From Thermoproteota archaeon (GTDB lineage: Archaea; Korarchaeota; JAOZGF01; JAOZFZ01): a stretch of 64,000 bases of DNA. Of this stretch, positions 1 through 64,000 are shown in pieces. Under the pieces are notes generated by a model. The model did no database searches. It was not told the origin of the DNA and saw nothing but the letters and a program-made list of their open reading frames with translations. The DNA lies in assembly GCA_027492035.1 (NCBI GenBank), contig JAOZFT010000035.1, forward strand, positions 62,001-126,000, given 5' to 3'. How positions within the stretch are numbered: position 1 is the stretch's first letter; each line of letters opens with the position of its first letter. The translations under genes were made by a program, and so were the position numbers.

Positions 1-1
1 A

Positions 2-1564
2 CCTGACTTTTCTATCGATGTTTCCCCGAATTCTCAAACAGTTTCTCCTGGCAACAGTGTCGATTACAGTGTTTCTGTTAATCCTTCACCGATTTTTTCA
101 AACCCTGTTTCTTTAACTGTTTCTGGTCTGCCTTCCGGTGCAACCTACAGTTTCACCAGCAACAACCAAGTTCCAGGTTTCACTTCAACTCTGAGCATTT
201 CCACTTCAAGCTCTACTCCAACTGGAACCTACACTTTAACCGTTACAGGTTCAAGTGGGAGCTTAACTCACAGTGAAACAGTAACTTTGGTTGTTAGTCC
301 TGCTGCTGATTTCTCAATAAGTGTCACTCCACCTAACTTAGCTGTTAAGGCTGGTGAAAGAGCTAACTTTGCAGTTACAATAACCCATATAGGAGGGTTT
401 AGTTCCTCTACCCAAATTTTAATTTCTGTTGAAGGGTTACCCTCAGATGCTTCCCCCTCCTTGTCTTCATTCACAACTACAAGTACAGGGAGACATGGGT
501 ATTTACGTATAGCTACAGGCTCAACTACTGGCACATTTCCTTTGACGATTATAGCCACTGGAGGAGGAAAAACTCACACTGCAGCTGTGACTTTAACCAT
601 TACTCCAGGAGGTGCTACCCCCACAGCTTCACCTACTGCTTCCCCTTCGGCTCCACCCACAGCTTCACCTACTCCTTCCCCTTCACCTACTCCTTCCCCT
701 GGAGCCTTTGATTTCACTTTAACTCTTTCTCCTTCAAGCAGTGAAATTTTCCAAGGTGAAGTTGCTACGTTTGTTGTTCAAGCTAGTCTTGTTTCAGGCA
801 CTGCTCAACCTTTAACATTAACTGTTTCTGGTCTGCCAAGCGATGCTACTTACACATTTAACCCACCTACTGTAACTCCTACAGGTACTTCAACCTTAAC
901 TGTTACGGCTGGTTCATCAACTGGTTCATTCACCTTCGTCATTACTGCCAGTGGTGGGGGCTTAACTAAAACAGTGACTGGTTCCTTAAAAATTTCAACT
1001 AAGAAATGCATAATTGCTACTGCTACATATGGTTCTGAGCTTTCAAGTGAAGTAATGTTCCTAAGAAAATTCAGAAACAATTTAATACTGAAAACTTACA
1101 GTGGTAAACAGTTCTATAAAGTTTTTGATGCATTCTATTACTCTTTCAGTCCCCAGGTTGCTCAATTTATTTTGGAACATCCACAAATTAAACCTTTAAT
1201 GAAAGCTCTACTTTACCCGTTAATGGCTTCTCTGCATGTTTCTGCTTTAACTCAGCCCTTGTTCAGTTTAAACCCTGAACTTGGAACAATTACTGCCGGT
1301 TTAATTGCTAGTGCTTTAATAGGATTGCTTTACTTAACACCTTTACTTATAGCTTTAAGTTTCATAGTTAGAGGGTGGAATTGGAAAACTAGAAAATTAG
1401 TTCTTGTTTTCGCAACTGCTTCCTTAACTTCCTTTGTTACACTGGTCAGTGGAACAATTCTCTCTATAGATTACTTAACAATGCTTTCCTCTGCAGTGTT
1501 TGTAGTTTCTACAATGTTACTTACTCCGTCAACTTTTCTTATTGGTTTACTTAAAAATAAATAA
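2..1564 (+). CDS. Secreted repeat protein with CFI-box and C-terminal membrane segments (5' end missing)
   Basis: The frame is open from the window edge, so the N-terminus is missing. The visible part holds three similar beta-sandwich repeats of roughly 90 residues, recognisable by the recurring 'VSGLPSGATY'/'TVSGLPSDATY' segments, and a Pro/Ser/Thr linker (PTASP/PTPSP repeats) between the second and third. After the last repeat comes CIIATATYGSELSSEV, which matches the CFI-box (CTERM) signature of archaeal surface proteins, then about 80 residues and three or four hydrophobic helices ending in LLKNK. The layout fits a surface protein with its repeats outside and its C-terminus in the membrane. 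The function is unknown; the repeats may bind ligands or give stalk length. It converges on the glycerol operon. Confidence 0.8.
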   Translation, partial: PDFSIDVSPNSQTVSPGNSVDYSVSVNPSPIFSNPVSLTVSGLPSGATYSFTSNNQVPGFTSTLSISTSSSTPTGTYTLTVTGSSGSLTHSETVTLVVSPAADFSISVTPPNLAVKAGERANFAVTITHIGGFSSSTQILISVEGLPSDASPSLSSFTTTSTGRHGYLRIATGSTTGTFPLTIIATGGGKTHTAAVTLTITPGGATPTASPTASPSAPPTASPTPSPSPTPSPGAFDFTLTLSPSSSEIFQGEVATFVVQASLVSGTAQPLTLTVSGLPSDATYTFNPPTVTPTGTSTLTVTAGSSTGSFTFVITASGGGLTKTVTGSLKISTKKCIIATATYGSELSSEVMFLRKFRNNLILKTYSGKQFYKVFDAFYYSFSPQVAQFILEHPQIKPLMKALLYPLMASLHVSALTQPLFSLNPELGTITAGLIASALIGLLYLTPLLIALSFIVRGWNWKTRKLVLVFATASLTSFVTLVSGTILSIDYLTMLSSAVFVVSTMLLTPSTFLIGLLKNK

Positions 1565-1589
1565 TAAAGTAAGGAACCTTTAATTCACC

Positions 1590-1604
1590 TTTTTTTTCTT
1601 TTTT
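1590..1604 (+). terminator. Oligo-T transcription end
   Basis: A run of T broken by a single C lies 26 nt after the stop of the surface protein and just before the end of the convergent Fe-S gene. Archaeal RNA polymerase terminates on such tracts without needing a hairpin. Confidence 0.5.
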
Positions 1605-1620
1605 AATTCTTTTCTGAATA

Positions 1621-2742
1621 TTAGTTGCCTATTGTTACTGTTTCATGGATGTGCTCCATTATATCTCTAACTTGAACTCTTACTTTCCATTCTATCTGGT
1701 TTAATTGTTTCTGAAGTGTTTCTTCACAGGTTGGGCAAGCTGAAACAATTACTTCAGGTTTAGTTGAAAGAAGGTCTTTAAGTCTTTTTTTTGCTATTTC
1801 CTCAGCTATTTTGGGATTTGAAAACCTAAGTAAGCCTCCACTTCCGCAACAAAATGTTTCCTTGCCTTTATGTGGAGGACTCAATATTTTCACTCCTGTT
1901 TTTCTTAAAAGAAACCTAGGTTCATTTACTATGTTTAGCTGTCTAGCTAGTATGCAAGGGTCATGATAAACTACCCTTTCTTTCTCCCTGTACTTTCCAA
2001 TTTTAATTTTTCCTTTATTTACTAGTTCGATTAAGAAGGAAGTTATGTGTTTAATTCTCTTTTTTATTTTTAAACCGTATTTGGGATATATTTCTTTGAA
2101 CGTGTAAGTACAGCTTGGACATAAAGTAATTATTTCCTTAACTTCTAAATTGTTTATTTCTTCAGCATTCACTTTCCCTATCTCTATAAACTCTTTTTTG
2201 AACCCTGCTTGAAGTAAAGGTAAACCGCAACATTTCTCATGGACAGGTGAAGTCATGAACCCTGTTTTTGTTTTTCTTAAAAAATTGATTACAGCTTCCA
2301 CTGTCTTGCCTCTAAATCTTGAGGCTGAACAACCTATATAGAGAAGTACTTCAGGTTTTCCTTCTTTCTCGCCTGCATACTTTTCAGAGTACTCCATTCC
2401 GAAAAGGTTCATTTTTTCCGTTATTTCTTTTACTTGTTTCAAATAGAAGGGCACTAAATTATTTTCTCCAAGTTCCTCCTTTATTTTTCTCAACTCTTCC
2501 CCCAAAGAAATGTTTAACGGACAAATTATTTGACAGGCTGAACATTCAGTGCAAAGGTAGAAAAGATTAACTGAGTTTGTGACGTCCAAAATCTTCTTTT
2601 TAAGATATAAGTAAGCTACTCTAGCTTTTCCTGAAGGTGAAACTGTTTCTGTGTTTTTTGCAAGAAAAACTGGGCAATTTGCTCCGCAAATGTTTGGACA
2701 GACTGAACAAATTAAAATGTTTCTGTATTTTCCTCTCCACAT
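1621..2742 (-). CDS. Fe-S oxidoreductase with two CCG domains (GlpC/GlcF/HdrD-like)
   Basis: Two ferredoxin-type cysteine groups sit near the N-terminus (Cys12, 15, 19, 23 and Cys64, 67, 70, 74), followed by two cysteine-rich CCG domains (CCGLPL near residue 170 and CCGSGG near 300, each with an upstream Cys partner). This is the architecture of GlpC, GlcF and HdrD/HdrB proteins, which pass electrons from a flavoprotein to quinone, heterodisulfide or another carrier. The gene is the last of the glycerol operon, 35 nt after the AGPS-like FAD enzyme, so it probably takes electrons from that enzyme or from the GlpA-like dehydrogenase. The final acceptor cannot be told from sequence. Confidence 0.85.
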   Translation of the reverse strand: MWRGKYRNILICSVCPNICGANCPVFLAKNTETVSPSGKARVAYLYLKKKILDVTNSVNLFYLCTECSACQIICPLNISLGEELRKIKEELGENNLVPFYLKQVKEITEKMNLFGMEYSEKYAGEKEGKPEVLLYIGCSASRFRGKTVEAVINFLRKTKTGFMTSPVHEKCCGLPLLQAGFKKEFIEIGKVNAEEINNLEVKEIITLCPSCTYTFKEIYPKYGLKIKKRIKHITSFLIELVNKGKIKIGKYREKERVVYHDPCILARQLNIVNEPRFLLRKTGVKILSPPHKGKETFCCGSGGLLRFSNPKIAEEIAKKRLKDLLSTKPEVIVSACPTCEETLQKQLNQIEWKVRVQVRDIMEHIHETVTIGN

Positions 2743-2777
2743 ATTAATAATCCTTCTTTCAAATGTTTTCCAAAAAT

Positions 2778-4229
2778 TTAGATGAGTTTACCTGGATTCA
2801 TTATTTCTGAGGAATCGAAAACTTCCTTTATTTTCTTTAGTAACCTATATGTTGATTCACCTATTTCTTCTTTTAACCACTTCTTTCTAAGTAGCCCTAT
2901 TCCATGGTGGTGACTTATTGTTCCACCTGACTCTAAACATGCTTTCATGGCTTTGCTCCAGAAGTTAAAGTAGAAATCTTCAAGTTTAACGTCTTCCGGA
3001 GGTATCCCCCCTATTGTAAAGTAAAGACATGCTCCGTTAAGGTAGAAATGAGAAGCATGAGCTGAAGATAATAGTACCCCCTCTATGGAAGATATTTCTT
3101 TTTTCATTTTTCTATAAAGAGTAGGTATTTTGCTCCAAGTTGCAGCTACTTCAACTGTGTCAAAAACAACTTTCATTGGTAAATATTGGGAAATATCTGT
3201 TATGACATCGAATCTTTCATTCAGCCATTTTTTCACGGGTTCTTCGCCGCAATTTTTAGCTCCTTCATTTTTGCAGATTCTTTCGATTGCTTTCTTCTCC
3301 TGTCCAGTTATTTCCTTCATTCCCTCAACAATGAAAATACCTAACGACTCCCTATCCTCAGTAAAATCTTGAAATTTCAGCTCTGTCTCGTCTTCATCAT
3401 ATAAACGTATAACTGCAGGGTAAATCCCCTTTCTTAAAATCTTTCTTGCCGCTTCCAAACTTTCGGTGAAGCTTTTAAATTTAAAGGATAAAAGCTTTTT
3501 TTCCTCTGGTAAAGGCCAAATTTTAAGTGTTGCTTTAGTTATTACTCCTATTGTTCCTTCAGAGCCTAGAAATAATTTTTCAATTTCTGGGCCTGTGGAG
3601 GAAGCTGGTTTAATTTTGGAATTAATTATTTCGCCATTAGGTAAAACTGCTTCTAAACCTAAAACTAAATTTTCTATTTTCCCATATTTTGTTGAAAACT
3701 GTCCTGCAGCTTTAGTAGCTATCCATCCGCCTAATGTAGAAGCTGGGAGAGATTGAGGAATATGCCTGGAAGTGTATCCTCTAGAATTAAGTTTCTCTTC
3801 CAGTATTTTTCCGTTTATTCCAGCTTCAGCAGTGACTGTTAAGTCTAAATCATTTATTTCAATTATTTTGTTCATTTTTTTTAAATCTATAACTATTCCC
3901 CCTTTTAAAGGAACTACTCCCCCTGTAACGCTTGTTCCTCCTCCATAGGGGATCACAGGCACTTTTTCTTCCTTTGCTAACTTAAGGATTTCTGAAACTT
4001 GCTCAGTGTTAATGGGCCATGTGACGAAGTTAGGAAGTGAAGGCAAGTACCCCTTAAGAAACCATTGAAGAGAAATTGGCCAATAACCTCTTGAGTAAGA
4101 AATAAGGTCTATTTCTTTTTCAGAGAAGTTTTTTTCATCTAATATCTTAACAAGTTTTTTCTTGATTCTCCTCTTCTTTTCTTCTGGAAACTTGATTTTA
4201 CCTGTGTAAATTTCCTTGTAGTTATTCAT
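2778..4229 (-). CDS. FAD-linked oxidase resembling alkyl-dihydroxyacetone-phosphate synthase
   Basis: A 483-residue VAO-type flavoprotein. The FAD-binding half has VIPYGGGTSVTGG (about residues 92-104) and a second FAD contact region (TLGGWIATKAAG). The C-terminal half carries SGGTISHHHGIGLLRKKWL, which matches the triple-His active-site motif of alkylglycerone-phosphate synthase (AGPS) and differs from the GEHGIG motif of GlcD/D-lactate dehydrogenases. AGPS swaps the acyl group of acyl-DHAP for a fatty alcohol. Here the gene overlaps glycerol kinase by 8 nt and precedes a GlcF/GlpC-like Fe-S protein, an arrangement more typical of an oxidative dehydrogenase. An ether-lipid or 2-hydroxyacid role are both possible; the family is clear, the substrate is not. 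Confidence 0.75.
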   Translation of the reverse strand: MNNYKEIYTGKIKFPEEKKRRIKKKLVKILDEKNFSEKEIDLISYSRGYWPISLQWFLKGYLPSLPNFVTWPINTEQVSEILKLAKEEKVPVIPYGGGTSVTGGVVPLKGGIVIDLKKMNKIIEINDLDLTVTAEAGINGKILEEKLNSRGYTSRHIPQSLPASTLGGWIATKAAGQFSTKYGKIENLVLGLEAVLPNGEIINSKIKPASSTGPEIEKLFLGSEGTIGVITKATLKIWPLPEEKKLLSFKFKSFTESLEAARKILRKGIYPAVIRLYDEDETELKFQDFTEDRESLGIFIVEGMKEITGQEKKAIERICKNEGAKNCGEEPVKKWLNERFDVITDISQYLPMKVVFDTVEVAATWSKIPTLYRKMKKEISSIEGVLLSSAHASHFYLNGACLYFTIGGIPPEDVKLEDFYFNFWSKAMKACLESGGTISHHHGIGLLRKKWLKEEIGESTYRLLKKIKEVFDSSEIMNPGKLI

Positions 4230-5718
4230 TTTTGCTTAACCATTCCCTAGATCTTTCAACTGCCCTTTTCCAGTTTAAGTAAAGTGTTTCTATTTTTTTC
4301 TCTTCAATTCCTGGTTTAAACACCTTATCAACTTCTCTTCTTTCCGTTATTTCTTTAAGAGAATTGTAGATACCTGCTCCTAAACAGGCAAGATAAGCTG
4401 CACCCAAACTTGTAGCTTCCGAAACTTTAGTTCTCTCAACTTCCAAGTTTAAACAATCAGCCATAAATTGGGCAACAAAATTATTCTTGGAAACTCCCCC
4501 GTCCAGCCTTAACTTTTCAATTTTAAGTTTTAAATCCTTTTCCATAACTTCCACGATATCCTTTACTCTGTAAACTATTGACTCCAGAACAGCTCTAACT
4601 ATATTTTCTCTGCTTATTTCTCTAGTTAAACCTATCAGTAACCCGCGTGCGTAAGAATCCCAGTAAGGGGAAGATAAACCTGTGAAAGCAGGTACAAAAT
4701 AAACTCCTTTGTTGCTTCCAGCTTTAAAAGCCAGTTTTTCTGATTCATCAACTTCCTTAATGATTTTCAAGTTATCTTTTAACCAAAGAACAGCTTCACC
4801 TGCCACATATGAGTAACCTTCAACCATAAAAAATGTTTTGCCGTTTATTTTCCAAGCCACTAAAGGAACTAGGCCGTGGCCGGGGATTTTAAACTTTCTT
4901 CCTATGTTGACATCTACAAACCCTCCTGAGCCTAAAGTGCATTTTGTGTCTCCCTTACTGAAACATGCTTCACCGAAAAGGGCTGATTGCTGATCCCCTG
5001 TAGCAGAAATTATCTCTAAAGGTTCTCCAAAAAATGATTTATCTACGTAGCCAAATCCTCCATTGGTTTCCCTTATTTCAGGAAGTATTTCTGAAGGAAT
5101 TCCAAACATTTCAAGTAAATCTTCCCACCAAGTAAGTTCAAAATAATCAAACATTCCTGTAGAGCTTGCGTTTGAAAAATCTGTAGCGTGAATTTTCCCT
5201 TTAGTTAATCTCCAAATAATGTATGTGTCTATTGTGCCGAAAATTATTTTTCCATTTTTGATTTTCTCTCTTATATCATTAACGTTTTCAATTAACCACT
5301 TAATGTACATTGAGGAAAGGGAAGGGTTAAATATTCTCTGAAGCTCTTCAGGCATTTCTTCACCGTATTCCCTCTTCATTTCAGCACTTAACTGAGAAGT
5401 TCTTGTATCCATCCAAGTTAAAGCGTTATATACAGGTAATCCCTTATCCTTATCCCAAAGTATCGTAGTTAATCTCTGGTTAGTAACAGCTAAACCTTTA
5501 ACTTCACTTACTTCAACTTTGCTCTTAACCAAAACCTTCTTTAAAACTTTTAAACTTTTTTTAAAAATTGTTTCAGGGTCTTGTTCGACCCAGCCGGGTT
5601 TAGGGTGTTTCAAAGGAAGTTTCTCAGAAACTGAAGCTAGAAAACCTTTCTCTTCATCGTAAACGAATGCCTTTACGTTTCTTGTCCCTTCATCTAAAAT
5701 TAAAATATATTTTTCCAA
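4222..5718 (-). CDS. glpK: Glycerol kinase, FGGY family
   Basis: A 498-residue carbohydrate kinase that should phosphorylate glycerol to sn-glycerol 3-phosphate with ATP. Visible family segments are the N-terminal LDEGTRNVKAFVYD phosphate loop, WVEQDPETI, TWMDTRTS, the ATGDQQSALFG signature, FVPAFTGLSSPYWDSYARG (very close to glycerol kinase) and RLDGGVSKNNF near the C-terminus. The length matches GlpK (about 500). The segment usually reading TYGTG is CTLGSGGF here, a mild change in the ATP region. It lies in an operon with GlpA-like and GlpC-like genes, which supports glycerol rather than another polyol as substrate. Confidence 0.88.
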   Translation of the reverse strand: MEKYILILDEGTRNVKAFVYDEEKGFLASVSEKLPLKHPKPGWVEQDPETIFKKSLKVLKKVLVKSKVEVSEVKGLAVTNQRLTTILWDKDKGLPVYNALTWMDTRTSQLSAEMKREYGEEMPEELQRIFNPSLSSMYIKWLIENVNDIREKIKNGKIIFGTIDTYIIWRLTKGKIHATDFSNASSTGMFDYFELTWWEDLLEMFGIPSEILPEIRETNGGFGYVDKSFFGEPLEIISATGDQQSALFGEACFSKGDTKCTLGSGGFVDVNIGRKFKIPGHGLVPLVAWKINGKTFFMVEGYSYVAGEAVLWLKDNLKIIKEVDESEKLAFKAGSNKGVYFVPAFTGLSSPYWDSYARGLLIGLTREISRENIVRAVLESIVYRVKDIVEVMEKDLKLKIEKLRLDGGVSKNNFVAQFMADCLNLEVERTKVSEATSLGAAYLACLGAGIYNSLKEITERREVDKVFKPGIEEKKIETLYLNWKRAVERSREWLSKNE

Positions 5719-5728
5719 TTTATTTTCC

Positions 5729-6088
5729 TCAAACCCTTTTAACTCTCCGTGAAGCTACAACTTTAACATTTTCAACTAAAAAATCCTTAATTATTACTTG
5801 TCCAGTTTTTACAGGTGCTTCAACTTCTACGTAAGCCAGCTTTTTCATTGCTTCCATCAAAACTTTTCTAGGCAGAGGTTTACTTGTTTTTATAGGTAAA
5901 AACTTTATTTCTCCATTCTTTACAGGTACAGTAGTAGTTAATATCCTAACAGGATTCAAAGCTTCTGTTTTTGCAAACTTTAAGCCTTTCTCACATTTAT
6001 TACCTTTAACTGACACTTCCCCCTTTTCAACTGTGATAACTACTTCACAGCCTACAGGACAAACTATACAAATGATTTTTTTCTTCAA
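5729..6088 (-). CDS. DUF1667 small redox-associated protein of the glycerol operon
   Basis: A 119-residue protein with CIVCPVGCEV near the N-terminus, then GNKCEKG, and EALNPVRILTTTVPV. This is the DUF1667 pattern, with four conserved cysteines that probably bind a metal or Fe-S cluster. In many anaerobes this family sits beside a GlpA-like dehydrogenase and an NAD/FAD oxidoreductase, exactly as here. The TTG start overlaps the stop of the upstream oxidoreductase by 4 nt, so the two are translationally coupled. It probably serves as an electron-transfer subunit of that complex; no activity has been assigned from sequence. Confidence 0.8.
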   Translation of the reverse strand: MKKKIICIVCPVGCEVVITVEKGEVSVKGNKCEKGLKFAKTEALNPVRILTTTVPVKNGEIKFLPIKTSKPLPRKVLMEAMKKLAYVEVEAPVKTGQVIIKDFLVENVKVVASRRVKRV

Positions 6089-7332
6089 CTTTTCCTCACT
6101 AATTTAAAAGTTATTTTCTCACCTTTTATTTTTAGCAATTCCTCCCTTTTCAAATTTACTTTAACCATTTCATTTGGTTTAATTTTTTGGAAGTATTTTC
6201 TCCAATTTATTTCTTTAATTGAAAGAAAAACTTTTTCTTCAGGTTTCTTCACTCTTAAATAAAACGAAACGTCCTTTAAGCAAGTCACTCTTTGAGGAAC
6301 AACAAATTTTATTTTTTTGTTAAAAGAAACCTTTCTTTCTTCTGCTTTTTTCATTCCTTTTTTTAAGTAAAAATTCACTCCCTCAGCTGCGGTTTCAGCG
6401 TTTTCTACAACATAATCAACTAAATCAAATATTACTAAACTGTTTCCGCAAGAGAACAGAAAGGGAGCTGTTGTTTGGAAGTAGTCATTAACTACTGGCC
6501 CTAAAGTATTACTGTCCATTTCAATACCTATTTCACTAACTAATTCGTTTTCAGGTACTAATCCAACGGAAAAAATTACTGTGTCACATTTTATTTCTTT
6601 CTCGGTTCCTTTTAAAGGATTTAAGTTTTCATCCACTTTAACTATCTTAATTCTTTCCACTCTTTCCCTTCCTCTTATTTCTGTAGCTGCATGGCTTAAA
6701 TAAAGTGGTATGTTGAAGTCCTGAAGGCATTGAACAATGTTTCTTTGTAACCCTCCAGGGTAAGGCATTATTTCAATCACTCCTTTCACCTTAACTCCTT
6801 CCAATGTTAATCTTCTGGCCATAATTAACCCTACATCTCCTGAACCTATAATTACTGCTTCTTTCCCTGGAAGATAGCCTTCAATATTGATAAGTTTCTG
6901 AACTAAACCTGCTGTAAAAACTCCTGCTGGTCTGTCACCCGGAATTTTAACATCCCATCTTGTCTTCTCTCTAGCTCCAGTGGCTAAAATTACAGCTTTA
7001 GATTTTATTTTCATTACTCCCAATTTCTTGTTTACAGCTATAACTTCTCCTTTTCTACTTATTTTTAGGGCTGTTGTGTCAGTGAATGTTCCTATACCAA
7101 TTTCTTCAACTTTATCTATAAATCTTTGAATGAATTCAGGCCCTGTTAATTCTTCTTTGAAATATTTTAAACCGAAACCTGGATGTATACATTGAGGAAG
7201 TACACCCCCTAAATATTTCTCTCTTTCAATCACCACCTGGTTAGTTAAACCTAGTTTGTAAGCCTTAATTGAAGCAGCTAAACCTGCAGGACCTGAACCT
7301 ATAACCACTAAATCAACTTTCCTCTCAATCAT
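6085..7332 (-). CDS. FAD/NAD(P)-dependent oxidoreductase of the glycerol dehydrogenase complex
   Basis: A 415-residue pyridine-nucleotide-disulfide-type flavoprotein. It has an N-terminal FAD dinucleotide fold (VVIGSGPAGLAASIKAYKLG), QCIHPGFGL, a second dinucleotide fold (AVIIGSGDVGLIMARRL) and a C-terminal FAD contact (FLFSCGNS). The CIHPGFGL segment is typical of the oxidoreductase that accompanies GlpA-like proteins in Thermotoga and clostridia. It likely passes electrons from glycerol 3-phosphate oxidation to NAD(P) or a carrier. It abuts the glpA-like stop with no gap and overlaps DUF1667. About 80 extra residues at the C-terminus are not recognisable. Confidence 0.83.
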   Translation of the reverse strand: MIERKVDLVVIGSGPAGLAASIKAYKLGLTNQVVIEREKYLGGVLPQCIHPGFGLKYFKEELTGPEFIQRFIDKVEEIGIGTFTDTTALKISRKGEVIAVNKKLGVMKIKSKAVILATGAREKTRWDVKIPGDRPAGVFTAGLVQKLINIEGYLPGKEAVIIGSGDVGLIMARRLTLEGVKVKGVIEIMPYPGGLQRNIVQCLQDFNIPLYLSHAATEIRGRERVERIKIVKVDENLNPLKGTEKEIKCDTVIFSVGLVPENELVSEIGIEMDSNTLGPVVNDYFQTTAPFLFSCGNSLVIFDLVDYVVENAETAAEGVNFYLKKGMKKAEERKVSFNKKIKFVVPQRVTCLKDVSFYLRVKKPEEKVFLSIKEINWRKYFQKIKPNEMVKVNLKREELLKIKGEKITFKLVRKS

Positions 7333-8805
7333 TCAGGCACCTTTCAAAAGCTCCTTTATTTTATATAGAAGAATCAATGATTTTCCTCCCTTTTTAGTTA
7401 TTTTCTTAACTGGGATTTTCAGTTCCCTGCTCAGTATCTCCAAAATTTTTGGTGTGCAGAAGCTTCCTTGGCACCTTCCCATCCCTGCCCTTGTTCTAAA
7501 TTTCACACCGTCCAAAGTTTTTGCTCCTCTTTTAATTGCTTCAACAACTTCAGCTTCAGTTACTTGTTCACATCTGCAAATTATTCTTCCGTAACCAGGG
7601 TTTTCCTTTATCATTTTATCTTGTTCTTCAGGAGGGTAATCAGTAAGTTTGTTTATTCTTTTTCTGTAAGGGTTAAAACTTCCCTTCCTTTCAAGTTTTA
7701 ATCCTTCCTTTCTCAGCAGCTCTGTAACCATTTTAGCTATTGCAGGTGCAGCTGTCAAGCCAGGAGACTGTATACCTGCAACGTTTATGAAACCTTTAAC
7801 TTTTGTTCTTTCAATTACGAAGTCTCCCTTTTCAGAAGCAGCTCTTACTCCTGCGAAGCAAGTTATTATTTTTAGGGGAAAGTCAGGAAACAAAACATTG
7901 TAAGTGTTAATTATCTCCTCTATATCCTTTCTAGACACTGAAGTATCTTCTTTACTTCCTGTTTCCTTTAGATTAGGTCCCCATAAGGGGTTCCCTTCAA
8001 CTGTTAATAAAGCCCCTCCTCCCTTTGTTCTTGGATCCTGCTTAATTTTAGCTTCTGCAACATAGTGTCTGTAATATCCTCTAAGTTTCTTATCAAAAAC
8101 AATCATGCACCCTTTCCTAGGAACTATTTTAAAGTTTCTTACACCGGCTGTTTCAGCTACTTCATCTGAATAAAGACCTGCAGCATTAACAACGTAACTT
8201 GTTTCAATTACTCCCTTATTTGTTTTTACTCCCTTAACTTCTCCATTCTCAACTAACACCTCCTCAACTTTTGTTCCGAGTAATGTTTTCACTCCGTTCT
8301 TTTGTGCATTTTCAATCAAGGCGAAAGTTAATTCATAAGGGGAAATAACTCCACCTGAAGGGAAAAGGAGTGCACACTTAGCTTTATTTGTTAAATTAGG
8401 TTCAACTTTCCTTAGCTCCCTTTTATTAAGAAACTTAACCTGTATCCCTCTCCATTTCATCACTAAATAAACCAAGAAAAGAAAAAATGTTTCTTTCCTG
8501 TTTAAAGAAACGAAAAGTAAACCACAACGATTAAAAGGAACATCTAGCTCCTCAGTTAACTTGTCCATTAATTTATTACCTTCAACACAAAGTTTTCCCT
8601 TCAAAGAATTAAAAGGGGTAACGAAAGGGTGGATAATGCCTGAACAACCCTTACTGGCGCCTTGGCAGAAATCAACTTCTTTTTCAACAACAACTACGTC
8701 CACTTTGTATTTAGAAAGCTCCCTAGCTATACTGCACCCTACAACTCCACCTCCAACTATTACAACATCTGTTTTTAAAGAAGGTTTCAAAAAAAATTTA
8801 GACAA
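7333..8805 (-). CDS. glpA: Glycerol-3-phosphate dehydrogenase-like FAD protein with BFD [2Fe-2S] domain
   Basis: A 490-residue protein with an N-terminal FAD fold (VVIVGGGVVGCSIARELSK), a DAO-type core, and a C-terminal BFD-like domain with IICRCEQVTEAEV and GMGRCQGSFC, whose four cysteines would hold a [2Fe-2S] cluster. This is the GlpA-type layout that oxidises sn-glycerol 3-phosphate to DHAP. The start is TTG, preceded by AAGGGGGGA. It is the first gene of a six-gene operon (this gene, oxidoreductase, DUF1667, glpK, AGPS-like, Fe-S CCG protein). Related 2-hydroxyacid dehydrogenases share the fold; the glycerol kinase next door supports the present call. Confidence 0.82.
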   Translation of the reverse strand: MSKFFLKPSLKTDVVIVGGGVVGCSIARELSKYKVDVVVVEKEVDFCQGASKGCSGIIHPFVTPFNSLKGKLCVEGNKLMDKLTEELDVPFNRCGLLFVSLNRKETFFLFLVYLVMKWRGIQVKFLNKRELRKVEPNLTNKAKCALLFPSGGVISPYELTFALIENAQKNGVKTLLGTKVEEVLVENGEVKGVKTNKGVIETSYVVNAAGLYSDEVAETAGVRNFKIVPRKGCMIVFDKKLRGYYRHYVAEAKIKQDPRTKGGGALLTVEGNPLWGPNLKETGSKEDTSVSRKDIEEIINTYNVLFPDFPLKIITCFAGVRAASEKGDFVIERTKVKGFINVAGIQSPGLTAAPAIAKMVTELLRKEGLKLERKGSFNPYRKRINKLTDYPPEEQDKMIKENPGYGRIICRCEQVTEAEVVEAIKRGAKTLDGVKFRTRAGMGRCQGSFCTPKILEILSRELKIPVKKITKKGGKSLILLYKIKELLKGA

Positions 8806-8814
8806 AAAATCCCC

Positions 8815-9165
8815 CCTTAAAAAATTTTACGCTAACATTTCTCGCCAAGACCCAGTTTACACAGGTTTTGGTAAGCCTATGTAAACTTTGGTGTGCATCA
8901 GCCTCTTCTCCCTCCATTTCATTGGGAGTAAGTCATAGGTTCCGCACCCTTTCATGAAGCCTTTTCAGAGTTCTTATAGATGTGCCTTTCCGTCTTTCCA
9001 TAAACCTCACCAGTGGTCTCGAAACTAAATGGCAAAAGATGCTTGGACTCTAGGAGCCTACATCCCCTAAAATATATACCTACTACTCTAAATAACTGTC
9101 TATCGAGTGTAGCCTACATCTGGAGGTGCTTAACCACCTATCCCTTTTCGAAGCTTCATTAACAT
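8815..9165 (-). ncRNA. Structured region upstream of glpA: candidate leader RNA or independent ncRNA
   Basis: This stretch has no convincing gene, yet looks richer in G+C than its AT-rich surroundings. On the minus strand it contains a 12-bp hairpin (AGTTTACATAGG, 10-nt loop, CCTGTGTAAACT, one G-U pair; 8854-8887), a CTCCC/GGGAG stem and an AGGTG/CACCT stem (9122-9137 region). The 10-mer AGCCTACATC occurs at 9055-9064 and 9111-9120. On the minus strand it ends in an oligo-T run (about 8814-8820) just before the glpA ribosome site. It could be a long 5' leader controlling the glycerol operon or a separate RNA. I found no match to RNase P, SRP RNA or tRNA motifs. A frameshifted gene remnant is the main alternative. 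Confidence 0.35.
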
Positions 9166-10062
9166 GTATCTACACACATATTTTTTAATGTAAGGTTAAA
9201 TTATTTCTAAAAAGGTTTTACATGGCTTATTTTCCTCAATAAGGATTTTAGAAGAGATTTTCAGTTCCTTTTCTCTGTCTCAGATTGCTTTTAATATTAA
9301 AATAGTTTTTTATAACGTTTTTACTATGTTCTAAAACTCCTAATTTATGTTTTACAGTCCTTATACGTAAATGCTTATGCGATTTCTTTCTTAAATCTAA
9401 TGCTTTCTGGTTGGTAAAAACCCTGCAGAAGATCTATTTAGTGTCTTTTCACAATTTTTTTGGCTTTCTTAAGAATGAACAAAGTATTTTATGGTTAACA
9501 AGCTTTACCCTGGATTCGTAGCTCATGAACTGGGCTATTGCCTTTCAGTTCTGTTTAGCAATGCCCTTATTATGTTTCTTTCCTTTGGTGTACCTTCCTA
9601 CTTCTCTAAATTCTTAAAACCGTGTCCAATATCAGAAATAATCTAAACATTAACCACATAATTTAATGTAGAAAGTCTCTAACCCTCGCCTCTTTCCCTT
9701 CCTACCTGCTTCTGAATAATCTTAATATCTTTCCATCTTTTTACTTACTAAGTATTACATTCGCTTAATAAATATTCGCAGTTTCATCTAATTTGTTTTC
9801 TGAACAGGTTAAAAGTAAAAAACCAGGTTAAAAAAGGAATTTATAGAAAAAGAAACGTTGCTGATGCTTTTCTTAAAAAAATTGAAAAATTTCCTGATCT
9901 GAAAATGTAAAAAAGCCAATAAAGACAACTCTGTCACTCTTCAGTTAAACAATTTAAAAAGAGAAACCGCAAAGATTTCTTGTTCAGAGGAACTGTTCAG
10001 GTAGAAAAGGAGGAATTCCTGGGTAGGAATTAAAAATAGTTTTAGGTTAAAAAAAGAAAAAA
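9166..10062. other. Intergenic stretch without a supported gene
   Basis: About 900 bases of AT-rich sequence hold no open frame with a start, ribosome site and protein-like composition. A short plus-strand stretch around 9790-9910 reads like a fragment of a basic protein but is closed in all frames within about 120 bases. It may be decayed sequence. The minus-strand promoter for the structured region would lie near 9165-9200 (AT-rich, no clear TATA box). Confidence 0.5.
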
Positions 10063-10776
10063 TTACCTCATGTATGAAGCAATCGTTTTTATCCCATGTT
10101 TATTGGCTTCCTTCTCAGCTGAAGGGTGAATAAGAAATCCAAACATGAATTTGTATACTTCTTTACCTTCAAACAGCCTACTTATTTTATTTAACTTCAA
10201 CAAGAACTCCCTTACATCTCTTCCATAAATCCTAGACTTAATTTCGCCCAATATGTAAATGTTTCTTTGTCTCCTCATCCCCTCACCGTAAAGGTTCACC
10301 TCTACAATTTCACCATCCACTTCAAAAAACTTTCTTACGAGACCCTTCACATAAATTTTTTCATGTCTCTCAAGCCAACCTGGAACAACAACTCTTGCAA
10401 TGTCTTCAAGGCCGAAACCTATAACATCACTCAATCTACCCACACTTAATGATAAATTATTCATTTGAATAGCTAATTTTGCAACAGCTTCTTCTGTTTT
10501 CTTTTGTGCTTCTGCTAATTCATTTACTCTTTCAGTTAATTTATCTACTCTTTCAGTTAATTTTGCAACAGCTTCTTCTGTTTTCTTTTGTGCTTCTGCT
10601 AATTCATTTACTCTTGTTGCTAGCCTGTCCAGATTTTCTGCGATTTTCGTTACTTCATTTGATAACTTATCAAACTCTTCTCTCCTAACTTTTATATCTT
10701 TCACTTCGTCTTTTACTATTTTAACAATCAGGCTGTAAAGCTCAGGTGACAAAGACATGTTCATCAACTGAAACAA
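10063..10776 (-). CDS. Coiled-coil protein with C-terminal PD-(D/E)XK nuclease-like domain (DUF3782 type)
   Basis: A 237-residue protein. Residues about 10-110 form a heptad-rich coiled coil with two identical copies of RVNELAEAQKKTEEAVAKL. The C-terminal half has GEIVEVNLYG followed by NIYILGEIKSR, which fits the D-(x)-ExK core of restriction-like nucleases found in the archaeal DUF3782 group. Such proteins are common in hyperthermophile archaea and often lie in mobile or variable regions; their role is unknown. The frame opens with TTG; ATG codons at residues 5 and 7 are equally possible, as no ribosome site is clear. It stands alone between two long gaps. Confidence 0.7.
   Translation of the reverse strand: MFQLMNMSLSPELYSLIVKIVKDEVKDIKVRREEFDKLSNEVTKIAENLDRLATRVNELAEAQKKTEEAVAKLTERVDKLTERVNELAEAQKKTEEAVAKLAIQMNNLSLSVGRLSDVIGFGLEDIARVVVPGWLERHEKIYVKGLVRKFFEVDGEIVEVNLYGEGMRRQRNIYILGEIKSRIYGRDVREFLLKLNKISRLFEGKEVYKFMFGFLIHPSAEKEANKHGIKTIASYMR
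10475..10615 (-). repeat. 57-bp perfect direct repeat inside the coiled-coil gene
   Basis: Positions 10475-10531 and 10559-10615 are identical over 57 bases, 84 bp apart. The period equals 28 residues, exactly four heptads, so the coiled coil stays in register. Identity at the DNA level, including third codon positions, points to a recent duplication. Confidence 0.9.
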
Positions 10777-11145
10777 GTGCTTCCTATTACTTTAAAGGGT
10801 TTTGATCTTCATAAATATTACTTAAAATAATTTGCTATAAAGAAAATTAAATAAAAATAAACTTTTTTAAATATGAACAAAGCAACTAGGTAACTATGTA
10901 ACCCTTCAGCTGCAACATTTTTCCTTTTTAATTATCTACAACGAAACTAACTCACCTACTTTAAGAAGGATGTATGTAAGAGAAATCTGAATCCCCGGAA
11001 GAAACCACTACCCTTTATTAAAGTCAAAACTACGCCCTATTCAGGATATCTACTCACTTTTTCTTCTCCATCTCCTAAAAGCTTTTGTTCAAGACCATAA
11101 CTTTGCCAATTATGAAACAGTAAAAGGTTTAATTGTTACCTTTTT
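10777..11145. other. Intergenic stretch without a supported feature
   Basis: About 370 AT-rich bases between two minus-strand genes. I see no gene, tRNA or clear hairpin. Presumably it contains the promoter of the coiled-coil gene near 10800-10850. Confidence 0.5.
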
Positions 11146-11544
11146 CTAATCCCTGTATATAATAAGAGGTAATTTTTTCCCTTCACGGGTGTAGCAAGCC
11201 ACTGAAGAGAAACTATAGGGCGGAATAACTATGATATTTGCTTTTCCGAAAAAGAAAATGTTTAAGTCCTCAATTGTTGGTTTTATTTCTCCATCAGGAT
11301 GGCTATGGACACAACCTTTGATAGAAGGGTCTATAGGGTTCATATGGAAGAAGATAGAGGAAGTGTTGAATTTGTACCTGATGTTGGGTTCAAAAATAAC
11401 TTCAGTTATTTCATTCCCTCTAATTCTAAGTTTTCCGATGAACTCTTTAGGGTGCAAGTTTTTTGAAGCGACAAGTATTAATTCCAAAGTTTCTCGTGAA
11501 ATTCTCAAAATGTATCCCCTGTTTTTCAAGATACTTAATGGCAA
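11146..11544 (-). CDS. JAB1/MPN (JAMM) metalloprotease-like protein
   Basis: A 132-residue protein with the JAMM zinc motif: a Glu near residue 39 (KEFIGK) and CVHSHPDGEIKPTIEDL, giving His-x-His-Pro, eight residues, then Thr in place of the usual Ser and the conserved Asp. JAMM enzymes cut isopeptide or peptide bonds, for example removing ubiquitin-like tags in archaea or cutting small substrates. It starts 15 nt after the RimK-like ligase and is clearly co-transcribed with it. A role in undoing the ligase's work, or in cutting a SAMP-type modifier, are both open. The short length fits the archaeal single-domain group. Confidence 0.75.
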   Translation of the reverse strand: MPLSILKNRGYILRISRETLELILVASKNLHPKEFIGKLRIRGNEITEVIFEPNIRYKFNTSSIFFHMNPIDPSIKGCVHSHPDGEIKPTIEDLNIFFFGKANIIVIPPYSFSSVACYTREGKKLPLIIYRD

Positions 11545-11559
11545 TTTACCTTTATTAAA

Positions 11560-12438
11560 TTATTTTTTCACGAGTTTAATTACATGTTTCAAGATTTCTT
11601 CAGCTATGTTCTTTTCTGTAACTGTTTGAAGTCCTCTCCATGCAGGGATACTGTTTACTTCAATAAAATAATACTTTCCGTCTTCTGACTTCAAAATATC
11701 TACTCCAGCATATTCACAACCAAGAAATTGAGTAATTTTCAAACTTTTCTCTTTCAACTCCTTTGCTGGCTTTATTTTTTCAGCAACTGCTCCTTGGCTA
11801 ATGTTTGTTTTCCATGTTTCACCCTTTCTTTTCATTGCCGAGACGACTTTGTCACCCACGATAAAAACCCTTATGTCCTCCTTGTTGTGGGGAATAAACT
11901 CCTGTAAGTAAAAAGTATTTCTTGATAGTTGCAGAAACCTAAAATATCTGTGCGCAACGTCTCTGTTATCTACCCTAAATGTCCCTTTACCTTGAGCCCC
12001 AAATAAAGGCTTAACCACTACATCTTCACCCAATTCCTTAAAGGCATCCATTGCCTCCCAAAAATCTTCAGTAACTACTGTTTTAGGTGTAGGTAAACCT
12101 AAATCCTCAAATAAATAAGAAGTGTAATATTTATCGCATGTTTTTTCTATGCAGGAGGGTGAATTAATCACTTTCACCCCCAAATCCTCTAATCTATGCA
12201 AAACATCCATTCTAAAAATTAAATGCTCTAAAGAAGCTATAGGTGCCTCTCTAACAATTACAGCGTCCATATCTTCCAAAACATTTCCTTCGCTTGCCAC
12301 CTTGGGTTTCAAACCTATTTTTGCCATAAATTTCTTTATTGAGAAAAGGTAAGGCGTCAAATTGTAGCGATTAAAAACTTCAACAAGTTTCCTTACATGC
12401 CACTCTCCAGGTGTAGAAGTCAGAATACCTATTTTCAT
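11560..12438 (-). CDS. RimK-family ATP-grasp glutamate ligase, probably MptN-like
   Basis: A 292-residue ATP-grasp enzyme with VVKPLFGAQGKGTFRVD (ATP-binding lysine and loop), DIRVFIVGDKVV and YFIEVNSIPAWRGLQ, where the Glu/Asn would bind Mg-ATP. The EVNSIPAWRGLQ ending is characteristic of the archaeal RimK group that includes MptN (adds glutamate to tetrahydromethanopterin) and CofF (adds glutamate to coenzyme F420). Its position beside ftr, fmd, mch and mtd favours tetrahydromethanopterin as substrate. F420 is also used here by Mtd, so CofF remains possible. LysX-type lysine biosynthesis is less likely because no lysine genes are near. Confidence 0.72.
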   Translation of the reverse strand: MKIGILTSTPGEWHVRKLVEVFNRYNLTPYLFSIKKFMAKIGLKPKVASEGNVLEDMDAVIVREAPIASLEHLIFRMDVLHRLEDLGVKVINSPSCIEKTCDKYYTSYLFEDLGLPTPKTVVTEDFWEAMDAFKELGEDVVVKPLFGAQGKGTFRVDNRDVAHRYFRFLQLSRNTFYLQEFIPHNKEDIRVFIVGDKVVSAMKRKGETWKTNISQGAVAEKIKPAKELKEKSLKITQFLGCEYAGVDILKSEDGKYYFIEVNSIPAWRGLQTVTEKNIAEEILKHVIKLVKK

Positions 12439-12660
12439 TTCCGAAATCCTAAGAGTATTTCAAGAATAACTTTTTTCTTTAAAAAGAGCCTTGAAAGTAA
12501 ATTAAAGAAGGGGGAAGAACCTATAAAATTTTTTCTGTTAAGGGATTTACTAAGTAAGGAGTGTCTACTTCTCAGGTGCTTTAGAGAAAGGAAATTTAAT
12601 ATTAATTAGTTTATATAGCTTCTAAGCCCTTAAAAAGTTGGGAAAGGAGAATAGAGACAG

Positions 12661-13491
12661 TTATCCTTTATAAATGAATATTTCTCCTTTACCTAACTCT
12701 GAAACATCACCATGGTAACGTTCATAAAGGCCTTCAACTTTAACAGGGACTCTAATATTTAGTTTCTCTCTCAACTCCTTGAAATAGTACCTTATAAACA
12801 GAGGGGAATATGTGTTGTCGTAAATAAATGTAGGAAGCATTTCCTGTATTTTACCGAAACAAATTATTGTTCCTCTTTTCATCAGCATTCCTGGCCTGTT
12901 TCCAATATTCCCTAAACTTATAACTGTGCCTGCTATCATCTGGGCTGCCAGGTTATCTCCTACACTGTCATAAACAATTATTGTTCCTCTTCTCATTTTC
13001 CTAGCTAAACTGTTTCCAGCTTTACCTTCAATCACTATTATTCCGCCTCTCATCCCTCTAGGGTTTCCAGGGTAGGCTGAAGCAAACATGTTCCCAACGT
13101 TGCCCTTAATCCGTAATATGCCATTCCTAAACTCTGTTGCAGACCAATCTGACACGTTTCCCTCTACAACTATTTCTCCTCCTCTCATCTCATCGGCTAA
13201 GTGCATGCCTGCGTTTCCTTTAACCGTAATTTTTCCAGTAGCCATTTGTTTCCCAATATACTTAACCTTGGATAAATCCCCTTTCAAAATTATGTGGGTT
13301 TCTGAAACTTCTTCAGATTTTTCACCTTCAACCTTAAAGTAATCCCCTAATTCCTCTTTTCTCTTCCCTCTCCAAACTATTAATTTCTTGATTTCGTCCA
13401 GGGTCCTGCCTGCAAAATTTTCAGGTGTAATTGTTTCGGCTTCAATAGGTAGTGCAGGTTCCTTCTTAAGGGTTAAAATTATTTTCTTCAT
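12661..13491 (-). CDS. fmdC: Formylmethanofuran dehydrogenase subunit C
   Basis: A 276-residue right-handed beta-helix protein made of repeats of the type GG-x-I-x-V-x-G-N-x-G (KITVKGNAG, EIVVEGNVS, GGIIVIEGKAGNSLARKM, TIIVYDSVG). This is the FmdC/FwdC family, related to the C-terminal domain of glutamate synthase. It is a structural subunit that holds the catalytic A and B subunits together. It lies 19 nt after ftr on the same strand, away from fmdDBA by ftr and a 450-bp gap, so the subunits are encoded in two transcription units that are probably co-regulated. Confidence 0.92.
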   Translation of the reverse strand: MKKIILTLKKEPALPIEAETITPENFAGRTLDEIKKLIVWRGKRKEELGDYFKVEGEKSEEVSETHIILKGDLSKVKYIGKQMATGKITVKGNAGMHLADEMRGGEIVVEGNVSDWSATEFRNGILRIKGNVGNMFASAYPGNPRGMRGGIIVIEGKAGNSLARKMRRGTIIVYDSVGDNLAAQMIAGTVISLGNIGNRPGMLMKRGTIICFGKIQEMLPTFIYDNTYSPLFIRYYFKELREKLNIRVPVKVEGLYERYHGDVSELGKGEIFIYKG

Positions 13492-13510
13492 TTCTCACTC
13501 CCTCCAAGAA

Positions 13511-14419
13511 TCAAAAACAATCCTTTAATTTTATACTGTACTGTCCCAGTTTCCCTCCGTAATTGGCAGCAGTAATCATTTTCACTCCTTCAACCTGTGT
13601 AGCAGCTTCAATTCCAACTTTCATGGCCTCCTTAACAGCTTCGAGCGATAAACCGTCAATAACAATTTCAAATATTGAAGCAACCCCTTCAGGCACTCTT
13701 GTTCCTTCCACCATCCCCTTTATTGATGGGCAAAAGGCTGTATTGGTTGAAGCGTGTAAAAACTTATACTTGGAGCCCACTTTGCTTCCGCTTCTGCAAA
13801 CCCCGCCAGGGAATGGGGTAACTGCATCCTCGACTCCAGCAATTGCTTCAACAGCTTTCTCTGAGGCCTTAAGAGCTGACTCAACCGTTTCACCAAGTAT
13901 TAAAAAGTTTCCTCCACCAACACTCTTTTTAGCCTTGAATTTTTCTTCTAAGAAGAACTCCCCCTCCATTACAGGGATCCTCCAAAGTCTCCTACCAAAA
14001 ATTTTCTTACTTATCTGGTAACCATCACCAAAAAACCTTAACTGAGCACCAATTTTAAACTCGGTATCTCCCACACCTAACCAATCATAGGCTGCAGTAG
14101 TAGGACACGTTAAAACAGTCTGTCCAATTCTTCTCATCAATTGATCCTTCAACTGTTTCTTGGTGTTTGCAAACACTAAAACACTGACACCAGGCCTTCC
14201 GTCAGGTGTTTCACTTGGCGGAACAACTTTTTCGATTGCAACTTCACCTCCGCACATAATTACTGACGTTCCAAAACCACTCATGGACCGTGCTGAATTC
14301 ATAGCCCATCTCTCGTTTATTGCAGTAATTAATACTTTGCTTCCCCACATTTTAAAGGCTTCAGCAAACGTATCCTTAACCTTTACTCCATTTACTTCAA
14401 AAAAAGAGTCTGCAGGCAT
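13511..14419 (-). CDS. ftr: Formylmethanofuran-tetrahydromethanopterin formyltransferase
   Basis: A 302-residue protein matching Ftr over its full length: FFEVNGVKVKDTFAEAF, INERWAMNSARSMSGFGTS, the ETPDGRPGVSVL segment and PFPGGVCRSGSKVGSKYKFL. It moves the formyl group from formyl-methanofuran to H4MPT, a reversible cytoplasmic step. I chose the ATG at 14419, which has GAGGAGG eight nt upstream; the GTG six bases earlier sits too close to that site. A TATA-like run lies about 50 bases upstream of the start, so ftr-fmdC can be transcribed on its own. Confidence 0.93.
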   Translation of the reverse strand: MPADSFFEVNGVKVKDTFAEAFKMWGSKVLITAINERWAMNSARSMSGFGTSVIMCGGEVAIEKVVPPSETPDGRPGVSVLVFANTKKQLKDQLMRRIGQTVLTCPTTAAYDWLGVGDTEFKIGAQLRFFGDGYQISKKIFGRRLWRIPVMEGEFFLEEKFKAKKSVGGGNFLILGETVESALKASEKAVEAIAGVEDAVTPFPGGVCRSGSKVGSKYKFLHASTNTAFCPSIKGMVEGTRVPEGVASIFEIVIDGLSLEAVKEAMKVGIEAATQVEGVKMITAANYGGKLGQYSIKLKDCF

Positions 14420-14467
14420 CGTCACTTCCTCCTCATACCTTTTTTAAAGTCAGGAAACCACCTTGCT

Positions 14468-14480
14468 TTTATATATATAT
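14468..14480 (-). promoter_or_regulatory. TATA-box candidate for ftr-fmdC
   Basis: On the minus strand AATATATATATAAAA lies about 50-60 nt before the ftr ATG. With archaeal spacing the transcript would begin near 14440-14445, leaving a short leader that holds the GAGGAGG ribosome site. Confidence 0.5.
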
Positions 14481-14554
14481 TTGTGTTTTTGTTTACACAT
14501 CCCACTTATATTTTTTTCTTTATATTTAGTTCATAACCCGAATGTTTCTAACCC

Positions 14555-14757
14555 TTACCTTAACTCCCCTTCAAGCATTACCCTCTTTAAAGATAGTCCA
14601 ATGTTTTCACCGTCTTTTTCCACTTTTTTGGAAGGGTTGCGAGTGGCTTTTTTTAGAGGACACTGTGAAGCATCTACGTGGAAGATTTTAAAAACATGTT
14701 CCAGCAGCAACCAAGTATCCACCTGCCACAAAACCGCATTCTTTACAACAACATAAA
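14555..14757 (-). pseudogene. Possible broken small cysteine-containing protein
   Basis: Between ftr and fmdA, the minus strand reads CKECGFVAGGYLVAAGTCF and then hits a stop in a T5-A4 run. Removing one T from the run lets the frame continue as KIFHVDASQCPLKKATRNPS and on to EGELR-stop at 14555. The joined reading is about 65 residues with a CxxC and two more cysteines and looks protein-like on both sides. No start codon is visible in the first frame, so a second lesion is likely. I do not recognise the family. It could also be chance. Confidence 0.3.
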
Positions 14758-14870
14758 CTTCTGTTCGGTTATTTAGTTTCTAAAAAGAAAAGAAGAAGTT
14801 CATTAATTTTCCCAGTATTTTTAAGGCTGTTGTTAACCCTTTCTGTAACTTTGTTTATCCACTAGAGTCT

Positions 14871-16565
14871 TCACTTTACTTCTATTTTTATTGGTTTGTT
14901 GTTTGGTAAATAAGTTAAGGGCACTTCAAAATTACTTAAACTCACTGTGTAGTAGTCCCGAAAAACTTTTTCCAAATCTTCCCTTAACTCTTCATCTTCA
15001 GTGTACTGGAAATTTGTCCAATAAGTTTTGCCATAAACTTCTTTAACCACTTCCCCATCCTTTACAACCACTTCTCCATCCTTTATAGTGTAAGCGGCCC
15101 TTGAAAAAGCTTTAATGATTTCATTGTAATTACCCCTATCCAGTTTTTCAGGGTTCAAATTGTAAATTGCAACGTCAGCGTCTGCTCCAACCCCTAAGTG
15201 GCCTTTCTCACTTAAACCTAGAGCCTTAGCTGTCCCAGCCCTTGTGCAAACAGCAACTTCGAACAGGCTATACTCTCTATCTATACTTGCTAACTGGGTC
15301 CTTGAATGCACAACTTTATGCACCTTCTGAATCATCTCTTCTCGGGCTTTCCTGCTCATCAACCAAGCTATAATTAAGGGGTAAAAAGTGAAAGGCCCTC
15401 CATTTGGGTGATCGGTTCCAATAAAGACTTTCCATGGTTCTTTAGTTAAAAGCATCAACTCCAGCCCTATAGCCCACTGAATGGTATTTACCGGGTTCTT
15501 CTTTTTGAAAATGTAAGGCACTATACCGCCGCTTGTTTCTAGCTCTGTATCTGCACCCGCCCATTTATTCTTTGTTAACAAATATAACCTGTATTGCCAT
15601 GGTCCGTCGCTTGTTATTGTTGTAGTGTTTGTGAATATAACTTGACCTATGCAAGTTGTAATGTGGCCATGTTTATTTAAGTATTCAGCTATTTCTGCTG
15701 CTCCTGAGCTGAAGTTGCCCCAGTTTTCTCCTGCGTAACTGTTGAATTGTGAATGAGCTATATGGAGTACATTCTTTCTTCCCTTTTTAGGTTTTATCCC
15801 TTCAACTGCTTTCATTGTTTCCAATGTTACTTCATAGTTTCCTGGTGAACCTAAGTTGTTACAGTGCACATGGTTTGTGTGAGGAAAATTTAGTTCTTCA
15901 TTCACTTTAGTTAGGTTTGTAACTATATCTCGGGGGGTTATGTCATACCCCTTTACTTTATCATCTAAGTTGTTTACATTCTTACCCCATTTCCATGTCT
16001 CTTGTCCCCCAGGGTTTACTACCTTTAATGAGTACCCTTTCACTGTTTTTAAAAGCCAGGCTATGAAATGTTTCAATTTCTCGTATTCTCCTTCCTTTAT
16101 GTATTTCAGTACAAAGTAGTTGTTTCCTACGCAAACGAATATTCCTTTATCTATCATTGGTGTATCTATTAGTTCCTCGTGTGCATGTTTTGCTTCTAAA
16201 GGTGTAACTGCTGGTTCGAAAACTGTCGTATAACCCATGGCTGAGTATCTATATCCTGTAACAAATGTTGACGGTAAAGAGTACCCTACTCCGCTTCTTG
16301 TGACGCTTGTTTTAGGTACAGGATCTGTTCTGTGGTCTTCTGGTCTAAACACTCTAGCTGAATTTAGTTTCCCTGCTATATGGCTATGGATATCTACTCC
16401 TCCAGGCATCACTGTTTTCCCTTCTGCATTTATTATTTCTGTACTGTTTCCAGTGAATTCTTCAACTATTTTGCCGTTTTCAATGTATATGTCCATTTTT
16501 TCTCCGTTGATTTTGTTTATGGGGTCGTAAACATATCCGTTCTTTATTATCATCCTACTTTTCAT
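14871..16565 (-). CDS. fmdA: Formylmethanofuran dehydrogenase subunit A (amidohydrolase-type)
   Basis: A 564-residue amidohydrolase-fold protein with the N-terminal metal motif GGVDIHSHIAG, the segment VGNNYFVLKYI (carrying the family's carbamylated-lysine region downstream at SLKVVNPGG), HTNHVHCNNLG, IAHSQFNSYAGENWG and IGTDHPNGGPF. This is FmdA/FwdA, the subunit that condenses formate with methanofuran at a binuclear metal site after formate passes through an internal tunnel from subunit B. The ATG is preceded by GGGGAGGAG. It follows fmdB by 24 nt. All expected metal-ligand His/Asp segments are present. Confidence 0.93.
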   Translation of the reverse strand: MKSRMIIKNGYVYDPINKINGEKMDIYIENGKIVEEFTGNSTEIINAEGKTVMPGGVDIHSHIAGKLNSARVFRPEDHRTDPVPKTSVTRSGVGYSLPSTFVTGYRYSAMGYTTVFEPAVTPLEAKHAHEELIDTPMIDKGIFVCVGNNYFVLKYIKEGEYEKLKHFIAWLLKTVKGYSLKVVNPGGQETWKWGKNVNNLDDKVKGYDITPRDIVTNLTKVNEELNFPHTNHVHCNNLGSPGNYEVTLETMKAVEGIKPKKGRKNVLHIAHSQFNSYAGENWGNFSSGAAEIAEYLNKHGHITTCIGQVIFTNTTTITSDGPWQYRLYLLTKNKWAGADTELETSGGIVPYIFKKKNPVNTIQWAIGLELMLLTKEPWKVFIGTDHPNGGPFTFYPLIIAWLMSRKAREEMIQKVHKVVHSRTQLASIDREYSLFEVAVCTRAGTAKALGLSEKGHLGVGADADVAIYNLNPEKLDRGNYNEIIKAFSRAAYTIKDGEVVVKDGEVVKEVYGKTYWTNFQYTEDEELREDLEKVFRDYYTVSLSNFEVPLTYLPNNKPIKIEVK

Positions 16566-16589
16566 TTTTCTCTTCTCCTCCCCTTCATC

Positions 16590-17882
16590 TTAAATTCTTT
16601 TCAATATCTTTTCCATTATTTCTTCATCTGGCAGTACTCCTTCTTTCGGCTCTATTAGTTTTTTCAGCCTTATCGGTACCCCATCCATTCTATAAGCTGT
16701 TCCTTCTGTTTCTATCCCTGCTAAAGCGCAAGGTATAACTACGTCAGCTGTTAAAGAGGTCATACTTATTTTCGGGTCAACAACTATTGTGGGTATCTGT
16801 GTTAAATACTTGGCTGCTGGTGAAGGGAACGTTGCAACAGGATCTGACGCCACTATCAACGCTGCATCTACCTCTCTGTTTACTAGTAAATTTACTGCCG
16901 CGTATTCTCCCGGGTTATATCTTGGGTACCCTCTTGTAAAGTCTACGGCGTATGGATACCCTGTTTGCCAAGCTAAAACCATCCCTGCCCCTTTAACATT
17001 GAAATGTCCCCTCATAGGTATTACAACAAATCTTGTGTATTTATGTAAGTCTCTTACAAGGTTAAGCGTCGCTATTATGTTATAGTGTTTTCCTCTACTC
17101 ATTGTTAACCCAAGTCCGAAAAATATTACTCCATACCTACAGTTCTTCATTTTCTCCACAAGTTCCTTTATTTTATTCATTGAGACTCCTGCAACTTCTT
17201 CTGCATTTATTTTAGCTCCATTTACCAATGCCCTGATTACTGATAGAAGTTCAAAGTCTTTTCCTGGAGTTATTTTTAGGAACATGTCCGCTAATTTAGT
17301 TGTTCTCGTCTCCCTTACATCAACCGCTACAATGTATCTTTCTTTTCTCCCCTTTTCTGTGTACATTCCTTTCGGAAAAACCGAATACCTTACAAAATGG
17401 TTTAAGTGAGCTTGTAAGGGGTTGCATCCCCAGAAAATAACTAAGTCTGACCTGTTTTTTATCTCTCCAAGGGTTGCATGGATTTCGCCGGTTTCTTGGA
17501 AAGCTACAACTGTAGGGGCATGGCAGACAGTGGCTGTTTGGTCAATTATTCCCCCCGTTTTTTCAGCTATTTCCACGCATTTTCTTTGTGTTTCACAAGT
17601 TGTTGAACTTAAACCATAAATTAAGGGTCTGTCAGCATTCCTTAATATTTCAGCAGCTTTCTTTATGCTTTCTTCTAAGCTCACCCTTTCATGTTTCCCG
17701 TTAATTTTCATCATTGGGTAAGGTACTCTGTCTCTGTTATAATTTACAAACCTGCTTCTTGAAACTGTACAAGCTTTACTTAACGGCCTTATTTCTCCGT
17801 TTTCAACTTCGATTTCCAAGTTGTCGCACAGGCAGCCGCAAAATGAACAAACTACATCTTTAAACACTTGCTTCATTTTCAT
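16590..17882 (-). CDS. fmdB: Formylmethanofuran dehydrogenase subunit B (Mo/W pterin catalytic subunit)
   Basis: A 430-residue molybdopterin oxidoreductase. The N-terminus has VCSFCGCLCDNLEIEV, giving the [4Fe-4S] ligands, and the segment ATVCHAPTVVAFQETGE contains the Cys expected to bind Mo or W (Cys rather than Sec). VDVRETRTTKLADM and VVIPCALAGIETEGTAYRMDG follow the family. It reduces CO2 to formate at the bis-pterin metal site, or the reverse. The gene lies 15 nt after fmdD, which supplies the second pterin-binding domain as a separate protein. AAGGTG just upstream of the ATG is the ribosome site. Confidence 0.93.
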   Translation of the reverse strand: MKMKQVFKDVVCSFCGCLCDNLEIEVENGEIRPLSKACTVSRSRFVNYNRDRVPYPMMKINGKHERVSLEESIKKAAEILRNADRPLIYGLSSTTCETQRKCVEIAEKTGGIIDQTATVCHAPTVVAFQETGEIHATLGEIKNRSDLVIFWGCNPLQAHLNHFVRYSVFPKGMYTEKGRKERYIVAVDVRETRTTKLADMFLKITPGKDFELLSVIRALVNGAKINAEEVAGVSMNKIKELVEKMKNCRYGVIFFGLGLTMSRGKHYNIIATLNLVRDLHKYTRFVVIPMRGHFNVKGAGMVLAWQTGYPYAVDFTRGYPRYNPGEYAAVNLLVNREVDAALIVASDPVATFPSPAAKYLTQIPTIVVDPKISMTSLTADVVIPCALAGIETEGTAYRMDGVPIRLKKLIEPKEGVLPDEEIMEKILKRI

Positions 17883-17897
17883 TAAACACCTTCCTCT

Positions 17898-18284
17898 TTA
17901 TTCATAGCCCTCAACTATTTCCTGAATAGTGAGAATTCTTTCACCTGATGCTTTATACACTTTAGCCTTTATTCCTTTAAAGGAAGGCATACTTATTCCT
18001 TCCGTATCCACGGGTGAAATTAAACTTGTCCAGGGACCGTAAGGCATGAAGATGATTCCGCGATCTATTTCCCTTGAAGCTTTACATTTCACAGCCACGG
18101 AACCGTACTCTGTTTCAACTTTCACAGTGTCTCCTTCCTTTACATTTATCTCACTCATGTCCTGTTGATTCATTTGGACAGTTGACAAGTGTTCAAAGTA
18201 TTCCTTTGAAGTTTTACCTATCTCTAAGGTTTCTCCTTGTTTATCTGTCCTCCCAGTTATCAAAACAGCTTCTAACTTCTTCAT
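17898..18284 (-). CDS. fmdD: Formylmethanofuran dehydrogenase subunit D (pterin dinucleotide-binding)
   Basis: A 128-residue molybdopterin dinucleotide-binding domain with VLITGRTDKQGE, INVKEGDTVKVETEYGSVAV and GIIFMPYGPWTSLI. It matches FmdD/FwdD and completes the pterin site of FmdB. I start at the ATG at 18284, which has GGTG six nt upstream and gives the usual MKK-LEAVLITGR opening; an in-frame ATG four codons earlier lacks a site. First gene of fmdDBA. A perfect inverted repeat lies about 30 nt upstream. No fmdE, fmdF polyferredoxin or fmdG is adjacent. Confidence 0.9.
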   Translation of the reverse strand: MKKLEAVLITGRTDKQGETLEIGKTSKEYFEHLSTVQMNQQDMSEINVKEGDTVKVETEYGSVAVKCKASREIDRGIIFMPYGPWTSLISPVDTEGISMPSFKGIKAKVYKASGERILTIQEIVEGYE

Positions 18285-18314
18285 TTGATTCACCATCCAG
18301 ATCTTAGAGGAAAA

Positions 18315-18331
18315 AAGGTTTTACAAACCTT
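18315..18331. promoter_or_regulatory. Inverted repeat upstream of fmdDBA, candidate operator
   Basis: AAGGTTT-TAC-AAACCTT is a perfect 7+3+7 inverted repeat 31 nt before the fmdD ATG. A possible TATA element (CTTAAATTTTA, minus strand) lies at about 18383-18394, which would put the transcript start near 18360 and the repeat in the early leader. Symmetry and position suit a dimeric regulator; an RNA hairpin is also possible. Confidence 0.45.
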
Positions 18332-18547
18332 CTCCTTAACGCGATTCCATTTTCAGCAGCTTATTCCCTAAACAAACTAAAATTTAAGTTAGATCTACTT
18401 TGCATGGGAACTTAAAAGCTTAAAAAATTTTACTTAATTTTCTTAACTCAGTCTTTCTTAATGGAATTTTTCCCAAACTTGTTCTTTGCTGGTATGTACT
18501 GGTAGATTAAGGTATTTCACCACAAATTACGTCTTGAAAGGTAATGA

Positions 18548-19510
18548 TTAAAGGAAGCTTATTGATTTCTTTATTGCTTCAGGATTTATTTTTCCTGCCC
18601 TGTAAACTTTGCCGTTCGCTTTGTTGAAAACTGTAATGGATGCTGGAGCGAAGAGGCTGACGTCCAGTTTGTAAAAATCGAAACCTGCTGCCTTATATGC
18701 TTCATAAAACAGTTTGCCATAGTCCTTTGATGTTGATGAGGGAGCTTTCTCCATTATGTCCCTCAACTTATCTTCATCAGAATAGTTTAGGATGTATTGG
18801 GTTTCTCCGCCATAGGAGAGTGAATCATTCCCCCTACTCATTGATTTTGTCGGGTCAGGATGGGTAGGCATTACAGGAGCTGAACCTGTCCCATGTAAAA
18901 CAGTTAAGGGGTCTAAACCCAAGAAATCAAGCCTGTAAAGGCCCGTTTCAACTATTCTCCCAGCTATCTGGGTTAAACCTGTTATACTTTTGTTTGAAAC
19001 AAGCACAAAATAAATGTTTTCGGGTTTAACATCACATTTCTCCTTAATAAGTTCAACAACTTGTTCATCAGGTTTCTTCTCAGTTTCAAGTACAAGTATT
19101 GCCACATCTGCTTCATCTTGATAGCCCAGTTTCTTAAAAAGCTTTTTCGGTTTCAAGGAAAGAGCTCGGGCAGGACCGGATCCTACGGCTGAAAAATTCT
19201 CTGTTTTAATGTTCCAGCCTGCAAGTTGGGAGGCAAGTAAAGCAATTGCTGGGTAATCAGTTAAAACATGAACAGTTGGAAGAGTTAATCCTCCGAAGTT
19301 TTTCTCGAAAAGTGAAGCCTTCCCAAGTCCACCTAAACATATTTCAGTCACTTTCAACCCTGTTAAATAACCCCCTTTTGCTTCAACACCGGCATCAATA
19401 ATTGTTGCTCCACTTCCAAGTTTCTCAACATACACATTAAAAAGGGAAGGGTTGTTAAGTATTTCTCTAACTATTTTAAGAGCTTCTTGGTTAACACTCA
19501 CTTTCTCCAT
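18548..19510 (-). CDS. mch: Methenyltetrahydromethanopterin cyclohydrolase
   Basis: A 320-residue protein matching Mch: VSVNQEALKIVREIL, GATIIDAGVEAKGGYLTGL, EICLGGLGKASL, VHVLTDYPAIALLASQ and MSRGNDSLSYGGETQY. It interconverts formyl-H4MPT and methenyl-H4MPT in the cytoplasm. The ATG at 19510 has AGGTG six nt upstream, better than the in-frame start seven codons earlier. It follows mtd by 41 nt and the two form an operon, with fmdDBA about 260 nt further downstream on the same strand. Confidence 0.93.
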   Translation of the reverse strand: MEKVSVNQEALKIVREILNNPSLFNVYVEKLGSGATIIDAGVEAKGGYLTGLKVTEICLGGLGKASLFEKNFGGLTLPTVHVLTDYPAIALLASQLAGWNIKTENFSAVGSGPARALSLKPKKLFKKLGYQDEADVAILVLETEKKPDEQVVELIKEKCDVKPENIYFVLVSNKSITGLTQIAGRIVETGLYRLDFLGLDPLTVLHGTGSAPVMPTHPDPTKSMSRGNDSLSYGGETQYILNYSDEDKLRDIMEKAPSSTSKDYGKLFYEAYKAAGFDFYKLDVSLFAPASITVFNKANGKVYRAGKINPEAIKKSISFL

Positions 19511-19551
19511 CCTTTTCACCTTTAGAGCCAAGGAAAAGAGAAAAGGTTTTT

Positions 19552-20391
19552 TTAGGTTTTTTCAGCCCTAGGCTTCTCAATTAATTTCCTTTTCATCAAA
19601 ATTGTTCCGTCATCATAATGGGGTCTTCTCTGTACACTATCACCATACTTCTCTATCTCCCTTGCTTCATCAGCTAACTTCCCAGCAAACCTCATCAATT
19701 CATGAGCTGCTGAAACAATTAAAGTATACTTTTTCCAATCCTTTTCAATAAAGCACCCCTTAACAGTTAAGTCAGCAACTTTTTCAGCCATAATGTAGGC
19801 TGCGTAAGCCTTTGATTCGGCATAGGGATTTATGAAACCTGCCTTCTTCAATGCTTTGTTAACCCTAACCTTTATTTTTGGCGGCTCAGGTTTCTTCCCT
19901 TGCTTAACTTCATCAATCATTCTATCTATTTCCTCATAGATTAAGTTAAGAACTCCTGTAATAGCTAAAACCTTGATTAAGTCGGTGTTGTAAAGACTCA
20001 TTTCCACAGGGTCTAGAAACTCCCTCCTAGCCCCTATCATCGAATCAGCTGAAACAAAAACATACCCTGCACCCATATCCTCGAATTCCTCAATAGCTTT
20101 CTCAGCTGGTTTATCAGAAACAACAACTACAGGAATCCCTGAATCAATAAGTTTCTTAACAGCCCCTTTAGGCCCTTTTAAAGCTGCGTTAGGTGAGGTT
20201 AGTATACAGAAGTCAGGTTTAGCTTCAATCATTAGAGGAACGTTTGCATCCACCCAATCCTTGGTGATTTTCGAACCTGTACCTATAGTCACTGTCTGAA
20301 TATCTTGCCTTTCAGCCCGTTCGTCAAGTAAAAACTCAATCAAAGCTGCTGAACCCAAACTGCCCAGTTTCATAAAACCGACTTTAACCAT
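19552..20391 (-). CDS. mtd: F420-dependent methylenetetrahydromethanopterin dehydrogenase
   Basis: A 279-residue protein matching Mtd: VKVGFMKLGSLGSAALIEF, VTIGTGSKITKDWVD, FCILTSPNAALKGPKGA, ISVSADSMIGARREFLDP-like region (VFVSADSMIGARREFLDP) and RRPHYDDG near the end. It oxidises methylene-H4MPT to methenyl-H4MPT with coenzyme F420. The ATG at 20391 with AGGTG eight nt upstream gives the normal length; the frame is open 57 codons further up but that part is AT-rich leader without family character. It is first in the mtd-mch pair. Its presence implies the cell makes F420. Confidence 0.93.
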   Translation of the reverse strand: MVKVGFMKLGSLGSAALIEFLLDERAERQDIQTVTIGTGSKITKDWVDANVPLMIEAKPDFCILTSPNAALKGPKGAVKKLIDSGIPVVVVSDKPAEKAIEEFEDMGAGYVFVSADSMIGARREFLDPVEMSLYNTDLIKVLAITGVLNLIYEEIDRMIDEVKQGKKPEPPKIKVRVNKALKKAGFINPYAESKAYAAYIMAEKVADLTVKGCFIEKDWKKYTLIVSAAHELMRFAGKLADEAREIEKYGDSVQRRPHYDDGTILMKRKLIEKPRAEKT

Positions 20392-20816
20392 TTCAAAACA
20401 CCTATTGTTTGAGGGGGAAGAATTGAAAATAAAAATCCTTTCCCTTTTTAAATTTTTTATTTGTTCAATTAAGAATGAAAGAAAAAAAGTCATTCCGTTG
20501 GTAAATTTAAAAGGGAAAGCCTTTTCTACAAAAGAAAAGGCTTCATTGTCCTTCAATGTCATTTAAGAAATGAAAATGGTAAAAATATTGAAAGGAAGCT
20601 GGCGAAACAGTGACCTTTTACTTTAATTAAAAAAGTGCAATTAATATGCAGCAATATTAAAATATTTTTACATAATCTTTGCTAACGGTTTTAAACATGT
20701 TTTTGCTTCTTTTGTTTTTTAGACTGTAGCGGCTTCTTTCAATTTTTGCGAAGCAAAGTTTTCTCAGCTTGTTTAAGTGCTAAAAATGGAGGAAGGGTGA
20801 GTTTGGGATTTTCCCT
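20392..20816. other. Upstream region of mtd
   Basis: About 425 bases between the TldE-like gene and mtd, both on the minus strand. It holds AT-rich sequence suitable for the mtd promoter (for example 20425-20445) and no convincing second gene. Confidence 0.45.
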
Positions 20817-22175
20817 TTATTTTGTGGGTTTTGTAAAATGTAGATTTTTTGCATAAATGATTGGGGTTAAAATTGGGGTTTGCATCTCCATCCACCAATG
20901 TAATGTTTGTTCTCTATCTTTTGTTAATCCTTCAATGTTCTCCATGAGATTTATCATGTTTTCACTTAACCTTAACCCCTTTACTGCATGTTTTATTTCT
21001 CCTTTCTCGACGTAATAAACTCCGTCTCTTGGGATGCTTGAGAAATCTCCTTGAGCATAGTTTTGGAAGCGTGTGTAGGTTGTATTTTTAATTATTAAAC
21101 CTCTCTTTATTTCTTCTATTAATTCGTTGTATTCCCTCTTTCCTGGTTCAATGACTAGGTTCCAGCTTCTTGGAATTATCCAACCTGCATTTGCAGTTGA
21201 TTCAGTGTTGAATTTTTTCGCTGTGATTCTGTTATGTAGGAAAGTGTTCAGTTTACCTTCTTTAATGATAGTGGTTTTTCTTGTTGGGTAGCCTTCGTAG
21301 TCAAATTTTATCGAGTTTAACCCTCCAGGCAGATTCCCTATGTCATGAATTGTAAGTTTTTTCGATGCTACCTTCTTCCCTATTTTGTTTGCGAAAAAGG
21401 AGTATCCCGCATCTACATAAAACGCTGATGAAGCCAAAGTTAAGTAATCAAGAAGTGTTCCTACTGCCGCTCTTCCCAGCACCGTATCATATTTTCCTTC
21501 CTTCAAAGTTTTAGAGTTTAAACTTAACACTGCATCCCTCCCTGCTTCTGAACCGGCTTTTTCAGGCTTGAAATCGTTTAAGTTTGTTGCGCATGTGTTT
21601 CCATGGCCTGCAGCATCTTTGTTAGCTAAAGCCCTCAAATCCAAAATTATTGCTGTAGATTTATATTCTGCTTCAACTTCGCTTGTAGTGGCTAAGTAAA
21701 TGTTCCTTGCTTCTATTTTTAAAGTTCCTGCTGTTCTTTCTGCGCCTTCATTTAAAGATGCATTTATTGCCTTTTCAACAATGTCTCCTGCTTCACTGGC
21801 CAAATTAGCTATTTTACTGTCGTAGCAATTCCTAACTTGTTTGTAACTTGAAGGAGGAGGCAGTTTAACATATTTTTCAACAGGATCTATAAGTTTCATC
21901 ATTTTCAATGAATCTTCCAATGTTCTCTCGATATTTCCTTTAGAAAATTCGCTGACCGCACAAATTACTTGTTTCTTTTCTTTAACTATTAAAACAGAGG
22001 CTTCTAAAGAATCCCATGTTTTAGAAATAGTTATTTTATTGTTTGCAAACCTTACTTGTCTACTTAAACTGGAGTTAATAACTACTGCCACTTCTTCAAC
22101 TCCCAACTTTAAGGCTTCCTTAATTATTTGTTCACAAATAGAAGCGTTGTCCAAACTTAAGGGTTTTTTCTTCAT
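20817..22175 (-). CDS. TldD/PmbA family protein (TldE-like)
   Basis: About 452 residues of the TldD/PmbA fold. Recognisable segments are VRFANNKITISKTWDS near the N-terminus, GRDAVLSLNSKTLKEGKYDTVLG in the middle (the family's pivot region) and GLNSIKFDYEGYPTRKTTIIKEGKLNTFLHNRITAKK. There is no HExxxH zinc motif, so it resembles the inactive partner TldE/PmbA rather than TldD. TldD-TldE pairs act as proteases on modified peptides; no TldD is in the window. The ATG at 22175 is preferred over a TTG ten codons upstream in T-rich sequence. Apparently monocistronic. Confidence 0.8.
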   Translation of the reverse strand: MKKKPLSLDNASICEQIIKEALKLGVEEVAVVINSSLSRQVRFANNKITISKTWDSLEASVLIVKEKKQVICAVSEFSKGNIERTLEDSLKMMKLIDPVEKYVKLPPPSSYKQVRNCYDSKIANLASEAGDIVEKAINASLNEGAERTAGTLKIEARNIYLATTSEVEAEYKSTAIILDLRALANKDAAGHGNTCATNLNDFKPEKAGSEAGRDAVLSLNSKTLKEGKYDTVLGRAAVGTLLDYLTLASSAFYVDAGYSFFANKIGKKVASKKLTIHDIGNLPGGLNSIKFDYEGYPTRKTTIIKEGKLNTFLHNRITAKKFNTESTANAGWIIPRSWNLVIEPGKREYNELIEEIKRGLIIKNTTYTRFQNYAQGDFSSIPRDGVYYVEKGEIKHAVKGLRLSENMINLMENIEGLTKDREQTLHWWMEMQTPILTPIIYAKNLHFTKPTK

Positions 22176-22326
22176 AATCTTCCACTTACCAACAAAAAAA
22201 AACAAGAAATGTGGATTAACTTAAGAATTTAAAATTTTTTTACCTATAAAAACACTTGACTCAAGCCAAAAACATTAGATATTTCCTAGATCAATTGAGG
22301 TTTTTCTGGTCAAGTTTTTAAATTGT

Positions 22327-24015
22327 TTAAGTTGCCCCTAAGAGAGAAAGGAGTTCTTTATTTTCAACGTAAACATATTTCAGTGTTGTCATTTCGAGAG
22401 GGAAATATTTTGCACCTGTTATTCCTGACCATTTCACTCCTCCCAGATTCGGAAGCTTAACATCTAAATACATATGGTCTTCACTGTTGATAAGCACTCC
22501 CCCAGATTCTATCATTGTAGCGAAAATTTTTTGCACCTCTTCATTTGAAGAAAGAAGCGAGGCTCTTAAACCATATTTTGAACGATTTGCAAGTTCAATT
22601 GCTTCCTTTATTTTTCTAGCCTTTTGTACTGTTAGAATCGGGTAAAATGGTTCTGTTTCAGGCTTTGCAAGAATCATTTCTGGTTTGATTTCAGTAATTA
22701 CTGTAGGCGCCAAGAACATTCCTGCTTCATCTCTCTCTCCTAAGTAATTTATTCTGTACCCTCCTGTAAGGATTTTTGCTCCTTTACCTACTGCATCCCT
22801 TATTGCTTTTTCAGCTCTTTGCATTACTGTTGGAGGCAATACAGCTAAATCTGTCTCTGGATTAGAAGGTAAACCTGGCTTATATTTACTTGCTTCCTCA
22901 ACCAACTTCTCAATAAATTCCTCAGCTATGTATTCATCAAGAATTAATCTTTTTATTGACATGCAAAATTGGCCAGAACCTAAAAATCTGTATTTAGCCA
23001 CGTACTTGACTGCTTTTTCAATATCTACATCTCTCCAGACAATGCATGGGTCGCTGCCTGCAAGTTCAGGCAGGAACTTCTTACCTCTCTTAACGGTTTC
23101 AGCCATAAGTTGTAAACCTATCTGGCTTCTGCCGTAAAAAACTATCCCTCCAACTCTTTCATCCTTTATCAACAAATCAATAATTTTTTGTCCAGGAACA
23201 GTTACTACACTGAAAGTTTCCCCCACTCCCCATTCCTCCATCACCTCAGCGAACAATGTTCCTAAATGAATAGTGGAACATGGGTTTTGACTTGGTGGTT
23301 TAACTATTGTGGAGTTACCGGAAAGCATTGAGGAAATTGTTGCGAACAAACCTAAACCTATCGCTGCATTGTAAGGGGAGAAAATAGTTAGAACACCGTA
23401 TGGCTGCCTTAAAAGAAATATCATTCCTTTTCCCGTCTCGGTAGATAACCCTTTCTCCTCGATTAATGAACCAAACCATTCAAGCAAGTTTGTTTCAAAG
23501 GATTTCTTTATGGCTGAAAACTCCCAATCGAAAACTTTCAAAGGTTTCCCTTCAGCTATTGAAATTTCTTTAAAGAGGTTCTTATCCTTAATTATCTTCT
23601 TACCCACTTCACGCAGCAAATCAATCCTTTCTTGAATAGTTAAACCTTCTGCTGGTTCACCGAATTTTTCAGACCTGTAAAGCTTGTTCTTATGGATATA
23701 GGCACTTGATAAGGCTTCGTTTAAATCTTTTAGTGAAGCTAAAGAATATTTCGCGTAAATTGTTTCCTCCAACCTGTTTTCTTCAATTCTTGGTTTACCA
23801 TGCACCTTCATGTACTTCTTTATGTAAAGTAGGTTTGCGTTACTGTTCCTAATTAACGTAATAAGTTTAGTTGGTACTTTGCTGAGAAAAGTTTTTTTTA
23901 GGGCGTAAGCAATCATTAAACCTGGTTCCTTAATGACCTTTTCCAAGTTTAACTGGTAACCGTAAACTCCAGTATCTATGCTTTTCGACCCTACAATCAA
24001 AGGGAAATTTTTCAT
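22327..24015 (-). CDS. Aldehyde dehydrogenase family protein with N-terminal extension
   Basis: A 562-residue protein. Residues about 130-550 are an NAD(P)-dependent aldehyde dehydrogenase: QPYGVLTIFSPYNAAIG, the glutamate of ELAGSDP and the catalytic cysteine in FLGSGQFCMSIKR. The first 110 or so residues are extra compared with a standard 480-residue enzyme and I do not recognise them. The ATG overlaps the acyl-CoA synthetase stop in ATGA. In this operon it probably oxidises a fatty or branched aldehyde to the acid used by the synthetase, or acts as an acyl-CoA reductase in reverse. The cofactor cannot be told. Confidence 0.8.
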   Translation of the reverse strand: MKNFPLIVGSKSIDTGVYGYQLNLEKVIKEPGLMIAYALKKTFLSKVPTKLITLIRNSNANLLYIKKYMKVHGKPRIEENRLEETIYAKYSLASLKDLNEALSSAYIHKNKLYRSEKFGEPAEGLTIQERIDLLREVGKKIIKDKNLFKEISIAEGKPLKVFDWEFSAIKKSFETNLLEWFGSLIEEKGLSTETGKGMIFLLRQPYGVLTIFSPYNAAIGLGLFATISSMLSGNSTIVKPPSQNPCSTIHLGTLFAEVMEEWGVGETFSVVTVPGQKIIDLLIKDERVGGIVFYGRSQIGLQLMAETVKRGKKFLPELAGSDPCIVWRDVDIEKAVKYVAKYRFLGSGQFCMSIKRLILDEYIAEEFIEKLVEEASKYKPGLPSNPETDLAVLPPTVMQRAEKAIRDAVGKGAKILTGGYRINYLGERDEAGMFLAPTVITEIKPEMILAKPETEPFYPILTVQKARKIKEAIELANRSKYGLRASLLSSNEEVQKIFATMIESGGVLINSEDHMYLDVKLPNLGGVKWSGITGAKYFPLEMTTLKYVYVENKELLSLLGAT

Positions 24016-25745
24016 TTTAAGCCCTCTCCACCTCTCATTTTTCGGGCAGCTTCTTCCCTAAGTACTCTACGTAAAATTTTTCCAACCATGTTTTTCTTAA
24101 GCTGCTTCCTAAATTCCACTTTCTTCGGTACTTTGAAAGGGGCCAATCTCACTTTGCACCAGTCGATAATATCTTTCTCGGTTGCTTTCGCTCCCTCCTT
24201 CAAAACAACATAAGCCTTAATTATTTGGCCTACAGTTTCAGTAGGCACTCCTACTACGCAGGCTTCTTTAACTGAAGGGTGACTATAAATAACGTTTTCG
24301 ATTTCCTTTGGAAAAACAGAGTATCCCTTATATTTTATCATGTCTTTCTTTCTTTCCATTATATAAAGGAAACCTTCATCATCGAGTTTACCTATGTCTC
24401 CTGTTCTTAACCAAATTTTTCCGTTTATCTCAACCAATGCTTCATTGTTTCTTTCAGGGTCGTTCAAGTACCCTTTCATTACTTGCGGCCCGTGTACAAG
24501 AATTTCACCTACTTCACCAAGTTCAAGGAACTTGTTTTCTTCAGGATCCGCTATGGCCACAGTGGTTCCAGGTAAAGGAACGCCTGCAGTGCTTGGTTTC
24601 CTTAATTCTTTCCAGGGAGGATTAATACATACTGCAGGCCCTGCCTCTGTTAAACCGTAACCTTCAACAATAATTGAACCTGTCATTTCTTCAAATTTTC
24701 TTTGTACTTCACTCGGTAAAACATCTGCAGCACAAATGCATACTTTCAACTTCTTTAAGTTGTACTTTTGAACTTTTCCGTAGTTAGCTAATAAATTATA
24801 AATGGTGGGTACCCCTGCAAACAAGGCTGCTTTATATTTACTTAATTTTTCTAAAACTTCTTTTGTTTCAAATTTTGGAAGCAGCACTACACTTATTCCA
24901 CTGTACAAGGCTGTTAACAACTGTATACAGCCAAAACTGTGAAAAATAGGTAAAACCAAGACTGTGGATTCTTTTTTCTCGATTAAAGGCGGTAAAACCC
25001 ATTTGTTGATCTGGATAACATTGGCTAAGACGTTGTAATGGGTAAGTAAAACCCCTTTAGGCGTACCTGTAGTTCCTCCAGTGAATAAAAGCAGTGCAAC
25101 ATCTTCTTTGGGATTATTTTTTAAAAAAACAGGTGTAGGTTTATTTTTAAGTAATTCATTGAAGAAATAAATGTTCCTTCCATGTTTAACTTTTCTAGTG
25201 GGTACTTTCCTAAACAGTTTACCTAGGAAACCTTTAAATGGAGGAAGAAATTCTGTTAGACACGTATATATAACGCTGAGCTTCTGCTCCTTTTCTGAAA
25301 TCTCTCTTTCCAAATTTTCCACTTTATCTTCGAAAATATCCAGCGAAACCAAAAACTTTGCTTTAGATGCTTTAACTATATATTTAATTTCTCTTACTGT
25401 GTAAAGGGGGTTAATGGGTAAAACTGCTCCTCCTGCCTTCAATACCCCAAACAAAGCTATAACAAATTGGGGACAGTTGGGAAGTAAAACGCCTACAACA
25501 TCCCCTTTTTCCATGCCAAGTTTATCTTTTAAACCTGAAGCAAGCCTCCAAGCTAAGTCCTTTATCTCCAAATAAGAAATTTTCTTTCCAAAGAAATACA
25601 CTGCAGGGAAATCTTTGTATTTTTCAGCTCCCTCCTCCAAAACGCTAAAAAGCGGTTTGTTTGGTACTTTAACGTCAGGAGTTGCGTTTCCTCCATACTT
25701 TGTCAACCAAGGTTTTGATTTAATGTAGTCGGGAACTTTACTCAT
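24012..25745 (-). CDS. Long-chain acyl-CoA synthetase (AMP-forming)
   Basis: A 577-residue ANL-superfamily ligase with the phosphate-binding loop LLFTGGTTGTPKGVLLTH, VEGYGLTEAGPAVC, LRTGDIGKLDDEGFLYI, ERKKDMIKYKGY and a C-terminal lysine region KKNMVGKILRR. It activates a carboxylic acid to acyl-AMP and then acyl-CoA, probably a fatty acid given its neighbours. GAGGT lies close before the ATG. It is between an acyl-CoA dehydrogenase (36 nt upstream) and an aldehyde dehydrogenase (overlapping), which together form a fatty-acyl activation and oxidation operon. Confidence 0.88.
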   Translation of the reverse strand: MSKVPDYIKSKPWLTKYGGNATPDVKVPNKPLFSVLEEGAEKYKDFPAVYFFGKKISYLEIKDLAWRLASGLKDKLGMEKGDVVGVLLPNCPQFVIALFGVLKAGGAVLPINPLYTVREIKYIVKASKAKFLVSLDIFEDKVENLEREISEKEQKLSVIYTCLTEFLPPFKGFLGKLFRKVPTRKVKHGRNIYFFNELLKNKPTPVFLKNNPKEDVALLLFTGGTTGTPKGVLLTHYNVLANVIQINKWVLPPLIEKKESTVLVLPIFHSFGCIQLLTALYSGISVVLLPKFETKEVLEKLSKYKAALFAGVPTIYNLLANYGKVQKYNLKKLKVCICAADVLPSEVQRKFEEMTGSIIVEGYGLTEAGPAVCINPPWKELRKPSTAGVPLPGTTVAIADPEENKFLELGEVGEILVHGPQVMKGYLNDPERNNEALVEINGKIWLRTGDIGKLDDEGFLYIMERKKDMIKYKGYSVFPKEIENVIYSHPSVKEACVVGVPTETVGQIIKAYVVLKEGAKATEKDIIDWCKVRLAPFKVPKKVEFRKQLKKNMVGKILRRVLREEAARKMRGGEGLK

Positions 25746-25781
25746 TTACAACCTCTCCCTTTTTTCTTTTTTGAATTTCTT

Positions 25782-26939
25782 CTAAATGAAAATTTTACCA
25801 AGCAAGCTTTTCATCAAAATATACCTCTGCACTTCATTTGTTCCTTCCCCTATCTCCACTAACTTGGCGTCTCTGTAATATCTCTCTAGGTTGTTCTCTC
25901 TGCTGTAGCCGTAACCACCGAAAATTTGGATGGCGTTTCTAGTTATTTCAACAGTTTTCATAGCTGAATAAAGTTTAGCCATTGAAGCAAGTTTCACATA
26001 TTCAAGGTCTCCTTTATCCTTTAACCAGGCTGCTTTATAAGTTAACAGTCTCATTATTTCGATATCCATAGCCATGTCTGTTAACATCCTTTGGATAGCC
26101 TGTCTTTTGATTAATGGTTTACCGAAAGCTACTCTTTGTTTAGCGTACTTTAAAGATTCTTCATAGGCTGCTTGACTTAACCCTATACCAGCGGATGAAG
26201 CATAAATTCTGCTTTCGTCCAGTGAAAACATTGCTACACTGAATCCTTCATTTTTCTCCCCTATCAAGTTTTCTTTTGGTACGTGACAGCCTTTAAAAGT
26301 CACTTCAGCTGTTCCCGTTCCCCTGAAACCCATAACAGGTACTTTACGTGTTTCAACGTTTTCATCTCTCTCAACGATAAATGCTGAAATGCCCCTATGT
26401 TTATCCTCAACCTTACCTGTCCTGGCAAAAACTACAAAGAAATCAGCCACTAAACCAGCTGAAATAAATGTTTTAGTTCCTTCAATGACATATTCATCCC
26501 CCTGTTCCACAGCCTTTGTTTGTATTGAACCTGCATCACTTCCACAGCAAGGTTCGGTTAAAGCGAAAGCCCCAATAAATTTACCTTTAGCTATCCCGGT
26601 TAAATACTTCTCTTTCTGTTCTTCACTGCCAAATAAGGTTATAGGTAAAGACGTTAATGCTTCTATTCCTGATAACAGTCCCACTGAGCAACTCACTCTA
26701 GCCATTTCTTCACCCACGATCACTGTGTCAAGTACGTTGAAACCTAGGCCTCCATATTTTTCAGGAATCCTTACTGCTGGATAACCCATTTTAACAAGTT
26801 TTTTATAAATTTCTAACGGGTACTCATCTCTTTCATCTATTTCCCTAGCGTAAGGCTTAATTTCTTCCTCAGCAAACTCTCTAACAGCTTTTCTCAAAAC
26901 TTTATGTTTAGTTTCAAATTCGAAATTCAATTTAAGCAA
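25782..26939 (-). CDS. Acyl-CoA dehydrogenase
   Basis: A 385-residue FAD enzyme of the short/medium-chain type. Family segments are FALTEPCCGSDAGSIQT, YVIEGTKTFISAG, VPVMGFRGTGTAEVTF, AKQRVAFGKPLIKRQ, IQIFGGYGYSREN and GEGTNEVQRYI, whose glutamate aligns with the catalytic base. It introduces the alpha-beta double bond in acyl-CoA and needs an electron-transfer partner (ETF) not found here. The start is TTG; two TTG codons three apart follow GAGGT, and the second (26930) may be the true one. First gene of the fatty-acyl operon; divergent from fdhD. Confidence 0.9.
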   Translation of the reverse strand: MLKLNFEFETKHKVLRKAVREFAEEEIKPYAREIDERDEYPLEIYKKLVKMGYPAVRIPEKYGGLGFNVLDTVIVGEEMARVSCSVGLLSGIEALTSLPITLFGSEEQKEKYLTGIAKGKFIGAFALTEPCCGSDAGSIQTKAVEQGDEYVIEGTKTFISAGLVADFFVVFARTGKVEDKHRGISAFIVERDENVETRKVPVMGFRGTGTAEVTFKGCHVPKENLIGEKNEGFSVAMFSLDESRIYASSAGIGLSQAAYEESLKYAKQRVAFGKPLIKRQAIQRMLTDMAMDIEIMRLLTYKAAWLKDKGDLEYVKLASMAKLYSAMKTVEITRNAIQIFGGYGYSRENNLERYYRDAKLVEIGEGTNEVQRYILMKSLLGKIFI

Positions 26940-27083
26940 CCTCAGCCTTGAATAAGTTTTTAAGCAATCAGGAATTTCTATTTTTTAAAAAACTTAATAC
27001 AATATCCCCCTAAAGAAAAAGGTAAAGGAAAGAGTTTTTTATTCATTTCTTCCTCTATAACTTCATGGAACAGGGGGAGATGA

Positions 27084-27120
27084 ATTAATGAACTTTAGAA
27101 AAGTTCTTTCCTTCATTAAT
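27084..27120. promoter_or_regulatory. Nested inverted repeats between acyl-CoA dehydrogenase and fdhD
   Basis: Outer arms ATTAATGAA (27084-27092) and TTCATTAAT (27112-27120) enclose GAACTTT-AGA-AAAGTTC (27090-27106). The element is 48 nt before the likely fdhD start and 145 nt before the divergent gene. It may be an operator or an RNA hairpin in the fdhD leader. Confidence 0.45.
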
Positions 27121-27167
27121 CCCTAAAAACCTTTTTCTTCCAGTTTCAATTTTAGGTGGTGTTCTTT

Positions 27168-27950
27168 TTGGTTGCAGAAACGGCTTGGCGGGAATGGGTA
27201 ATTACAGAAATTGACTTCACTAAGTTTTCCTGTGAAAAAAAGAAGGTTAGACTTGCAGTTGAGAAACCTTTAACTCTTTACATTAACGGTAAACATTACG
27301 CAACCTTTCTAGTTACTCCAAATTTTGTAAAGGAACTGGTAATTGGCCACTTATTCTCTACAGGCGTAATTTCTTCTCTGCAAGACATTTCCTCTTTTCA
27401 ACAAATTTCTTCAAAAGTAATGGTTGAACTGAAAAGAGGTAACCTGGCTGAAACCAAAAGAATTTACAAGTTGATATCTACTGCTTGTGGCGCAATAGGG
27501 AAGGAGTCACTAATAAACGAAATTAAACTCCGTAAAATAAAATGCGAAAACTCTATAACTGTAGGAACAATTGTTGAAGTATACAAAGATGCAAACAAAA
27601 GGGCTGAAACACATAAATTAACAGCAGGTACACATATAGCAGGTGCTTACACCCTTCAAGGCAAAAATGTTTTCTTTGTGGAAGACATAGGGAGACATAA
27701 CGCCATAGATAAATTAATAGGGTTGACCATTACAAGGAAAAGGGAAGAAACTCCAATAATTGTCACTTCAGGCAGACCAACCATAGACCTGGTTTCAAAA
27801 ATAGTAAGAACTAAAACTCCCTTCTTGATCTCTTTTTCTAGACCAACTCACAGAGCTTCAAAACTGGCTGAAGAAAAAAACTTAACCTTAATCACAATTA
27901 AAAAGAAAATTTATTTATTCAGCGGCAAAGAAAGGGTGGAAACAAACTAG
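27168..27950 (+). CDS. fdhD: FdhD-type sulfurtransferase for Mo/W cofactor
   Basis: A 260-residue FdhD homologue: NFVKELVIGHLFSTGVI, LISTACGAIGKESL, HKLTAGTHIAGAY, VFFVEDIGRHNAIDKLIG and VTSGRPTIDLVSKIVRTK. FdhD passes sulfur from a cysteine desulfurase to the bis-pterin Mo/W cofactor of formate dehydrogenases. The loop that reads CGVCG in E. coli is CGAIG here, so only the first cysteine remains. I choose the TTG at 27168, nine nt after AGGTG. Clients could be Fmd in this window or a formate dehydrogenase elsewhere. A cysteine-synthase-like gene follows on the same strand. Confidence 0.87.
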   Translation: MVAETAWREWVITEIDFTKFSCEKKKVRLAVEKPLTLYINGKHYATFLVTPNFVKELVIGHLFSTGVISSLQDISSFQQISSKVMVELKRGNLAETKRIYKLISTACGAIGKESLINEIKLRKIKCENSITVGTIVEVYKDANKRAETHKLTAGTHIAGAYTLQGKNVFFVEDIGRHNAIDKLIGLTITRKREETPIIVTSGRPTIDLVSKIVRTKTPFLISFSRPTHRASKLAEEKNLTLITIKKKIYLFSGKERVETN

Positions 27951-28118
27951 AAATCTTTATAAAACCGTCACTTTAATCCATAAACTTTATCCATTATTTA
28001 TTGGGAAAATTTTGGAGAAAGAGGAGCTGGATCTTTCTAAATCATTTCAAATGTTCCTTTAAAGTTTCTACCCTCTTCTGTTGTTTGAAACAACTTTCTC
28101 TCTTAAAAAAGGAAATAA

Positions 28119-28128
28119 TTTTATAAAA
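28119..28128 (+). promoter_or_regulatory. TATA-box candidate for the cysteine-synthase-like gene
   Basis: TTTTATAAAA lies 65-74 nt before the TTG start and would place transcription near 28150. An oligo-T-rich run after fdhD lies upstream, so the gene probably has its own promoter. Confidence 0.45.
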
Positions 28129-28192
28129 AATAAAGGGACATTTCTCTCTTTACTTCCTTTACAAAACAACACTTCTGTAGAGGTGTCTCTTT

Positions 28193-29203
28193 TTGAAATT
28201 TTATAAAAACATGCTTGAACTTGTTGGTAATACTCCTATCATTAAGCTTCAAAAGATAACTAAAAAAGTAGACGCTAATATTTATGTTAAATGTGAATAT
28301 TTCAACCCTAGTGGAAGCATAAAGGACAGGATAGCACTTAAAATGGTTGAAGAAGCTGAAAAAGAAGGTGAATTGAAAAAGGGAGGCGTAATTGTTGAAG
28401 TAACAAGCGGAAACACAGGGCCAGCACTGGCTTTTGTAGGGGCCGTTAAAGGATATAAAGTCCATATTTTCATCCCTTCACAATGGACAGGAACCTACAA
28501 CCCGGAAGACAGAGTAAAAACGATGAAAATATATGGTGCAAAAGTAACCCCTTTCCTAACTGAAAAATATGAAGAAATCTTCCAAGGCTTATCTGAAAAC
28601 GAAGCAGCAGCAGCAACAATAGCTGTAGGATTGAAGGAATGCTATGAATTCGAAAAAAGAAATAATTTGGTGTGGTGGCCGAATCAACTCTGTAACAGAA
28701 ACAATGTTTTAGCTCATAAAGAATCAACAGGTAAAGAAATAATTGAACAACTTAACGGAGAAATTGATGCTTGGGTTGCTTCTGTAGGCACAGGCGGAAC
28801 CTTACTTGGGGTGGCTGAGGCATTAAAGGAAGAAATAGGAAACGTAAAAACAGTGGCTGTTGAACCTGAAGATGCAAGAGTTACAGAATGGGCTGAGAAA
28901 AAATTAATGAGTAAATTCATGAAACAACTTAATCTTCCACAAAGGAAATCAATAATGGAAATAGCTTTAGAAAAGGGGGTACCTGACAAGGTAATAAGAG
29001 TCAGTCATGAAGAAGCAAGAAAAATGGCTAACAAACTATGTAAAGAAGAAGGATTATTCTGTGGCATATCTTCCGGAGCAAATGTTTATGCAGCCTTGAA
29101 AGCAGCTAAGGAAATAGGTGAAGGAGCAAATATTGTAACTGTTCTAGTGGACAGCAGAGACAGGTACTTTCCTGAGTACCCAAACGAACAGTACACCATC
29201 TAA
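28193..29203 (+). CDS. PLP-dependent cysteine synthase-like protein
   Basis: A 336-residue fold-type II PLP enzyme. NPSGSIKDRIAL carries the PLP-binding lysine, VTSGNTGPALAF the substrate loop, SVGTGGTLLGVAEAL the phosphate loop and LFCGISSGANVYAAL the C-terminal family segment. It resembles cysteine synthase/cystathionine beta-synthase without CBS domains. Members use O-acetylserine or O-phosphoserine, or can release sulfur. The TTG start is fixed by GAGGTG eight nt upstream. Its place between fdhD and a MobA-like regulator fusion hints at a link between cysteine sulfur and the Mo/W cofactor, though ordinary cysteine synthesis is the simpler reading. Confidence 0.83.
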   Translation: MKFYKNMLELVGNTPIIKLQKITKKVDANIYVKCEYFNPSGSIKDRIALKMVEEAEKEGELKKGGVIVEVTSGNTGPALAFVGAVKGYKVHIFIPSQWTGTYNPEDRVKTMKIYGAKVTPFLTEKYEEIFQGLSENEAAAATIAVGLKECYEFEKRNNLVWWPNQLCNRNNVLAHKESTGKEIIEQLNGEIDAWVASVGTGGTLLGVAEALKEEIGNVKTVAVEPEDARVTEWAEKKLMSKFMKQLNLPQRKSIMEIALEKGVPDKVIRVSHEEARKMANKLCKEEGLFCGISSGANVYAALKAAKEIGEGANIVTVLVDSRDRYFPEYPNEQYTI

Positions 29204-29535
29204 AACCTTATCCTTACAAAGTAATGCTCCAGATTTCTTTTCAGCAATTACTTCCTAAAAGAAATAAATCTAACCCTCTCCATTACTGAACTTGAAGGAT
29301 AGAAGTCAATTCAAGCTACGACTGAAAATCTTTACTATGCGCATTTTTAAAAAATAAAGCTGTCTTTCAGAAACTTAACAGGTTCCCATACTCAATATAC
29401 TTAATGAATAATTGACAGGTAATAGAGTCTGAAACAAAGAAAAGCAAAATTAAAAAATTTATCCCCCTTAATCTTTACGTAGAAAAAGTGAAAAATTCCT
29501 TTCTTTAAAGATTTATTAAAGGTTAAGGAAAAAGG
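29204..29535 (+). other. Region upstream of the TrmB fusion gene
   Basis: About 330 AT-rich bases with no gene. The last 80 bases contain a possible promoter (AAAAAATTTATCC near 29452) and an A/G-rich ribosome region before the TTG start. Confidence 0.4.
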
Positions 29536-30936
29536 TTGAAAACGGAGAAAGTAGAAATGAGTTTAGACCAAGAAATTATTTCTTCCTTTAAAAAACTTGG
29601 TTTAACAGAGTATGAAGCCAAGACTTACTTAACTTTAGTTAAGAAAGCAGAAGCTTCTCCTTTAGAGATAACATTAGCTTCTAAAGTTCCTCAACCTAAA
29701 GTTTATACTTCCCTCAACTCTTTAGCAGCAAAAGGGTTAGTTGAAGTGGTTAGTGAGAGACCTAGAAAATGTAAAGCTGTAAACATAAGAGAAGCTGTCA
29801 GGAGGCTTTTTGAAAAAAAAATAACTGAACTAGGTGAAAACGCCAAAAAAATAATTGAGAAAACAATTAAGGAGGAGTTAGAGGGAAAAATTCAGCCTCA
29901 TGAAATATATAACTTAATAGGGGAGGCTGAAACAAAAAAGAAATTGATAGATATGCTATCCCTTGCAGAAAAAGAAGTTTTATTAGCAACTAAAAACTTA
30001 GAAATTCTTAGGTTTAAGAAAATAAAGGATGTGCTTTCCAAGTTAGCAATGAAAGGGGTGGAATTTAAGGTTTTGGTTGAGTTCGACTCTTTAGATACAG
30101 AAACCCTTCTTTTTCTAAAAAATTTTGGGACAAGAGTGGTTGATGTGTTGGAGGAACAGTCCCTTGTCACAGTTGATGGAAAGATAGCAATTACTACTTC
30201 GGTAATCGAAACTGGAATAGGGCCTTCGGTTTGGTTCTCAACCTTTACAACCTGTACTGAATGCGTAAAGGCTTATGTGCAGAAACTCAACTCTGCATGG
30301 CTTAAAGGTTCTAAACTTCCTCAAGAAACAAGGAATAAAGGAGTAAAAATAGCAGCTATAGTGCTTGCAGCAGGGAAACCAAGTTCAGAAAACAAAAACG
30401 TACTTCTTTATCCTTGGAGGAACAAACCAGTAATTTGTCACGTAATAGAAGCATTAATGTTTTCTGATGTCGACGAAATAGTGGTAGTAACAGGTTATCA
30501 ATCCAAAAAAATACAGAAGGTAATAAATGAAAGATTTAGCAATGTTTCATTTGTTCATAATAAAAACTACGGTGAAGGGATGCTTTCCTCTTTTAAGAAG
30601 GGACTTGAAAAAGTTAAAGAGTCAGATGCTGTTCTTCTAATGCTTGGAGACCAACCCTTCATTGAACCATCAATAATAAACGAAATGATAAAGGAATTTA
30701 AACGAAATAAAGAAAAGAAAAAAGTCATAAACCCAGTGTTCAAAGGAAAAAGAGGACATCCTGTGCTTATCTCTTCCCATTTATATAAAGAAATACTGGG
30801 CACAAACAATAAGAAAACTGTAAGGGAAGTTTTAAACCAATACAAGGAGTCCACAGTACTAATTGAAGGGAAAGATTGGGTTTTAATGGATGTAAACACA
30901 ATTAAAGACTTAGAAAAAGCCGAAAAAATAATTTAA
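29536..30936 (+). CDS. TrmB-family regulator fused to a MobA/MocA-like nucleotidyltransferase domain
   Basis: A 466-residue two-part protein. Residues 1 to about 255 form a TrmB regulator: a winged helix (LGLTEYEAKTYLTLVKK, PQPKVYTSLNSLAAKGLVE), a coiled linker, and the phospholipase-D-like TrmB C-domain. Residues about 268-466 are a MobA/MocA-type NTP-transferase fold (AAIVLAAGKP, EIVVVTGYQSKKI, VLLMLGDQPFIEP, GKRGHPVLIS, MDVNTIKDLEKA). The usual LAAGxSxRMGxxK nucleotide loop is LAAGKPSSENKNVLLYP, lacking the Arg-Met-Gly and probably the catalytic lysine. It may therefore sense a nucleotide, pterin cofactor or sugar rather than catalyse transfer. TTG start. Confidence 0.82.
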   Translation: MKTEKVEMSLDQEIISSFKKLGLTEYEAKTYLTLVKKAEASPLEITLASKVPQPKVYTSLNSLAAKGLVEVVSERPRKCKAVNIREAVRRLFEKKITELGENAKKIIEKTIKEELEGKIQPHEIYNLIGEAETKKKLIDMLSLAEKEVLLATKNLEILRFKKIKDVLSKLAMKGVEFKVLVEFDSLDTETLLFLKNFGTRVVDVLEEQSLVTVDGKIAITTSVIETGIGPSVWFSTFTTCTECVKAYVQKLNSAWLKGSKLPQETRNKGVKIAAIVLAAGKPSSENKNVLLYPWRNKPVICHVIEALMFSDVDEIVVVTGYQSKKIQKVINERFSNVSFVHNKNYGEGMLSSFKKGLEKVKESDAVLLMLGDQPFIEPSIINEMIKEFKRNKEKKKVINPVFKGKRGHPVLISSHLYKEILGTNNKKTVREVLNQYKESTVLIEGKDWVLMDVNTIKDLEKAEKII

Positions 30937-30939
30937 CCA

Positions 30940-31860
30940 TTAAAAAGCCTTCAATATAAATCCTTCATCGGTGATTTCGCACCTAATTCTTTCCTTGTTT
31001 TCCAGATAACTCACCATAGCTTTAACAGGTACTATTGTCAAATAAAACTGTAAAATACTCTTCTTCACCCCGTAACAGTTTAAAAGGTAAACAGTTAAGG
31101 AATCAACTCTGTTTACTCCTTTCTTAACTGCTGAAACAATTAATCTCTCCACTTCAAACACTCTAGAAACATTTAATTTAACCAAATTTTCTGCTTCATT
31201 TGCTTTAAGGGGGTAGCCGTGACTGGGAACCACGATCTTAACTTTTTCGCCATTTAAATAATCCAAAATCTTTTTTAAACTGTTTAAATATTCTTCAGTG
31301 TTACTGTGGAAAGGTACACCATACTTAGAAAGAATGCTTTTTGAAAAGAAAGAGTCAGCAGCTAGAAAAACCTTTTTCGGAGTTAAAATCCCCACCTGGC
31401 CCAAAGAATGACCGGGAATAGACACAACTTTCAATTTACTCCCTGAAAAATCCACATCTAATTCCTCAGCTTCATCAAGAAATAATTTGTTAGTAACCAA
31501 GGAAGGTTTAGCCAGTAATTCTCTTCCCTTTAACTCAACCAAAGGGTCAGCTAAACCATAAATGGCAAAGGGTTCAAAATATGGGTTCTCAATAAAGCAA
31601 GCCTCTTTGGCCTCAGAATAAATTGAAGCATTAAATTTCCCCTGAAGATAACTATTCCCACCGATGTGGTCGCTGTGGTGGTGAGTGTTAAAAATAGAAA
31701 CTTCAGAAAGGCCTAAATGATTTAGAACCTTAAATATCTTCCGTCCTCTCTCCTTGCCGCTGCCAGTATCTACAATAAGAGCTTTGGTCCCAGTTAAAGG
31801 AAAAACAAAGACATTAATAGCTCCTGGAAGCATTAAAACGTCTCTAATTTTTATGTACAA
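30940..31860 (-). CDS. Metallo-beta-lactamase fold hydrolase
   Basis: A 306-residue protein with NTHHHSDHIGGNSYL (HxHxDH zinc motif), the later ligands in SIPGHSLGQVG and LAADSFF, and VPSHGYPL. It belongs to the glyoxalase II-like group and probably hydrolyses a thioester or phosphoester; the substrate is unknown. The TTG start has GGTGGG six nt upstream. It converges with the TrmB fusion gene, with only 3 nt between their stops. The C-terminal 60 residues resemble a small winged-helix-like extension common in this group. Confidence 0.8.
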   Translation of the reverse strand: MYIKIRDVLMLPGAINVFVFPLTGTKALIVDTGSGKERGRKIFKVLNHLGLSEVSIFNTHHHSDHIGGNSYLQGKFNASIYSEAKEACFIENPYFEPFAIYGLADPLVELKGRELLAKPSLVTNKLFLDEAEELDVDFSGSKLKVVSIPGHSLGQVGILTPKKVFLAADSFFSKSILSKYGVPFHSNTEEYLNSLKKILDYLNGEKVKIVVPSHGYPLKANEAENLVKLNVSRVFEVERLIVSAVKKGVNRVDSLTVYLLNCYGVKKSILQFYLTIVPVKAMVSYLENKERIRCEITDEGFILKAF

Positions 31861-32000
31861 AATAACCCACCATTAAACTTGTGAAAACAATTCTTTTAAC
31901 ACAGGCCAAAAATAAAAATATTTTTTAAAGGAAGTTCTGTAAAAGAGTTATGAATCAGTTTAAAAAGATTTAGAAAGAAAGGAAGGGTAAGGAGGAATCA

Positions 32001-32471
32001 ATGAAGAAAATTTATACCATTGGACACAGTAATAGAAGCCAAGAAGAATTCGTTCTCCTCTTGAAAACGTATAAAATAAAAAAAGTTGTAGATGTTAGAA
32101 GATTCCCAACAAGCAAAATTCAGTACTTTAATAAAGAAAATCTGCAAAAAATTCTTAAACGGGAAGGGATAAAGTATACTTACTTAGGTAACCAGCTAGG
32201 GGGATATAGGAAAGAAGGGTACAGAGACTACATGGAAACTTCCATGTTCAAGGAAGGACTAAAAAAACTTGAAGAAACAGCTGAGAAAAGTGAAACAGCC
32301 ATAATGTGCACTGAAAAGCTTCCATGGAAGTGCCACCGAAAACACATAAGCATGATGCTGCAGAAAAAGGGATGGGTAGTAACTCATATTATAGACAGGC
32401 AAAAAACATGGACACCTAAAAAGCCTGAAAATAAAAACTTAAATGATGAAACTCTAACAAACTTTCTTTAA
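32001..32471 (+). CDS. DUF488 family protein
   Basis: A 156-residue protein with IYTIGHSNRSQEEFV, VVDVRRFPTSK, YTYLGNQLGGYR and AIMCTEKLPWKCHRKHIS. This is the DUF488 family, whose conserved Cys-x5-Cys-His region suggests a metal site or redox role. Function unknown. AAGGAGG five nt before the ATG is a strong ribosome site. It converges with the CoA-binding protein. Confidence 0.88.
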   Translation: MKKIYTIGHSNRSQEEFVLLLKTYKIKKVVDVRRFPTSKIQYFNKENLQKILKREGIKYTYLGNQLGGYRKEGYRDYMETSMFKEGLKKLEETAEKSETAIMCTEKLPWKCHRKHISMMLQKKGWVVTHIIDRQKTWTPKKPENKNLNDETLTNFL

Positions 32472-32486
32472 ACCTCCTGGGCGCCT

Positions 32487-32936
32487 CTATTTCTCTTCAA
32501 GAATATACTTTTCGTTGTTTCGATGTTCTCTCATTATACATTTACCCATTATTACAGTTAGTCCAGCTGAAACTGCCTTTTCAGCTGCTTTATCATCTCT
32601 TATTCCAAGCTGCATCCATATAACATAAGGAGTCCCGTATTTCCTCCTCAACTTTATAGCTTGATTCACTATCGACATAACTTCTTCCGATGGCCTAAAA
32701 ATATTTATAACCTCCAATCTTTTTTTCTTATTTTCTGGTAGGTCCAATATACTTCCATAACATTTCTCGCCTAATACTTCATCAGCAAAAGGATTAATTG
32801 GTATTACTTCATATCCCTTTGATTTAAGGTAGGACGCAACTTGGAAACTGTCCTTTTCAGGGTTTCTAGATACACCTACAACTGCTATTGTCCTGTACTT
32901 TCTAAGCACATTCAAAATTGTTTCCCTTAAACTCAC
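32487..32936 (-). CDS. CoA-binding domain protein (YccU-like)
   Basis: A 149-residue Rossmann-fold protein: TIAVVGVSRNPEKDSFQVASYL, VIPINPFADEVLGEKCYGSI, VDIF-type strand (LEVINIFRPSEEV) and VIWMQLGIRDDKAAEKA. It matches the small CoA-binding family related to the N-domain of succinyl-CoA synthetase alpha chains. It may bind CoA as a regulator; no enzyme activity is known. The GTG start follows GGGGAGG closely. Confidence 0.85.
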   Translation of the reverse strand: MSLRETILNVLRKYRTIAVVGVSRNPEKDSFQVASYLKSKGYEVIPINPFADEVLGEKCYGSILDLPENKKKRLEVINIFRPSEEVMSIVNQAIKLRRKYGTPYVIWMQLGIRDDKAAEKAVSAGLTVIMGKCIMREHRNNEKYILEEK

Positions 32937-33043
32937 ATTCCTCCCCTACTTAACTATAAAATTTAAGTTATGTATGTGAAAAGGAACACCTGAAAGGAAC
33001 CCTTTTTAAAATTTCCTTCATGAAGCATCTCCCTAACTTATTT

Positions 33044-33667
33044 TTACAATGTTTCTTGGACGAACGAGTTCTCTTTCGGCAAAATCTCTTTTTTATAAAG
33101 GGTTAAGCAAGAATTGCAGCAGAAGTATAGTTCTCTGTCATCAACAACCAATTTAAGAGGTTCTTCCTTTATTTCCTTCCCGCAATATGTACATGAAACT
33201 TTAACTCCGAATCCTGGCCTTAATTTCGGCCCGTAATCCTCTTTAAGTGTTTTAACAACCACAAATGTGTTAACAGTCTCAATTCCTTCTATTTTACTCA
33301 ATTTATTCCTCAAAAACTCTTGGTAACCGGAGAAACTAGGTGTTGAAACTTTGAGGATTAAATCGAAAGATCCACTAGTCATATATAAACCGGTAACGTC
33401 CTCTATTCTGAGAATATCCTTAATAGCTTTGTTCATTAATGACACCTTTGTTTTTAACCCTATAAAGAAAGTTAATCCACCAATAAGTTTTTCAGGGTCT
33501 ATTTCTACCGTGAAACCTTTAATTACACCGAGAGATCTCAATTTTCTAACCCTATTCTTTACAGTAGGTAAGCTGACACCTGTCTTTTCAGCGATTTTTG
33601 AGAAACTCATCCTGGCATCTTTCTGTAAGAGAATCATTATCTCTATATCTAAATTATCAAGTATCAA
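33044..33667 (-). CDS. Lrp/AsnC regulator with C-terminal TRASH metal-binding domain
   Basis: A 207-residue regulator. Residues 1-60 are an AsnC-type helix-turn-helix (ARMSFSKIAEKTGVSLPTVKNRVRKL), 65-140 a RAM ligand domain, and 160-200 a TRASH domain (CTYCGKEI then FCCNSCLTLYKK). TRASH-Lrp proteins next to copper ATPases are known in archaea, where they sense copper. Here the copA gene is divergent 250 bp away. A TATA element at 33718-33727 and the palindrome CCTCATGAGG at 33681-33690 sit in its own promoter region. Start TTG. Autoregulation is likely but inferred. Confidence 0.88.
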   Translation of the reverse strand: MILDNLDIEIMILLQKDARMSFSKIAEKTGVSLPTVKNRVRKLRSLGVIKGFTVEIDPEKLIGGLTFFIGLKTKVSLMNKAIKDILRIEDVTGLYMTSGSFDLILKVSTPSFSGYQEFLRNKLSKIEGIETVNTFVVVKTLKEDYGPKLRPGFGVKVSCTYCGKEIKEEPLKLVVDDRELYFCCNSCLTLYKKEILPKENSFVQETL

Positions 33668-33680
33668 AACGGCTTCAACT

Positions 33681-33690
33681 CCTCATGAGG
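33681..33690. promoter_or_regulatory. Palindrome at the start region of the Lrp-TRASH gene
   Basis: CCTCATGAGG is a perfect 10-bp palindrome 14 nt before the TTG start and about 28 nt after the minus-strand TATA element, so it covers the expected transcription start. Confidence 0.4.
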
Positions 33691-33717
33691 GAAAAGCTGG
33701 AAAAGACAAAATAAGTT

Positions 33718-33727
33718 CCTTATATAT
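33718..33727 (-). promoter_or_regulatory. TATA-box candidate for the Lrp-TRASH gene
   Basis: Minus-strand GATATATAAGG about 50-60 nt before the start codon; predicts transcription near 33693. Confidence 0.45.
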
Positions 33728-33795
33728 CTCTCTTTCGTTATTGAAAAAAAGTTCCCCTTTTTTTTCAAAAAAATAAATTTTTCTACTTCGGAAAA

Positions 33796-33806
33796 TTATA
33801 TAAAAA
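33796..33806 (+). promoter_or_regulatory. TATA-box candidate for copA
   Basis: TTATATAAAAA lies 111 nt before the copA ATG, predicting transcription near 33830 and a leader of about 85 nt. Confidence 0.5.
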
Positions 33807-33916
33807 AGGTTTTTTTCTCCTTTATTCTTCAGAAACTGAAAAGGAAGATTTTTAATCAGTAAAACACCTGTAGTAACTGGCGTAAAAGTAAACAAGGAAT
33901 ACTTAGAGGTAAAAAG

Positions 33917-36532
33917 ATGACAGAAAATCGTAAGAAAAATTTTGAACTCAAAATATCTGACATGTTTTCTGAAGCTCATGCTTTAGAAATTAAGAATACC
34001 TTACTCAGCCTAAATGGGGTTATCGACGCAAAAGTTAGTTTCAAAAATGGGACTGTTAAGGTGAAATATGACCCTACAAAATTAAAAATTGCTGACATAG
34101 AAAAAGCAGTAAAAAATGCTGGTTATAAAGTAATCAAAGAAGTTACTTTGAAAATTGGAGGAATGACTTGTGCCAGTTGTGTGAGGACAATTGAGAACTC
34201 CCTTAAAAAATTAGATGGCACCTTAAGTGTTAATGTTAACCTTAACGCTGAAGAAGCACATGTTGTTTATAACCCGGAAAAAACCACAGTAAAAAATATG
34301 AAGAAAGCTGTTGAGGAGACAGGTTACCACTACCTAGGGGTTAAGGGAGAAATAGAAAATTTAGAGGGAAAAGTAAAGAAAAGAAACTTAAGAGATAAAC
34401 GCAGCAAATTTCTTGTAGGTTTTGTTGTAGGCATTCCCTTAATGCTTCTCAAATATGTTCCAATTAACACTTCCTCTCTACTATCCTACTCAACATTAGC
34501 TGTTTCATTTCCAGCCTTTATTTATATAAGTTACCCCATTTTCGCTGCTGCATATCGTTCCATTAAGAATATGAACCTTAACATGGATGTTATGTACTCC
34601 ATGGGGATAGGCGTAGCCTTTACCTCCAGTATCTTAAGCACCTTTAACATACTTTCTAAAGAATTTTCATTTTACGATACAGCAATTCTTCTCGCTGCAT
34701 TCCTTACAGTTGGGCGATATTTGGAAGAAAAGGCAAAGGGGAAAACTTCAGATGCAATAAAGAAACTAATTAATTTGCAGCCACAGAAAGCCATTGTACT
34801 ACGTAACAGTAACGAAATCGAAATACCTGTAAAAAATGTTCAAATAAACGACATAATTCTAGTGAAACCGGGAGGAAAAATACCTGTAGACGGTGAAGTT
34901 ATTGAAGGCGAAAGCTATGTAGATGAATCAATGATTACAGGGGAACCTGTCCCTGTTTTGAAAAGGGAAGGGGACGAAGTTATTGGTGGAACCATCAACA
35001 AGAACAGCACAATTAAATTTAAAGCGACAAAAGTAGGGAGGGAGACTTTACTCTCACAAATCATAAAACTAGTTGAAGAAGCCCAAAGTTCGAAACCACC
35101 TATTCAAAGGATTGCGGATAAAGCAGTAAGGTATTTTATCCCTGTAGTGTTAACAGTTGCAATTTCTTCCTTCATTGGCTGGTACTTAATTTTACATAGC
35201 ACCTTGCTTTTTGCTTTGACCTGTATGATTTCAATACTTGTAGTGGCATGTCCTTGCGCTCTTGGACTTGCTACACCTACAGCTGTCACTGTAGGTATTG
35301 GACGTGGAGCAGAGCTGGGTGTCCTTATTAAACAGGGTGAAGCTCTTGAAAGATGCGAGAAACTGACAACTGTGGTATTTGACAAAACCGGAACCCTCAC
35401 AAAAGGTAAACCTGAAGTTACAGATTTAGTGAGTGTAGGAATTAATGAAAAGAAACTATTGAAGTTAGTGGCTAGTGTTGAAAAAAGTTCTCAGCACCCG
35501 TTAGCTGAAGCTATTGTGAAAAAAGCTCAGGAAGAAGGTTTAAAGCTTGAAGAAAGTGAAAACTTTGACACATTTGAAGGAAAAGGGGTAACAGCAAAAA
35601 TAAATGGGAAAGAAGTCCTTGTGGGAAGTAAAAAGTTCTTAAAGGAAAGGAATATCCCCTGCCCTGAAGAAATTGAAGAAAAATTGTTTCAACTTGAAAA
35701 TGAAGGAAAAACAGTGATTTTAGTTTCGTTAAGTGGCAAAATCTGCGGTGCAATAGCTGTTACTGACAGATTAAGAGAAAAAGCCAAGGAGGCAATAAAA
35801 GAACTTAAGAAAATGAAACTTGATGTTGTTATGATTACGGGTGACAACGCCAGAACTGCCTACACCATTGCTAAACAAATAGGGATCAAAAAGGTATTAG
35901 CAGAGGTCCTGCCGCAAGATAAAGTCAAGGAAATAAAGAAACTTCAAGAAAAAGGGGAAGTAGTGGCTTTTGTAGGTGACGGAATAAATGATGCCCCTGC
36001 ACTTGCAAGTGCAGATGTAGGTATTGCAATAGGTAGTGGTACAGACGTAGCAATTGAAACAGGTGAAATAATACTTGTAAAGGATAACCTTTTAGATGTT
36101 GTTGCAGCGCTGCAGCTAAGTAAGAAAGTAATGTCAAGGATAAAACAAAACCTGTTCTGGGCTTTCGCGTACAACGCTGCCTTGATTCCTATGGCAGCCG
36201 GGATACTACATCCCCTCTTAAAAGTTGATTTTAGGCCTGAATTCGCAGGACTTGCAATGGCAATGAGCTCTGTAACAGTTGTAACACTTTCTCTTCTGCT
36301 ACGGAAATATGTACCACCTATAAAGAAAAATTTTGGAACCGTGAAAAAACATGTGAAGGAGGCGAGAAAAATGGTTGTGGACCCTGTTTGTAAAATGGTT
36401 GTAGATGAAGAAACAGCAAGATTTAGAAGTGAATATAGAGGTAAGACGTACTACTTCTGCAGCTTAAGTTGTAAGGAAGCATTTGATGAAAACCCTGAAA
36501 AATATGTTGGCAAGGTTCTTTCGCACAAGTGA
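33917..36532 (+). CDS. copA: Cu(+)-exporting P1B-type ATPase with C-terminal YHS domain
   Basis: An 871-residue P1B ATPase. Two HMA domains lead: the first (residues about 10-72) lacks CxxC, the second has GMTCASC. Then come the transmembrane CPC motif ([15 protein letters not shown]), TGEPVPV, the phosphorylation site [27 protein letters not shown], and YN plus MSS in the last helices, the Cu(+) set. Residues about 820-870 are a YHS/TRASH-like domain ([20 protein letters not shown]) that may bind the metal or pass it on. AGAGGT precedes the ATG. The divergent Lrp-TRASH gene is its probable regulator. Ag(+) is an alternative substrate. Confidence 0.93.
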
Positions 36533-36682
36533 TGTAGAAAAGGAAATTAACAGCAGTAAATAACCTTTAACTCTTAAATTTTTTAGAATCGTTAAAATAT
36601 TAACCCAGCGACTGGTATCTCTAGCTCCCAGCTTTATACACATTAAATACTTTTTATCTCCTCCTTAAGCATCATCCGTTTC

Positions 36683-36798
36683 ATGTCCACTGAATTAACA
36701 AAATGGATGGTTGAAGGTTTAGGGAAAGAATAGATGATTCATTCATAACCTTTTTAGATAATGCAGTAAAGAAACTTAAGTTGTTAAAGACCAGTTAA
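36683..36798 (+). pseudogene. Possible small gene with a frameshift
   Basis: An ATG at 36683 opens MSTELTKWMVEGLGKE and stops at 36731. In the -1 frame the sequence continues as RIDDSFITFLDNAVKKLKLLKTS and stops at 36796-36798. Both parts look protein-like and join into about 40 residues. Either a one-base error or lesion, or a -1 slip, would be needed. No ribosome site is seen before the first ATG. The small membrane protein follows 30 nt downstream. Confidence 0.3.
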
Positions 36799-36828
36799 AA
36801 CTTGTTAAGGGAAGGAGGTGGAAATTAA

Positions 36829-36978
36829 ATGATGGCTATTCGTGCAGGCTTGGTTATACTGAATTTAATTGTTAAAGGTGTACTTGGAGCAATAATGGTT
36901 GTAGCTGCTGTGTTTTTCCTTTGGAAATTGAGTAAACTTGTTGATGCATACACAGCAAAACTTAAAGAGAAACCTTAA
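36829..36978 (+). CDS. 49-residue single-span membrane protein
   Basis: ATG at 36829 with AAGGAGGTG nine nt upstream, among the strongest ribosome sites in the window. The product has one hydrophobic helix (about residues 6-32, VLGAIMVVAAVFFLW) and a charged tail (LSKLVDAYTAKLKEKP). I do not recognise the family. It lies after copA on the same strand, separated by about 300 bp, and before a convergent radical SAM gene. It may be a small subunit or regulator of a membrane protein; a link with copA is only positional. Confidence 0.7.
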   Translation: MMAIRAGLVILNLIVKGVLGAIMVVAAVFFLWKLSKLVDAYTAKLKEKP

Positions 36979-37086
36979 CAGAATTATTTAACAATCTCAG
37001 GGAAAAATTCCTCTAAACTCAGAGAAAAAAGGACCTTTACCACACCTTTTTTCGGAGACTTAAAAAGTCCTTGTTAAAGCAAAGGG

Positions 37087-38817
37087 TTAACCCCCATGTT
37101 TATTTTTCATTTCAGGTTCGACTTTAAAATTCACTTTAAATTCTTTTATGCCATGTTTCTCTAGAAGCCCTCTAAACTCCTCTAAACTTTTGAAAGGTCT
37201 CATTTTCATTATTTCAAGTACTATGGTCTTGTTAAAACCTGGTATAAGTTTTAAAACAGACTTATCAGCACTATTTACTTCTATTTCATAAGGTACAGCT
37301 TTCACTGACCTATGCCTATGTTTTGAAACAACTACATCCAGAAAAATCCTAAGTTTTAAAGGGATTGGGACCTTAACCAAGAGAGGATACGTTCCAAACT
37401 GTCTCGCCCATGTATAATGATCAACAATTTTTTCAGTAAAAACATTTCTAAGCCGAGTTCCCTCCGGTACAACTTTTTTAAGCATAGGAATATCTATTTC
37501 AGTCCTGATTCTGCCTCTCCAATACCGAAAAAGTCTCTTATGTCTGTATACATTTTTTAAACCGAATTTCTCCATTCTAGTACCTTTAAAAACCATAACC
37601 TGCCTAATATTTATCCTCCTTAAAAGAAGCCCTTCATCAAGTATTCTTTTCAGGTAGGTGTAATTCTCCCTGAAAGTTTTCTTTGTTTCCCCCATAAGGC
37701 CATGTAAAATATTTACTCCAGGAAGAAGGGAAGGGAGGCCATTCCACCCCCTCCTTTTCCCAATATTGTTCACCACTTTAATAGCTTCCAAAGCTTCATC
37801 AGGAAAAACTTTGAGGTTATTCCTTTTAACCACGTCCTCGTCAAAACTTTCAACACCAAATGCAGCTACATCTCCAGATGTTCCGTACTCCACGATTATT
37901 TTCAAAATTTCAATGCTTTCCTTTCTCCAATGCACTATTGTTCCTGGGTTTACGTTATCCATGTGAAGCACTTCAAGTGTAGGTGCTACTTTCTTCACCC
38001 CACTATAAAGTTTTTTTATGGCTTCAACGTTGGGTTTGGGAAACTCTTCATCTCCAACTTTGTCAGCTTTATAAGTTAACAAGTCAGCCTGGCATCCTAT
38101 CCTGAAAAATTTCACTCCACAATTATGCAGTGTCTCAATTTCCTTGATTATACTGTCCAAGCTTCTAAACTGCGGTTTGCCATATAAAGGCGTTGTACAG
38201 AAAGAGCATCCTCCAACAACATATCTTGGACATCCTCTATAGGTTTCTATCTCAACCATTATGAAAGGGTAAAGTGGATGTTGCTTGACTATCTGGGCTC
38301 CTGCTGCAGGAATTCCCCCAAGATTTTCCCTGTTTATCTTTGCGTTAGAATCTGCGTTTTCTAAGCCTTCCTTCAAAAGTTGAGGAATATATGCTTCAAG
38401 ATCCCCCTCAACCACTGCATCAAAACTTCCAGCATAATCCTCCACTCTTACCCCAACCTTTCCTCCTTCACTTGCTGTACCGAACTTCACTGCAGGTCCA
38501 CCTATGACTTTCAAAGGTTTATCTAACAAATTTGCGATGGAAACAAGTTCCTCCAGTGTCGCAGGTGACCCTGCTAAATATTTCCCGGGTACAACAGTCC
38601 CCCCAATGAACACAACAAGGTCTGCTTTGGAAGCTAGTTTCAGAAACTTATCCCTCTTTTTCCTAATTTCGTCAATAGTGAAATAAGAAACTTCTCTCTC
38701 CCCACAGCTATAAAGAGCTCCTGCAACATATCTGGGATAGGGTGAAATATAAGGCGGAACCCCTAAACATGAGGGTTCATCCACGTATCCATCCAGTATT
38801 ATGGTTTTCAACTCCAA
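37087..38817 (-). CDS. Radical SAM protein with N-terminal cobalamin-type domain and C-terminal HhH
   Basis: A 576-residue protein. Residues 1 to about 160 resemble a B12-binding/Rossmann region (LVVFIGGTVVPGKYL, FDAVVEGDLEAYIPQLL). The radical SAM core begins at EIETYRGCPRYVVGGCSFC, with cysteines spaced CX7CX2C instead of the standard CX3CX2C. GVESFDEDVVKRNNL is typical of the Elp3/MiaB-type core. The C-terminus holds a helix-hairpin-helix (LKLIPGFNKTIVLEIMK). This matches an archaeal radical SAM group of unknown reaction, perhaps acting on nucleic acid. TTG start preceded by GGAGTAAGG. Not linked to neighbours. Confidence 0.82.
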   Translation of the reverse strand: MELKTIILDGYVDEPSCLGVPPYISPYPRYVAGALYSCGEREVSYFTIDEIRKKRDKFLKLASKADLVVFIGGTVVPGKYLAGSPATLEELVSIANLLDKPLKVIGGPAVKFGTASEGGKVGVRVEDYAGSFDAVVEGDLEAYIPQLLKEGLENADSNAKINRENLGGIPAAGAQIVKQHPLYPFIMVEIETYRGCPRYVVGGCSFCTTPLYGKPQFRSLDSIIKEIETLHNCGVKFFRIGCQADLLTYKADKVGDEEFPKPNVEAIKKLYSGVKKVAPTLEVLHMDNVNPGTIVHWRKESIEILKIIVEYGTSGDVAAFGVESFDEDVVKRNNLKVFPDEALEAIKVVNNIGKRRGWNGLPSLLPGVNILHGLMGETKKTFRENYTYLKRILDEGLLLRRINIRQVMVFKGTRMEKFGLKNVYRHKRLFRYWRGRIRTEIDIPMLKKVVPEGTRLRNVFTEKIVDHYTWARQFGTYPLLVKVPIPLKLRIFLDVVVSKHRHRSVKAVPYEIEVNSADKSVLKLIPGFNKTIVLEIMKMRPFKSLEEFRGLLEKHGIKEFKVNFKVEPEMKNKHGG

Positions 38818-38991
38818 GTCCTTACTCCAAAGATTTCAGAGAAGCAACTTACTTTTACTCCTAAAGAACTAGACTTTGTTAAAAAATATAATACTTCTAC
38901 TGTGTAATCAAGGAAAGGAGTGCGCTATCCTCAATCTGTCATGTATTTCTCCATTTCTTTTCCAGGTTTTCAGAAATAAAAAGTTTCACCT

Positions 38992-39078
38992 TCAATTTTT
39001 TGAGGTAAGTAAAAAGGAGTTAACCAGTGACGTCCCTAACTCTTCTCCCTCTTCTTTCGCTAACGCAACGATTTTCAT
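38992..39078 (-). CDS. Possible 28-residue ORF coupled to the metal permease
   Basis: The ATG overlaps the permease stop codon as TAATG. The reading is MKIVALAKEEGEELGTSLVN plus eight residues. The composition is protein-like and acidic, but there is no separate ribosome site and the product is very short. It may be a real small protein or a remnant of a longer one. Confidence 0.25.
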   Translation of the reverse strand: MKIVALAKEEGEELGTSLVNSFLLTSKN

Positions 39079-39941
39079 TACAAAGTTTTCTCTTTAATTA
39101 CCCTAATCTGTTTCACTATACATTTGCATTTTCTTCTTTTTGTTGAGAAAATGTAAGAAAGAAAGTATGTAAATACTGCTATTATTCCTGTTATGGCGCT
39201 TGCTGAAACATTTAAATAAATAGAGGCAATTAAACCTGTTAATCCAGAAGTTAAGGCGAAAAGCTCAGCTAAAATTACAGCTTTTTCGAAACTGTGGGAG
39301 AACTCATAAGCTGAAGCTGCAGGTGCTACAAGTAAAATAATTGTCAATATTGACCCTACAACTTTCAAAGAAATAACTGTTACAATAGCTACAATCATAG
39401 TTAACGTGTAACGTAACAGGTCTGTTCTTAAACCCATAGCTTCGGCTGTTTCTTCATCGAAAACTATGAATTTAAACCCTTTAAAGAGAAGAGTTATTAA
39501 GAGAAGCGTAGTAAAGGTTAAAGTCAACAAAATATTTATTTCATCAATTGTTACACTTAAAACATCCCCTATAATGTACTGCCAAGCTGAAACTGAGTAA
39601 GTTGAGGTTAAGGAAAGAAATAAAACAGCTAATGCAGTAGATAAACCAAAAACTAAACCAAGCATAACATCCATTCTTCCCTCCTCCTTCTTCCCAATAT
39701 ATGATATCAGGAAAGAGAAAAGTATACTCAAAATAAAAGCTCCTAACAATGGGTTTATCTTTAAAAGTAAAGCTAAAATGGCTCCTGCTAAAGATGAGTG
39801 GGCGACAGCTGCTCCCATTGTTGACATTTTCTTCTGAACCACAAAAACCCCAACTGCTGAAGTTGTTAAGCTTGTAAGTAAAGTAGCAATCAAGGCATTA
39901 ATTAAAAAAGAATAAAGGAAAAAATTAAACGTGCCCATCAC
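39078..39941 (-). CDS. znuB: Zinc/manganese ABC transporter permease
   Basis: A 287-residue integral membrane protein of the ABC-3 family with eight or so hydrophobic segments: VFVVQKKMSTMGAAVAHSSLAG at the N-terminus, MDVMLGLVFGLSTALAVLF, and SAYEFSHSFEKAVILAELF. It forms the membrane channel for Zn or Mn uptake with the ATPase encoded just upstream (4-nt overlap). The cytoplasmic tail is short and basic. Zn versus Mn (or Fe) cannot be decided from sequence. Confidence 0.88.
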   Translation of the reverse strand: MMGTFNFFLYSFLINALIATLLTSLTTSAVGVFVVQKKMSTMGAAVAHSSLAGAILALLLKINPLLGAFILSILFSFLISYIGKKEEGRMDVMLGLVFGLSTALAVLFLSLTSTYSVSAWQYIIGDVLSVTIDEINILLTLTFTTLLLITLLFKGFKFIVFDEETAEAMGLRTDLLRYTLTMIVAIVTVISLKVVGSILTIILLVAPAASAYEFSHSFEKAVILAELFALTSGLTGLIASIYLNVSASAITGIIAVFTYFLSYIFSTKRRKCKCIVKQIRVIKEKTL

Positions 39942-40702
39942 CCTTCAACAATTACTTTCTCCTTTTCCAAACGTAAAATTTTCATTTCCCTCATAAATGT
40001 TTTAGTTAATGTTTCTTCATTCAGTACCTTCTGAGGAGGACCAGCTGCAACCACTTTCCTGTTTAATAAAATAACTTCGTCTGAAAGTTTAAGAGATGGG
40101 TTTAAATTATGAGTCACTATAACTACAGTTACTCCTTCACTAACTAAATTTTTTAGAGCCTGCAGTATTCTTCCCTCAGATGCTATATCCACTCCCGCTA
40201 AGGGTTCATCCAGCAAAAGAATTTCAGGTTGAGAAGCTATCGCTCTAGCTATTAAAACTCTTTGCTGCTGCCCACCTGACAAGTGAGAAAATGGTTTATC
40301 CCAGAAATTATCCATATCAACAAGTTTTAAAGCCTCCCTTGCTTTCTCAACATCCTCCTTAGTAAAGAAGGCTATCGGTTTCTTTTTCGGAAGCCTACCC
40401 ATTAACACTACATCTTTAACCAGCACCAGCGCTGCAGGATCTATTCTTTCCCTTTGAGGGACGTAACCTATTCTTCTGCGAAGTTTTAAAGCCTTCTTGG
40501 AAGGATCCAAACCTAAAACCTCCACTTTGCCAACAAAAGGCTTAATTAAACCCAATAAAACCCTGAGAAGTGTTGTTTTTCCTGCTCCATTAGGGCCTAT
40601 CACGGAAAGGAACAAAGGCTTCTTAATACTCCATGTAACATCTTCTAACGCTATAAAAGGCCCATATGCCACATAAACGTTTTCAACTTTAACTATGTTC
40701 AT
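39938..40702 (-). CDS. znuC: Zinc/manganese ABC transporter ATP-binding protein
   Basis: A 254-residue ABC ATPase with Walker A VIGPNGAGKTTLLRVL, Q-loop RIGYVPQRERID, signature LSGGQQQRVLIARA, Walker B EILLLDEPLAGVD and the switch His in IVTHNLNPS. It powers the permease next to it. It overlaps the DtxR-type regulator by 4 nt upstream and the permease by 4 nt downstream, so all three are one tightly coupled operon. Confidence 0.92.
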   Translation of the reverse strand: MNIVKVENVYVAYGPFIALEDVTWSIKKPLFLSVIGPNGAGKTTLLRVLLGLIKPFVGKVEVLGLDPSKKALKLRRRIGYVPQRERIDPAALVLVKDVVLMGRLPKKKPIAFFTKEDVEKAREALKLVDMDNFWDKPFSHLSGGQQQRVLIARAIASQPEILLLDEPLAGVDIASEGRILQALKNLVSEGVTVVIVTHNLNPSLKLSDEVILLNRKVVAAGPPQKVLNEETLTKTFMREMKILRLEKEKVIVEG

Positions 40703-41145
40703 TTATTCCCTCTCCTTAAAGGAGGAATAGGTTTCCCATGGGGGCAACAAACCGGGTTGCCTAATACGTAATTAATTAACTCCACCACCCTAAAAGAAAC
40801 ATATGAATCAAATTTTTTTGTTTCGCAACACGCTGTGTCAACATCTAACCCCAGTTTTTCCACAAGTAAAGTTTCAATTAATCTATGCCTTCTAATAATC
40901 TTTTCTGCTGAAACAACTCCTTTTTTAGTCAATTTAACCCCCTTTCTGCCTAAATACTTAACTAAACCCTTACTTTCAAGTTTTTTCAACATTTCAATTG
41001 CTGTGGGAGACTTCACATTAAGCTGTTTAGCTAGTGACGAAAGCGAAACACTACATCTGTTAATTGACGTTTCATATAGTGCCACTAAATAGTCTGCTTC
41101 TCTTTCAGTTATTTTTTCAAGTTGAGCAGTATCTACCTCCATCAT
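40699..41145 (-). CDS. DtxR/MntR-family metal-dependent repressor
   Basis: A 148-residue regulator: winged helix (SLSSLAKQLNVKSPTAIEMLKKLESKGLVKYL, residues about 35-65), then the dimerisation domain with metal ligands (IRRHRLIETLLVEKLGLD and CPHGKPIP). There is no SH3-like third domain, so it is MntR-like in size. First gene of the znuC-znuB operon and divergent from the binding-protein gene. The inverted repeat TTAGGT-ATA-ACCTAA in the shared promoter region resembles DtxR operators and is its likely target. Confidence 0.88.
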   Translation of the reverse strand: MMEVDTAQLEKITEREADYLVALYETSINRCSVSLSSLAKQLNVKSPTAIEMLKKLESKGLVKYLGRKGVKLTKKGVVSAEKIIRRHRLIETLLVEKLGLDVDTACCETKKFDSYVSFRVVELINYVLGNPVCCPHGKPIPPLRRGNK

Positions 41146-41234
41146 TTCTTTACTAACTCCTCAGTTTCCGTTTTTCAGTATATTCTCTCCCTCTAAAAGG
41201 TTTTAAAAGTGGAAGTAATTATATTAAATATAAA

Positions 41235-41249
41235 TTAGGTATAACCTAA
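41235..41249. promoter_or_regulatory. DtxR-type palindromic operator
   Basis: TTAGGT-ATA-ACCTAA is a perfect 6+3+6 inverted repeat in the divergent promoter region between the repressor and the metal-binding protein. Its half-sites match the TTAGG/CCTAA arms of DtxR-family operators. A TATA-like run (ATATTAAATATAAA, 41221-41234) directly precedes it on the plus strand, so binding would block transcription of the binding-protein gene. Confidence 0.7.
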
Positions 41250-41298
41250 AAATAAAAATTTAATGTTCCCAAAAACAAGAAGAGGTGTTTCCGGTTAC

Positions 41299-42312
41299 AT
41301 GAACAAGATTTTTCACTTGTTTCTCGCTTTAACTTTCTCTTTCCTTTTCTGCCTAAATTTACCCTTTTCACCAGTTCAGGGAATTAGTCAACATAAACCC
41401 TTAATTGTTACAACGATTCCTCCCCTTAAAGCAATAACAAAAGAAATTGTTGATGACCACTTCCAAGTTATAGCTCTTGTTTCCGCAGAAACAGATCCAC
41501 ACCAATACTCGCCAAAACCTTCAGATATTGAAATCGTTAGGAAAGCTGATGTTTTCATAAGTGTGGGTAAAGAGGAGTTTCTGGGTCAACTTCCCAAAGA
41601 AGGTAAACCTGGACAAGTTAGGCTTTCCTGGAAAGACTGGATAAAGTCAGGTGTTTACATTAAAAATGAAAACCCTCATTACATATGGCTCTACCCTAAA
41701 AACGCTGAAAAAATAGCTGAGAAAATAAAGGATACTTTATCTGAAAAATACCCAAACCTAACAAAAGAGATGGAGATAAATTTTGAGAAGTTTGTCTCTA
41801 AACTAAATCAATTAAAGATTCAAATCAAGGAACTGATTGAAAAAGCAAATGTTGGGAAAGAGCAAGTGGTTTTAGCAGCTCCTCATTTCGAGCCGTTAAT
41901 GGAATTTATGGGAATTAAAGTTTTAGACATTGTTATGAAAGGGGAAGGAAAAACTCCAAGTGTGAATGACATCGCTTCAATAGAGAAGGAAATGCTGAAA
42001 AAAAACGTTAAATCAATAATTGCCCTGTACACAATGAAAGAGGGAATTGAAGGAAAAATAAGTCAAAAAATAGCTAAAGATGTAAACGCGACAGTTATTT
42101 ACCTCTACGGTTTACCCATAAACCAAAATGACAGCTACACAGATTTCATCCTCTATGATGCCTCAATCTTAATAGGGAATCTTCAACAAGGACACTGCGT
42201 AAAAACAAGTCAGGGACCACCGGAGTACACCACAACTCTTCTAATTACAATTGTTTTCTTGGTTGTTTCGCTTCTGATTGAAACTTTTGTTCTGTTGAAA
42301 TTCAGAACCTAA
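41299..42312 (+). CDS. znuA: Zinc/manganese-binding lipoprotein-like or membrane-anchored protein (ZnuA family)
   Basis: About 337 residues with an N-terminal signal (MNKIFHLFLALTFSFLFCLN), then a cluster A-I solute-binding fold: TTIPPLKAITKEIV, DPHQYSPKPSDIEIV, NPHYIWLYPKNAEKIA and AAPHFEPLMEFMG supply the metal-binding histidines. A C-terminal helix (LLITIVFLVVSLLIETFVLL) would anchor it to the membrane, as is common in archaea. I start at the ATG at 41299, 11 nt after AGAGGTG; the ATG at 41263 lies almost on the predicted transcription start. It completes the transporter and is divergent from the repressor. Confidence 0.87.
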   Translation: MNKIFHLFLALTFSFLFCLNLPFSPVQGISQHKPLIVTTIPPLKAITKEIVDDHFQVIALVSAETDPHQYSPKPSDIEIVRKADVFISVGKEEFLGQLPKEGKPGQVRLSWKDWIKSGVYIKNENPHYIWLYPKNAEKIAEKIKDTLSEKYPNLTKEMEINFEKFVSKLNQLKIQIKELIEKANVGKEQVVLAAPHFEPLMEFMGIKVLDIVMKGEGKTPSVNDIASIEKEMLKKNVKSIIALYTMKEGIEGKISQKIAKDVNATVIYLYGLPINQNDSYTDFILYDASILIGNLQQGHCVKTSQGPPEYTTTLLITIVFLVVSLLIETFVLLKFRT

Positions 42313-42471
42313 ATTACCTACTTCTCCTCATTAAATCTTTCTATACTCCCTTTTTTAGCTAAGTATAAACCATATCTTTAAGAGTATATTTTTTTAAATA
42401 AATTAAACGTATGTTTTGGGAAAATAAATCTATCCTAAATAGGTTTCTTCTATTCTTTTGGTGAATTTCCC

Positions 42472-43476
42472 TTGATAGGGATGATTCTTTGTGGAGGTTT
42501 CGGTAAAAGATTCGGTTCAGTCACTAAAGAAACTCCAAAATCATTGTTGGAAATAAAAAAGGGTTACACCATTCTAGATAGGCAAATTTTCGATTTCTCC
42601 AGAGCAGATGTAAAAAAGGTTTACCTTTTAACAGGTTATTTAAGCAAGAAAATAGAGAAAAGATATGGAGACGGGTTTTTAGATGTTGAAATAAAATACA
42701 TAAAAGAGGATGAACCCCTAGGAACTCTTCATGCAATTAATTTAGGAATTAAAAATGTAAAAGAGGATGCAATAATAAGAAATGGAGATGTGATTGCTGA
42801 TTTTAACCTTAAAAGAATGATTCAGCAGAGCAGAAAATCTAATTTTCCTTTAACAATGTACATAACTAAAATGCCAAGCCCCTACGGCGTAATTGAGCTA
42901 GAAGGGGATAGAATTAAGTCTTTCAGGGAAAAACCATTACTTAACTACTACATAAACGCTGGAGTTTACTATGTTAAAAAAGAAGTTTTTCCCTTTTTCA
43001 GTAAATATAAGGAAGGAGACGTGGAAAAAACAATTTTTCCTTTATTAGCTGAAGAAGGGAAAATTGGTTTCTATGTAGAAAACAGTGTTTTTTGGAGAAG
43101 TATTGACACGTTTAAGGATTTAAACTTTGTAAGGGAAGAGTACAGGAACAGAACAGATAAACCTTGGGGTTACGAGAAATTACTCATTAAAACAGAACAT
43201 TACTTAATGAAGAAACTCTATATTATGGAAAATTATCAAACTTCTTTCCATTACCACAGGGAAAAGGATGAAGCAATGTTTGTACAGTCAGGAAAAGGCA
43301 CAGTAGTTTTTGAAAACAAAAAGAAAGAATTTAAAACAGGAGATGTAATAAGAATTAAACCCAACACTCCCCACTCAATCAACGCAAGTGAAAACACGAT
43401 TATTTTTGAGGTTTCAACTCCACATTTAGGGGACACAGTTAGAATAAAGGATTTTTACACTAGATTAAAACTTTAA
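42472..43476 (+). CDS. Sugar-1-phosphate nucleotidyltransferase fused to a cupin domain
   Basis: A 334-residue fusion. Residues 1-225 are a sugar nucleotidyltransferase with CGGFGKRFGSVTKETPKSLLEI, GTLHAINLGI, IRNGDVIADFNL, FREKPLLNYYINAGVYYV. Residues about 230-334 are a ManC/PMI-type cupin (KPWGYEKLL, SFHYHREKDEAMFVQSG, TGDVIRIKPNTPHSI). The arrangement resembles bifunctional mannose-1-phosphate guanylyltransferase/phosphomannose isomerase but is shorter than the usual 450-480 residues. It probably makes an NDP-sugar for glycans; the sugar is not certain. TTG start, with an ATG three codons later. Confidence 0.82.
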   Translation: MIGMILCGGFGKRFGSVTKETPKSLLEIKKGYTILDRQIFDFSRADVKKVYLLTGYLSKKIEKRYGDGFLDVEIKYIKEDEPLGTLHAINLGIKNVKEDAIIRNGDVIADFNLKRMIQQSRKSNFPLTMYITKMPSPYGVIELEGDRIKSFREKPLLNYYINAGVYYVKKEVFPFFSKYKEGDVEKTIFPLLAEEGKIGFYVENSVFWRSIDTFKDLNFVREEYRNRTDKPWGYEKLLIKTEHYLMKKLYIMENYQTSFHYHREKDEAMFVQSGKGTVVFENKKKEFKTGDVIRIKPNTPHSINASENTIIFEVSTPHLGDTVRIKDFYTRLKL

Positions 43477-43548
43477 AATTACTCAAAAACTCCATATACA
43501 ATTAAAAAAACTTCCAGACATTTTATGGTTTTAGGAGGGGGTAAACCA

Positions 43549-43923
43549 TTGTGTGAAGACAAAGAACTTGAAATTTTAAAACAGAGAAAACTGCTTGAAC
43601 TTAAAAGGAAACTAGCTGGAAAAAACAGAGAAACAGAAAAGGGCAAGGCTGACCCTAAAAAAATACTTTATCGTTTCTTAACTCCAAAAGCTGCTGAAGT
43701 GCTTGAAGCTGCTGAAAAACAGTACCCTCAAGTAACTCCTCAAATCATTAATGCGCTTGCTGAAGCAGTCCTCACCGGAAGAATCAGAAAAGAAATAACG
43801 GGAGGTGAACTCCTCTGGTTCCTCAGGTATATAGGGTTAAATGTCAAAATAGAAACCAAAATAGCTTTCTTAGAAAGGGGGAAATTAAAAACAATAGGTG
43901 ATAAACTGAAGGAAAAAATGTGA
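43549..43923 (+). CDS. PDCD5-family DNA-binding protein
   Basis: A 124-residue archaeal PDCD5 homologue: EDKELEILKQRKLLELKRKL at the N-terminus, DPKKILYRFLTPKAAEVLEAA in the helical core and GGELLWFLRYIGLNVKIETKI. The family binds double-stranded DNA and in archaea often sits near ribosomal protein genes. The start is TTG at 43549, eight nt after GGAGGGG; an earlier ATG would put the ribosome site inside the gene and add residues foreign to the family. It stands alone here. Confidence 0.88.
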   Translation: MCEDKELEILKQRKLLELKRKLAGKNRETEKGKADPKKILYRFLTPKAAEVLEAAEKQYPQVTPQIINALAEAVLTGRIRKEITGGELLWFLRYIGLNVKIETKIAFLERGKLKTIGDKLKEKM

Positions 43924-44316
43924 ATAAACTCCTTTTTAGAAAGTTTCATTTAATTTTTCTTAAAAAAGTTTCAGCAATAAACTTCGTTCATTTTCCTTTT
44001 TCGGTGAAAAACTCTTCACTCTTCTGTTCGAGAAACATTTTCTAAGTTAAGCATTAAAAATTCCAAGGTTTCATCATTTTTTACGTACAGCCTTTATAAC
44101 TTTAAAAACACTAACTTCGCAGCTTCAATATTATACAAAGACATATTTAAAGAGGAAATAATAAACTAAAAAAAAGTAGTAGAGAATGGAAAAACAATCT
44201 TATGCGGGCCTATACAGGCTAAAACTTAACTTTTTGCATTTTAAAAAGCGGAAATATTTTTTAAAGATAATAAGAAGCACTTCGTTTTTAATAAATCAGG
44301 AAAGGAGGTGTACGTA
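43924..44316 (+). other. Gap upstream of the AIM24-like gene
   Basis: About 390 AT-rich bases. It should hold the promoter of the next operon. The strong ribosome site AAAGGAGGTG is at its 3' end. No RNA gene was recognised. Confidence 0.45.
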
Positions 44317-45027
44317 ATGAAGTACAAAATAATTGGGGATAATTTGCAAGTTGTTATTTTAGAACTGAACCCAGGTGAGAGAGTAGTTGCAGAGGCTGGA
44401 GCATTAAATCATATGAGCGGTAACATCAAGCTTGATACAAAAGCTATTGGGGGAATAAAAACAGGTTTAAAAAGACTTTTTGTGCGTGAATCATTTTTTA
44501 TGACCGTTTTTGAAAGCATAGGAGGAACAGGTTTAGTTTCTTTTTGTGGGAACGTACCGGGAAAAATAATTCCTTTACAGTTAACTCTTGGTAAGGAATT
44601 TATTGTTCAGAAAGATGCTTTCCTTGTTTCACAAGATACAGTTAACTTAGACATCACCTTTATTAAGAAGTTAGGAGCTGCCTTTTTCGGCGGCGAAGGA
44701 CTAATACTGGAGAAATTATCAGGTAACGGATTAGTCTTTCTTCATGCTTGTGGAGACATGGTGGAGTATAACTTGAGGCCTGGAGAAATTTTGAAAGTTG
44801 AAACAGGGCACGTTGTAGGTTTTGATTCAACAGTGGATTATGACATTTCAAGAGTTGGAGGGTTGAAGTCTATGCTCTTTGCCGGTGAAGGGTTGTTCTT
44901 AACTACTTTAAAAGGGCCTGGAAGAGTTATTTTACAATCTCTCAATGTAGCTGATTTAGCTGCTGCTCTAAAGCCATTTCTTCCACGTGAAACCTCAGGT
45001 AAAGGGTTTTCAATAAACATAGGGTGA
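44317..45027 (+). CDS. AIM24/TIGR00266 family protein
   Basis: A 236-residue beta-rich protein with the family's repeated glycine-rich segments: LNPGERVVAEAGALNHMSG, VRESFFMTVFESIGGTG, GKIIPLQLTLGKEFIVQKD, AFFGGEGLILEKLSGNG and FAGEGLFLTTLKGPG. The trimeric fold resembles tryptophan-attenuation protein domains; the function in prokaryotes is unknown. ATG at 44317 follows GGAGGTG with six nt spacing. It is coupled by a GTGA overlap to a small membrane protein. Confidence 0.87.
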   Translation: MKYKIIGDNLQVVILELNPGERVVAEAGALNHMSGNIKLDTKAIGGIKTGLKRLFVRESFFMTVFESIGGTGLVSFCGNVPGKIIPLQLTLGKEFIVQKDAFLVSQDTVNLDITFIKKLGAAFFGGEGLILEKLSGNGLVFLHACGDMVEYNLRPGEILKVETGHVVGFDSTVDYDISRVGGLKSMLFAGEGLFLTTLKGPGRVILQSLNVADLAAALKPFLPRETSGKGFSINIG

Positions 45028-45302
45028 TTTTCCTGGGACTGAAAACTGTAATTTATCTCTTTTTAGCTGCTGCTTTAGCCATTGTTTTCATTACCTTCTT
45101 CAGAGAAATAATTCTTTTACTCGGTTTTGGCTTGATCACTTACTTTGCTGCAGTTATTCTAGTAACTATATTCATAGTATTTATTAAATTACTTATACTT
45201 CCTTTTTTCATTGCGAGAAAAAAGGACATGAAACCTAAACCTGGACTGTACAGTTTAGACATGGTTAAGGAACCCGGCAGAAAGAAAAAAGAAGAAAAAT
45301 AA
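45024..45302 (+). CDS. Small two-helix membrane protein
   Basis: A 92-residue protein with two hydrophobic helices (about residues 5-24 and 29-62, the second possibly two spans) and a basic Lys/Arg-rich tail. The GTG start overlaps the stop of the AIM24-like gene, so the two are made together, and the membrane protein may anchor or partner it. Family not recognised. Confidence 0.7.
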   Translation: MIFLGLKTVIYLFLAAALAIVFITFFREIILLLGFGLITYFAAVILVTIFIVFIKLLILPFFIARKKDMKPKPGLYSLDMVKEPGRKKKEEK

Positions 45303-45312
45303 AAAGTTCTTT

Positions 45313-46173
45313 CTATTCCCTTACCTTTTTCACTTCGGCCACGAATTCCTTAACCCGGTTTAAATCCACTTGATTTTCTGCAACTCCTCCCTTCTTTAAA
45401 TACGTTCCAACAATAACTCCGTCTATTCCTGCTTTAAAAAAATCTTTAATGTTTTCCTTTGTTGCACCGCTTCCCAATAACAAAGGAGTTTCTCCAGCGT
45501 ATTTCTTTGCTTCTTTAACCTTTGAAATGTCAGGAGCTTTACCTGTCATTTTTCCAGACACTATTAAAGCATCAGCCAAATAAAACTTGGTCCATTCTAT
45601 ATGCGTAGCTAAATCTATGCCTGGAAACATAACTGCATGTTTTTTTTGGACGTCTGCAAAAATTTTTATGTGTTCCGCCCCTAACTGCTTCCTCACCCTT
45701 AAAAGTTCAGCTGCACAGCCATGGTCGAATTCACCAGTATCCCATACTTGAGCCCCTGTTAAAAGACACACCCTTATAAACTGTGCACCTGCCGCTACAG
45801 CTATAGCTAAGCAGACTCTTCCTCCATTATGGACGACATTTATTCCAACTGGTACATCAGCGGTTTTGACAATTTCTCTTGCCGCTACAGCTTGTGCAGT
45901 CATCTCTTCAGGTGGTACATTTCTTCCAACAAAGTAAGGTAAGTCCCACATGTTCTCCACAATTAATCCATCAACACCTCCCTCTAAAAGGGTTTCAGCA
46001 TCTTTCAAGGCTGCATCAATTATTTTATCCATGCCATAGAAGTCGTATCCAGGTGAACCAGGTAAAGGTAGAAGATGAACCATGCCTATAACCGGCTTAG
46101 GTGTTTTGAAAAGCTCCTCTAAACTTTTCAGTTTCTTCTGGTTTAACTTAACTCTCCATTCTGGAAGAGACAT
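45313..46173 (-). CDS. BtpA/SgcQ family TIM-barrel protein
   Basis: A 286-residue protein with VIGMVHLLPLPGSPGYD, GGVDGLIVENMWDLPY, EMTAQAVAAREIV, VPVGINVVHNGG and LLLGSGATKENIKDFFKAGIDGVIVGT. This is the BtpA family (phosphoribosyltransferase/sugar-phosphate barrel-like), named for photosystem I assembly in cyanobacteria but widespread in archaea, where its role is unknown. GGAGGTG is seven nt before the ATG. Confidence 0.88.
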   Translation of the reverse strand: MSLPEWRVKLNQKKLKSLEELFKTPKPVIGMVHLLPLPGSPGYDFYGMDKIIDAALKDAETLLEGGVDGLIVENMWDLPYFVGRNVPPEEMTAQAVAAREIVKTADVPVGINVVHNGGRVCLAIAVAAGAQFIRVCLLTGAQVWDTGEFDHGCAAELLRVRKQLGAEHIKIFADVQKKHAVMFPGIDLATHIEWTKFYLADALIVSGKMTGKAPDISKVKEAKKYAGETPLLLGSGATKENIKDFFKAGIDGVIVGTYLKKGGVAENQVDLNRVKEFVAEVKKVRE

Positions 46174-46426
46174 AAGGGAAACACCTCCATATCTCTTCTA
46201 TCTTCCAAACTACCTTATTATTTAAAACTTCCCTTTCAATCTAGAAAAGGAAAACGAGTTGGCAAAAATGTTTAACCACACCAAAAAATAAATGGAAATC
46301 ACTCGATGAATATCTATAAATTTTACACGCTGTTTCACTTACTTAGGTAGCAACACTTGTAAAAATTTCCCTTTACAATACCCTCCAGAAATGCAGAGAC
46401 CTAAAGTATTTCTTCAAAATATCTTT

Positions 46427-47179
46427 TTATTTAAAACCTTCAAGAAAAGCTTTAACGTTTTTACCTAGTACTGACTTGTTATACCCACCCTCTAAAGCTG
46501 CGTACCTCCTCCCTTTACCTTTGCTCTCTGAAAACTCCTTTATTAATTCTCCAATAACTTTATAATCCTCTGTTTTAAGTACGCCTCCCCAGTCCTTCTC
46601 ATGCCTGTCAAAACCTGCAGAAACAGCTACAATGTCTACTTTCCTCATTTCTTCTAAAAACCTAGTTAACTTCCTTATTGTTTCTTCACGGTCTTTATCA
46701 GGGACATGAAAATACTTAACTTCCGGTACTTGCTTAAAAATTGAATCTGTACCGTCTCCAAAATGTAAATCAAAATCTACTATTAAAGCATTTTTTATTT
46801 TGTTTTCTTTTCTAAGTTTCTCTATTGAAACTGCTATGTTGTTAAAGAAACAGAAACCCCAATTATAATTGGCACTTGCATGATGGCCAGGAGGCCTCAC
46901 TAAGGCAAAAACAGTTTCTCCATTTAAAGCCATGGTTGAAGCTTTAACTGTTCCACCTGCAGCTAAAACAGCTACTTCATAAAGTACTTCATCCTTTTTA
47001 ACTGAAGCTATGAGTTCCTTGGTGTGGACAAATTCAAGAAATTTTTCAGGTAGAGGTTCAGGTTCAACAAATTCAAACTCATCCTTCAAAACATTGTAAA
47101 TAGACTCCATTCTTCCAGGTTCAGCGGCAGGATCTGAAGCATATACAGTAAAAAATTTCTTGGAAAAAATAATTTTCAA
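46427..47179 (-). CDS. Histone deacetylase/acetoin utilisation family deacetylase
   Basis: About 250 residues of the HDAC fold: YASDPAAEPGRMESI, LVRPPGHHASANYNWGFCFFN, VDFDLHFGDGTDSIF (zinc ligands Asp and His) and VSAGFDRHEKDWGG. The family removes acetyl groups from lysines, polyamines or small molecules. I place the start at TTG 47179, nine nt after AGGTG; an ATG three codons upstream touches that site. Shorter than bacterial members by about 60-100 residues in loops, but the catalytic set looks complete. Divergent from the DUF2148 gene. Confidence 0.83.
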   Translation of the reverse strand: MKIIFSKKFFTVYASDPAAEPGRMESIYNVLKDEFEFVEPEPLPEKFLEFVHTKELIASVKKDEVLYEVAVLAAGGTVKASTMALNGETVFALVRPPGHHASANYNWGFCFFNNIAVSIEKLRKENKIKNALIVDFDLHFGDGTDSIFKQVPEVKYFHVPDKDREETIRKLTRFLEEMRKVDIVAVSAGFDRHEKDWGGVLKTEDYKVIGELIKEFSESKGKGRRYAALEGGYNKSVLGKNVKAFLEGFK

Positions 47180-47355
47180 TTTATTCATCACCTTTCAATG
47201 AATCTTAGCATGTTATCTCCTTGACAGGTTTTTAAAGGCTATCAAGGAACCTGAAACTCTTTTATCTACTTGCTCACTGAAAATTTTAAAATATCTGTCA
47301 TAGGTTAAACTTTCCATATTAAACTTTTCAAAAACTACTGGGAGGTGTTTTTGTT

Positions 47356-47925
47356 ATGACTGTTATTTCAGGTAGCCAAGCTGAACTCGAAAACATTTTA
47401 CAAGTTGCTAAAGCAATGTGTGTAGCTGCTAGAACAGCTCCTAAAGCGAAAGGTGTAGACACCGTAATTACAGCCATAGTTTACGGTAATGATTTAACAA
47501 AGTTAGCAGACGAAATGGAAAAATACAGTGGAAAATGGAGTTTTTTCTCCAGGGATGCTAAGAATGTACGAAGCTCAGCAGCTGTAGTTCTCATAGGTAT
47601 TAAATCTAAAGGTCCCTCAGGCTTAGACTGTGGAGGCTGCGGCTGCAGTTCTTGTCAAGAGTTCAGTGACATGGAAAAGAATGAAGGATTAGCTTACACA
47701 GGTCCAAACTGTGTGTTTGACTTACTTAATCTCGGAATAGCTATTGGATCCTCCGTTAAAATAGCCAGTGACCACTGTGTAGATAACAGGGTAATGTTCT
47801 CTGTAGGTGCGGCTGCGAAAAAGGCAGGTTTAATTGAAGCAGATGTGGTTTTAGGAATTCCCCTGTCAGCCACAGGAAAAAGTATTTACTTCGACAGGGG
47901 AAGGGTAACAGCTCCCTCTCTTTAA
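47356..47925 (+). CDS. DUF2148 ferredoxin-like domain protein
   Basis: A 189-residue protein with VAKAMCVAARTAPKAKGVD, then DCGGCGCSSCQEF (cysteine cluster), YTGPNCVFDLLNLGIAIGS and DHCVDNRVMFSVG. The pattern is DUF2148, probably an Fe-S or flavin-linked redox protein of anaerobes. GGAGGTG is eight nt before the ATG. The mobA gene follows on the same strand after about 90 nt and may be co-transcribed. Confidence 0.85.
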   Translation: MTVISGSQAELENILQVAKAMCVAARTAPKAKGVDTVITAIVYGNDLTKLADEMEKYSGKWSFFSRDAKNVRSSAAVVLIGIKSKGPSGLDCGGCGCSSCQEFSDMEKNEGLAYTGPNCVFDLLNLGIAIGSSVKIASDHCVDNRVMFSVGAAAKKAGLIEADVVLGIPLSATGKSIYFDRGRVTAPSL

Positions 47926-48012
47926 AAACTCCTTTTTTAAACAGATTTCGATCTCCTTCAGCAAAAGAGGGTGCTACCTTTCAACAGTTTAAAAAATTTA
48001 AAGGAAGTAGGA

Positions 48013-49044
48013 ATGACCACCCTTATTCTACTTGCAGGTGGTGAAAGCAAAAGGTTCCATGAACCTAATAAACCTAAAATTGACAAAGCCCTGCTTAAAG
48101 TAGGAAATAAAAGGTTTTTAGAGAGAATAATTGAAAATGTAGGCCGGGAAGTTGAAGAGATTATTGTGACGGTTAATACTGAAGAGAGGAAGAGACTATA
48201 TGAAAAGGTTTTATGGCACTTAAGCAGCAAATTTGAAATCAAAATTTTGAAAGATGCGAAATCTCAAATTAAAGGCCCGTTAAACGGAATAAGGACAGGT
48301 CTAGAGTATTCTGAAGGGTCGCTATGTTTAACTCTGCCTGTTGATGTACCCTTTATTAAACCTGAAGTTGTGAGGGAAATCTTAAAGGAAGCTGTTAAAT
48401 GGGAAACCACAACACTAATTTGGCCAAATGGGGGCATTGAACCCTTAATAGCGACTTATAAAAGGGAATATGCTGTGAAAGCATCTAAAATACTTTTATC
48501 TTTCAAAAGGTCAAGACCTGACGACTTAGTAAGGGCTGCGTCTGACACCTTCTTTTTAAACGTAAATGCTTTGAGGAAGTTTGATCCAGAACTAGAAAGT
48601 TTCAGAAACATAAATTCACTTAAAGACTTGATTAAGAAGGATGGAAGGAAATGGCAGGAAGGGGAACTAAAGAATTCGGTACTTATAAAAGCTGAAGAAA
48701 AAATTTTCCATGGGAGCCACTTGTTTAACAAGGAGGAACTAATTCTTTTAAACAACACTTTCTTCCCAGGTGAGAGAAAAAGAAACTTTTTCTGGGTTGG
48801 TTTAATTTCAAACTTTTTTGGTGAAAAAACCAAAAAGAGGGAAGTTGCAGAAGAATTTTTAAAAGAAGCTTATGAAGCATTTACTAAAGAAAGAATGCTC
48901 TATATAAATAAAAAAGTGTATTTTCTAGCTTTCCACTCAGGAATTGATGCGTCAAAGTGCTACATGAAAATTTTTCGGGGAGAAAAGAATAAAGAATTAG
49001 AGAGGGAAATAAGTTTTTTTGCAAGCAAATTCAAAAACATTTGA
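48013..49044 (+). CDS. mobA: Molybdenum cofactor guanylyltransferase-like protein with C-terminal extension
   Basis: About 343 residues. Residues 1-200 are a MobA-type nucleotidyltransferase: TLILLAGGESKRF, a lysine in IDKALLKVG, KGPLNGIRTGLEY, LTLPVDVPFIKPEV. Residues about 205-343 are an extension without a domain I recognise (FHGSHLFNKEELILLNN, FFWVGLISNFFGEKT). MobA links GMP to molybdopterin to make the dinucleotide form used by Fmd and formate dehydrogenases. The ATG at 48013 follows AAGGAAG; a GTG 14 codons earlier is also possible. Substrate nucleotide not proven; other NTP-transferases share the fold. Confidence 0.75.
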   Translation: MTTLILLAGGESKRFHEPNKPKIDKALLKVGNKRFLERIIENVGREVEEIIVTVNTEERKRLYEKVLWHLSSKFEIKILKDAKSQIKGPLNGIRTGLEYSEGSLCLTLPVDVPFIKPEVVREILKEAVKWETTTLIWPNGGIEPLIATYKREYAVKASKILLSFKRSRPDDLVRAASDTFFLNVNALRKFDPELESFRNINSLKDLIKKDGRKWQEGELKNSVLIKAEEKIFHGSHLFNKEELILLNNTFFPGERKRNFFWVGLISNFFGEKTKKREVAEEFLKEAYEAFTKERMLYINKKVYFLAFHSGIDASKCYMKIFRGEKNKELEREISFFASKFKNI

Positions 49045-49113
49045 GCCTTTTTCTTTACTTTGTCTAAAAAATTAACCTTAAAAACTAAAATTGTTTTTTT
49101 CGGTAACTAAAAA

Positions 49114-49419
49114 TTATCCCTCTGAATCCTTTAAAGTTAACTCCTTTATTTTTATTTTCCCCCCTTCCTCGTAGGCAAAAATGGGTTTACCATCTATTTC
49201 CGCTGCTTTTTTAACTAAAGAATTAATTTCGTTTCCTGATAAATAATTTCTTTTCTTGCAAGTCACTAACAATTTTTCATTTTTACTTAAAGCGACTAAG
49301 TCAGCCACTCCTTTACTGCCTGCACTTCTAACAACGAAATACCCCCTTTTTTCAAGAAAAGATTTAACTCTCCTTTCAAAATCTGCACCCTTCCTTTTAA
49401 GGTTCCTCCTACCATTCAT
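49114..49419 (-). CDS. Hjc-type Holliday junction resolvase-like protein
   Basis: A 101-residue protein resembling archaeal Hjc: RKGADFERRVKSFLEKRGYF (catalytic Glu), VVRSAGSKGVADLVAL (Arg, Ser and catalytic Asp) and LLVTCKKR, where the usual E-x-K of the PD-(D/E)XK core reads T-C-K. Hjc dimers cut four-way DNA junctions. With the second catalytic glutamate replaced by Thr the protein may be inactive, use another residue, or be a related nuclease. It lies opposite mobA and IPK. Confidence 0.75.
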   Translation of the reverse strand: MNGRRNLKRKGADFERRVKSFLEKRGYFVVRSAGSKGVADLVALSKNEKLLVTCKKRNYLSGNEINSLVKKAAEIDGKPIFAYEEGGKIKIKELTLKDSEG

Positions 49420-49593
49420 TTCTACTCAACATTCTCCCCACAAACTTCATTATTCCTTTTTCTCAATAAAAATTTTTCAACGTCATTCTTTAAAAATTTT
49501 AAAACAAAGAAAAAAAATAAGGTAATGATGTAAAGGTTTAACAAATCAAAAATAAGCTTCTTTTCCAAAACCTTATCTAGGGGTAGCAATTCC

Positions 49594-50379
49594 ATGCTAA
49601 GGAATTTAATAATTTTTAAGATAGGTGGTTCAGTTATAACCTTTAAAGACAGTTTAAAACCTAAACCAAACCTAAAAAACATTAGATTATTGGCTGAAGA
49701 GATTTCCAGAGTTAAGGAAGGTTTAAATCTGGTGCTAGTTCACGGAGCAGGTTCATATGGACACCCAATAGTGCAGAAAACAGGGATACATAAAGGAATA
49801 AAGAATAAAGCTCAGCTTCTAGCTTTTGCTGAAACCCAAAAACTGCAGAATGAACTAAACCTTCTAGTGACAAAAAACCTAATAAAAAAGGGGTTGCCTG
49901 CCACCCCTTTTCAAGCTAATACTTGTGCAATACTTGAGAAGGGAAGGGTGAAAAGTTTCTTTTTGGAAACAATTAAGGGATTTCTGAAAATGCATTTAAT
50001 TCCGGTTCTTTACGGTGTACCAGCCTACGATGTCAATCAAGGATGCAGCATTCTCTCTGGTGACCAAATAGTTTCTTTTCTAGCACGAAAACTTGAACCT
50101 AAACTCCTTCTTTTCGGTGTAAACGTTGATGGGTTAATTGGAGAAAATTCACAAGTAATAAAGAAGGTAACTGATATTAAGCAAGTAATACATTACATAA
50201 GAAAAACCTCCTATCTAGACGTAACTGGTGGAATGGAAGGTAAATTGAAGGAAATTATTGATTTAAAAATAGAAACCAGAATTTTCAATGCAACAATTCC
50301 AGGAAACATAGAAAAGGCTTTGAAAGGGGAAGAAATAGGGACAACAATAAATCCATGTTCTACATTAATCAATAGTTGA
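49594..50379 (+). CDS. Isopentenyl phosphate kinase
   Basis: A 261-residue amino-acid-kinase-fold protein: IIFKIGGSVITFKDS, VLVHGAGSYGHPIV, ILSGDQIVSFLAR, LFGVNVDGLIGE and YLDVTGGMEGKLKEI. It phosphorylates isopentenyl phosphate to isopentenyl diphosphate in the archaeal mevalonate pathway for ether-lipid isoprenoids. The His in VHGAGSYGH fits the family's catalytic His. No other mevalonate gene is near. Confidence 0.9.
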   Translation: MLRNLIIFKIGGSVITFKDSLKPKPNLKNIRLLAEEISRVKEGLNLVLVHGAGSYGHPIVQKTGIHKGIKNKAQLLAFAETQKLQNELNLLVTKNLIKKGLPATPFQANTCAILEKGRVKSFFLETIKGFLKMHLIPVLYGVPAYDVNQGCSILSGDQIVSFLARKLEPKLLLFGVNVDGLIGENSQVIKKVTDIKQVIHYIRKTSYLDVTGGMEGKLKEIIDLKIETRIFNATIPGNIEKALKGEEIGTTINPCSTLINS

Positions 50380-50695
50380 AAATTTTAACTTTCGGGAATT
50401 TATATTAATTGGTTGTATAGTCCATGGAAAAATATAAGAAAGGAAGAAGTGAACAATGAGACTTGGATGAAAGAGTAAAGGAAATATATAAAAAAAGTAA
50501 GGAAGTAATATTACATTACAGTACGCTTCTTCGTCCTTATTTGTCAAAGAAGACATGAATAAATCCATGTTGGGGGGACTAAAAAACGTACAGCAACTAC
50601 TATAAGTTCGGGAAAGATGATGGAGGTTTTAGAAAAAGGTCTAGAAATAGCTCTCAATTTTTTAGGAAAATTACCCTACTTTTGAGGTTTTTCCC
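50380..50695 (+). other. Gap upstream of the primase-like gene
   Basis: About 315 bases. A 22-codon frame (MMEVLEKGLEIALNFLGKLP-) opens at an ATG near 50617 and its stop falls in the primase ribosome site; upstream the same frame reads GTKKRTATTISSGK without a start codon. This could be a very small coupled gene but the support is weak. Otherwise nothing is recognised. Confidence 0.3.
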
Positions 50696-52072
50696 ATGGA
50701 TTTTGATGAAGTTTTAAAGTTCTACTCAAACCCTTTGGTTCAAAAAGAAATTGTAGATTACAGTAATAAACGCTGGGTAGCTGTTGAATGCGAACCTAAG
50801 GAAGGAAGAAGAATATTTCTAAGGTATTGGGGACGCCAAGGCCCGCCTCTACATATTTCTAAAACTGAAGACTTAACAAGTTTAATTAATAGATTTAAAG
50901 GGTTGAGGCCAAGGACATTCTATGCTTCAGTTAATCTCTACTCAAGGCTTAAATCGGTTGAGGACACTGAAAACTTGGACAACATCCTCTATTCTTCCCC
51001 CATATGGGACATTGATGGTTCACCTGACTACTACAAAGAAACTTTAGAGATAGCAGAGTTGATTACTAATTTCCTAAAGGAAGAAGGAGTCCATAAATCA
51101 GTTTTCCTAAAATGGTCAGGTAGAGGGGTACATGTCCACATCCACGAAAAAGCCTTCTCGAAAGAAACAATTTCTTCGCATAATCCTTTAGATATAGCTT
51201 ACTCCGTTGTTGAGTACGTTAACAGAGTACTTTATGACGAACTAAAGGAGAAAATAACTAAATTTGAAGCTGAAAACCATCCAATAAATGTTGAAAACAA
51301 AATAGATCTAAAAAGGGTTTTTACGTCTCCCCTATCCTTACATCGTGAAGTTGGCTTTTGCTGCGTCTGTTTTAAACCTGAAAAAATTCATAAATTTAAA
51401 ATTGACTGGGCTAAACCGCAAACTTTCAAGCATGACCAAAACTGGAGAACATACGAGGAAGGAGAAGCTGATGAATTAGCTGTTAAAGCTTTAAAGGAGA
51501 TAGGGGGCTACAACTGGCCTGGTTCCAAGAGGAAAACCGGATTAACAGCCACTGTTTTCCCTACAAGGAAAAAAACAGAAACTGTTAAAACACATAAACT
51601 TGGCAGGTTTCAAGTAATGGCCCTGCTTCAGGCTGCAAGATACTACCTCCTAACTAAAGACTTAGAAAAAGCTAAATCCTTCGGCCTAAACAGGGCAATT
51701 TTTTACGCTTGGGCTAAAAGGAAGGGCATTGGTCGTGTCCCTTCAAGGAAAAAGAAAGAAATAGTGGAAAAAGGGGAAGTAACTAAAGAAGTGAGGGAAG
51801 GTAAAACCCTTGTCTACCTAGGAAATGAAGGTGCCTTTGTTTCCAAGGAAGGCTGGTTCACCATAGGAAACACGTTACAAACCCCTAATGATTACAGTAG
51901 AGAAATAGAACATAAAATAAGTTTAGTTATCCCCTACAGTACAGCTTGGGAAGCAGCTATCAATTATCTTAAAAAATTCCCGAAAGAAGTTTTACTCAGT
52001 CAATCAAAATTCTTCAGCAAAGCTTATAAACCAATAAGAGACAGTTTCCTTGAACTAGTTCAAACATCATGA
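50696..52072 (+). CDS. Archaeo-eukaryotic primase (PriS-like) superfamily protein
   Basis: A 458-residue protein whose first 260 residues follow the PriS core: PIWDIDG (metal-binding Asp-x-Asp), KWSGRGVHVHIHEKAFS (the SGxGxHxH-like motif) and KIDLKRVFTSPLSLHREVG (third acidic and basic motif). It is about 100 residues longer than typical PriS; the extra C-terminal part has a helical segment (FQVMALLQAARYYLL) and a basic stretch. It could be the replicative primase small subunit or a paralogue; no PriL is next to it. GAGGT seven nt before the ATG. Confidence 0.78.
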   Translation: MDFDEVLKFYSNPLVQKEIVDYSNKRWVAVECEPKEGRRIFLRYWGRQGPPLHISKTEDLTSLINRFKGLRPRTFYASVNLYSRLKSVEDTENLDNILYSSPIWDIDGSPDYYKETLEIAELITNFLKEEGVHKSVFLKWSGRGVHVHIHEKAFSKETISSHNPLDIAYSVVEYVNRVLYDELKEKITKFEAENHPINVENKIDLKRVFTSPLSLHREVGFCCVCFKPEKIHKFKIDWAKPQTFKHDQNWRTYEEGEADELAVKALKEIGGYNWPGSKRKTGLTATVFPTRKKTETVKTHKLGRFQVMALLQAARYYLLTKDLEKAKSFGLNRAIFYAWAKRKGIGRVPSRKKKEIVEKGEVTKEVREGKTLVYLGNEGAFVSKEGWFTIGNTLQTPNDYSREIEHKISLVIPYSTAWEAAINYLKKFPKEVLLSQSKFFSKAYKPIRDSFLELVQTS

Positions 52073-52260
52073 AGTTTAAATCCTTCCAAGTCTTCACTTC
52101 TAAAAAACTCTTTCACCCAAACTTTTTATTTTAAACATATAGAGACACTAACTCTTTAAAAAAAGGTAAAAGGTACATCCTGATGAGAAGTAAATCATGT
52201 TTGAAAAGCTCCTCCCCTAAAATAAATTAGTGGAGGAACCTGTAGAGGCACTGAAGAAAA

Positions 52261-54012
52261 TTGAAGAGCCAAAAAAAACTTTTAAATCATTTACATTTCT
52301 TTAAAATATCACGGAACTACTTAAAAAGATTTGAAGTAAGTCTACTGATCCTAGCGGCTTTAACAGGTATTGGAGGAGGATTTGGAGCAGTTATTTTCCG
52401 TTTACTCATTACAGGCTTTACAACCCTTTCATTTCAACATGGCAGTAAAATACTGAACTTTCTAGGAAATTATTACATCATCTTTATTCCTGCAATAGGT
52501 GGTATGGTTGTAGGATTCCTTGTAAATCGTTTCGCAAGAGAAACTAAAGGACATGGGGTACCAGAAGTAATGGAATCCATCATGTTGAAAGGTGGAAAAA
52601 TAAGGCCAAGGGTTGCAATAATAAAGTCCCTTGCCTCCTCTATTTGTATAGGTTCTGGTGGTTCCGTAGGCAGGGAAGGGCCAATTGTACAAATAGGTTC
52701 AGCGATAGGTTCAACGCTGGGTCAAATATTTAAGTTAGGTGAGGAGCAAGTGAGGAACCTAGTTGCCTGTGGGGCTGCTGCTGGAATTGCAGCAACTTTT
52801 AATGCACCAATTGGGGGTGTGCTTTTCGCCTCAGAGGTAATACTTGGTGAATTTGCTACTACAACCTTTATAACTATCGTGATTTCCTCAGTAAGTGCAA
52901 CCATTATTTCAAGGATATTTCTAGGAAACAAAGTTTCTTTCCTTATTCCAGCTTATTCTTTTGTAAACCCTATTGAAATACTTTTTTATGTGATATTAGG
53001 TGTTTTAGCAGCTTTTATAGGTCTGTTATTCACTAAATTACTATATAAAGTTGAAGATGGTTTTAATTTGTTGAAAATATCGGACTACCTGAAACCAGTC
53101 ATTGGTGGGTTAACAATCGGTATCATAGGTTTCTTCTTTCCACAAATTTTCGGTGTAGGTTATGAAACAATAGAACTTGCCCTTGCAGAAAAACTTGCTT
53201 TAGGCACAGTAATCTCACTCATGTTTCTCAAATTATTAGCTACTTCAATCACTCTTGGATCAGGTGGTTCAGGCGGAATATTTGCACCCTCTTTGGTTAT
53301 AGGTTCAATGCTTGGCAACTTCTTCGGCACCTTCATCCACTCTGCATTTCCGGAAATAACTGCGTCTCCAGGGGCGTATGCACTGGTTAGTATGGCTGCT
53401 CTTTTTTCAGCAGCTGCTCATGCCCCCATAACAGCTATAATAATTCTGTTTGAAATGACAGGGGATTACAAAATTATTTTGCCTTTGATGGCAACCTGTG
53501 TAATTGCAACCCTAATAACTAGAAGAATGTCAGAAGGAAACATTTACACTTTGAAACTTATAAGGAGAGGAATCCATATATTAGATGGAATGAGTCTTAA
53601 AGTGAGGAAAACTTTAACAGCTTTCAAAATAAAAGATATAATGACAAAAGATGTGGTCTCAGTAACACCCAACTTATCTCTTGAAAGAATTTACAGCTTA
53701 ATCTTGAAAACCGACCACCATGGTTTCCCAGTTATTGAAAATGGTAAATTAGTTGGCCTAATTACAGTTCATGACCTTGTAAAGGTTCCTAAGGAGAAAT
53801 GGGGAAAAATGAAAGTAAAGGACGCTATGGTTAAACATGTTGAAACAATCTCAACTGAAAATTCACTTTATGACGCAATACGTTTAACGACGAAGAAAGG
53901 GGTTGGTAGATTAATTGTTGTTTCTAAGGATGACCCTAACAAAGTGGTAGGCATAATAACTAAAACAGACTTGGTGAAGGCTTATAATACAGCTCTTCTA
54001 GTTACATACTGA
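52261..54012 (+). CDS. ClC-type chloride channel/antiporter with CBS pair (first copy)
   Basis: A 583-residue membrane protein. About eleven hydrophobic segments contain the ClC filters GHGVPEVMES, GSGGSVGREGPIVQIG (with the gating Glu) and GSGGSGGIFAPSLVIG. Residues about 455-583 are two CBS domains (IKDIMTKDVVSVTPNLSLE, VKDAMVKHVETISTE) that may bind adenine nucleotides. The gating Glu is kept, consistent with either type of mechanism. TTG start. It is followed after 260 bp by a second ClC gene of the same layout. Confidence 0.88.
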   Translation: MKSQKKLLNHLHFFKISRNYLKRFEVSLLILAALTGIGGGFGAVIFRLLITGFTTLSFQHGSKILNFLGNYYIIFIPAIGGMVVGFLVNRFARETKGHGVPEVMESIMLKGGKIRPRVAIIKSLASSICIGSGGSVGREGPIVQIGSAIGSTLGQIFKLGEEQVRNLVACGAAAGIAATFNAPIGGVLFASEVILGEFATTTFITIVISSVSATIISRIFLGNKVSFLIPAYSFVNPIEILFYVILGVLAAFIGLLFTKLLYKVEDGFNLLKISDYLKPVIGGLTIGIIGFFFPQIFGVGYETIELALAEKLALGTVISLMFLKLLATSITLGSGGSGGIFAPSLVIGSMLGNFFGTFIHSAFPEITASPGAYALVSMAALFSAAAHAPITAIIILFEMTGDYKIILPLMATCVIATLITRRMSEGNIYTLKLIRRGIHILDGMSLKVRKTLTAFKIKDIMTKDVVSVTPNLSLERIYSLILKTDHHGFPVIENGKLVGLITVHDLVKVPKEKWGKMKVKDAMVKHVETISTENSLYDAIRLTTKKGVGRLIVVSKDDPNKVVGIITKTDLVKAYNTALLVTY

Positions 54013-54272
54013 AAAAGAATTTTTTACATGAATCTCGTCTGAAATACAACAAACGGTTCCTCCTTTTTTAATTTATTTTCAAAAATAGGTTTGAAATATA
54101 TAATTTTTTTACATATAAAATTAAAAAAAGAAATTTTCTTAAATATCTTTGGTCCTTCACATGTTTTTTCATAAATTTTTCAAAGGTAGCAAGGAGGAAA
54201 AGTGAAGCCTTTCTTCTGACTTTCCTAAAAACTAAGTAAAAAGGGTGTAGCAAAACGTTCATCTATAAAAAA

Positions 54273-56051
54273 GTGAAGAAGGTTCTCTCAACAAATAAAC
54301 TTTTGGTTTTAAGTATTTTAACAGGTTTAGTGTCAGGATTGGGGGCACTTCTTTTCTTTTATATGCTTCATTTTTTTTCAAGCTACTTTATAGGTTACCT
54401 GGCAGGTTTTAAAGTTCCAAGTCCAGGTGGTGAAACTTCACCCTTTCACATCAATGGTGAAACAACCTATAAACCCTGGCTTCTTGTTATTTTACCAGCA
54501 ATTGGTGGACTACTTTCTGGGGTAATAGTTTACTCCTTTGCACCTGAAGCTGAGGGACATGGAACCGACGCAGTTATTGAATCCTTCCATAAATTCTCTG
54601 GTTACATTAGGAGTAGAGTACCTGTAATTAAATTGATTGCTTCTGCGTTGACTATAGGTACAGGTGGAAGTGCAGGCAGGGAAGGACCTATTGCCCAAAT
54701 AGGAGCTGGTTTTGCTTCATTTATCTCAAACTTTTTGAAATTAACAGCTAGAGAAAGGGAAATCCTAGTTGTTTGTGGAGCTGCTTCCGGAATAGGTAGT
54801 ATATTTAGAGCTCCCTTCGGCGGGTCCATTTTCGGCATAGAAGTGCTCTACAAAAGAGACTACGAGGTTGATGCCTTTATCTACTCAGTTATTTCTTGTT
54901 TTGCAGGTTATGGCGTGTTTGCTTCGGTTGTAGGTTGGAAACCTATTTTTATAACCCCCTTCTACACTTTCTCACCTAAAGAATTACCTCTTTTCGCTTT
55001 GTTGGGGATAATAAGTGGTGTAATAGCAATTATTTATGTCTCAGTTTTTTACGGGCTTAGGGATAAATTCTTTAGAAAAATGAAGATCCCGAATCATTTT
55101 AAACCAGCTATAGGTGGTATAATGCTTGGTTTACTCGGGTTCTTCTTCCCTCAAGCAATAGGGACAGGCTATGGATGGATGCAGCTTGCAATTAACGGTG
55201 AATTAGGGCTAAGTCTTATGCTAGGGCTTATTTTCGCTAAAATTTTCGCTACTTCCTTCACCATTAGTTCAGGTGGAAGCGGTGGGGTTTACGCTCCTTC
55301 TCTTACAATAGGCGCCATGGTTGGTGGCTCTATCGGAATGCTCCTTAAACAGGCATTTCCAGCCATTATAACTAACCCAGGAGTTTTTACATTAATAGGT
55401 ATGGCTTCATTCTTTTCAGCAGCAGCTAAATGTCCAATTTCACCAATCATTATGGTTTCTGAAATGACTGGAGACTACAATGTTTTAGTTCCAGCTATTT
55501 TAGCTTCAACAATCTCTTACTTCTCTTCAGGTGAATACACCATATACGAAAAACAAGTAATTTCCAAGACACACTCCCCTGCCCACACAGACAGGATCAT
55601 AAGTGAACTTGGGAGAAGAGCATATAAAGTAACTGACAAAATAAAAAAGGCATTGATAGCTTTCAAAGTTAAAGATGTAATGACTAAGAAAGTATTTTCT
55701 GTGAACCCTGACTCCACAGTGGAAGAATTATATGACTTAATTTTAAAAACTGATCATCACGGTTTCCCTGTGATTAAAAACAATAAACTTATAGGTTTAG
55801 TTACTATTCATGAACTCAGATCATTTCCAAAAGAGAAATGGAAAGAATTGAAAGTGGAAAATGTTATGGTTAAACATGTTAAAACTATTTCGGCTGAAGA
55901 ACCAATTTACGATGCAATAGTGAAAATGGCAAGGGAAGGGGTTGGTAGATTAATTGTTGTTTCTAAGGATGACCCTAAAAAAGTGGTAGGCATAATAACC
56001 AAAACAGATTTAATGAAAGCATACAATACAGCTCTTCTTGTTTCCATTTAA
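54273..56051 (+). CDS. ClC-type chloride channel/antiporter with CBS pair (second copy)
   Basis: A 592-residue paralogue with GHGTDAVIESFH, GTGGSAGREGPIAQIG and SSGGSGGVYAPSLTIG, then two CBS domains (VKDVMTKKVFSVNPDS, VENVMVKHVKTISAE). Between helices 1 and 2 it has an extra loop of about 25 residues (VPSPGGETSPFHINGETTY). The first filter reads GHGTD where the other copy has GHGVP, so ion choice or gating may differ. The last 35 residues are nearly identical to the first copy at protein and DNA level. GTG start. Confidence 0.87.
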   Translation: MKKVLSTNKLLVLSILTGLVSGLGALLFFYMLHFFSSYFIGYLAGFKVPSPGGETSPFHINGETTYKPWLLVILPAIGGLLSGVIVYSFAPEAEGHGTDAVIESFHKFSGYIRSRVPVIKLIASALTIGTGGSAGREGPIAQIGAGFASFISNFLKLTAREREILVVCGAASGIGSIFRAPFGGSIFGIEVLYKRDYEVDAFIYSVISCFAGYGVFASVVGWKPIFITPFYTFSPKELPLFALLGIISGVIAIIYVSVFYGLRDKFFRKMKIPNHFKPAIGGIMLGLLGFFFPQAIGTGYGWMQLAINGELGLSLMLGLIFAKIFATSFTISSGGSGGVYAPSLTIGAMVGGSIGMLLKQAFPAIITNPGVFTLIGMASFFSAAAKCPISPIIMVSEMTGDYNVLVPAILASTISYFSSGEYTIYEKQVISKTHSPAHTDRIISELGRRAYKVTDKIKKALIAFKVKDVMTKKVFSVNPDSTVEELYDLILKTDHHGFPVIKNNKLIGLVTIHELRSFPKEKWKELKVENVMVKHVKTISAEEPIYDAIVKMAREGVGRLIVVSKDDPKKVVGIITKTDLMKAYNTALLVSI

Positions 56052-56138
56052 GAAAACAAAAAGGCATTAAATTTATTGTGTTAGTAAAAAAGTTTTACCG
56101 TAAATAAAATAGTGAGTCAACCAATGCCTTCTTTTATG

Positions 56139-57254
56139 TTACAACCCGAGTGGAGAAGGAAGCTGTTTTCCGAATTTAAACCATATGTAACAAGTTCCCT
56201 CCGTTGAAACCATGCATGGACCCACTGGGTTCCTTGGTGTGCATTTACGTTTGAAAAGATGGCATTGTGTAGGATAAGCCTTCCCAAGCACCACTTTATC
56301 ACATATACATCCTTTAGGCATAGAAGTCTTTTTTATTTCTTTTTTGATCGAGTATTTTACCCTCGCATCCCTGTAACTGTACCTCTCCTTAATCTTGAAC
56401 CCTGAAGAAGGAATTCTTCCTATACCCCTCCATATAGTTTCTGTTACTTCAAAAGCGTTCTTAATTATTTCTTTAGCTTTAATGTTTCCCTCTCTCTCCA
56501 CACTTCTCTTGTACTCATTTTCAAGTTTAGCTTCTCCTTCACTTACTTGATTAACAATCATAAGAATCGCTAATAAAACATCTACCGGTTCAAAACCGGC
56601 AACCACAACAGATACACCGTATTCGCTGACGAAATTCCAAGGTTCAAACCCTATTACAGTTGACACATGGCCTGGAGCTATTATTCCTCTTATTTCAACG
56701 TCTCCGCTTTCCAACAAATACTTCATCACCGGGGGAGTTAAACGTAAAGAAGTGAGGATGCTGAAGTTCTCCTCTTTGGCTTTAATTATTTCATATGCAA
56801 CAGCTGGAGCTGTGGTTTCAAACCCCACAGCAAAGAAGACCACTTCCTTATCTGGGTTTTTCTCAGCTAGTTTCAAAGCGTCGTGTGGACTATAAACTAC
56901 TTTCACATCAAAACCTTCACTTTTAACTTCCCATAAACTTTTATTTAATGCAGGAACCCTAACCATGTCGCCGAAAGTAGTTAAAATAATGTTTTCGTTT
57001 TCGGCTAACTGAATTGCTTCTTCAACATCTTCAATAGCTGCTACGCAAACTGGACACCCTGGACCTGCTACAAGTTCAATGTTTTCAGGCATAAGAGACC
57101 TTAAACCAAAATAACTAATCGTGTATTCATGGGTACCGCAGAAATGCATTATTTTTGTTTTTTCAAGGGTTTGAGCTTTAGCAGTGATCATTTTCGCTAT
57201 CCTTAATGCTAAGGCTCTGTTCCTGTATCCCTGTAAGAAATTGTTCCACAACAA
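56139..57254 (-). CDS. hypD: Hydrogenase maturation factor HypD
   Basis: A 371-residue HypD: KIMHFCGTHEYTISYFGL, VAGPGCPVCVAAIED (the two central cysteines), FFAVGFETTAPAVA, IIAPGHVSTVIG and a C-terminal [4Fe-4S] set ending with CKCI-like GCICDKVV, TQCHLF, CTPRNPVGPCMVS. With HypC it assembles the Fe(CN)2CO unit of [NiFe] hydrogenase. The start is one of two adjacent TTG codons after AAGGTAG. Divergent from hypE. Confidence 0.93.
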   Translation of the reverse strand: MLWNNFLQGYRNRALALRIAKMITAKAQTLEKTKIMHFCGTHEYTISYFGLRSLMPENIELVAGPGCPVCVAAIEDVEEAIQLAENENIILTTFGDMVRVPALNKSLWEVKSEGFDVKVVYSPHDALKLAEKNPDKEVVFFAVGFETTAPAVAYEIIKAKEENFSILTSLRLTPPVMKYLLESGDVEIRGIIAPGHVSTVIGFEPWNFVSEYGVSVVVAGFEPVDVLLAILMIVNQVSEGEAKLENEYKRSVEREGNIKAKEIIKNAFEVTETIWRGIGRIPSSGFKIKERYSYRDARVKYSIKKEIKKTSMPKGCICDKVVLGKAYPTQCHLFKRKCTPRNPVGPCMVSTEGTCYIWFKFGKQLPSPLGL

Positions 57255-57393
57255 AAACTACCTTCACCCTTCTAATTTTGAAACCTTCAATTAAAGAAAG
57301 GGTAATTTTTTCAAAACGTTTACCTTTTTTAAAAGGGGAAAGTTAAATAAACTTCCCTTTAAAATTTTATCTTTGATTTTCTAGGTGCCAAGT

Positions 57394-58416
57394 ATGGATG
57401 GAAAAGTTACACTTTCCCATGGAGCAGGTGGCGAATTAACTTTTGAAGTGGTAAAAAGATTTTTCTTGGAAAAGTTCCTCCACCGCTCAGCCATGGATGG
57501 TGTAGGTTTAGATGCTCTTGATGATGGTGCCTCAATTAAAACAAAAAATTTAGAAATAGTTTTTTCAATAGATAACTACACTGTCAACCCTATCTTCTTT
57601 CCAGGTGGGGACATTGGCAGGTTAGCTGTTTCAGGAACAATAAATGATGTTTCAATGCTGGGAGCTAAACCTGTAGCTATTCTTGATGCGGTAACAGTTG
57701 AGGAAGGTTTTTCATTTAATGATTTAGAATTAATTGTTAACTCTATGAAAGAAGCAGCTGAAGAAGTGGATGTAGCAATAGTTTCAGGCGACTTTAAAGT
57801 TATGCCTAAAGGCAAACTTGACAAAATAGTTATTGCAGCCTGCGGTGTAGGAGTCACTGAAAAGGGAAAAATTATTCTAGACAGTGGCGCCAAACCAGGT
57901 GACAAAGTTTTAGTTACAGGTACAATAGGCGACCACGGAGTGGCTTTAATTTCGAAAAGAGAAGGAATAGAGTTCGAAACTGAAATTATGTCCGATACAG
58001 CCCCTATCTGGTGTGTTGTTGAAGCAGCTTTAAAGGTTGGTGGGGTTCATGCTATGAAAGATCCTACAAGAGGGGGATTAGCTGGTGCATTAAACGAAAT
58101 AGCTGAAAAATCAAAAGTAACTATTTATGTAAATGAAGAAAAAATTCCCTTTAAGGAACCAGTTATAGCTGCTGCTGAAATGTTGGGTTTAAGTCCTTAT
58201 GAACTCTTAAGTGAAGGAAAGGCTGTAATAGTTGTGGATAGGGAGTTGGCTGAAGAAACTTTAAATGAAATAAAGAAAACAAAGTATGGAAAAGAAGCTG
58301 AAATCATCGGTGAAGTAAGAAGGGAAAAACCTGGCTATGTACTCATAAATACATTAGCAGGAGGAACAAGGATACTTGAAAAACCAATAGGAGAACCTAT
58401 ACCTAGGATTTGTTAA
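57394..58416 (+). CDS. hypE: Hydrogenase maturation factor HypE
   Basis: A 340-residue PurM-like protein: VTLSHGAGGELTFEVV, SIDNYTVNPIFFPGGDIG, VSGTINDVSMLGAKP, DPTRGGLAGALNEIAEKS and the C-terminal PRIC, whose last Cys takes the carbamoyl from HypF and is dehydrated to thiocyanate. ATG at 57394 is six nt after AGGTG. Divergent from hypD and convergent with hypF. Confidence 0.94.
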   Translation: MDGKVTLSHGAGGELTFEVVKRFFLEKFLHRSAMDGVGLDALDDGASIKTKNLEIVFSIDNYTVNPIFFPGGDIGRLAVSGTINDVSMLGAKPVAILDAVTVEEGFSFNDLELIVNSMKEAAEEVDVAIVSGDFKVMPKGKLDKIVIAACGVGVTEKGKIILDSGAKPGDKVLVTGTIGDHGVALISKREGIEFETEIMSDTAPIWCVVEAALKVGGVHAMKDPTRGGLAGALNEIAEKSKVTIYVNEEKIPFKEPVIAAAEMLGLSPYELLSEGKAVIVVDRELAEETLNEIKKTKYGKEAEIIGEVRREKPGYVLINTLAGGTRILEKPIGEPIPRIC

Positions 58417-58449
58417 GAACTGAAAAAAGTTCCGTGGCCACAAGAAAAA

Positions 58450-60789
58450 TTAATATTCTCCATGTTTAATGGCTAAAAACTTTGTTTTGGCCAGTAAAGC
58501 TTGGCCGGTGGAGACTCCTCCATCTCCTAAAGGAAGCTTCTGGTTCAGAAAAATTTCAACTCCCTCCTGCATTAAAACCTCTTTTATCCCTTTTATTATG
58601 TAATTGTTAACAGCTGCTCCTCCCGATACAACCACTTTATTAATGTTTCTTTTTAAACATTTAAACGCTACACGTCCAAAAGCTCTACCTACTTCTTTCA
58701 AAATACTGTAAGCAAGTGTCGAAACTTCGTAAACATCTAATAACTCAATTACTGATTTAAACATTTCGCTTGTATCTATCACGTATACTCCATCAATTTT
58801 CCTTATGGGGATTTTTAAGAGGTTAAGGTCTCTCCCCCCTACTGCTTCTTCCTCAAGTTTAATTGCCGGTTCACCTTCATAATTTCTGTGTAAACATATG
58901 TTTAAAAGAGCTGAAAAAGCATCTAATAACCTCCCTGTACTGGACGTCATGATAGAATACTTTCTATGCCTCAAAATTGTTTCAAAAGCTTTTAAACCAT
59001 GCCTAAACCCTCTTTCCAACCTCCTTTTCAAAATTATTTCCTTTATTTCTTGAGGTTCAAGGAATGTGGACAGTATCCCAACAAGCATTCTTACTGGGTA
59101 TTTAGTTGCTAAGTCGCCACCCAGCATAGGTTGATACTTCAACTGCCCCCTTCTTCTGTAATTGCTGCAGGAACCAACTAAAACCTCTCCCCCCCAAATC
59201 ATACCGTCATCTCCATAACCTACCCCGTCCATGGTTACTGCTACAACCTCCTCCAAGGGGTTAATCTTTTGTTCAGCAATAACTGAAGCCATGTGTGCGT
59301 GGTGGTGTTGAACCTTTAACAATGGACAACCATATTTTTCAGCCCATTCAAAGGCAAGTCTTGAAGAGAAGTAACTTGGGTGTTTATCACAAACAATGAT
59401 GCTGTCCCTAACTTTTATGTTATATGTTTTTAAGAGGAAAGTAAGGGCTTCTTCTAAGTAAATAAGGTTGTCGTATTCGTCCATGTCTCCTAAGTACTGG
59501 GTTGGAACAATGTGGTTCCTAAAGGCTAAGGCTGCAGTGTTAGATAAATCAGCTCCAAAAGCTATAACTGGTTTCTCAAAAAACAGGTCCACATTTACCC
59601 AAGTTGGGGCATAACCCCTACTTCTTCTCAAAAAAACAGGGGAGCCGTCTGTAAACCTAACTACACTATCATCACATCTGTTTATAATCCTTCTATTATG
59701 CATTAAAAAATAATCCACGAACCCCTTTAAGTGGTTAAGGGCTTCCTTGTTCGATTTACAGATGGGTTTATTCCTTAAGTTGCCGCTTGTCATGATCAAA
59801 AATTTATCTCTTGACTGCTTCAGTAAAAGGTAATGTAGCCCTGTGTAGGGGAGCATGACCCCTAATGTTTTAAGTTGTGGGGCAACATACTTTGAAACAA
59901 GTGCATTATCTCTTTTTAAAGCCACTACAATTGGCTTTTCATGGCTTAAAAGCAAATTTTTCTGCTTTTTATTTAGAGATAGAATTTTTTCAGCTGTTTC
60001 AAGGTTTAAAGCCATCAAGGCAAAGGGTTTTTGAGGCCTATCCTTCCTTTTCCTGAGTTTCAGAACTACTTCATCCTGAGTTGCTGAAGCCGCTATATGG
60101 AACCCCCCTAACCCTTTTACTGCAATTATCTCCCCTTCATCAATCAACTTCGCTGCTTCCCTGATGACATTCATAGACTCTATCCCTTCTCCCTCCCTAT
60201 TTAAAAGAAAAACAATTGGCCCGCACTGTTTACAACTTATTCCTTGACCATGAAACCTTCTTACATTTTCAGGGTCTCTATACTCTTTTTCACAGTCTTT
60301 ACATAGAGGAAAATCCCTCATGGTAGTGTTCTCTCTATCATAGGGCGTCCTCTCCATCATTGTAAATCTGGGGCCACACCAAACGCAGGAATTAAAAGGA
60401 TATAAATACCACCTTGAGTCAGGGTCATCAATTTCTTTTATGCAGTCCTCGCAAATCCCTATATCTGGAGGAACCATGGAGTAAAAAGAAACATCTCTAC
60501 TGCTTTTCAAAATCACAAAATCTCTATATTGCTTAGGTTCAACCTCTTCAATCTTCACTTCCTCAATTACTGCAACAGACGGCTTCTCTACATCTAACTG
60601 CCAAAGAAATTTTCTTAGAGAAAACTTATCCCCTTCAATCCAAACCTCTACTTCAGACCCTCCTGTATTCTTTACATAGCCCCTTAACTTATTCTTGGTA
60701 GCGATTCGGTAAATGAAAGGTCTGAAACCAACACCTTGCACAATCCCTGTAATTCTCACCCTGTAAGCTACCAAGCCCTTACTAGGCAT
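58450..60789 (-). CDS. hypF: Carbamoyltransferase HypF
   Basis: A 779-residue protein with the full domain order: acylphosphatase (GIVQGVGFRPFIYRIA), two zinc-finger pairs (ICEDCIKEI, CVWCGPRF, LCKDCEKEY, CKQCGP), YrdC-like (AVKGLGGFHIAA) and a Kae1-like domain (VQHHHAHMASVIAE, VTMDGVGYGDDG). It activates carbamoyl phosphate and carbamoylates HypE. No clear ribosome site precedes the ATG; hypC ends 48 nt upstream, so the two probably share a transcript. Confidence 0.94.
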   Translation of the reverse strand: MPSKGLVAYRVRITGIVQGVGFRPFIYRIATKNKLRGYVKNTGGSEVEVWIEGDKFSLRKFLWQLDVEKPSVAVIEEVKIEEVEPKQYRDFVILKSSRDVSFYSMVPPDIGICEDCIKEIDDPDSRWYLYPFNSCVWCGPRFTMMERTPYDRENTTMRDFPLCKDCEKEYRDPENVRRFHGQGISCKQCGPIVFLLNREGEGIESMNVIREAAKLIDEGEIIAVKGLGGFHIAASATQDEVVLKLRKRKDRPQKPFALMALNLETAEKILSLNKKQKNLLLSHEKPIVVALKRDNALVSKYVAPQLKTLGVMLPYTGLHYLLLKQSRDKFLIMTSGNLRNKPICKSNKEALNHLKGFVDYFLMHNRRIINRCDDSVVRFTDGSPVFLRRSRGYAPTWVNVDLFFEKPVIAFGADLSNTAALAFRNHIVPTQYLGDMDEYDNLIYLEEALTFLLKTYNIKVRDSIIVCDKHPSYFSSRLAFEWAEKYGCPLLKVQHHHAHMASVIAEQKINPLEEVVAVTMDGVGYGDDGMIWGGEVLVGSCSNYRRRGQLKYQPMLGGDLATKYPVRMLVGILSTFLEPQEIKEIILKRRLERGFRHGLKAFETILRHRKYSIMTSSTGRLLDAFSALLNICLHRNYEGEPAIKLEEEAVGGRDLNLLKIPIRKIDGVYVIDTSEMFKSVIELLDVYEVSTLAYSILKEVGRAFGRVAFKCLKRNINKVVVSGGAAVNNYIIKGIKEVLMQEGVEIFLNQKLPLGDGGVSTGQALLAKTKFLAIKHGEY

Positions 60790-60837
60790 TTAAAACCAAC
60801 TTGTAACACATTCTACCTCTAGATTACCTTTAAAAAC

Positions 60838-61059
60838 TTAGGTAGTTTCTTTCAGTATACTCACCCAAAGTTTCAATGTTTCCTTAGCTTCTTCAATGTC
60901 TAGTTTCTGAATAGCAAAACCTACATGAATCAAAACATAATCCCCAACTTTCACGTCATCTAGCATAGAAATAATAGCCTCTCTCCTTACTCCACCAAAA
61001 TCAACCACCGCCCTTTCTCCCTTAATTTCCAAAACCTTCCCTGGAACCGCTAAACACAT
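60838..61059 (-). CDS. hypC: Hydrogenase maturation chaperone HypC
   Basis: A 73-residue HypC/HupF protein beginning MCLAVPGKVLEI with the essential Cys2, then VDFGGVRREAIISML and VGDYVLIHVGFAIQKLD. It shuttles the Fe(CN)2CO group between HypD and the hydrogenase large subunit. GGAGG lies eight nt before the ATG. It leads hypF; a minus-strand TATA box is 65-75 nt upstream. Confidence 0.95.
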   Translation of the reverse strand: MCLAVPGKVLEIKGERAVVDFGGVRREAIISMLDDVKVGDYVLIHVGFAIQKLDIEEAKETLKLWVSILKETT

Positions 61060-61123
61060 CTTTTACGCCTCCTTAACAAACCCAGAGCCATAAATTGGGC
61101 CTTAAGTAAATACCTTAAAACAA

Positions 61124-61134
61124 TATTTATAAAT
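61124..61134 (-). promoter_or_regulatory. TATA-box candidate for hypC-hypF
   Basis: Minus-strand ATTTATAAATATT about 65-75 nt before the hypC ATG; predicts transcription near 61100. Confidence 0.5.
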
Positions 61135-61261
61135 CGTTACCACCCCCAAAAAGTTCATAAGGAACCGAAAAATATAAGGTAAACCTAAAGAAAACTTTTT
61201 CCAAAGTAAGTAGCTAACTAGTTAATAAAAAATCAACCAGTCAAAAACCTTTTTAAGCAAC

Positions 61262-61275
61262 ATGTTTATAAACAT
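61262..61275 (+). promoter_or_regulatory. Palindromic TATA-box region for hypB-hypA
   Basis: ATGTTTATAAACAT is a perfect 14-bp palindrome containing TTTATAAA. It is about 67-80 nt before the hypB start and would place transcription near 61295. The symmetry might also serve a regulator. Confidence 0.5.
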
Positions 61276-61341
61276 AAATCAGCAGCAAATGGGAATCTAC
61301 CACCAGTTTCTCAGCAGTTACTTTTTTTAGGTGTGGCCTCT

Positions 61342-62019
61342 TTGCAAAAAAATAAAATATTGAAGGTTGATGAGGGAGAAATACTTGACATTGAAATTGA
61401 AGAAGATTTACTGAAAGCTAACAAAGAACTTGCATCTGTTAACAGAAAAACCTTTGACTTAAATAACATTAAATCAGTAAACGTTATGGGGGCAATAGGC
61501 TCAGGGAAAACAAGCATCATCCAATGGCTCATAAAAGAACTGAAAAACAAGTATAAAATAGCAGTAATAGCAGGTGACGTAACAACAGGTATAGATGCTG
61601 AAAGAATTAAAGAAGCAGGAGCGGAATCTATACAAATCAACACAGGAAGAGGTTGCCACCTAGACGCCTTAATGATTAGGAAAGCAATCAAAAAATTAAA
61701 CCTCAAAGAAATAAACCTCCTCTTTATAGAAAACGTTGGAAACCTAATCTGCCCCGCCGACTTCCCACTAGGAACCCACCTAAACATGGTGGTTGTAAGC
61801 GTCACAGAAGGGCCTTATATGATCATCAAACACCCCTTCATAATCAAGGAAGCCGATATAGTTGTAATAAATAAAATAGACTTAGCTGACCAAATGGAAG
61901 TAAATGTGAACAAACTAGTTAAGGATGTGGGAAGAATTAACTCTTCAGCTAAAGTAGTTACAACTTCTGTAAAGGAAGGAATTGGTTTAAATGGTTTAAT
62001 TGAAGCTTTAAAACTCTAA
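61342..62019 (+). CDS. hypB: Hydrogenase nickel-insertion GTPase HypB
   Basis: About 225 residues: a short N-terminus without a His-rich nickel store, then the GTPase P-loop VNVMGAIGSGKTSIIQ, AVIAGDVTTGIDAERI, the metal-site segment NTGRGCHLDALMI, ENVGNLICPADFPLG and VVINKIDLAD. It powers nickel delivery with HypA. I place the start at the TTG eight nt after AGGTG (61342); a GTG three codons earlier overlaps that site. hypA follows 13 nt downstream. Confidence 0.92.
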   Translation: MQKNKILKVDEGEILDIEIEEDLLKANKELASVNRKTFDLNNIKSVNVMGAIGSGKTSIIQWLIKELKNKYKIAVIAGDVTTGIDAERIKEAGAESIQINTGRGCHLDALMIRKAIKKLNLKEINLLFIENVGNLICPADFPLGTHLNMVVVSVTEGPYMIIKHPFIIKEADIVVINKIDLADQMEVNVNKLVKDVGRINSSAKVVTTSVKEGIGLNGLIEALKL

Positions 62020-62032
62020 AAAAGCGATTAAA

Positions 62033-62422
62033 TTGCATGAGTTCTCAATAGCCAATGCAATACTGCAAAAGATTCTAAACGTAGCTGAAAAAAGCGCTGC
62101 AGAAGAAATAAAGGAAGCAAACATTTCAATAGGGGAACTAACCTTTCTTAACAAAGAACAGCTAATTTTCGCCTTAAAAGTCCTGTCTAAAGAAACAAAG
62201 GCTGAGAAATGTAAATTCAACATATGTGTCATAAAAACAAAAATTAAATGCCTTAACTGCGGCTACAAAGGAAAAGCTGTTTATGAGGGACCCGAATACC
62301 ACATTCTAAACTTTAAGATACCACTTAACTGCCCAAAATGCAAAAGTAAAAAAATAAAGATAGTGGAAGGGAAAGAAGTACTTCTTAAAAACCTGAAAAT
62401 AAAAATTAAGATTCCTAAATAA
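62033..62422 (+). CDS. hypA: Hydrogenase nickel-insertion protein HypA
   Basis: A 129-residue HypA. The TTG start gives M-H-E-F-S-I-A-N-A-I, restoring the family's nickel-binding His2, which supports this start despite a weak ribosome site. The C-terminal half has the zinc site CLNCGYKGKAV and CPKCKSKKIKIVEGKEV. It hands nickel to the hydrogenase together with HypB. Confidence 0.93.
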   Translation: MHEFSIANAILQKILNVAEKSAAEEIKEANISIGELTFLNKEQLIFALKVLSKETKAEKCKFNICVIKTKIKCLNCGYKGKAVYEGPEYHILNFKIPLNCPKCKSKKIKIVEGKEVLLKNLKIKIKIPK

Positions 62423-62607
62423 TTCTGGGAAGTGTTTTCGCAAAAGGTTTTACTTTCCTATTGTTTCCAACCTAAATAAACTTCCTAATTCTCCTCTTAG
62501 AACATAGCGCAGATGTTGAAGCCTCTTTATACACAGTTAAATACAGATGCACTTTAAAGGTTTTATTTTTGAATTTTTTTTAGAAAAAAAGTTTCTAAAT
62601 GGTAATG

Positions 62608-62624
62608 AATGAATAATATTCATT
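62608..62624. promoter_or_regulatory. Inverted repeat upstream of the hydrogenase operon
   Basis: AATGAAT-AAT-ATTCATT is a perfect 7+3+7 inverted repeat about 77 nt before the small-subunit ATG; a second one, TAGAAA-AAAAG-TTTCTA, lies at 62581-62597. Both fall in the promoter region of the hydrogenase genes and are candidate regulator sites. Confidence 0.45.
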
Positions 62625-62700
62625 TTTTTATTGTAACATTAAACTTAAAAAAGGGAAGTAAGTTTCTTTTAGCTAAAAACAGAAGGAAGTGAAGCTGGGA

Positions 62701-63672
62701 ATGAGCGAAATAAAAATCGAGAAAATTAATGCTATTTGGTTGCAGGGACAGGGGTGTACCGGCTGTACAGTTTCTTTAACTGGTGCTACACATCCAAGTC
62801 TACCTGATCTATTGACAGGGTTTCTTCCGCAGGCAGCAGGTGTCGCTTTAGTTTTTCACCCAACCATTATGCTTCCCCATGGTGAAGAAGCCATAAATGT
62901 GTTAGAATCCGGATTAAAGGGGAAATTAGACCCTTTCGTCTTAATACTTGAGGGAGCAATACCGAATGAAGAATTAGCTGAGAAAACAGGTGGTTACTGG
63001 TGTATGGTGGGAGAAAATGGTGAAGGGAAACCTTTAACTCTCAATTACTGGGTGGACAAACTGTCTGAAAGGGCAGCTGCGGTTGTGGCAGTGGGTACCT
63101 GTGCCTGCTATGGAGGAATCCCTCATGGAAAACCTAACCCAACAGGTTCAAAGGGTCTTTTAAGTTACTTAGGCAGAAACTGGCGAAGCAAATTGAACCT
63201 TCCAGTGATCTGTATCCCCGGGTGTCCAGCTCAAGGAGAACATGTAGCTGAGGTGTTAGCTCATCTTGTCCTTACAGCTAGAGGATTTCTTCCAATTCCT
63301 GAACTTGATGAATTCCACAGGCCCAAATTCATATTTAAGGCAACTGCTCATGAAAACTGTCCTAGGGCTGGGTTCTTTGCTGAAGGAAAGTATTCTGAGG
63401 AATTTGGCGAACCTTATTGCATGGGACTACTAGGATGTAAAGGACCCATAGTTCACTGTGACGTGCCTAAGAGAGGTTTCGTTGAAGGTGTGGGTGGATG
63501 TACAACTGTGGGATCCATATGTATTGGATGTACTGAGCCTGAATTTCCAGATGAACCATTGTCCCCGTTCTTTAAAAAAGCTCCTCCTGGAGTTTTTGTC
63601 TCTGAAACATTTGGAGATATCAAGGGTAAACTTTATGCTTTACTTCACAGATTAAAGTCGAGGAAGATATAA
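62701..63672 (+). CDS. [NiFe] hydrogenase small subunit
   Basis: A 323-residue Fe-S subunit. The proximal cluster is set by GQGCTGCTVSLTGATHP, GTCACYGGIP and CIPGCPAQGEHV; the medial and distal clusters by ATAHENCPRAGFFAEG, GCKGPIVHCDVPKRGF and CTTVGSICIGCTEPEF. The layout resembles group 1/2 uptake-type small subunits, but there is no Tat signal, so the enzyme is probably cytoplasmic or faces the cytoplasm. The ATG at 62701 is preferred to a GTG four codons earlier. The large subunit starts 15 nt after the stop. Confidence 0.9.
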   Translation: MSEIKIEKINAIWLQGQGCTGCTVSLTGATHPSLPDLLTGFLPQAAGVALVFHPTIMLPHGEEAINVLESGLKGKLDPFVLILEGAIPNEELAEKTGGYWCMVGENGEGKPLTLNYWVDKLSERAAAVVAVGTCACYGGIPHGKPNPTGSKGLLSYLGRNWRSKLNLPVICIPGCPAQGEHVAEVLAHLVLTARGFLPIPELDEFHRPKFIFKATAHENCPRAGFFAEGKYSEEFGEPYCMGLLGCKGPIVHCDVPKRGFVEGVGGCTTVGSICIGCTEPEFPDEPLSPFFKKAPPGVFVSETFGDIKGKLYALLHRLKSRKI

Positions 63673-63687
63673 AAGGAGGATATAGAA

Positions 63688-64000
63688 ATGGTTGAGGAAA
63701 AAATGAAAAATGAAGTACTTATCGAGCCCCTTACAAGGATAGAGGGACACTTAGCTATACATGCTGTTCCTGATCTAGAAACGAAAAAATACAAAAATGC
63801 TCACAGTTACGCGGTAATGTTTAGGGGGTTCGAGATAATTTTGAAGAATAGAGAACCTGCCGACGCTATATGGATAACTCAAAGGATTTGTGGGGTTTGC
63901 CCTGTCCCGCACGCTGTAGCATCTGTAGAAACTGTAGATATGACGTACAAAGCCCCCCCAACTCCTTTCAGCATCGCTGTGAGGAACTTTGTCCATTTGT
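63688..64000 (+). CDS. [NiFe] hydrogenase large subunit (3' end missing)
   Basis: The first 104 residues are present. After EVLIEPLTRIEGHLAIHAVP, the L1 motif RICGVCPVPHAVASVE supplies the first two nickel-ligand cysteines (CxxC). GGAGGA is eight nt before the ATG. The window ends inside the gene. It forms an operon with the small subunit, following all six hyp genes, which supply its NiFe(CN)2CO centre. Confidence 0.93.
   Translation, partial: MVEEKMKNEVLIEPLTRIEGHLAIHAVPDLETKKYKNAHSYAVMFRGFEIILKNREPADAIWITQRICGVCPVPHAVASVETVDMTYKAPPTPFSIAVRNFVHL

Follow-up and report, generated by a model that had tools for sequence, protein, structure and literature searches.

What is the structured stretch that lies immediately in front of the glp operon? 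Here, the window is the whole stretch of DNA that was analyzed, 64 kb in length. A preliminary description of it singled out 8815-9165, a region of higher G+C content with a hairpin, a repeated 10-mer and oligo-T tracts, and proposed that it is a leader with regulated termination, an unknown riboswitch or a stand-alone RNA. We conclude that this stretch is very probably the decayed 3' end of an IS607-type tnpB gene together with its omegaRNA scaffold, i.e., the relic of a dead transposon. Thereby, an apparent leader RNA is accounted for as transposon debris. The features discussed below are all on the minus strand:

7333-8805, minus: glpA-like gene for an FAD oxidoreductase with a BFD [2Fe-2S] domain, the downstream neighbor of the remnant
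8827-8846, minus: expected guide segment, the 20 nt 3' of the scaffold, placed from relatives
8847-8994, minus: omegaRNA (reRNA) scaffold, 75.2 bits with a covariance model (R1) built without the window
8854-8887, minus: terminal hairpin of the omegaRNA, found by model match, fold and stem search, and identical to the 12-bp hairpin noted at the outset
8871-9801, minus: IS607-type tnpB pseudogene, approximately residues 224-427 of a 432-aa homologue, with many indels and stops and a truncated 5' end
9055-9064, minus: second copy of the 10-mer, aligned with the KMCGF codons of TnpB
9111-9120, minus: first copy of the 10-mer (GATGTAGGCT, 5' to 3'), aligned with the TnpB zinc finger at its second Cys-Gly
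9180-9483, minus: AT-rich sequence of ~290 bp that breaks up the tnpB remnant, from local alignment
9484-9624, minus: best-kept tnpB piece, approximately residues 270-317, 79% identical to the homologous copy

Sequence signals and a decayed tnpB gene

Most of the signals first noted in the region are real. The G+C content is 0.425 in 8800-9099 compared with 0.255-0.32 just past 9100; the 10-mer AGCCTACATC occurs twice, at 9055-9064 and 9111-9120; and the minus strand carries T6 runs at 8824-8819 and 8809-8804, right ahead of the TTG start codon of glpA (8805). The 12-pair stem at 8854-8887 is present on the minus strand, which is the strand of glpA, while the plus-strand arms, as read from the sequence, contain one C-A mismatch. 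The window contains 14 comparable stems on the minus strand and 6 on the plus strand, and four shuffled sequences contain 5-11 per strand. On its own, the hairpin is not rare, and the hairpin, the 10-mer and the T runs are weak signals if each is taken alone. Nor does the region fold as a unit. The fold of all 351 bases is not significant compared with shuffled sequences (z −1.44; 10 of 100 equally good), while that of a core of 120 bases (8847-8966) is significant (z −3.36; 0 of 200 shuffles as good); a signal is also obtained for 8847-8994 on the plus strand (z −2.70). The boundaries differ from those first noted, with the RNA scaffold at 8847-8994 and degenerate tnpB coding sequence in the upstream half of the region and onward to ~9801.

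The origin of the region became apparent when its DNA was compared with G000, the genome that contains the window, and with 60 relatives: one other genome matches (G001, from the same family; 67% identity, E 6e-5). The match is to the 3' end of a gene encoding a TnpB of 432 aa, and this gene adjoins a transposase gene. The transposase has a Resolvase domain (PF00239) and scores 141 bits against NF033518 (cut-off 110), identifying it as an IS607 serine transposase; the homologue in G001 is thus part of an IS607-type arrangement. The G001 TnpB carries the TNB domain (PF07282) and scores slightly below the cut-off of NF040570 (94.5 against 100 bits) and far below that of NF038280 (39.2 against 350 bits).

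Local alignment to the G001 gene is colinear from ~9801 to 8871 and is interrupted by many indels and an AT-rich stretch. When the G001 TnpB was searched against the 61 genomes, 9484-9750 (minus) matched residues 229-317 with five stops (E 1e-10). In a separate comparison, 8972-9049 matched residues 367-392. The pseudogene is homologous to the RuvC and zinc-finger region of TnpB. The catalytic Glu of the RuvC FENL motif, which is invariant in three homologues, is replaced by Lys in the window (HGFKNLEK). With this substitution, the five stops and the absence of the region of the first Asp, the locus has no open frame with the RuvC D-E-D residues of a functional nuclease. In the alignment, both copies of the 10-mer fall within degenerate Cys-Gly codon contexts of tnpB. 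A search for further copies of the AT-rich sequence at 9180-9483 gave nothing significant in G001 and, in the rest of G000, a match of 34 bp only, and a search of the window for a transposase remnant was negative.

A decayed protein gene had been named in advance as the result that would speak against an RNA, and TnpB homology with stops and indels is what we found. At the same time, the prediction of a structured RNA, for which covariation had been proposed as the check, is borne out by covariation among relatives and by the match of the window to a model made without it. The two results are compatible, since the omegaRNA and the end of the tnpB gene share sequence.

The omegaRNA scaffold and its known counterparts

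R1 is based on 11 of 17 scaffold sequences that were cut out from relatives; two near-duplicates (L123 and L124), one sequence lacking the 5' part (L132) and three too divergent for alignment (L086, L090 and L091) were left out. The structure in R1 is an initial one that includes an additional small hairpin; it was later revised to a five-helix structure in the light of the thermodynamic fold. In the 64 kb of the window, R1 finds 8847-8994 on the minus strand with an E-value of 6.3e-20, and the runner-up reaches 6.3 bits (E 2.6). Covariation among the 11 relatives is 0.297 compared with 0.143 in shuffled alignments (0 of 500 as high); among 12 sequences including the window and with the five-helix structure, it is 0.388 compared with 0.211 (0 of 500), slid versions of the structure give at most 0.148, and 20 of the 33 pairs have changed on both sides. 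For 35 distinct copies aligned with the model, the values are 0.397 and 0.162, with an alignment that leans toward the model. When the core in the window is folded without constraints, the outer helix, long middle arm and terminal stem all appear. In the relatives, the 3' ends share a scaffold that closes with the terminal hairpin and a GAACCCC-type strand, beyond which the sequence varies from copy to copy. In G001, the scaffold overlaps the 3' end of tnpB. Together, this is the conserved, covarying scaffold at the tnpB 3' end, or right end of the element, by which an omegaRNA is recognized.

In published descriptions, the omegaRNA scaffold extends to the element's right end and the guide lies beyond it (PMC10278001), and an archaeal TnpB has its scaffold at the tnpB 3' end (PMC10640517). 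The position and layout of the scaffold described here match these. R1 also matches the end of an IS607 element annotated in Methanocaldococcus sp. FS406-22 (plasmid pFS01) across the end of the TnpB ORF (63.8 bits, E 1e-17) and, weakly, the tail of ISSis5 from Sulfolobus islandicus (12.3 bits, E 0.0047). As in these archaeal IS607 TnpB elements, the scaffold detected by the same model lies at and beyond the tnpB 3' end, and its last strand, ACCCC, is paired with GGGGU farther upstream; the window differs from them in being a diverged copy with the outer helix AAGGCU/GGUCUU and a dead tnpB. The sotRNAs of haloarchaeal IS200/IS605 elements (RF02656 and RF02657) are likewise described (PMC12558985) as structured sense RNAs over the 3' end of an archaeal tnpB; however, they belong to another sequence family, and neither the window nor seven relatives reach the Rfam cut-off. 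RAGATH-18, the reRNA of bacterial IS607 TnpB, is also an IS607 TnpB guide RNA, but it is reported to be independent of the coding sequence (PMC11061315), in contrast to the overlap in G001, and it has no Rfam match here. More generally, the window and the seven relatives reach the cut-off of no Rfam family, and at E-values up to 10 the window has chance-level matches only. R1 therefore provides a covariance model for a group of archaeal IS607 omegaRNAs that falls below the Rfam cut-offs for the window and these seven relatives.

We suggest the following history. An IS607-family element, comprising the serine transposase TnpA and the RNA-guided nuclease TnpB, would have inserted upstream of the glp operon and on its strand. 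The 3' end of the element would have encoded an omegaRNA with a scaffold overlapping the end of tnpB and running to the right end, with the neighboring host DNA as the guide, which on this model is the segment at 8827-8846. In living elements, according to the cited papers, the RNA binds TnpB and directs cutting at a site matched by the guide, which is thought to help to keep the transposon. The element may once have been active in this way. Its 5' part and the tnpB frame would then have been lost, leaving a tnpB pseudogene and a diverged scaffold that can still fold.

Spread of the RNA family and fate of the scaffold

R1 has matches in 16 of 31 genomes, with up to 29 in one. In G000, a second pair of dead tnpB and omegaRNA is present (C20:90676-91089, with four stops; RNA at 91052-91171), as well as a solo omegaRNA between two unrelated genes (C34:18313-18419, corresponding to L156:1501-1607) with an intact terminal hairpin and a GAACCC end. 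The RNA family accompanies tnpB and not the glp genes, and it occurs at many unrelated locations in related genomes; based on this distribution, the RNA belongs to the transposon family.

Some copies of the family stand apart from tnpB. By hand count, 20 of the 29 matches in one genome (G006; e.g., C1:623671-623794) have no TnpB match nearby and are orphan scaffolds. In another (G016), three near-identical copies (L117, L123 and L128) have differing downstream sequences and no adjoining TnpB match, and from their sequences they look like small non-autonomous elements bearing the scaffold. With so many copies lacking a TnpB in related genomes, the idea that orphan guide RNAs serve TnpB in trans becomes testable.

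The scaffold in the window is most likely a dead remnant and would be inert at present. The alternative that comes closest is that its transcription has continued after the death of its own tnpB and that a TnpB, either of its own lineage or of a newcomer, uses the RNA in trans, or that it functions as a free regulatory RNA. The significant fold of the core and the frequency of solo copies in relatives such as G006 are consistent with this idea. In addition, although the scaffold is only 67% identical to the G001 copy, which is below the best coding piece (79%), 24 of the 27 modelled pairs are kept compared with a mean of 18.6-19.0 when the observed 3' substitutions are re-dealt (P 0.003-0.004). 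This test uses a structure-fitted alignment and pools changes before and after the death of the gene, and the divergence may predate that death. This retention could reflect constraint on the RNA itself. However, we reason that under a transitions-only null, retention of the outer helix would be unremarkable, at about one in two. We also discounted compensation in the outer helix as strong evidence: a MAFFT alignment leaves two pairs of this helix unformed in the window, and all of its pairs are present only when the alignment is fitted to the model. Moreover, no intact TnpB was found in the G000 assembly (93% complete), in which a search with the G001 TnpB gave two matches, both with stops, and the five TNB-domain matches have open frames no longer than 74 aa. 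The predicted 20-base guide, at the position expected from relatives, occurs once in this assembly at up to three mismatches, namely, at the locus itself, and thus has no second target there. Given the structure-fitted alignment and the undated changes, we consider a retained function of the scaffold possible but unlikely, and its present use as a guide or regulatory RNA is very improbable. Slightly less probable still is that the orphan scaffold was kept by selection after the death of tnpB as a free-standing RNA at the glp operon, either as a trans guide for TnpB or as part of the glp leader.

The glp operon and other RNA candidates

The idea of a leader or riboswitch was raised at the outset. 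The scaffold shares the strand of glpA and ends 41 bases before its start codon with the T6 runs in between, as would be expected of a riboswitch or attenuator of the operon. However, a riboswitch would be kept upstream of homologous operons. We ran R1 on 18 loci with glpA homologues, comprising that of the window, 11 of 13 found in the phylum (with ~1.5 kb of flank, shorter at contig ends) and 6 of 80 found in named genomes (with up to 4 kb). Among the 17 other loci, R1 matches one, on the opposite strand and with another gene in between. The nearest genomes, G001 and G002, gave no glpA match at an E-value of 1e-30, so that this comparison covers relatives other than the closest. In addition, no Rfam family is matched at its cut-off and the RNA family follows tnpB rather than the glp genes. 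A regulated leader of the glp operon is therefore very unlikely. The single match (L183:223-368, in G022) is probably a coincidence: it lies upstream of the glpA homologue at a distance of ~1.1 kb, and this genome has seven copies of the omegaRNA.

Finally, another known structural RNA in diverged form, such as RNase P RNA, a tRNA or an rRNA, can be dismissed almost entirely: such RNAs are often G+C-rich islands in AT-rich genomes of thermophiles, but the TnpB homology and the lack of an Rfam match contradict this origin. RNase P RNA is encoded elsewhere in the genome (C9:317374-317663; RF00373, 151.8 bits, above cut-off), and a tRNA search of the window found none. This RNase P RNA marks the organism as an archaeon, as would the putative methanofuran-type genes mentioned below.

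Elsewhere in the window, 10063-10776 encodes a coiled-coil protein with internal repeats (VDKLTERVNELAEAQKKTEEAVAKL) that matches only coiled-coil-type families, below cut-off or nearly so. The list of open reading frames in the window also includes genes that we take to be of the methanofuran type.

Follow-up and report, generated by a model that had tools for sequence, protein, structure and literature searches.

The archaeal gene at positions 29536-30936 of the window (the whole stretch of 64,000 nucleotides analysed here) encodes a TrmBL2-like DNA-binding core fused to a MocA-like nucleotidyltransferase domain, which is predicted to be a maintained pseudoenzyme whose role is binding or contact and no longer catalysis. 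We propose, with about an even chance of being right, that the protein is a one-component regulator with a dead-MocA sensor of a cofactor species or a cytidine nucleotide, which would tune molybdoenzyme or cofactor genes. The sequence-only reading of this DNA had described a TrmB regulator fused to a degenerate MobA/MocA-like domain, and Pfam and NCBIfam matches, structure comparison and individual residue columns all agree with this description.

Architecture of the fusion protein

ORF analysis gave a single, uninterrupted frame of 466 amino acids on the plus strand with a mechanical start at TTG 29536. The true start is probably ATG 29557, giving a protein of 459 amino acids, because this codon is preceded by GGAG and aligns with the Met of an orthologue from a second genome (G001, described below; the window genome is G000). 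Pfam recognized a TrmB domain (PF01978, 1e-19) at residues 19-84, with 70.5 bits against a cut-off of 25.6 (71.3 bits in the G001 orthologue), and a MobA-like NTP_transf_3 domain (PF12804, 1.9e-29, far above the cut-off) at residues 274-437. The gene and its parts are as follows.

29536-30936, plus strand: fusion gene, TrmBL2-like core and predicted MocA-like pseudoenzyme (ORF, Pfam, orthologue)
29563-29787, plus strand: winged helix-turn-helix of the TrmB family, residues 10-84 (PF01978; model pLDDT mostly above 90)
29788-29889, plus strand: long helix, residues 85-118 (predicted helix 84-114/116)
29902-30321, plus strand: PLD-like subdomain, residues 123-262 (Foldseek matches to TrmBL2, TrmB and PLD folds)
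30253-30264, plus strand: CxxC (Cys240, Cys243) within the PLD-like subdomain, in both fusions
30349-30936, plus strand: MocA-like nucleotidyltransferase domain, putatively degenerate in catalysis, residues 272-466 (PF12804, TIGR03310, 3d5n)
30364-30408, plus strand: former phosphate-binding loop LAAGKPSSENKNVLL, residues 277-291
30643-30660, plus strand: LGDQPF, residues 370-375, first metal-site Asp372 kept
30745-30762, plus strand: GKRGHP, residues 404-409, substrate-side motif kept
30889-30912, plus strand: DVNTIKDL, residues 452-459, Asp452 kept and Asp454 replaced by Asn in both fusions

The last three motifs had been singled out as retained core segments in the sequence-only reading and are indeed present, and the RMG-type loop that it reported as lost has been replaced by LAAGKPSSENKNVLL. 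Each fusion contains exactly four cysteines, at identical places (Cys79, Cys240, Cys243 and Cys301), a possible site for a metal, a cluster or redox chemistry. Of these, Cys301 lies in the MocA part and is absent from the unfused relatives of the alignment.

Structure models of the protein had a mean pLDDT of 83 over the full length and 88 over residues 1-271. In Foldseek searches, the N-terminal 265 residues matched TrmBL2 (5bpd, E 6.2e-18) and Pyrococcus furiosus TrmB (3qph, 4.4e-12), and the PLD-like part matched the PLD folds of NucT and Zucchini. Over the whole core the TM-scores reached only about 0.45 and the rmsd was large; a different hinge between its two parts is the presumed cause. 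TrmBL2 (P. furiosus PF0496; PDB 5box, 5bpd and 5bqt) and TrmB (PDB 3qph and 2f5t) contain the same three elements as the fusion, winged helix-turn-helix, long helix and PLD-like subdomain, and agree with it in their order and length; by analogy with these proteins the helix at residues 85-118 is a probable dimerisation coiled coil. TrmB runs on from this point into a second, sugar-binding subdomain and TrmBL2 stops, whereas the fusion continues with the MocA-like domain. In P. furiosus TrmB the sugar binds in the cleft that separates the two effector subdomains, of which the C-terminal barrel is the second, and TrmBL2 lacks the last 70 residues that contain the sugar-binding domain (PMC4158304). 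No Pfam match to the C-terminal sugar-binding barrel was found in the fusion, and matches to NCBIfam models of TrmB end by residue 203. Thus, the core of the fusion ends at TrmBL2 length, and the MocA-like domain stands where TrmB has its barrel.

The C-terminal domain scored best against the NCBIfam MocA model (TIGR03310, 135.6 bits), below its equivalog cut-off of 186.45, followed by the DVU_1551 family (NF045665) with 135.0 bits against a cut-off of 315. MobA models gave 44 bits at best, and the sugar-type models at most 45 bits (GlmU) and 28.5 bits (NTP_transferase, PF00483), which argues against the possibility, raised in the earlier reading, that the domain belongs to the sugar nucleotidyltransferases. 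With MocA as the best match and a score short of membership, the domain is assigned from its sequence to a MocA-type rather than MobA-type ancestry. Structure comparison, as proposed earlier, agrees with a MocA-type ancestry: the modelled C-terminal 195 residues form a complete MocA-type fold, with matches to a MocA-like protein from Sulfolobus (3d5n; TM 0.92 on the target, rmsd of 1.8) and to the mycobacterial Rv0371c. The full fold and the LAAG, GMxSS, LGDQP and GHP motifs are common to the fusion, MocA, the DVU_1551 family and 3d5n, and the fused domain is about 40% identical to the unfused MocA of its own lineage. Unlike MocA, it lacks both basic residues of the phosphate loop (Arg and Lys) as well as the Asp of the second metal site, scores below the cut-off and is attached to a DNA-binding core. 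A phylogenetic tree did not resolve the origin of the fused domain among the archaeal MocAs.

The same fusion in a second genus

The sequence-only reading had suggested searching for the same fusion elsewhere, and one was found in G001 (Thermoproteota archaeon MAG Flange_M5_B4, contig JAOZFL010000070.1), which represents a second genus and together with the window genome makes up the genomes of the family compared (n=2). The orthologue has 466 amino acids, an identical architecture, junction and linker, and 56-57% identity to the window fusion, the highest identity (69%) being in the winged helix-turn-helix. No internal start codon before the nucleotidyltransferase domain is conserved between the two genes, and therefore one protein is expected; separate expression of the MocA part was considered and rejected on the same grounds.

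Both sequences apparently derive from metagenome assemblies and both genomes are drafts, and the G001 fusion spans two contigs, which share an overlap of 23 identical bases within the gene, with the TrmB/MocA junction inside one contig and the last 50-odd residues on the second. Although these circumstances might suggest that an assembly or frame artefact has fused two neighbouring genes, we regard this as practically excluded, because junction, length and linker are alike in two genera at an identity that points to neither a frameshift nor a chimera, the G001 junction lies within a single contig and no internal start is conserved.

No third fusion was found among 394 archaeal genomes, nor in 29 genomes of the host phylum or 28 genomes of the phylum in which the closest unfused MocAs occur, these sets overlapping with one another. 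Strict TrmB peptide patterns, run against 84,980 species in a scan that would miss diverged members, returned G001 alone, and plasmids gave no match spanning both domains. Long open frames around TrmB matches in two further genomes (G017 and G019) turned out to be open stretches upstream of ordinary TrmB genes. In a member of the same order (G002, 71% complete), MocA occurs unfused, adjacent to xdhC and moeA, and the fusion is missing.

Loss of catalytic residues under retained selection

The two fusions were aligned with 14 unfused proteins, namely 12 archaeal relatives and two solved structures. Thirteen columns are invariant in all 14 unfused proteins. Ten of these columns are retained in both fusions, and three have changed: Arg284 (Ser in the window, Phe in G001), Lys289 (Val and Ile, respectively) and Asp454 (Asn in both). 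The first two belong to the LAAGxSxRMGxxK loop, whose Arg and Lys we take to be nucleotide-phosphate contacts, and the third lies in what is presumably the C-terminal metal-site motif. The changes at Lys289 and Asp454 come in addition to the RMG-type loop noted in the sequence-only reading. The GMxSS, LGDQP and GHP pocket motifs are strictly kept. The chance that three losses all fall on the four presumed catalytic columns among 13 is 4/286 (approximately 1.4%, calculated post hoc).

The fused domain is nevertheless conserved at the level of a working MocA, with 58-59% identity between the genera against 53-54% for the unfused MocA orthologues. Its codon positions 1, 2 and 3 are 66, 82 and 43% identical, a pattern of purifying selection. 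Both genomes also carry an intact unfused MocA beside xdhC, and that of the window genome reaches 198.7 bits against the MocA cut-off of 186.45. Loss of catalytic residues together with this conservation indicates a maintained pseudoenzyme, and the idea of a former MocA/MobA-type enzyme turned non-catalytic is thus supported by the changes in the loop and metal site.

Genomic context and operator search

The fusion stands by itself in the window. A gap of 332 bp separates it from the cysteine-synthase-like gene upstream, and the metallo-beta-lactamase gene on its other side runs towards it. The upstream neighbours of the fusion are as follows.

28193-29203, plus strand: cysteine-synthase-like PLP enzyme, immediate upstream neighbour (ORF, Pfam, NCBIfam)
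27156-27950, plus strand: fdhD, one gene beyond the PLP enzyme (Pfam)

In G001, moeA lies divergently upstream of the fusion and a NikR-like gene is nearby; 16 nt downstream there is a short larC, followed by the large subunit of a xanthine-oxidase-family molybdohydroxylase and a 2Fe-2S subunit, this downstream half depending on the contig join through the 23-bp overlap. It is the enzymes of the xanthine oxidase family that can use the MocA product, the cytidine dinucleotide (PMC2997495). The G001 context supports a link to the molybdenum cofactor. The link therefore draws on the ancestry of the domain and on one of the two neighbourhoods, clear in G001 and weak in the window. Sugar genes adjoin the fusion in neither genome. 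The short larC of G001 (L036:194-967, G001:C183) covers positions 2-235 of 375 of the nickel-insertion family, and a full-length larC is present elsewhere in that genome (C76). Between the NikR-like gene and moeA, a gene at L035:10068-10478 (G001:C193) encodes a protein of 136 amino acids without Pfam or NCBIfam matches.

A search for a common operator in 13 upstream regions, including those ahead of the fusion, moeA, mocA, xdhC, xdh, fdhD and fwd genes, revealed no gapped palindrome exceeding shuffled sequence; where DNA is AT-rich, such a search is insensitive. Near 18315 and 27084, earlier put forward as targets of the fusion, the inverted repeats are short, AT-rich, imperfect and unlike each other, and they look like the product of chance in AT-rich sequence. 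The proposed control of nearby fdhD, mobA or fmd genes also failed to find support, since no shared operator stood out above chance and in G001 fdhD is not near the fusion, adjoining an aldehyde ferredoxin oxidoreductase gene. The sequence-only reading had further seen in the domain a sensor of the Mo/W pterin cofactor or its nucleotide; the molybdenum part of this idea is strengthened by moeA and the molybdohydroxylase of G001, and the ligand is one that we infer.

Proposed function and alternatives

In the proposed mechanism, the TrmBL2-like N-terminal core (winged helix-turn-helix and PLD-like subdomain), probably as a dimer, would bind DNA, as its family and fold suggest. The C-terminal former MocA, at the place of the sugar subdomain of TrmB, appears to have lost catalysis and kept the fold and most of the pocket, and would most likely bind Mo-MPT, its cytidine dinucleotide (MCD) or a cytidine nucleotide. 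Occupancy by the ligand would alter DNA binding by shifting the DNA-binding halves, in the manner of the TrmB sugar subdomain, and molybdoenzyme or cofactor genes might in this way be tuned to cofactor supply, in either direction of regulation. The more specific claim that a transcription factor senses Mo-MPT or its cytidine dinucleotide directly, through a dead copy of the enzyme that makes the dinucleotide, seems to us somewhat less than evenly probable. MocA presumably uses the Lys and Arg of the phosphate loop to contact the CTP phosphates, and their loss suggests, tentatively, a monophosphate-bearing or dinucleotide ligand (Mo-MPT, CMP or MCD) rather than CTP. However, removal of these contacts could also mean that nucleotide binding itself was lost. 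The cofactor reading is also weakened by the small number of sequences (n=2), by the molybdenum neighbourhood being confined to one of the two genomes, and by nikR and larC in G001, which would equally suggest nickel.

Among the alternatives, the one that survives best, though we consider it unlikely, is that the pseudo-MocA docks with MoeA, XdhC or the working MocA and reports traffic on the assembly line, no small molecule being sensed. Protein contacts of this kind have been described for bacterial MobA, MoeA and XdhC (PMC2997495), and a fold predicted to be kept with catalysis lost, together with the divergent moeA beside the G001 fusion, would suit such a role, but the strict retention of GMxSS, LGDQP and GHP is more than surface docking needs.

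It is less likely still that the domain senses another nucleotide-linked metabolite, for example in the nickel-pincer cofactor pathway, and serves nickel or general cofactor control. The position of the G001 fusion just ahead of the short larC, with the NikR-like gene nearby, fits this reading. However, the window genome has its larC (G000:C12) away from the fusion, moeA and the molybdohydroxylase also flank the G001 fusion, and MocA wins by a wide margin over other characterised transferases.

Slightly less probable again is retained enzyme activity, the protein being a divergent nucleotidyltransferase that relies on other residues and is autoregulatory through its DNA-binding part. BirA and NadR do combine enzyme and repressor, and Asp372, Asp452 and most of the active-site scaffold are kept in the fusion. 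Against this, the loop Arg and Lys found in every unfused protein are missing from both fusions, and their replacements are inconsistent (Ser/Phe and Val/Ile).

Most targets of the TrmB sensors characterised so far are genes of sugar and central carbon metabolism (PMC4158304), but a sugar-responsive TrmB regulator of the ordinary kind, whose C-terminal domain is an accidental passenger, is very improbable here, given the missing sugar-binding subdomain, the TrmBL2-length core, the absence of adjoining sugar genes and the purifying selection on the supposed passenger.

Relation to known regulators

Enzyme-derived one-component regulators are well known and include MocR/PdxR, ROK repressors, SorC/CggR, BirA and NadR. 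Like the fusion, they combine a winged helix-turn-helix or another DNA-binding domain with an enzyme fold as sensor (aminotransferase-like in MocR/PdxR, sugar-kinase-like in ROK repressors), but in none of them is this known to be a MocA/MobA nucleotidyltransferase. Molybdenum genes are controlled by molybdate through ModE, which senses it by MOP domains, or by the cofactor through the Moco riboswitch, an RNA; neither is related to the fusion protein. The sequence-only reading knew of no regulator of this build, and no description of TrmB with a MobA/MocA or nucleotidyltransferase domain was found in the open-access literature. Thus, sensors derived from enzymes are established, and the combination of TrmB with MocA is apparently new, at least to us.

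We know of no protein regulator that reads the molybdenum cofactor itself, ModE reading molybdate. The known readout of the cofactor is an RNA, and the great lability of the cofactor has made the ligand of that RNA difficult to establish. If the fusion does sense the cofactor, it would be the protein counterpart of the Moco riboswitch, and a dead MocA on a DNA-binding domain offers a defined, expressible protein with which the question of cofactor readout can be asked directly. The fusion would also indicate that the TrmB core, best known for sugar sensing, can exchange its sugar-binding part for a sensor derived from an enzyme.

Other genes in the window

Further genes of the window also drew attention. 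A MobA-like protein (47971-49044) has about 135 extra C-terminal residues without a Pfam match. An Lrp/AsnC regulator with a C-terminal TRASH metal-binding domain (33044-33667) is divergent from a heavy-metal P-type ATPase (33917-36532), the two resembling the archaeal pair of CopR and copper exporter. At 42472-43476, a sugar nucleotidyltransferase-like domain is apparently joined in one frame to a cupin-like C-terminal part, as judged by eye.
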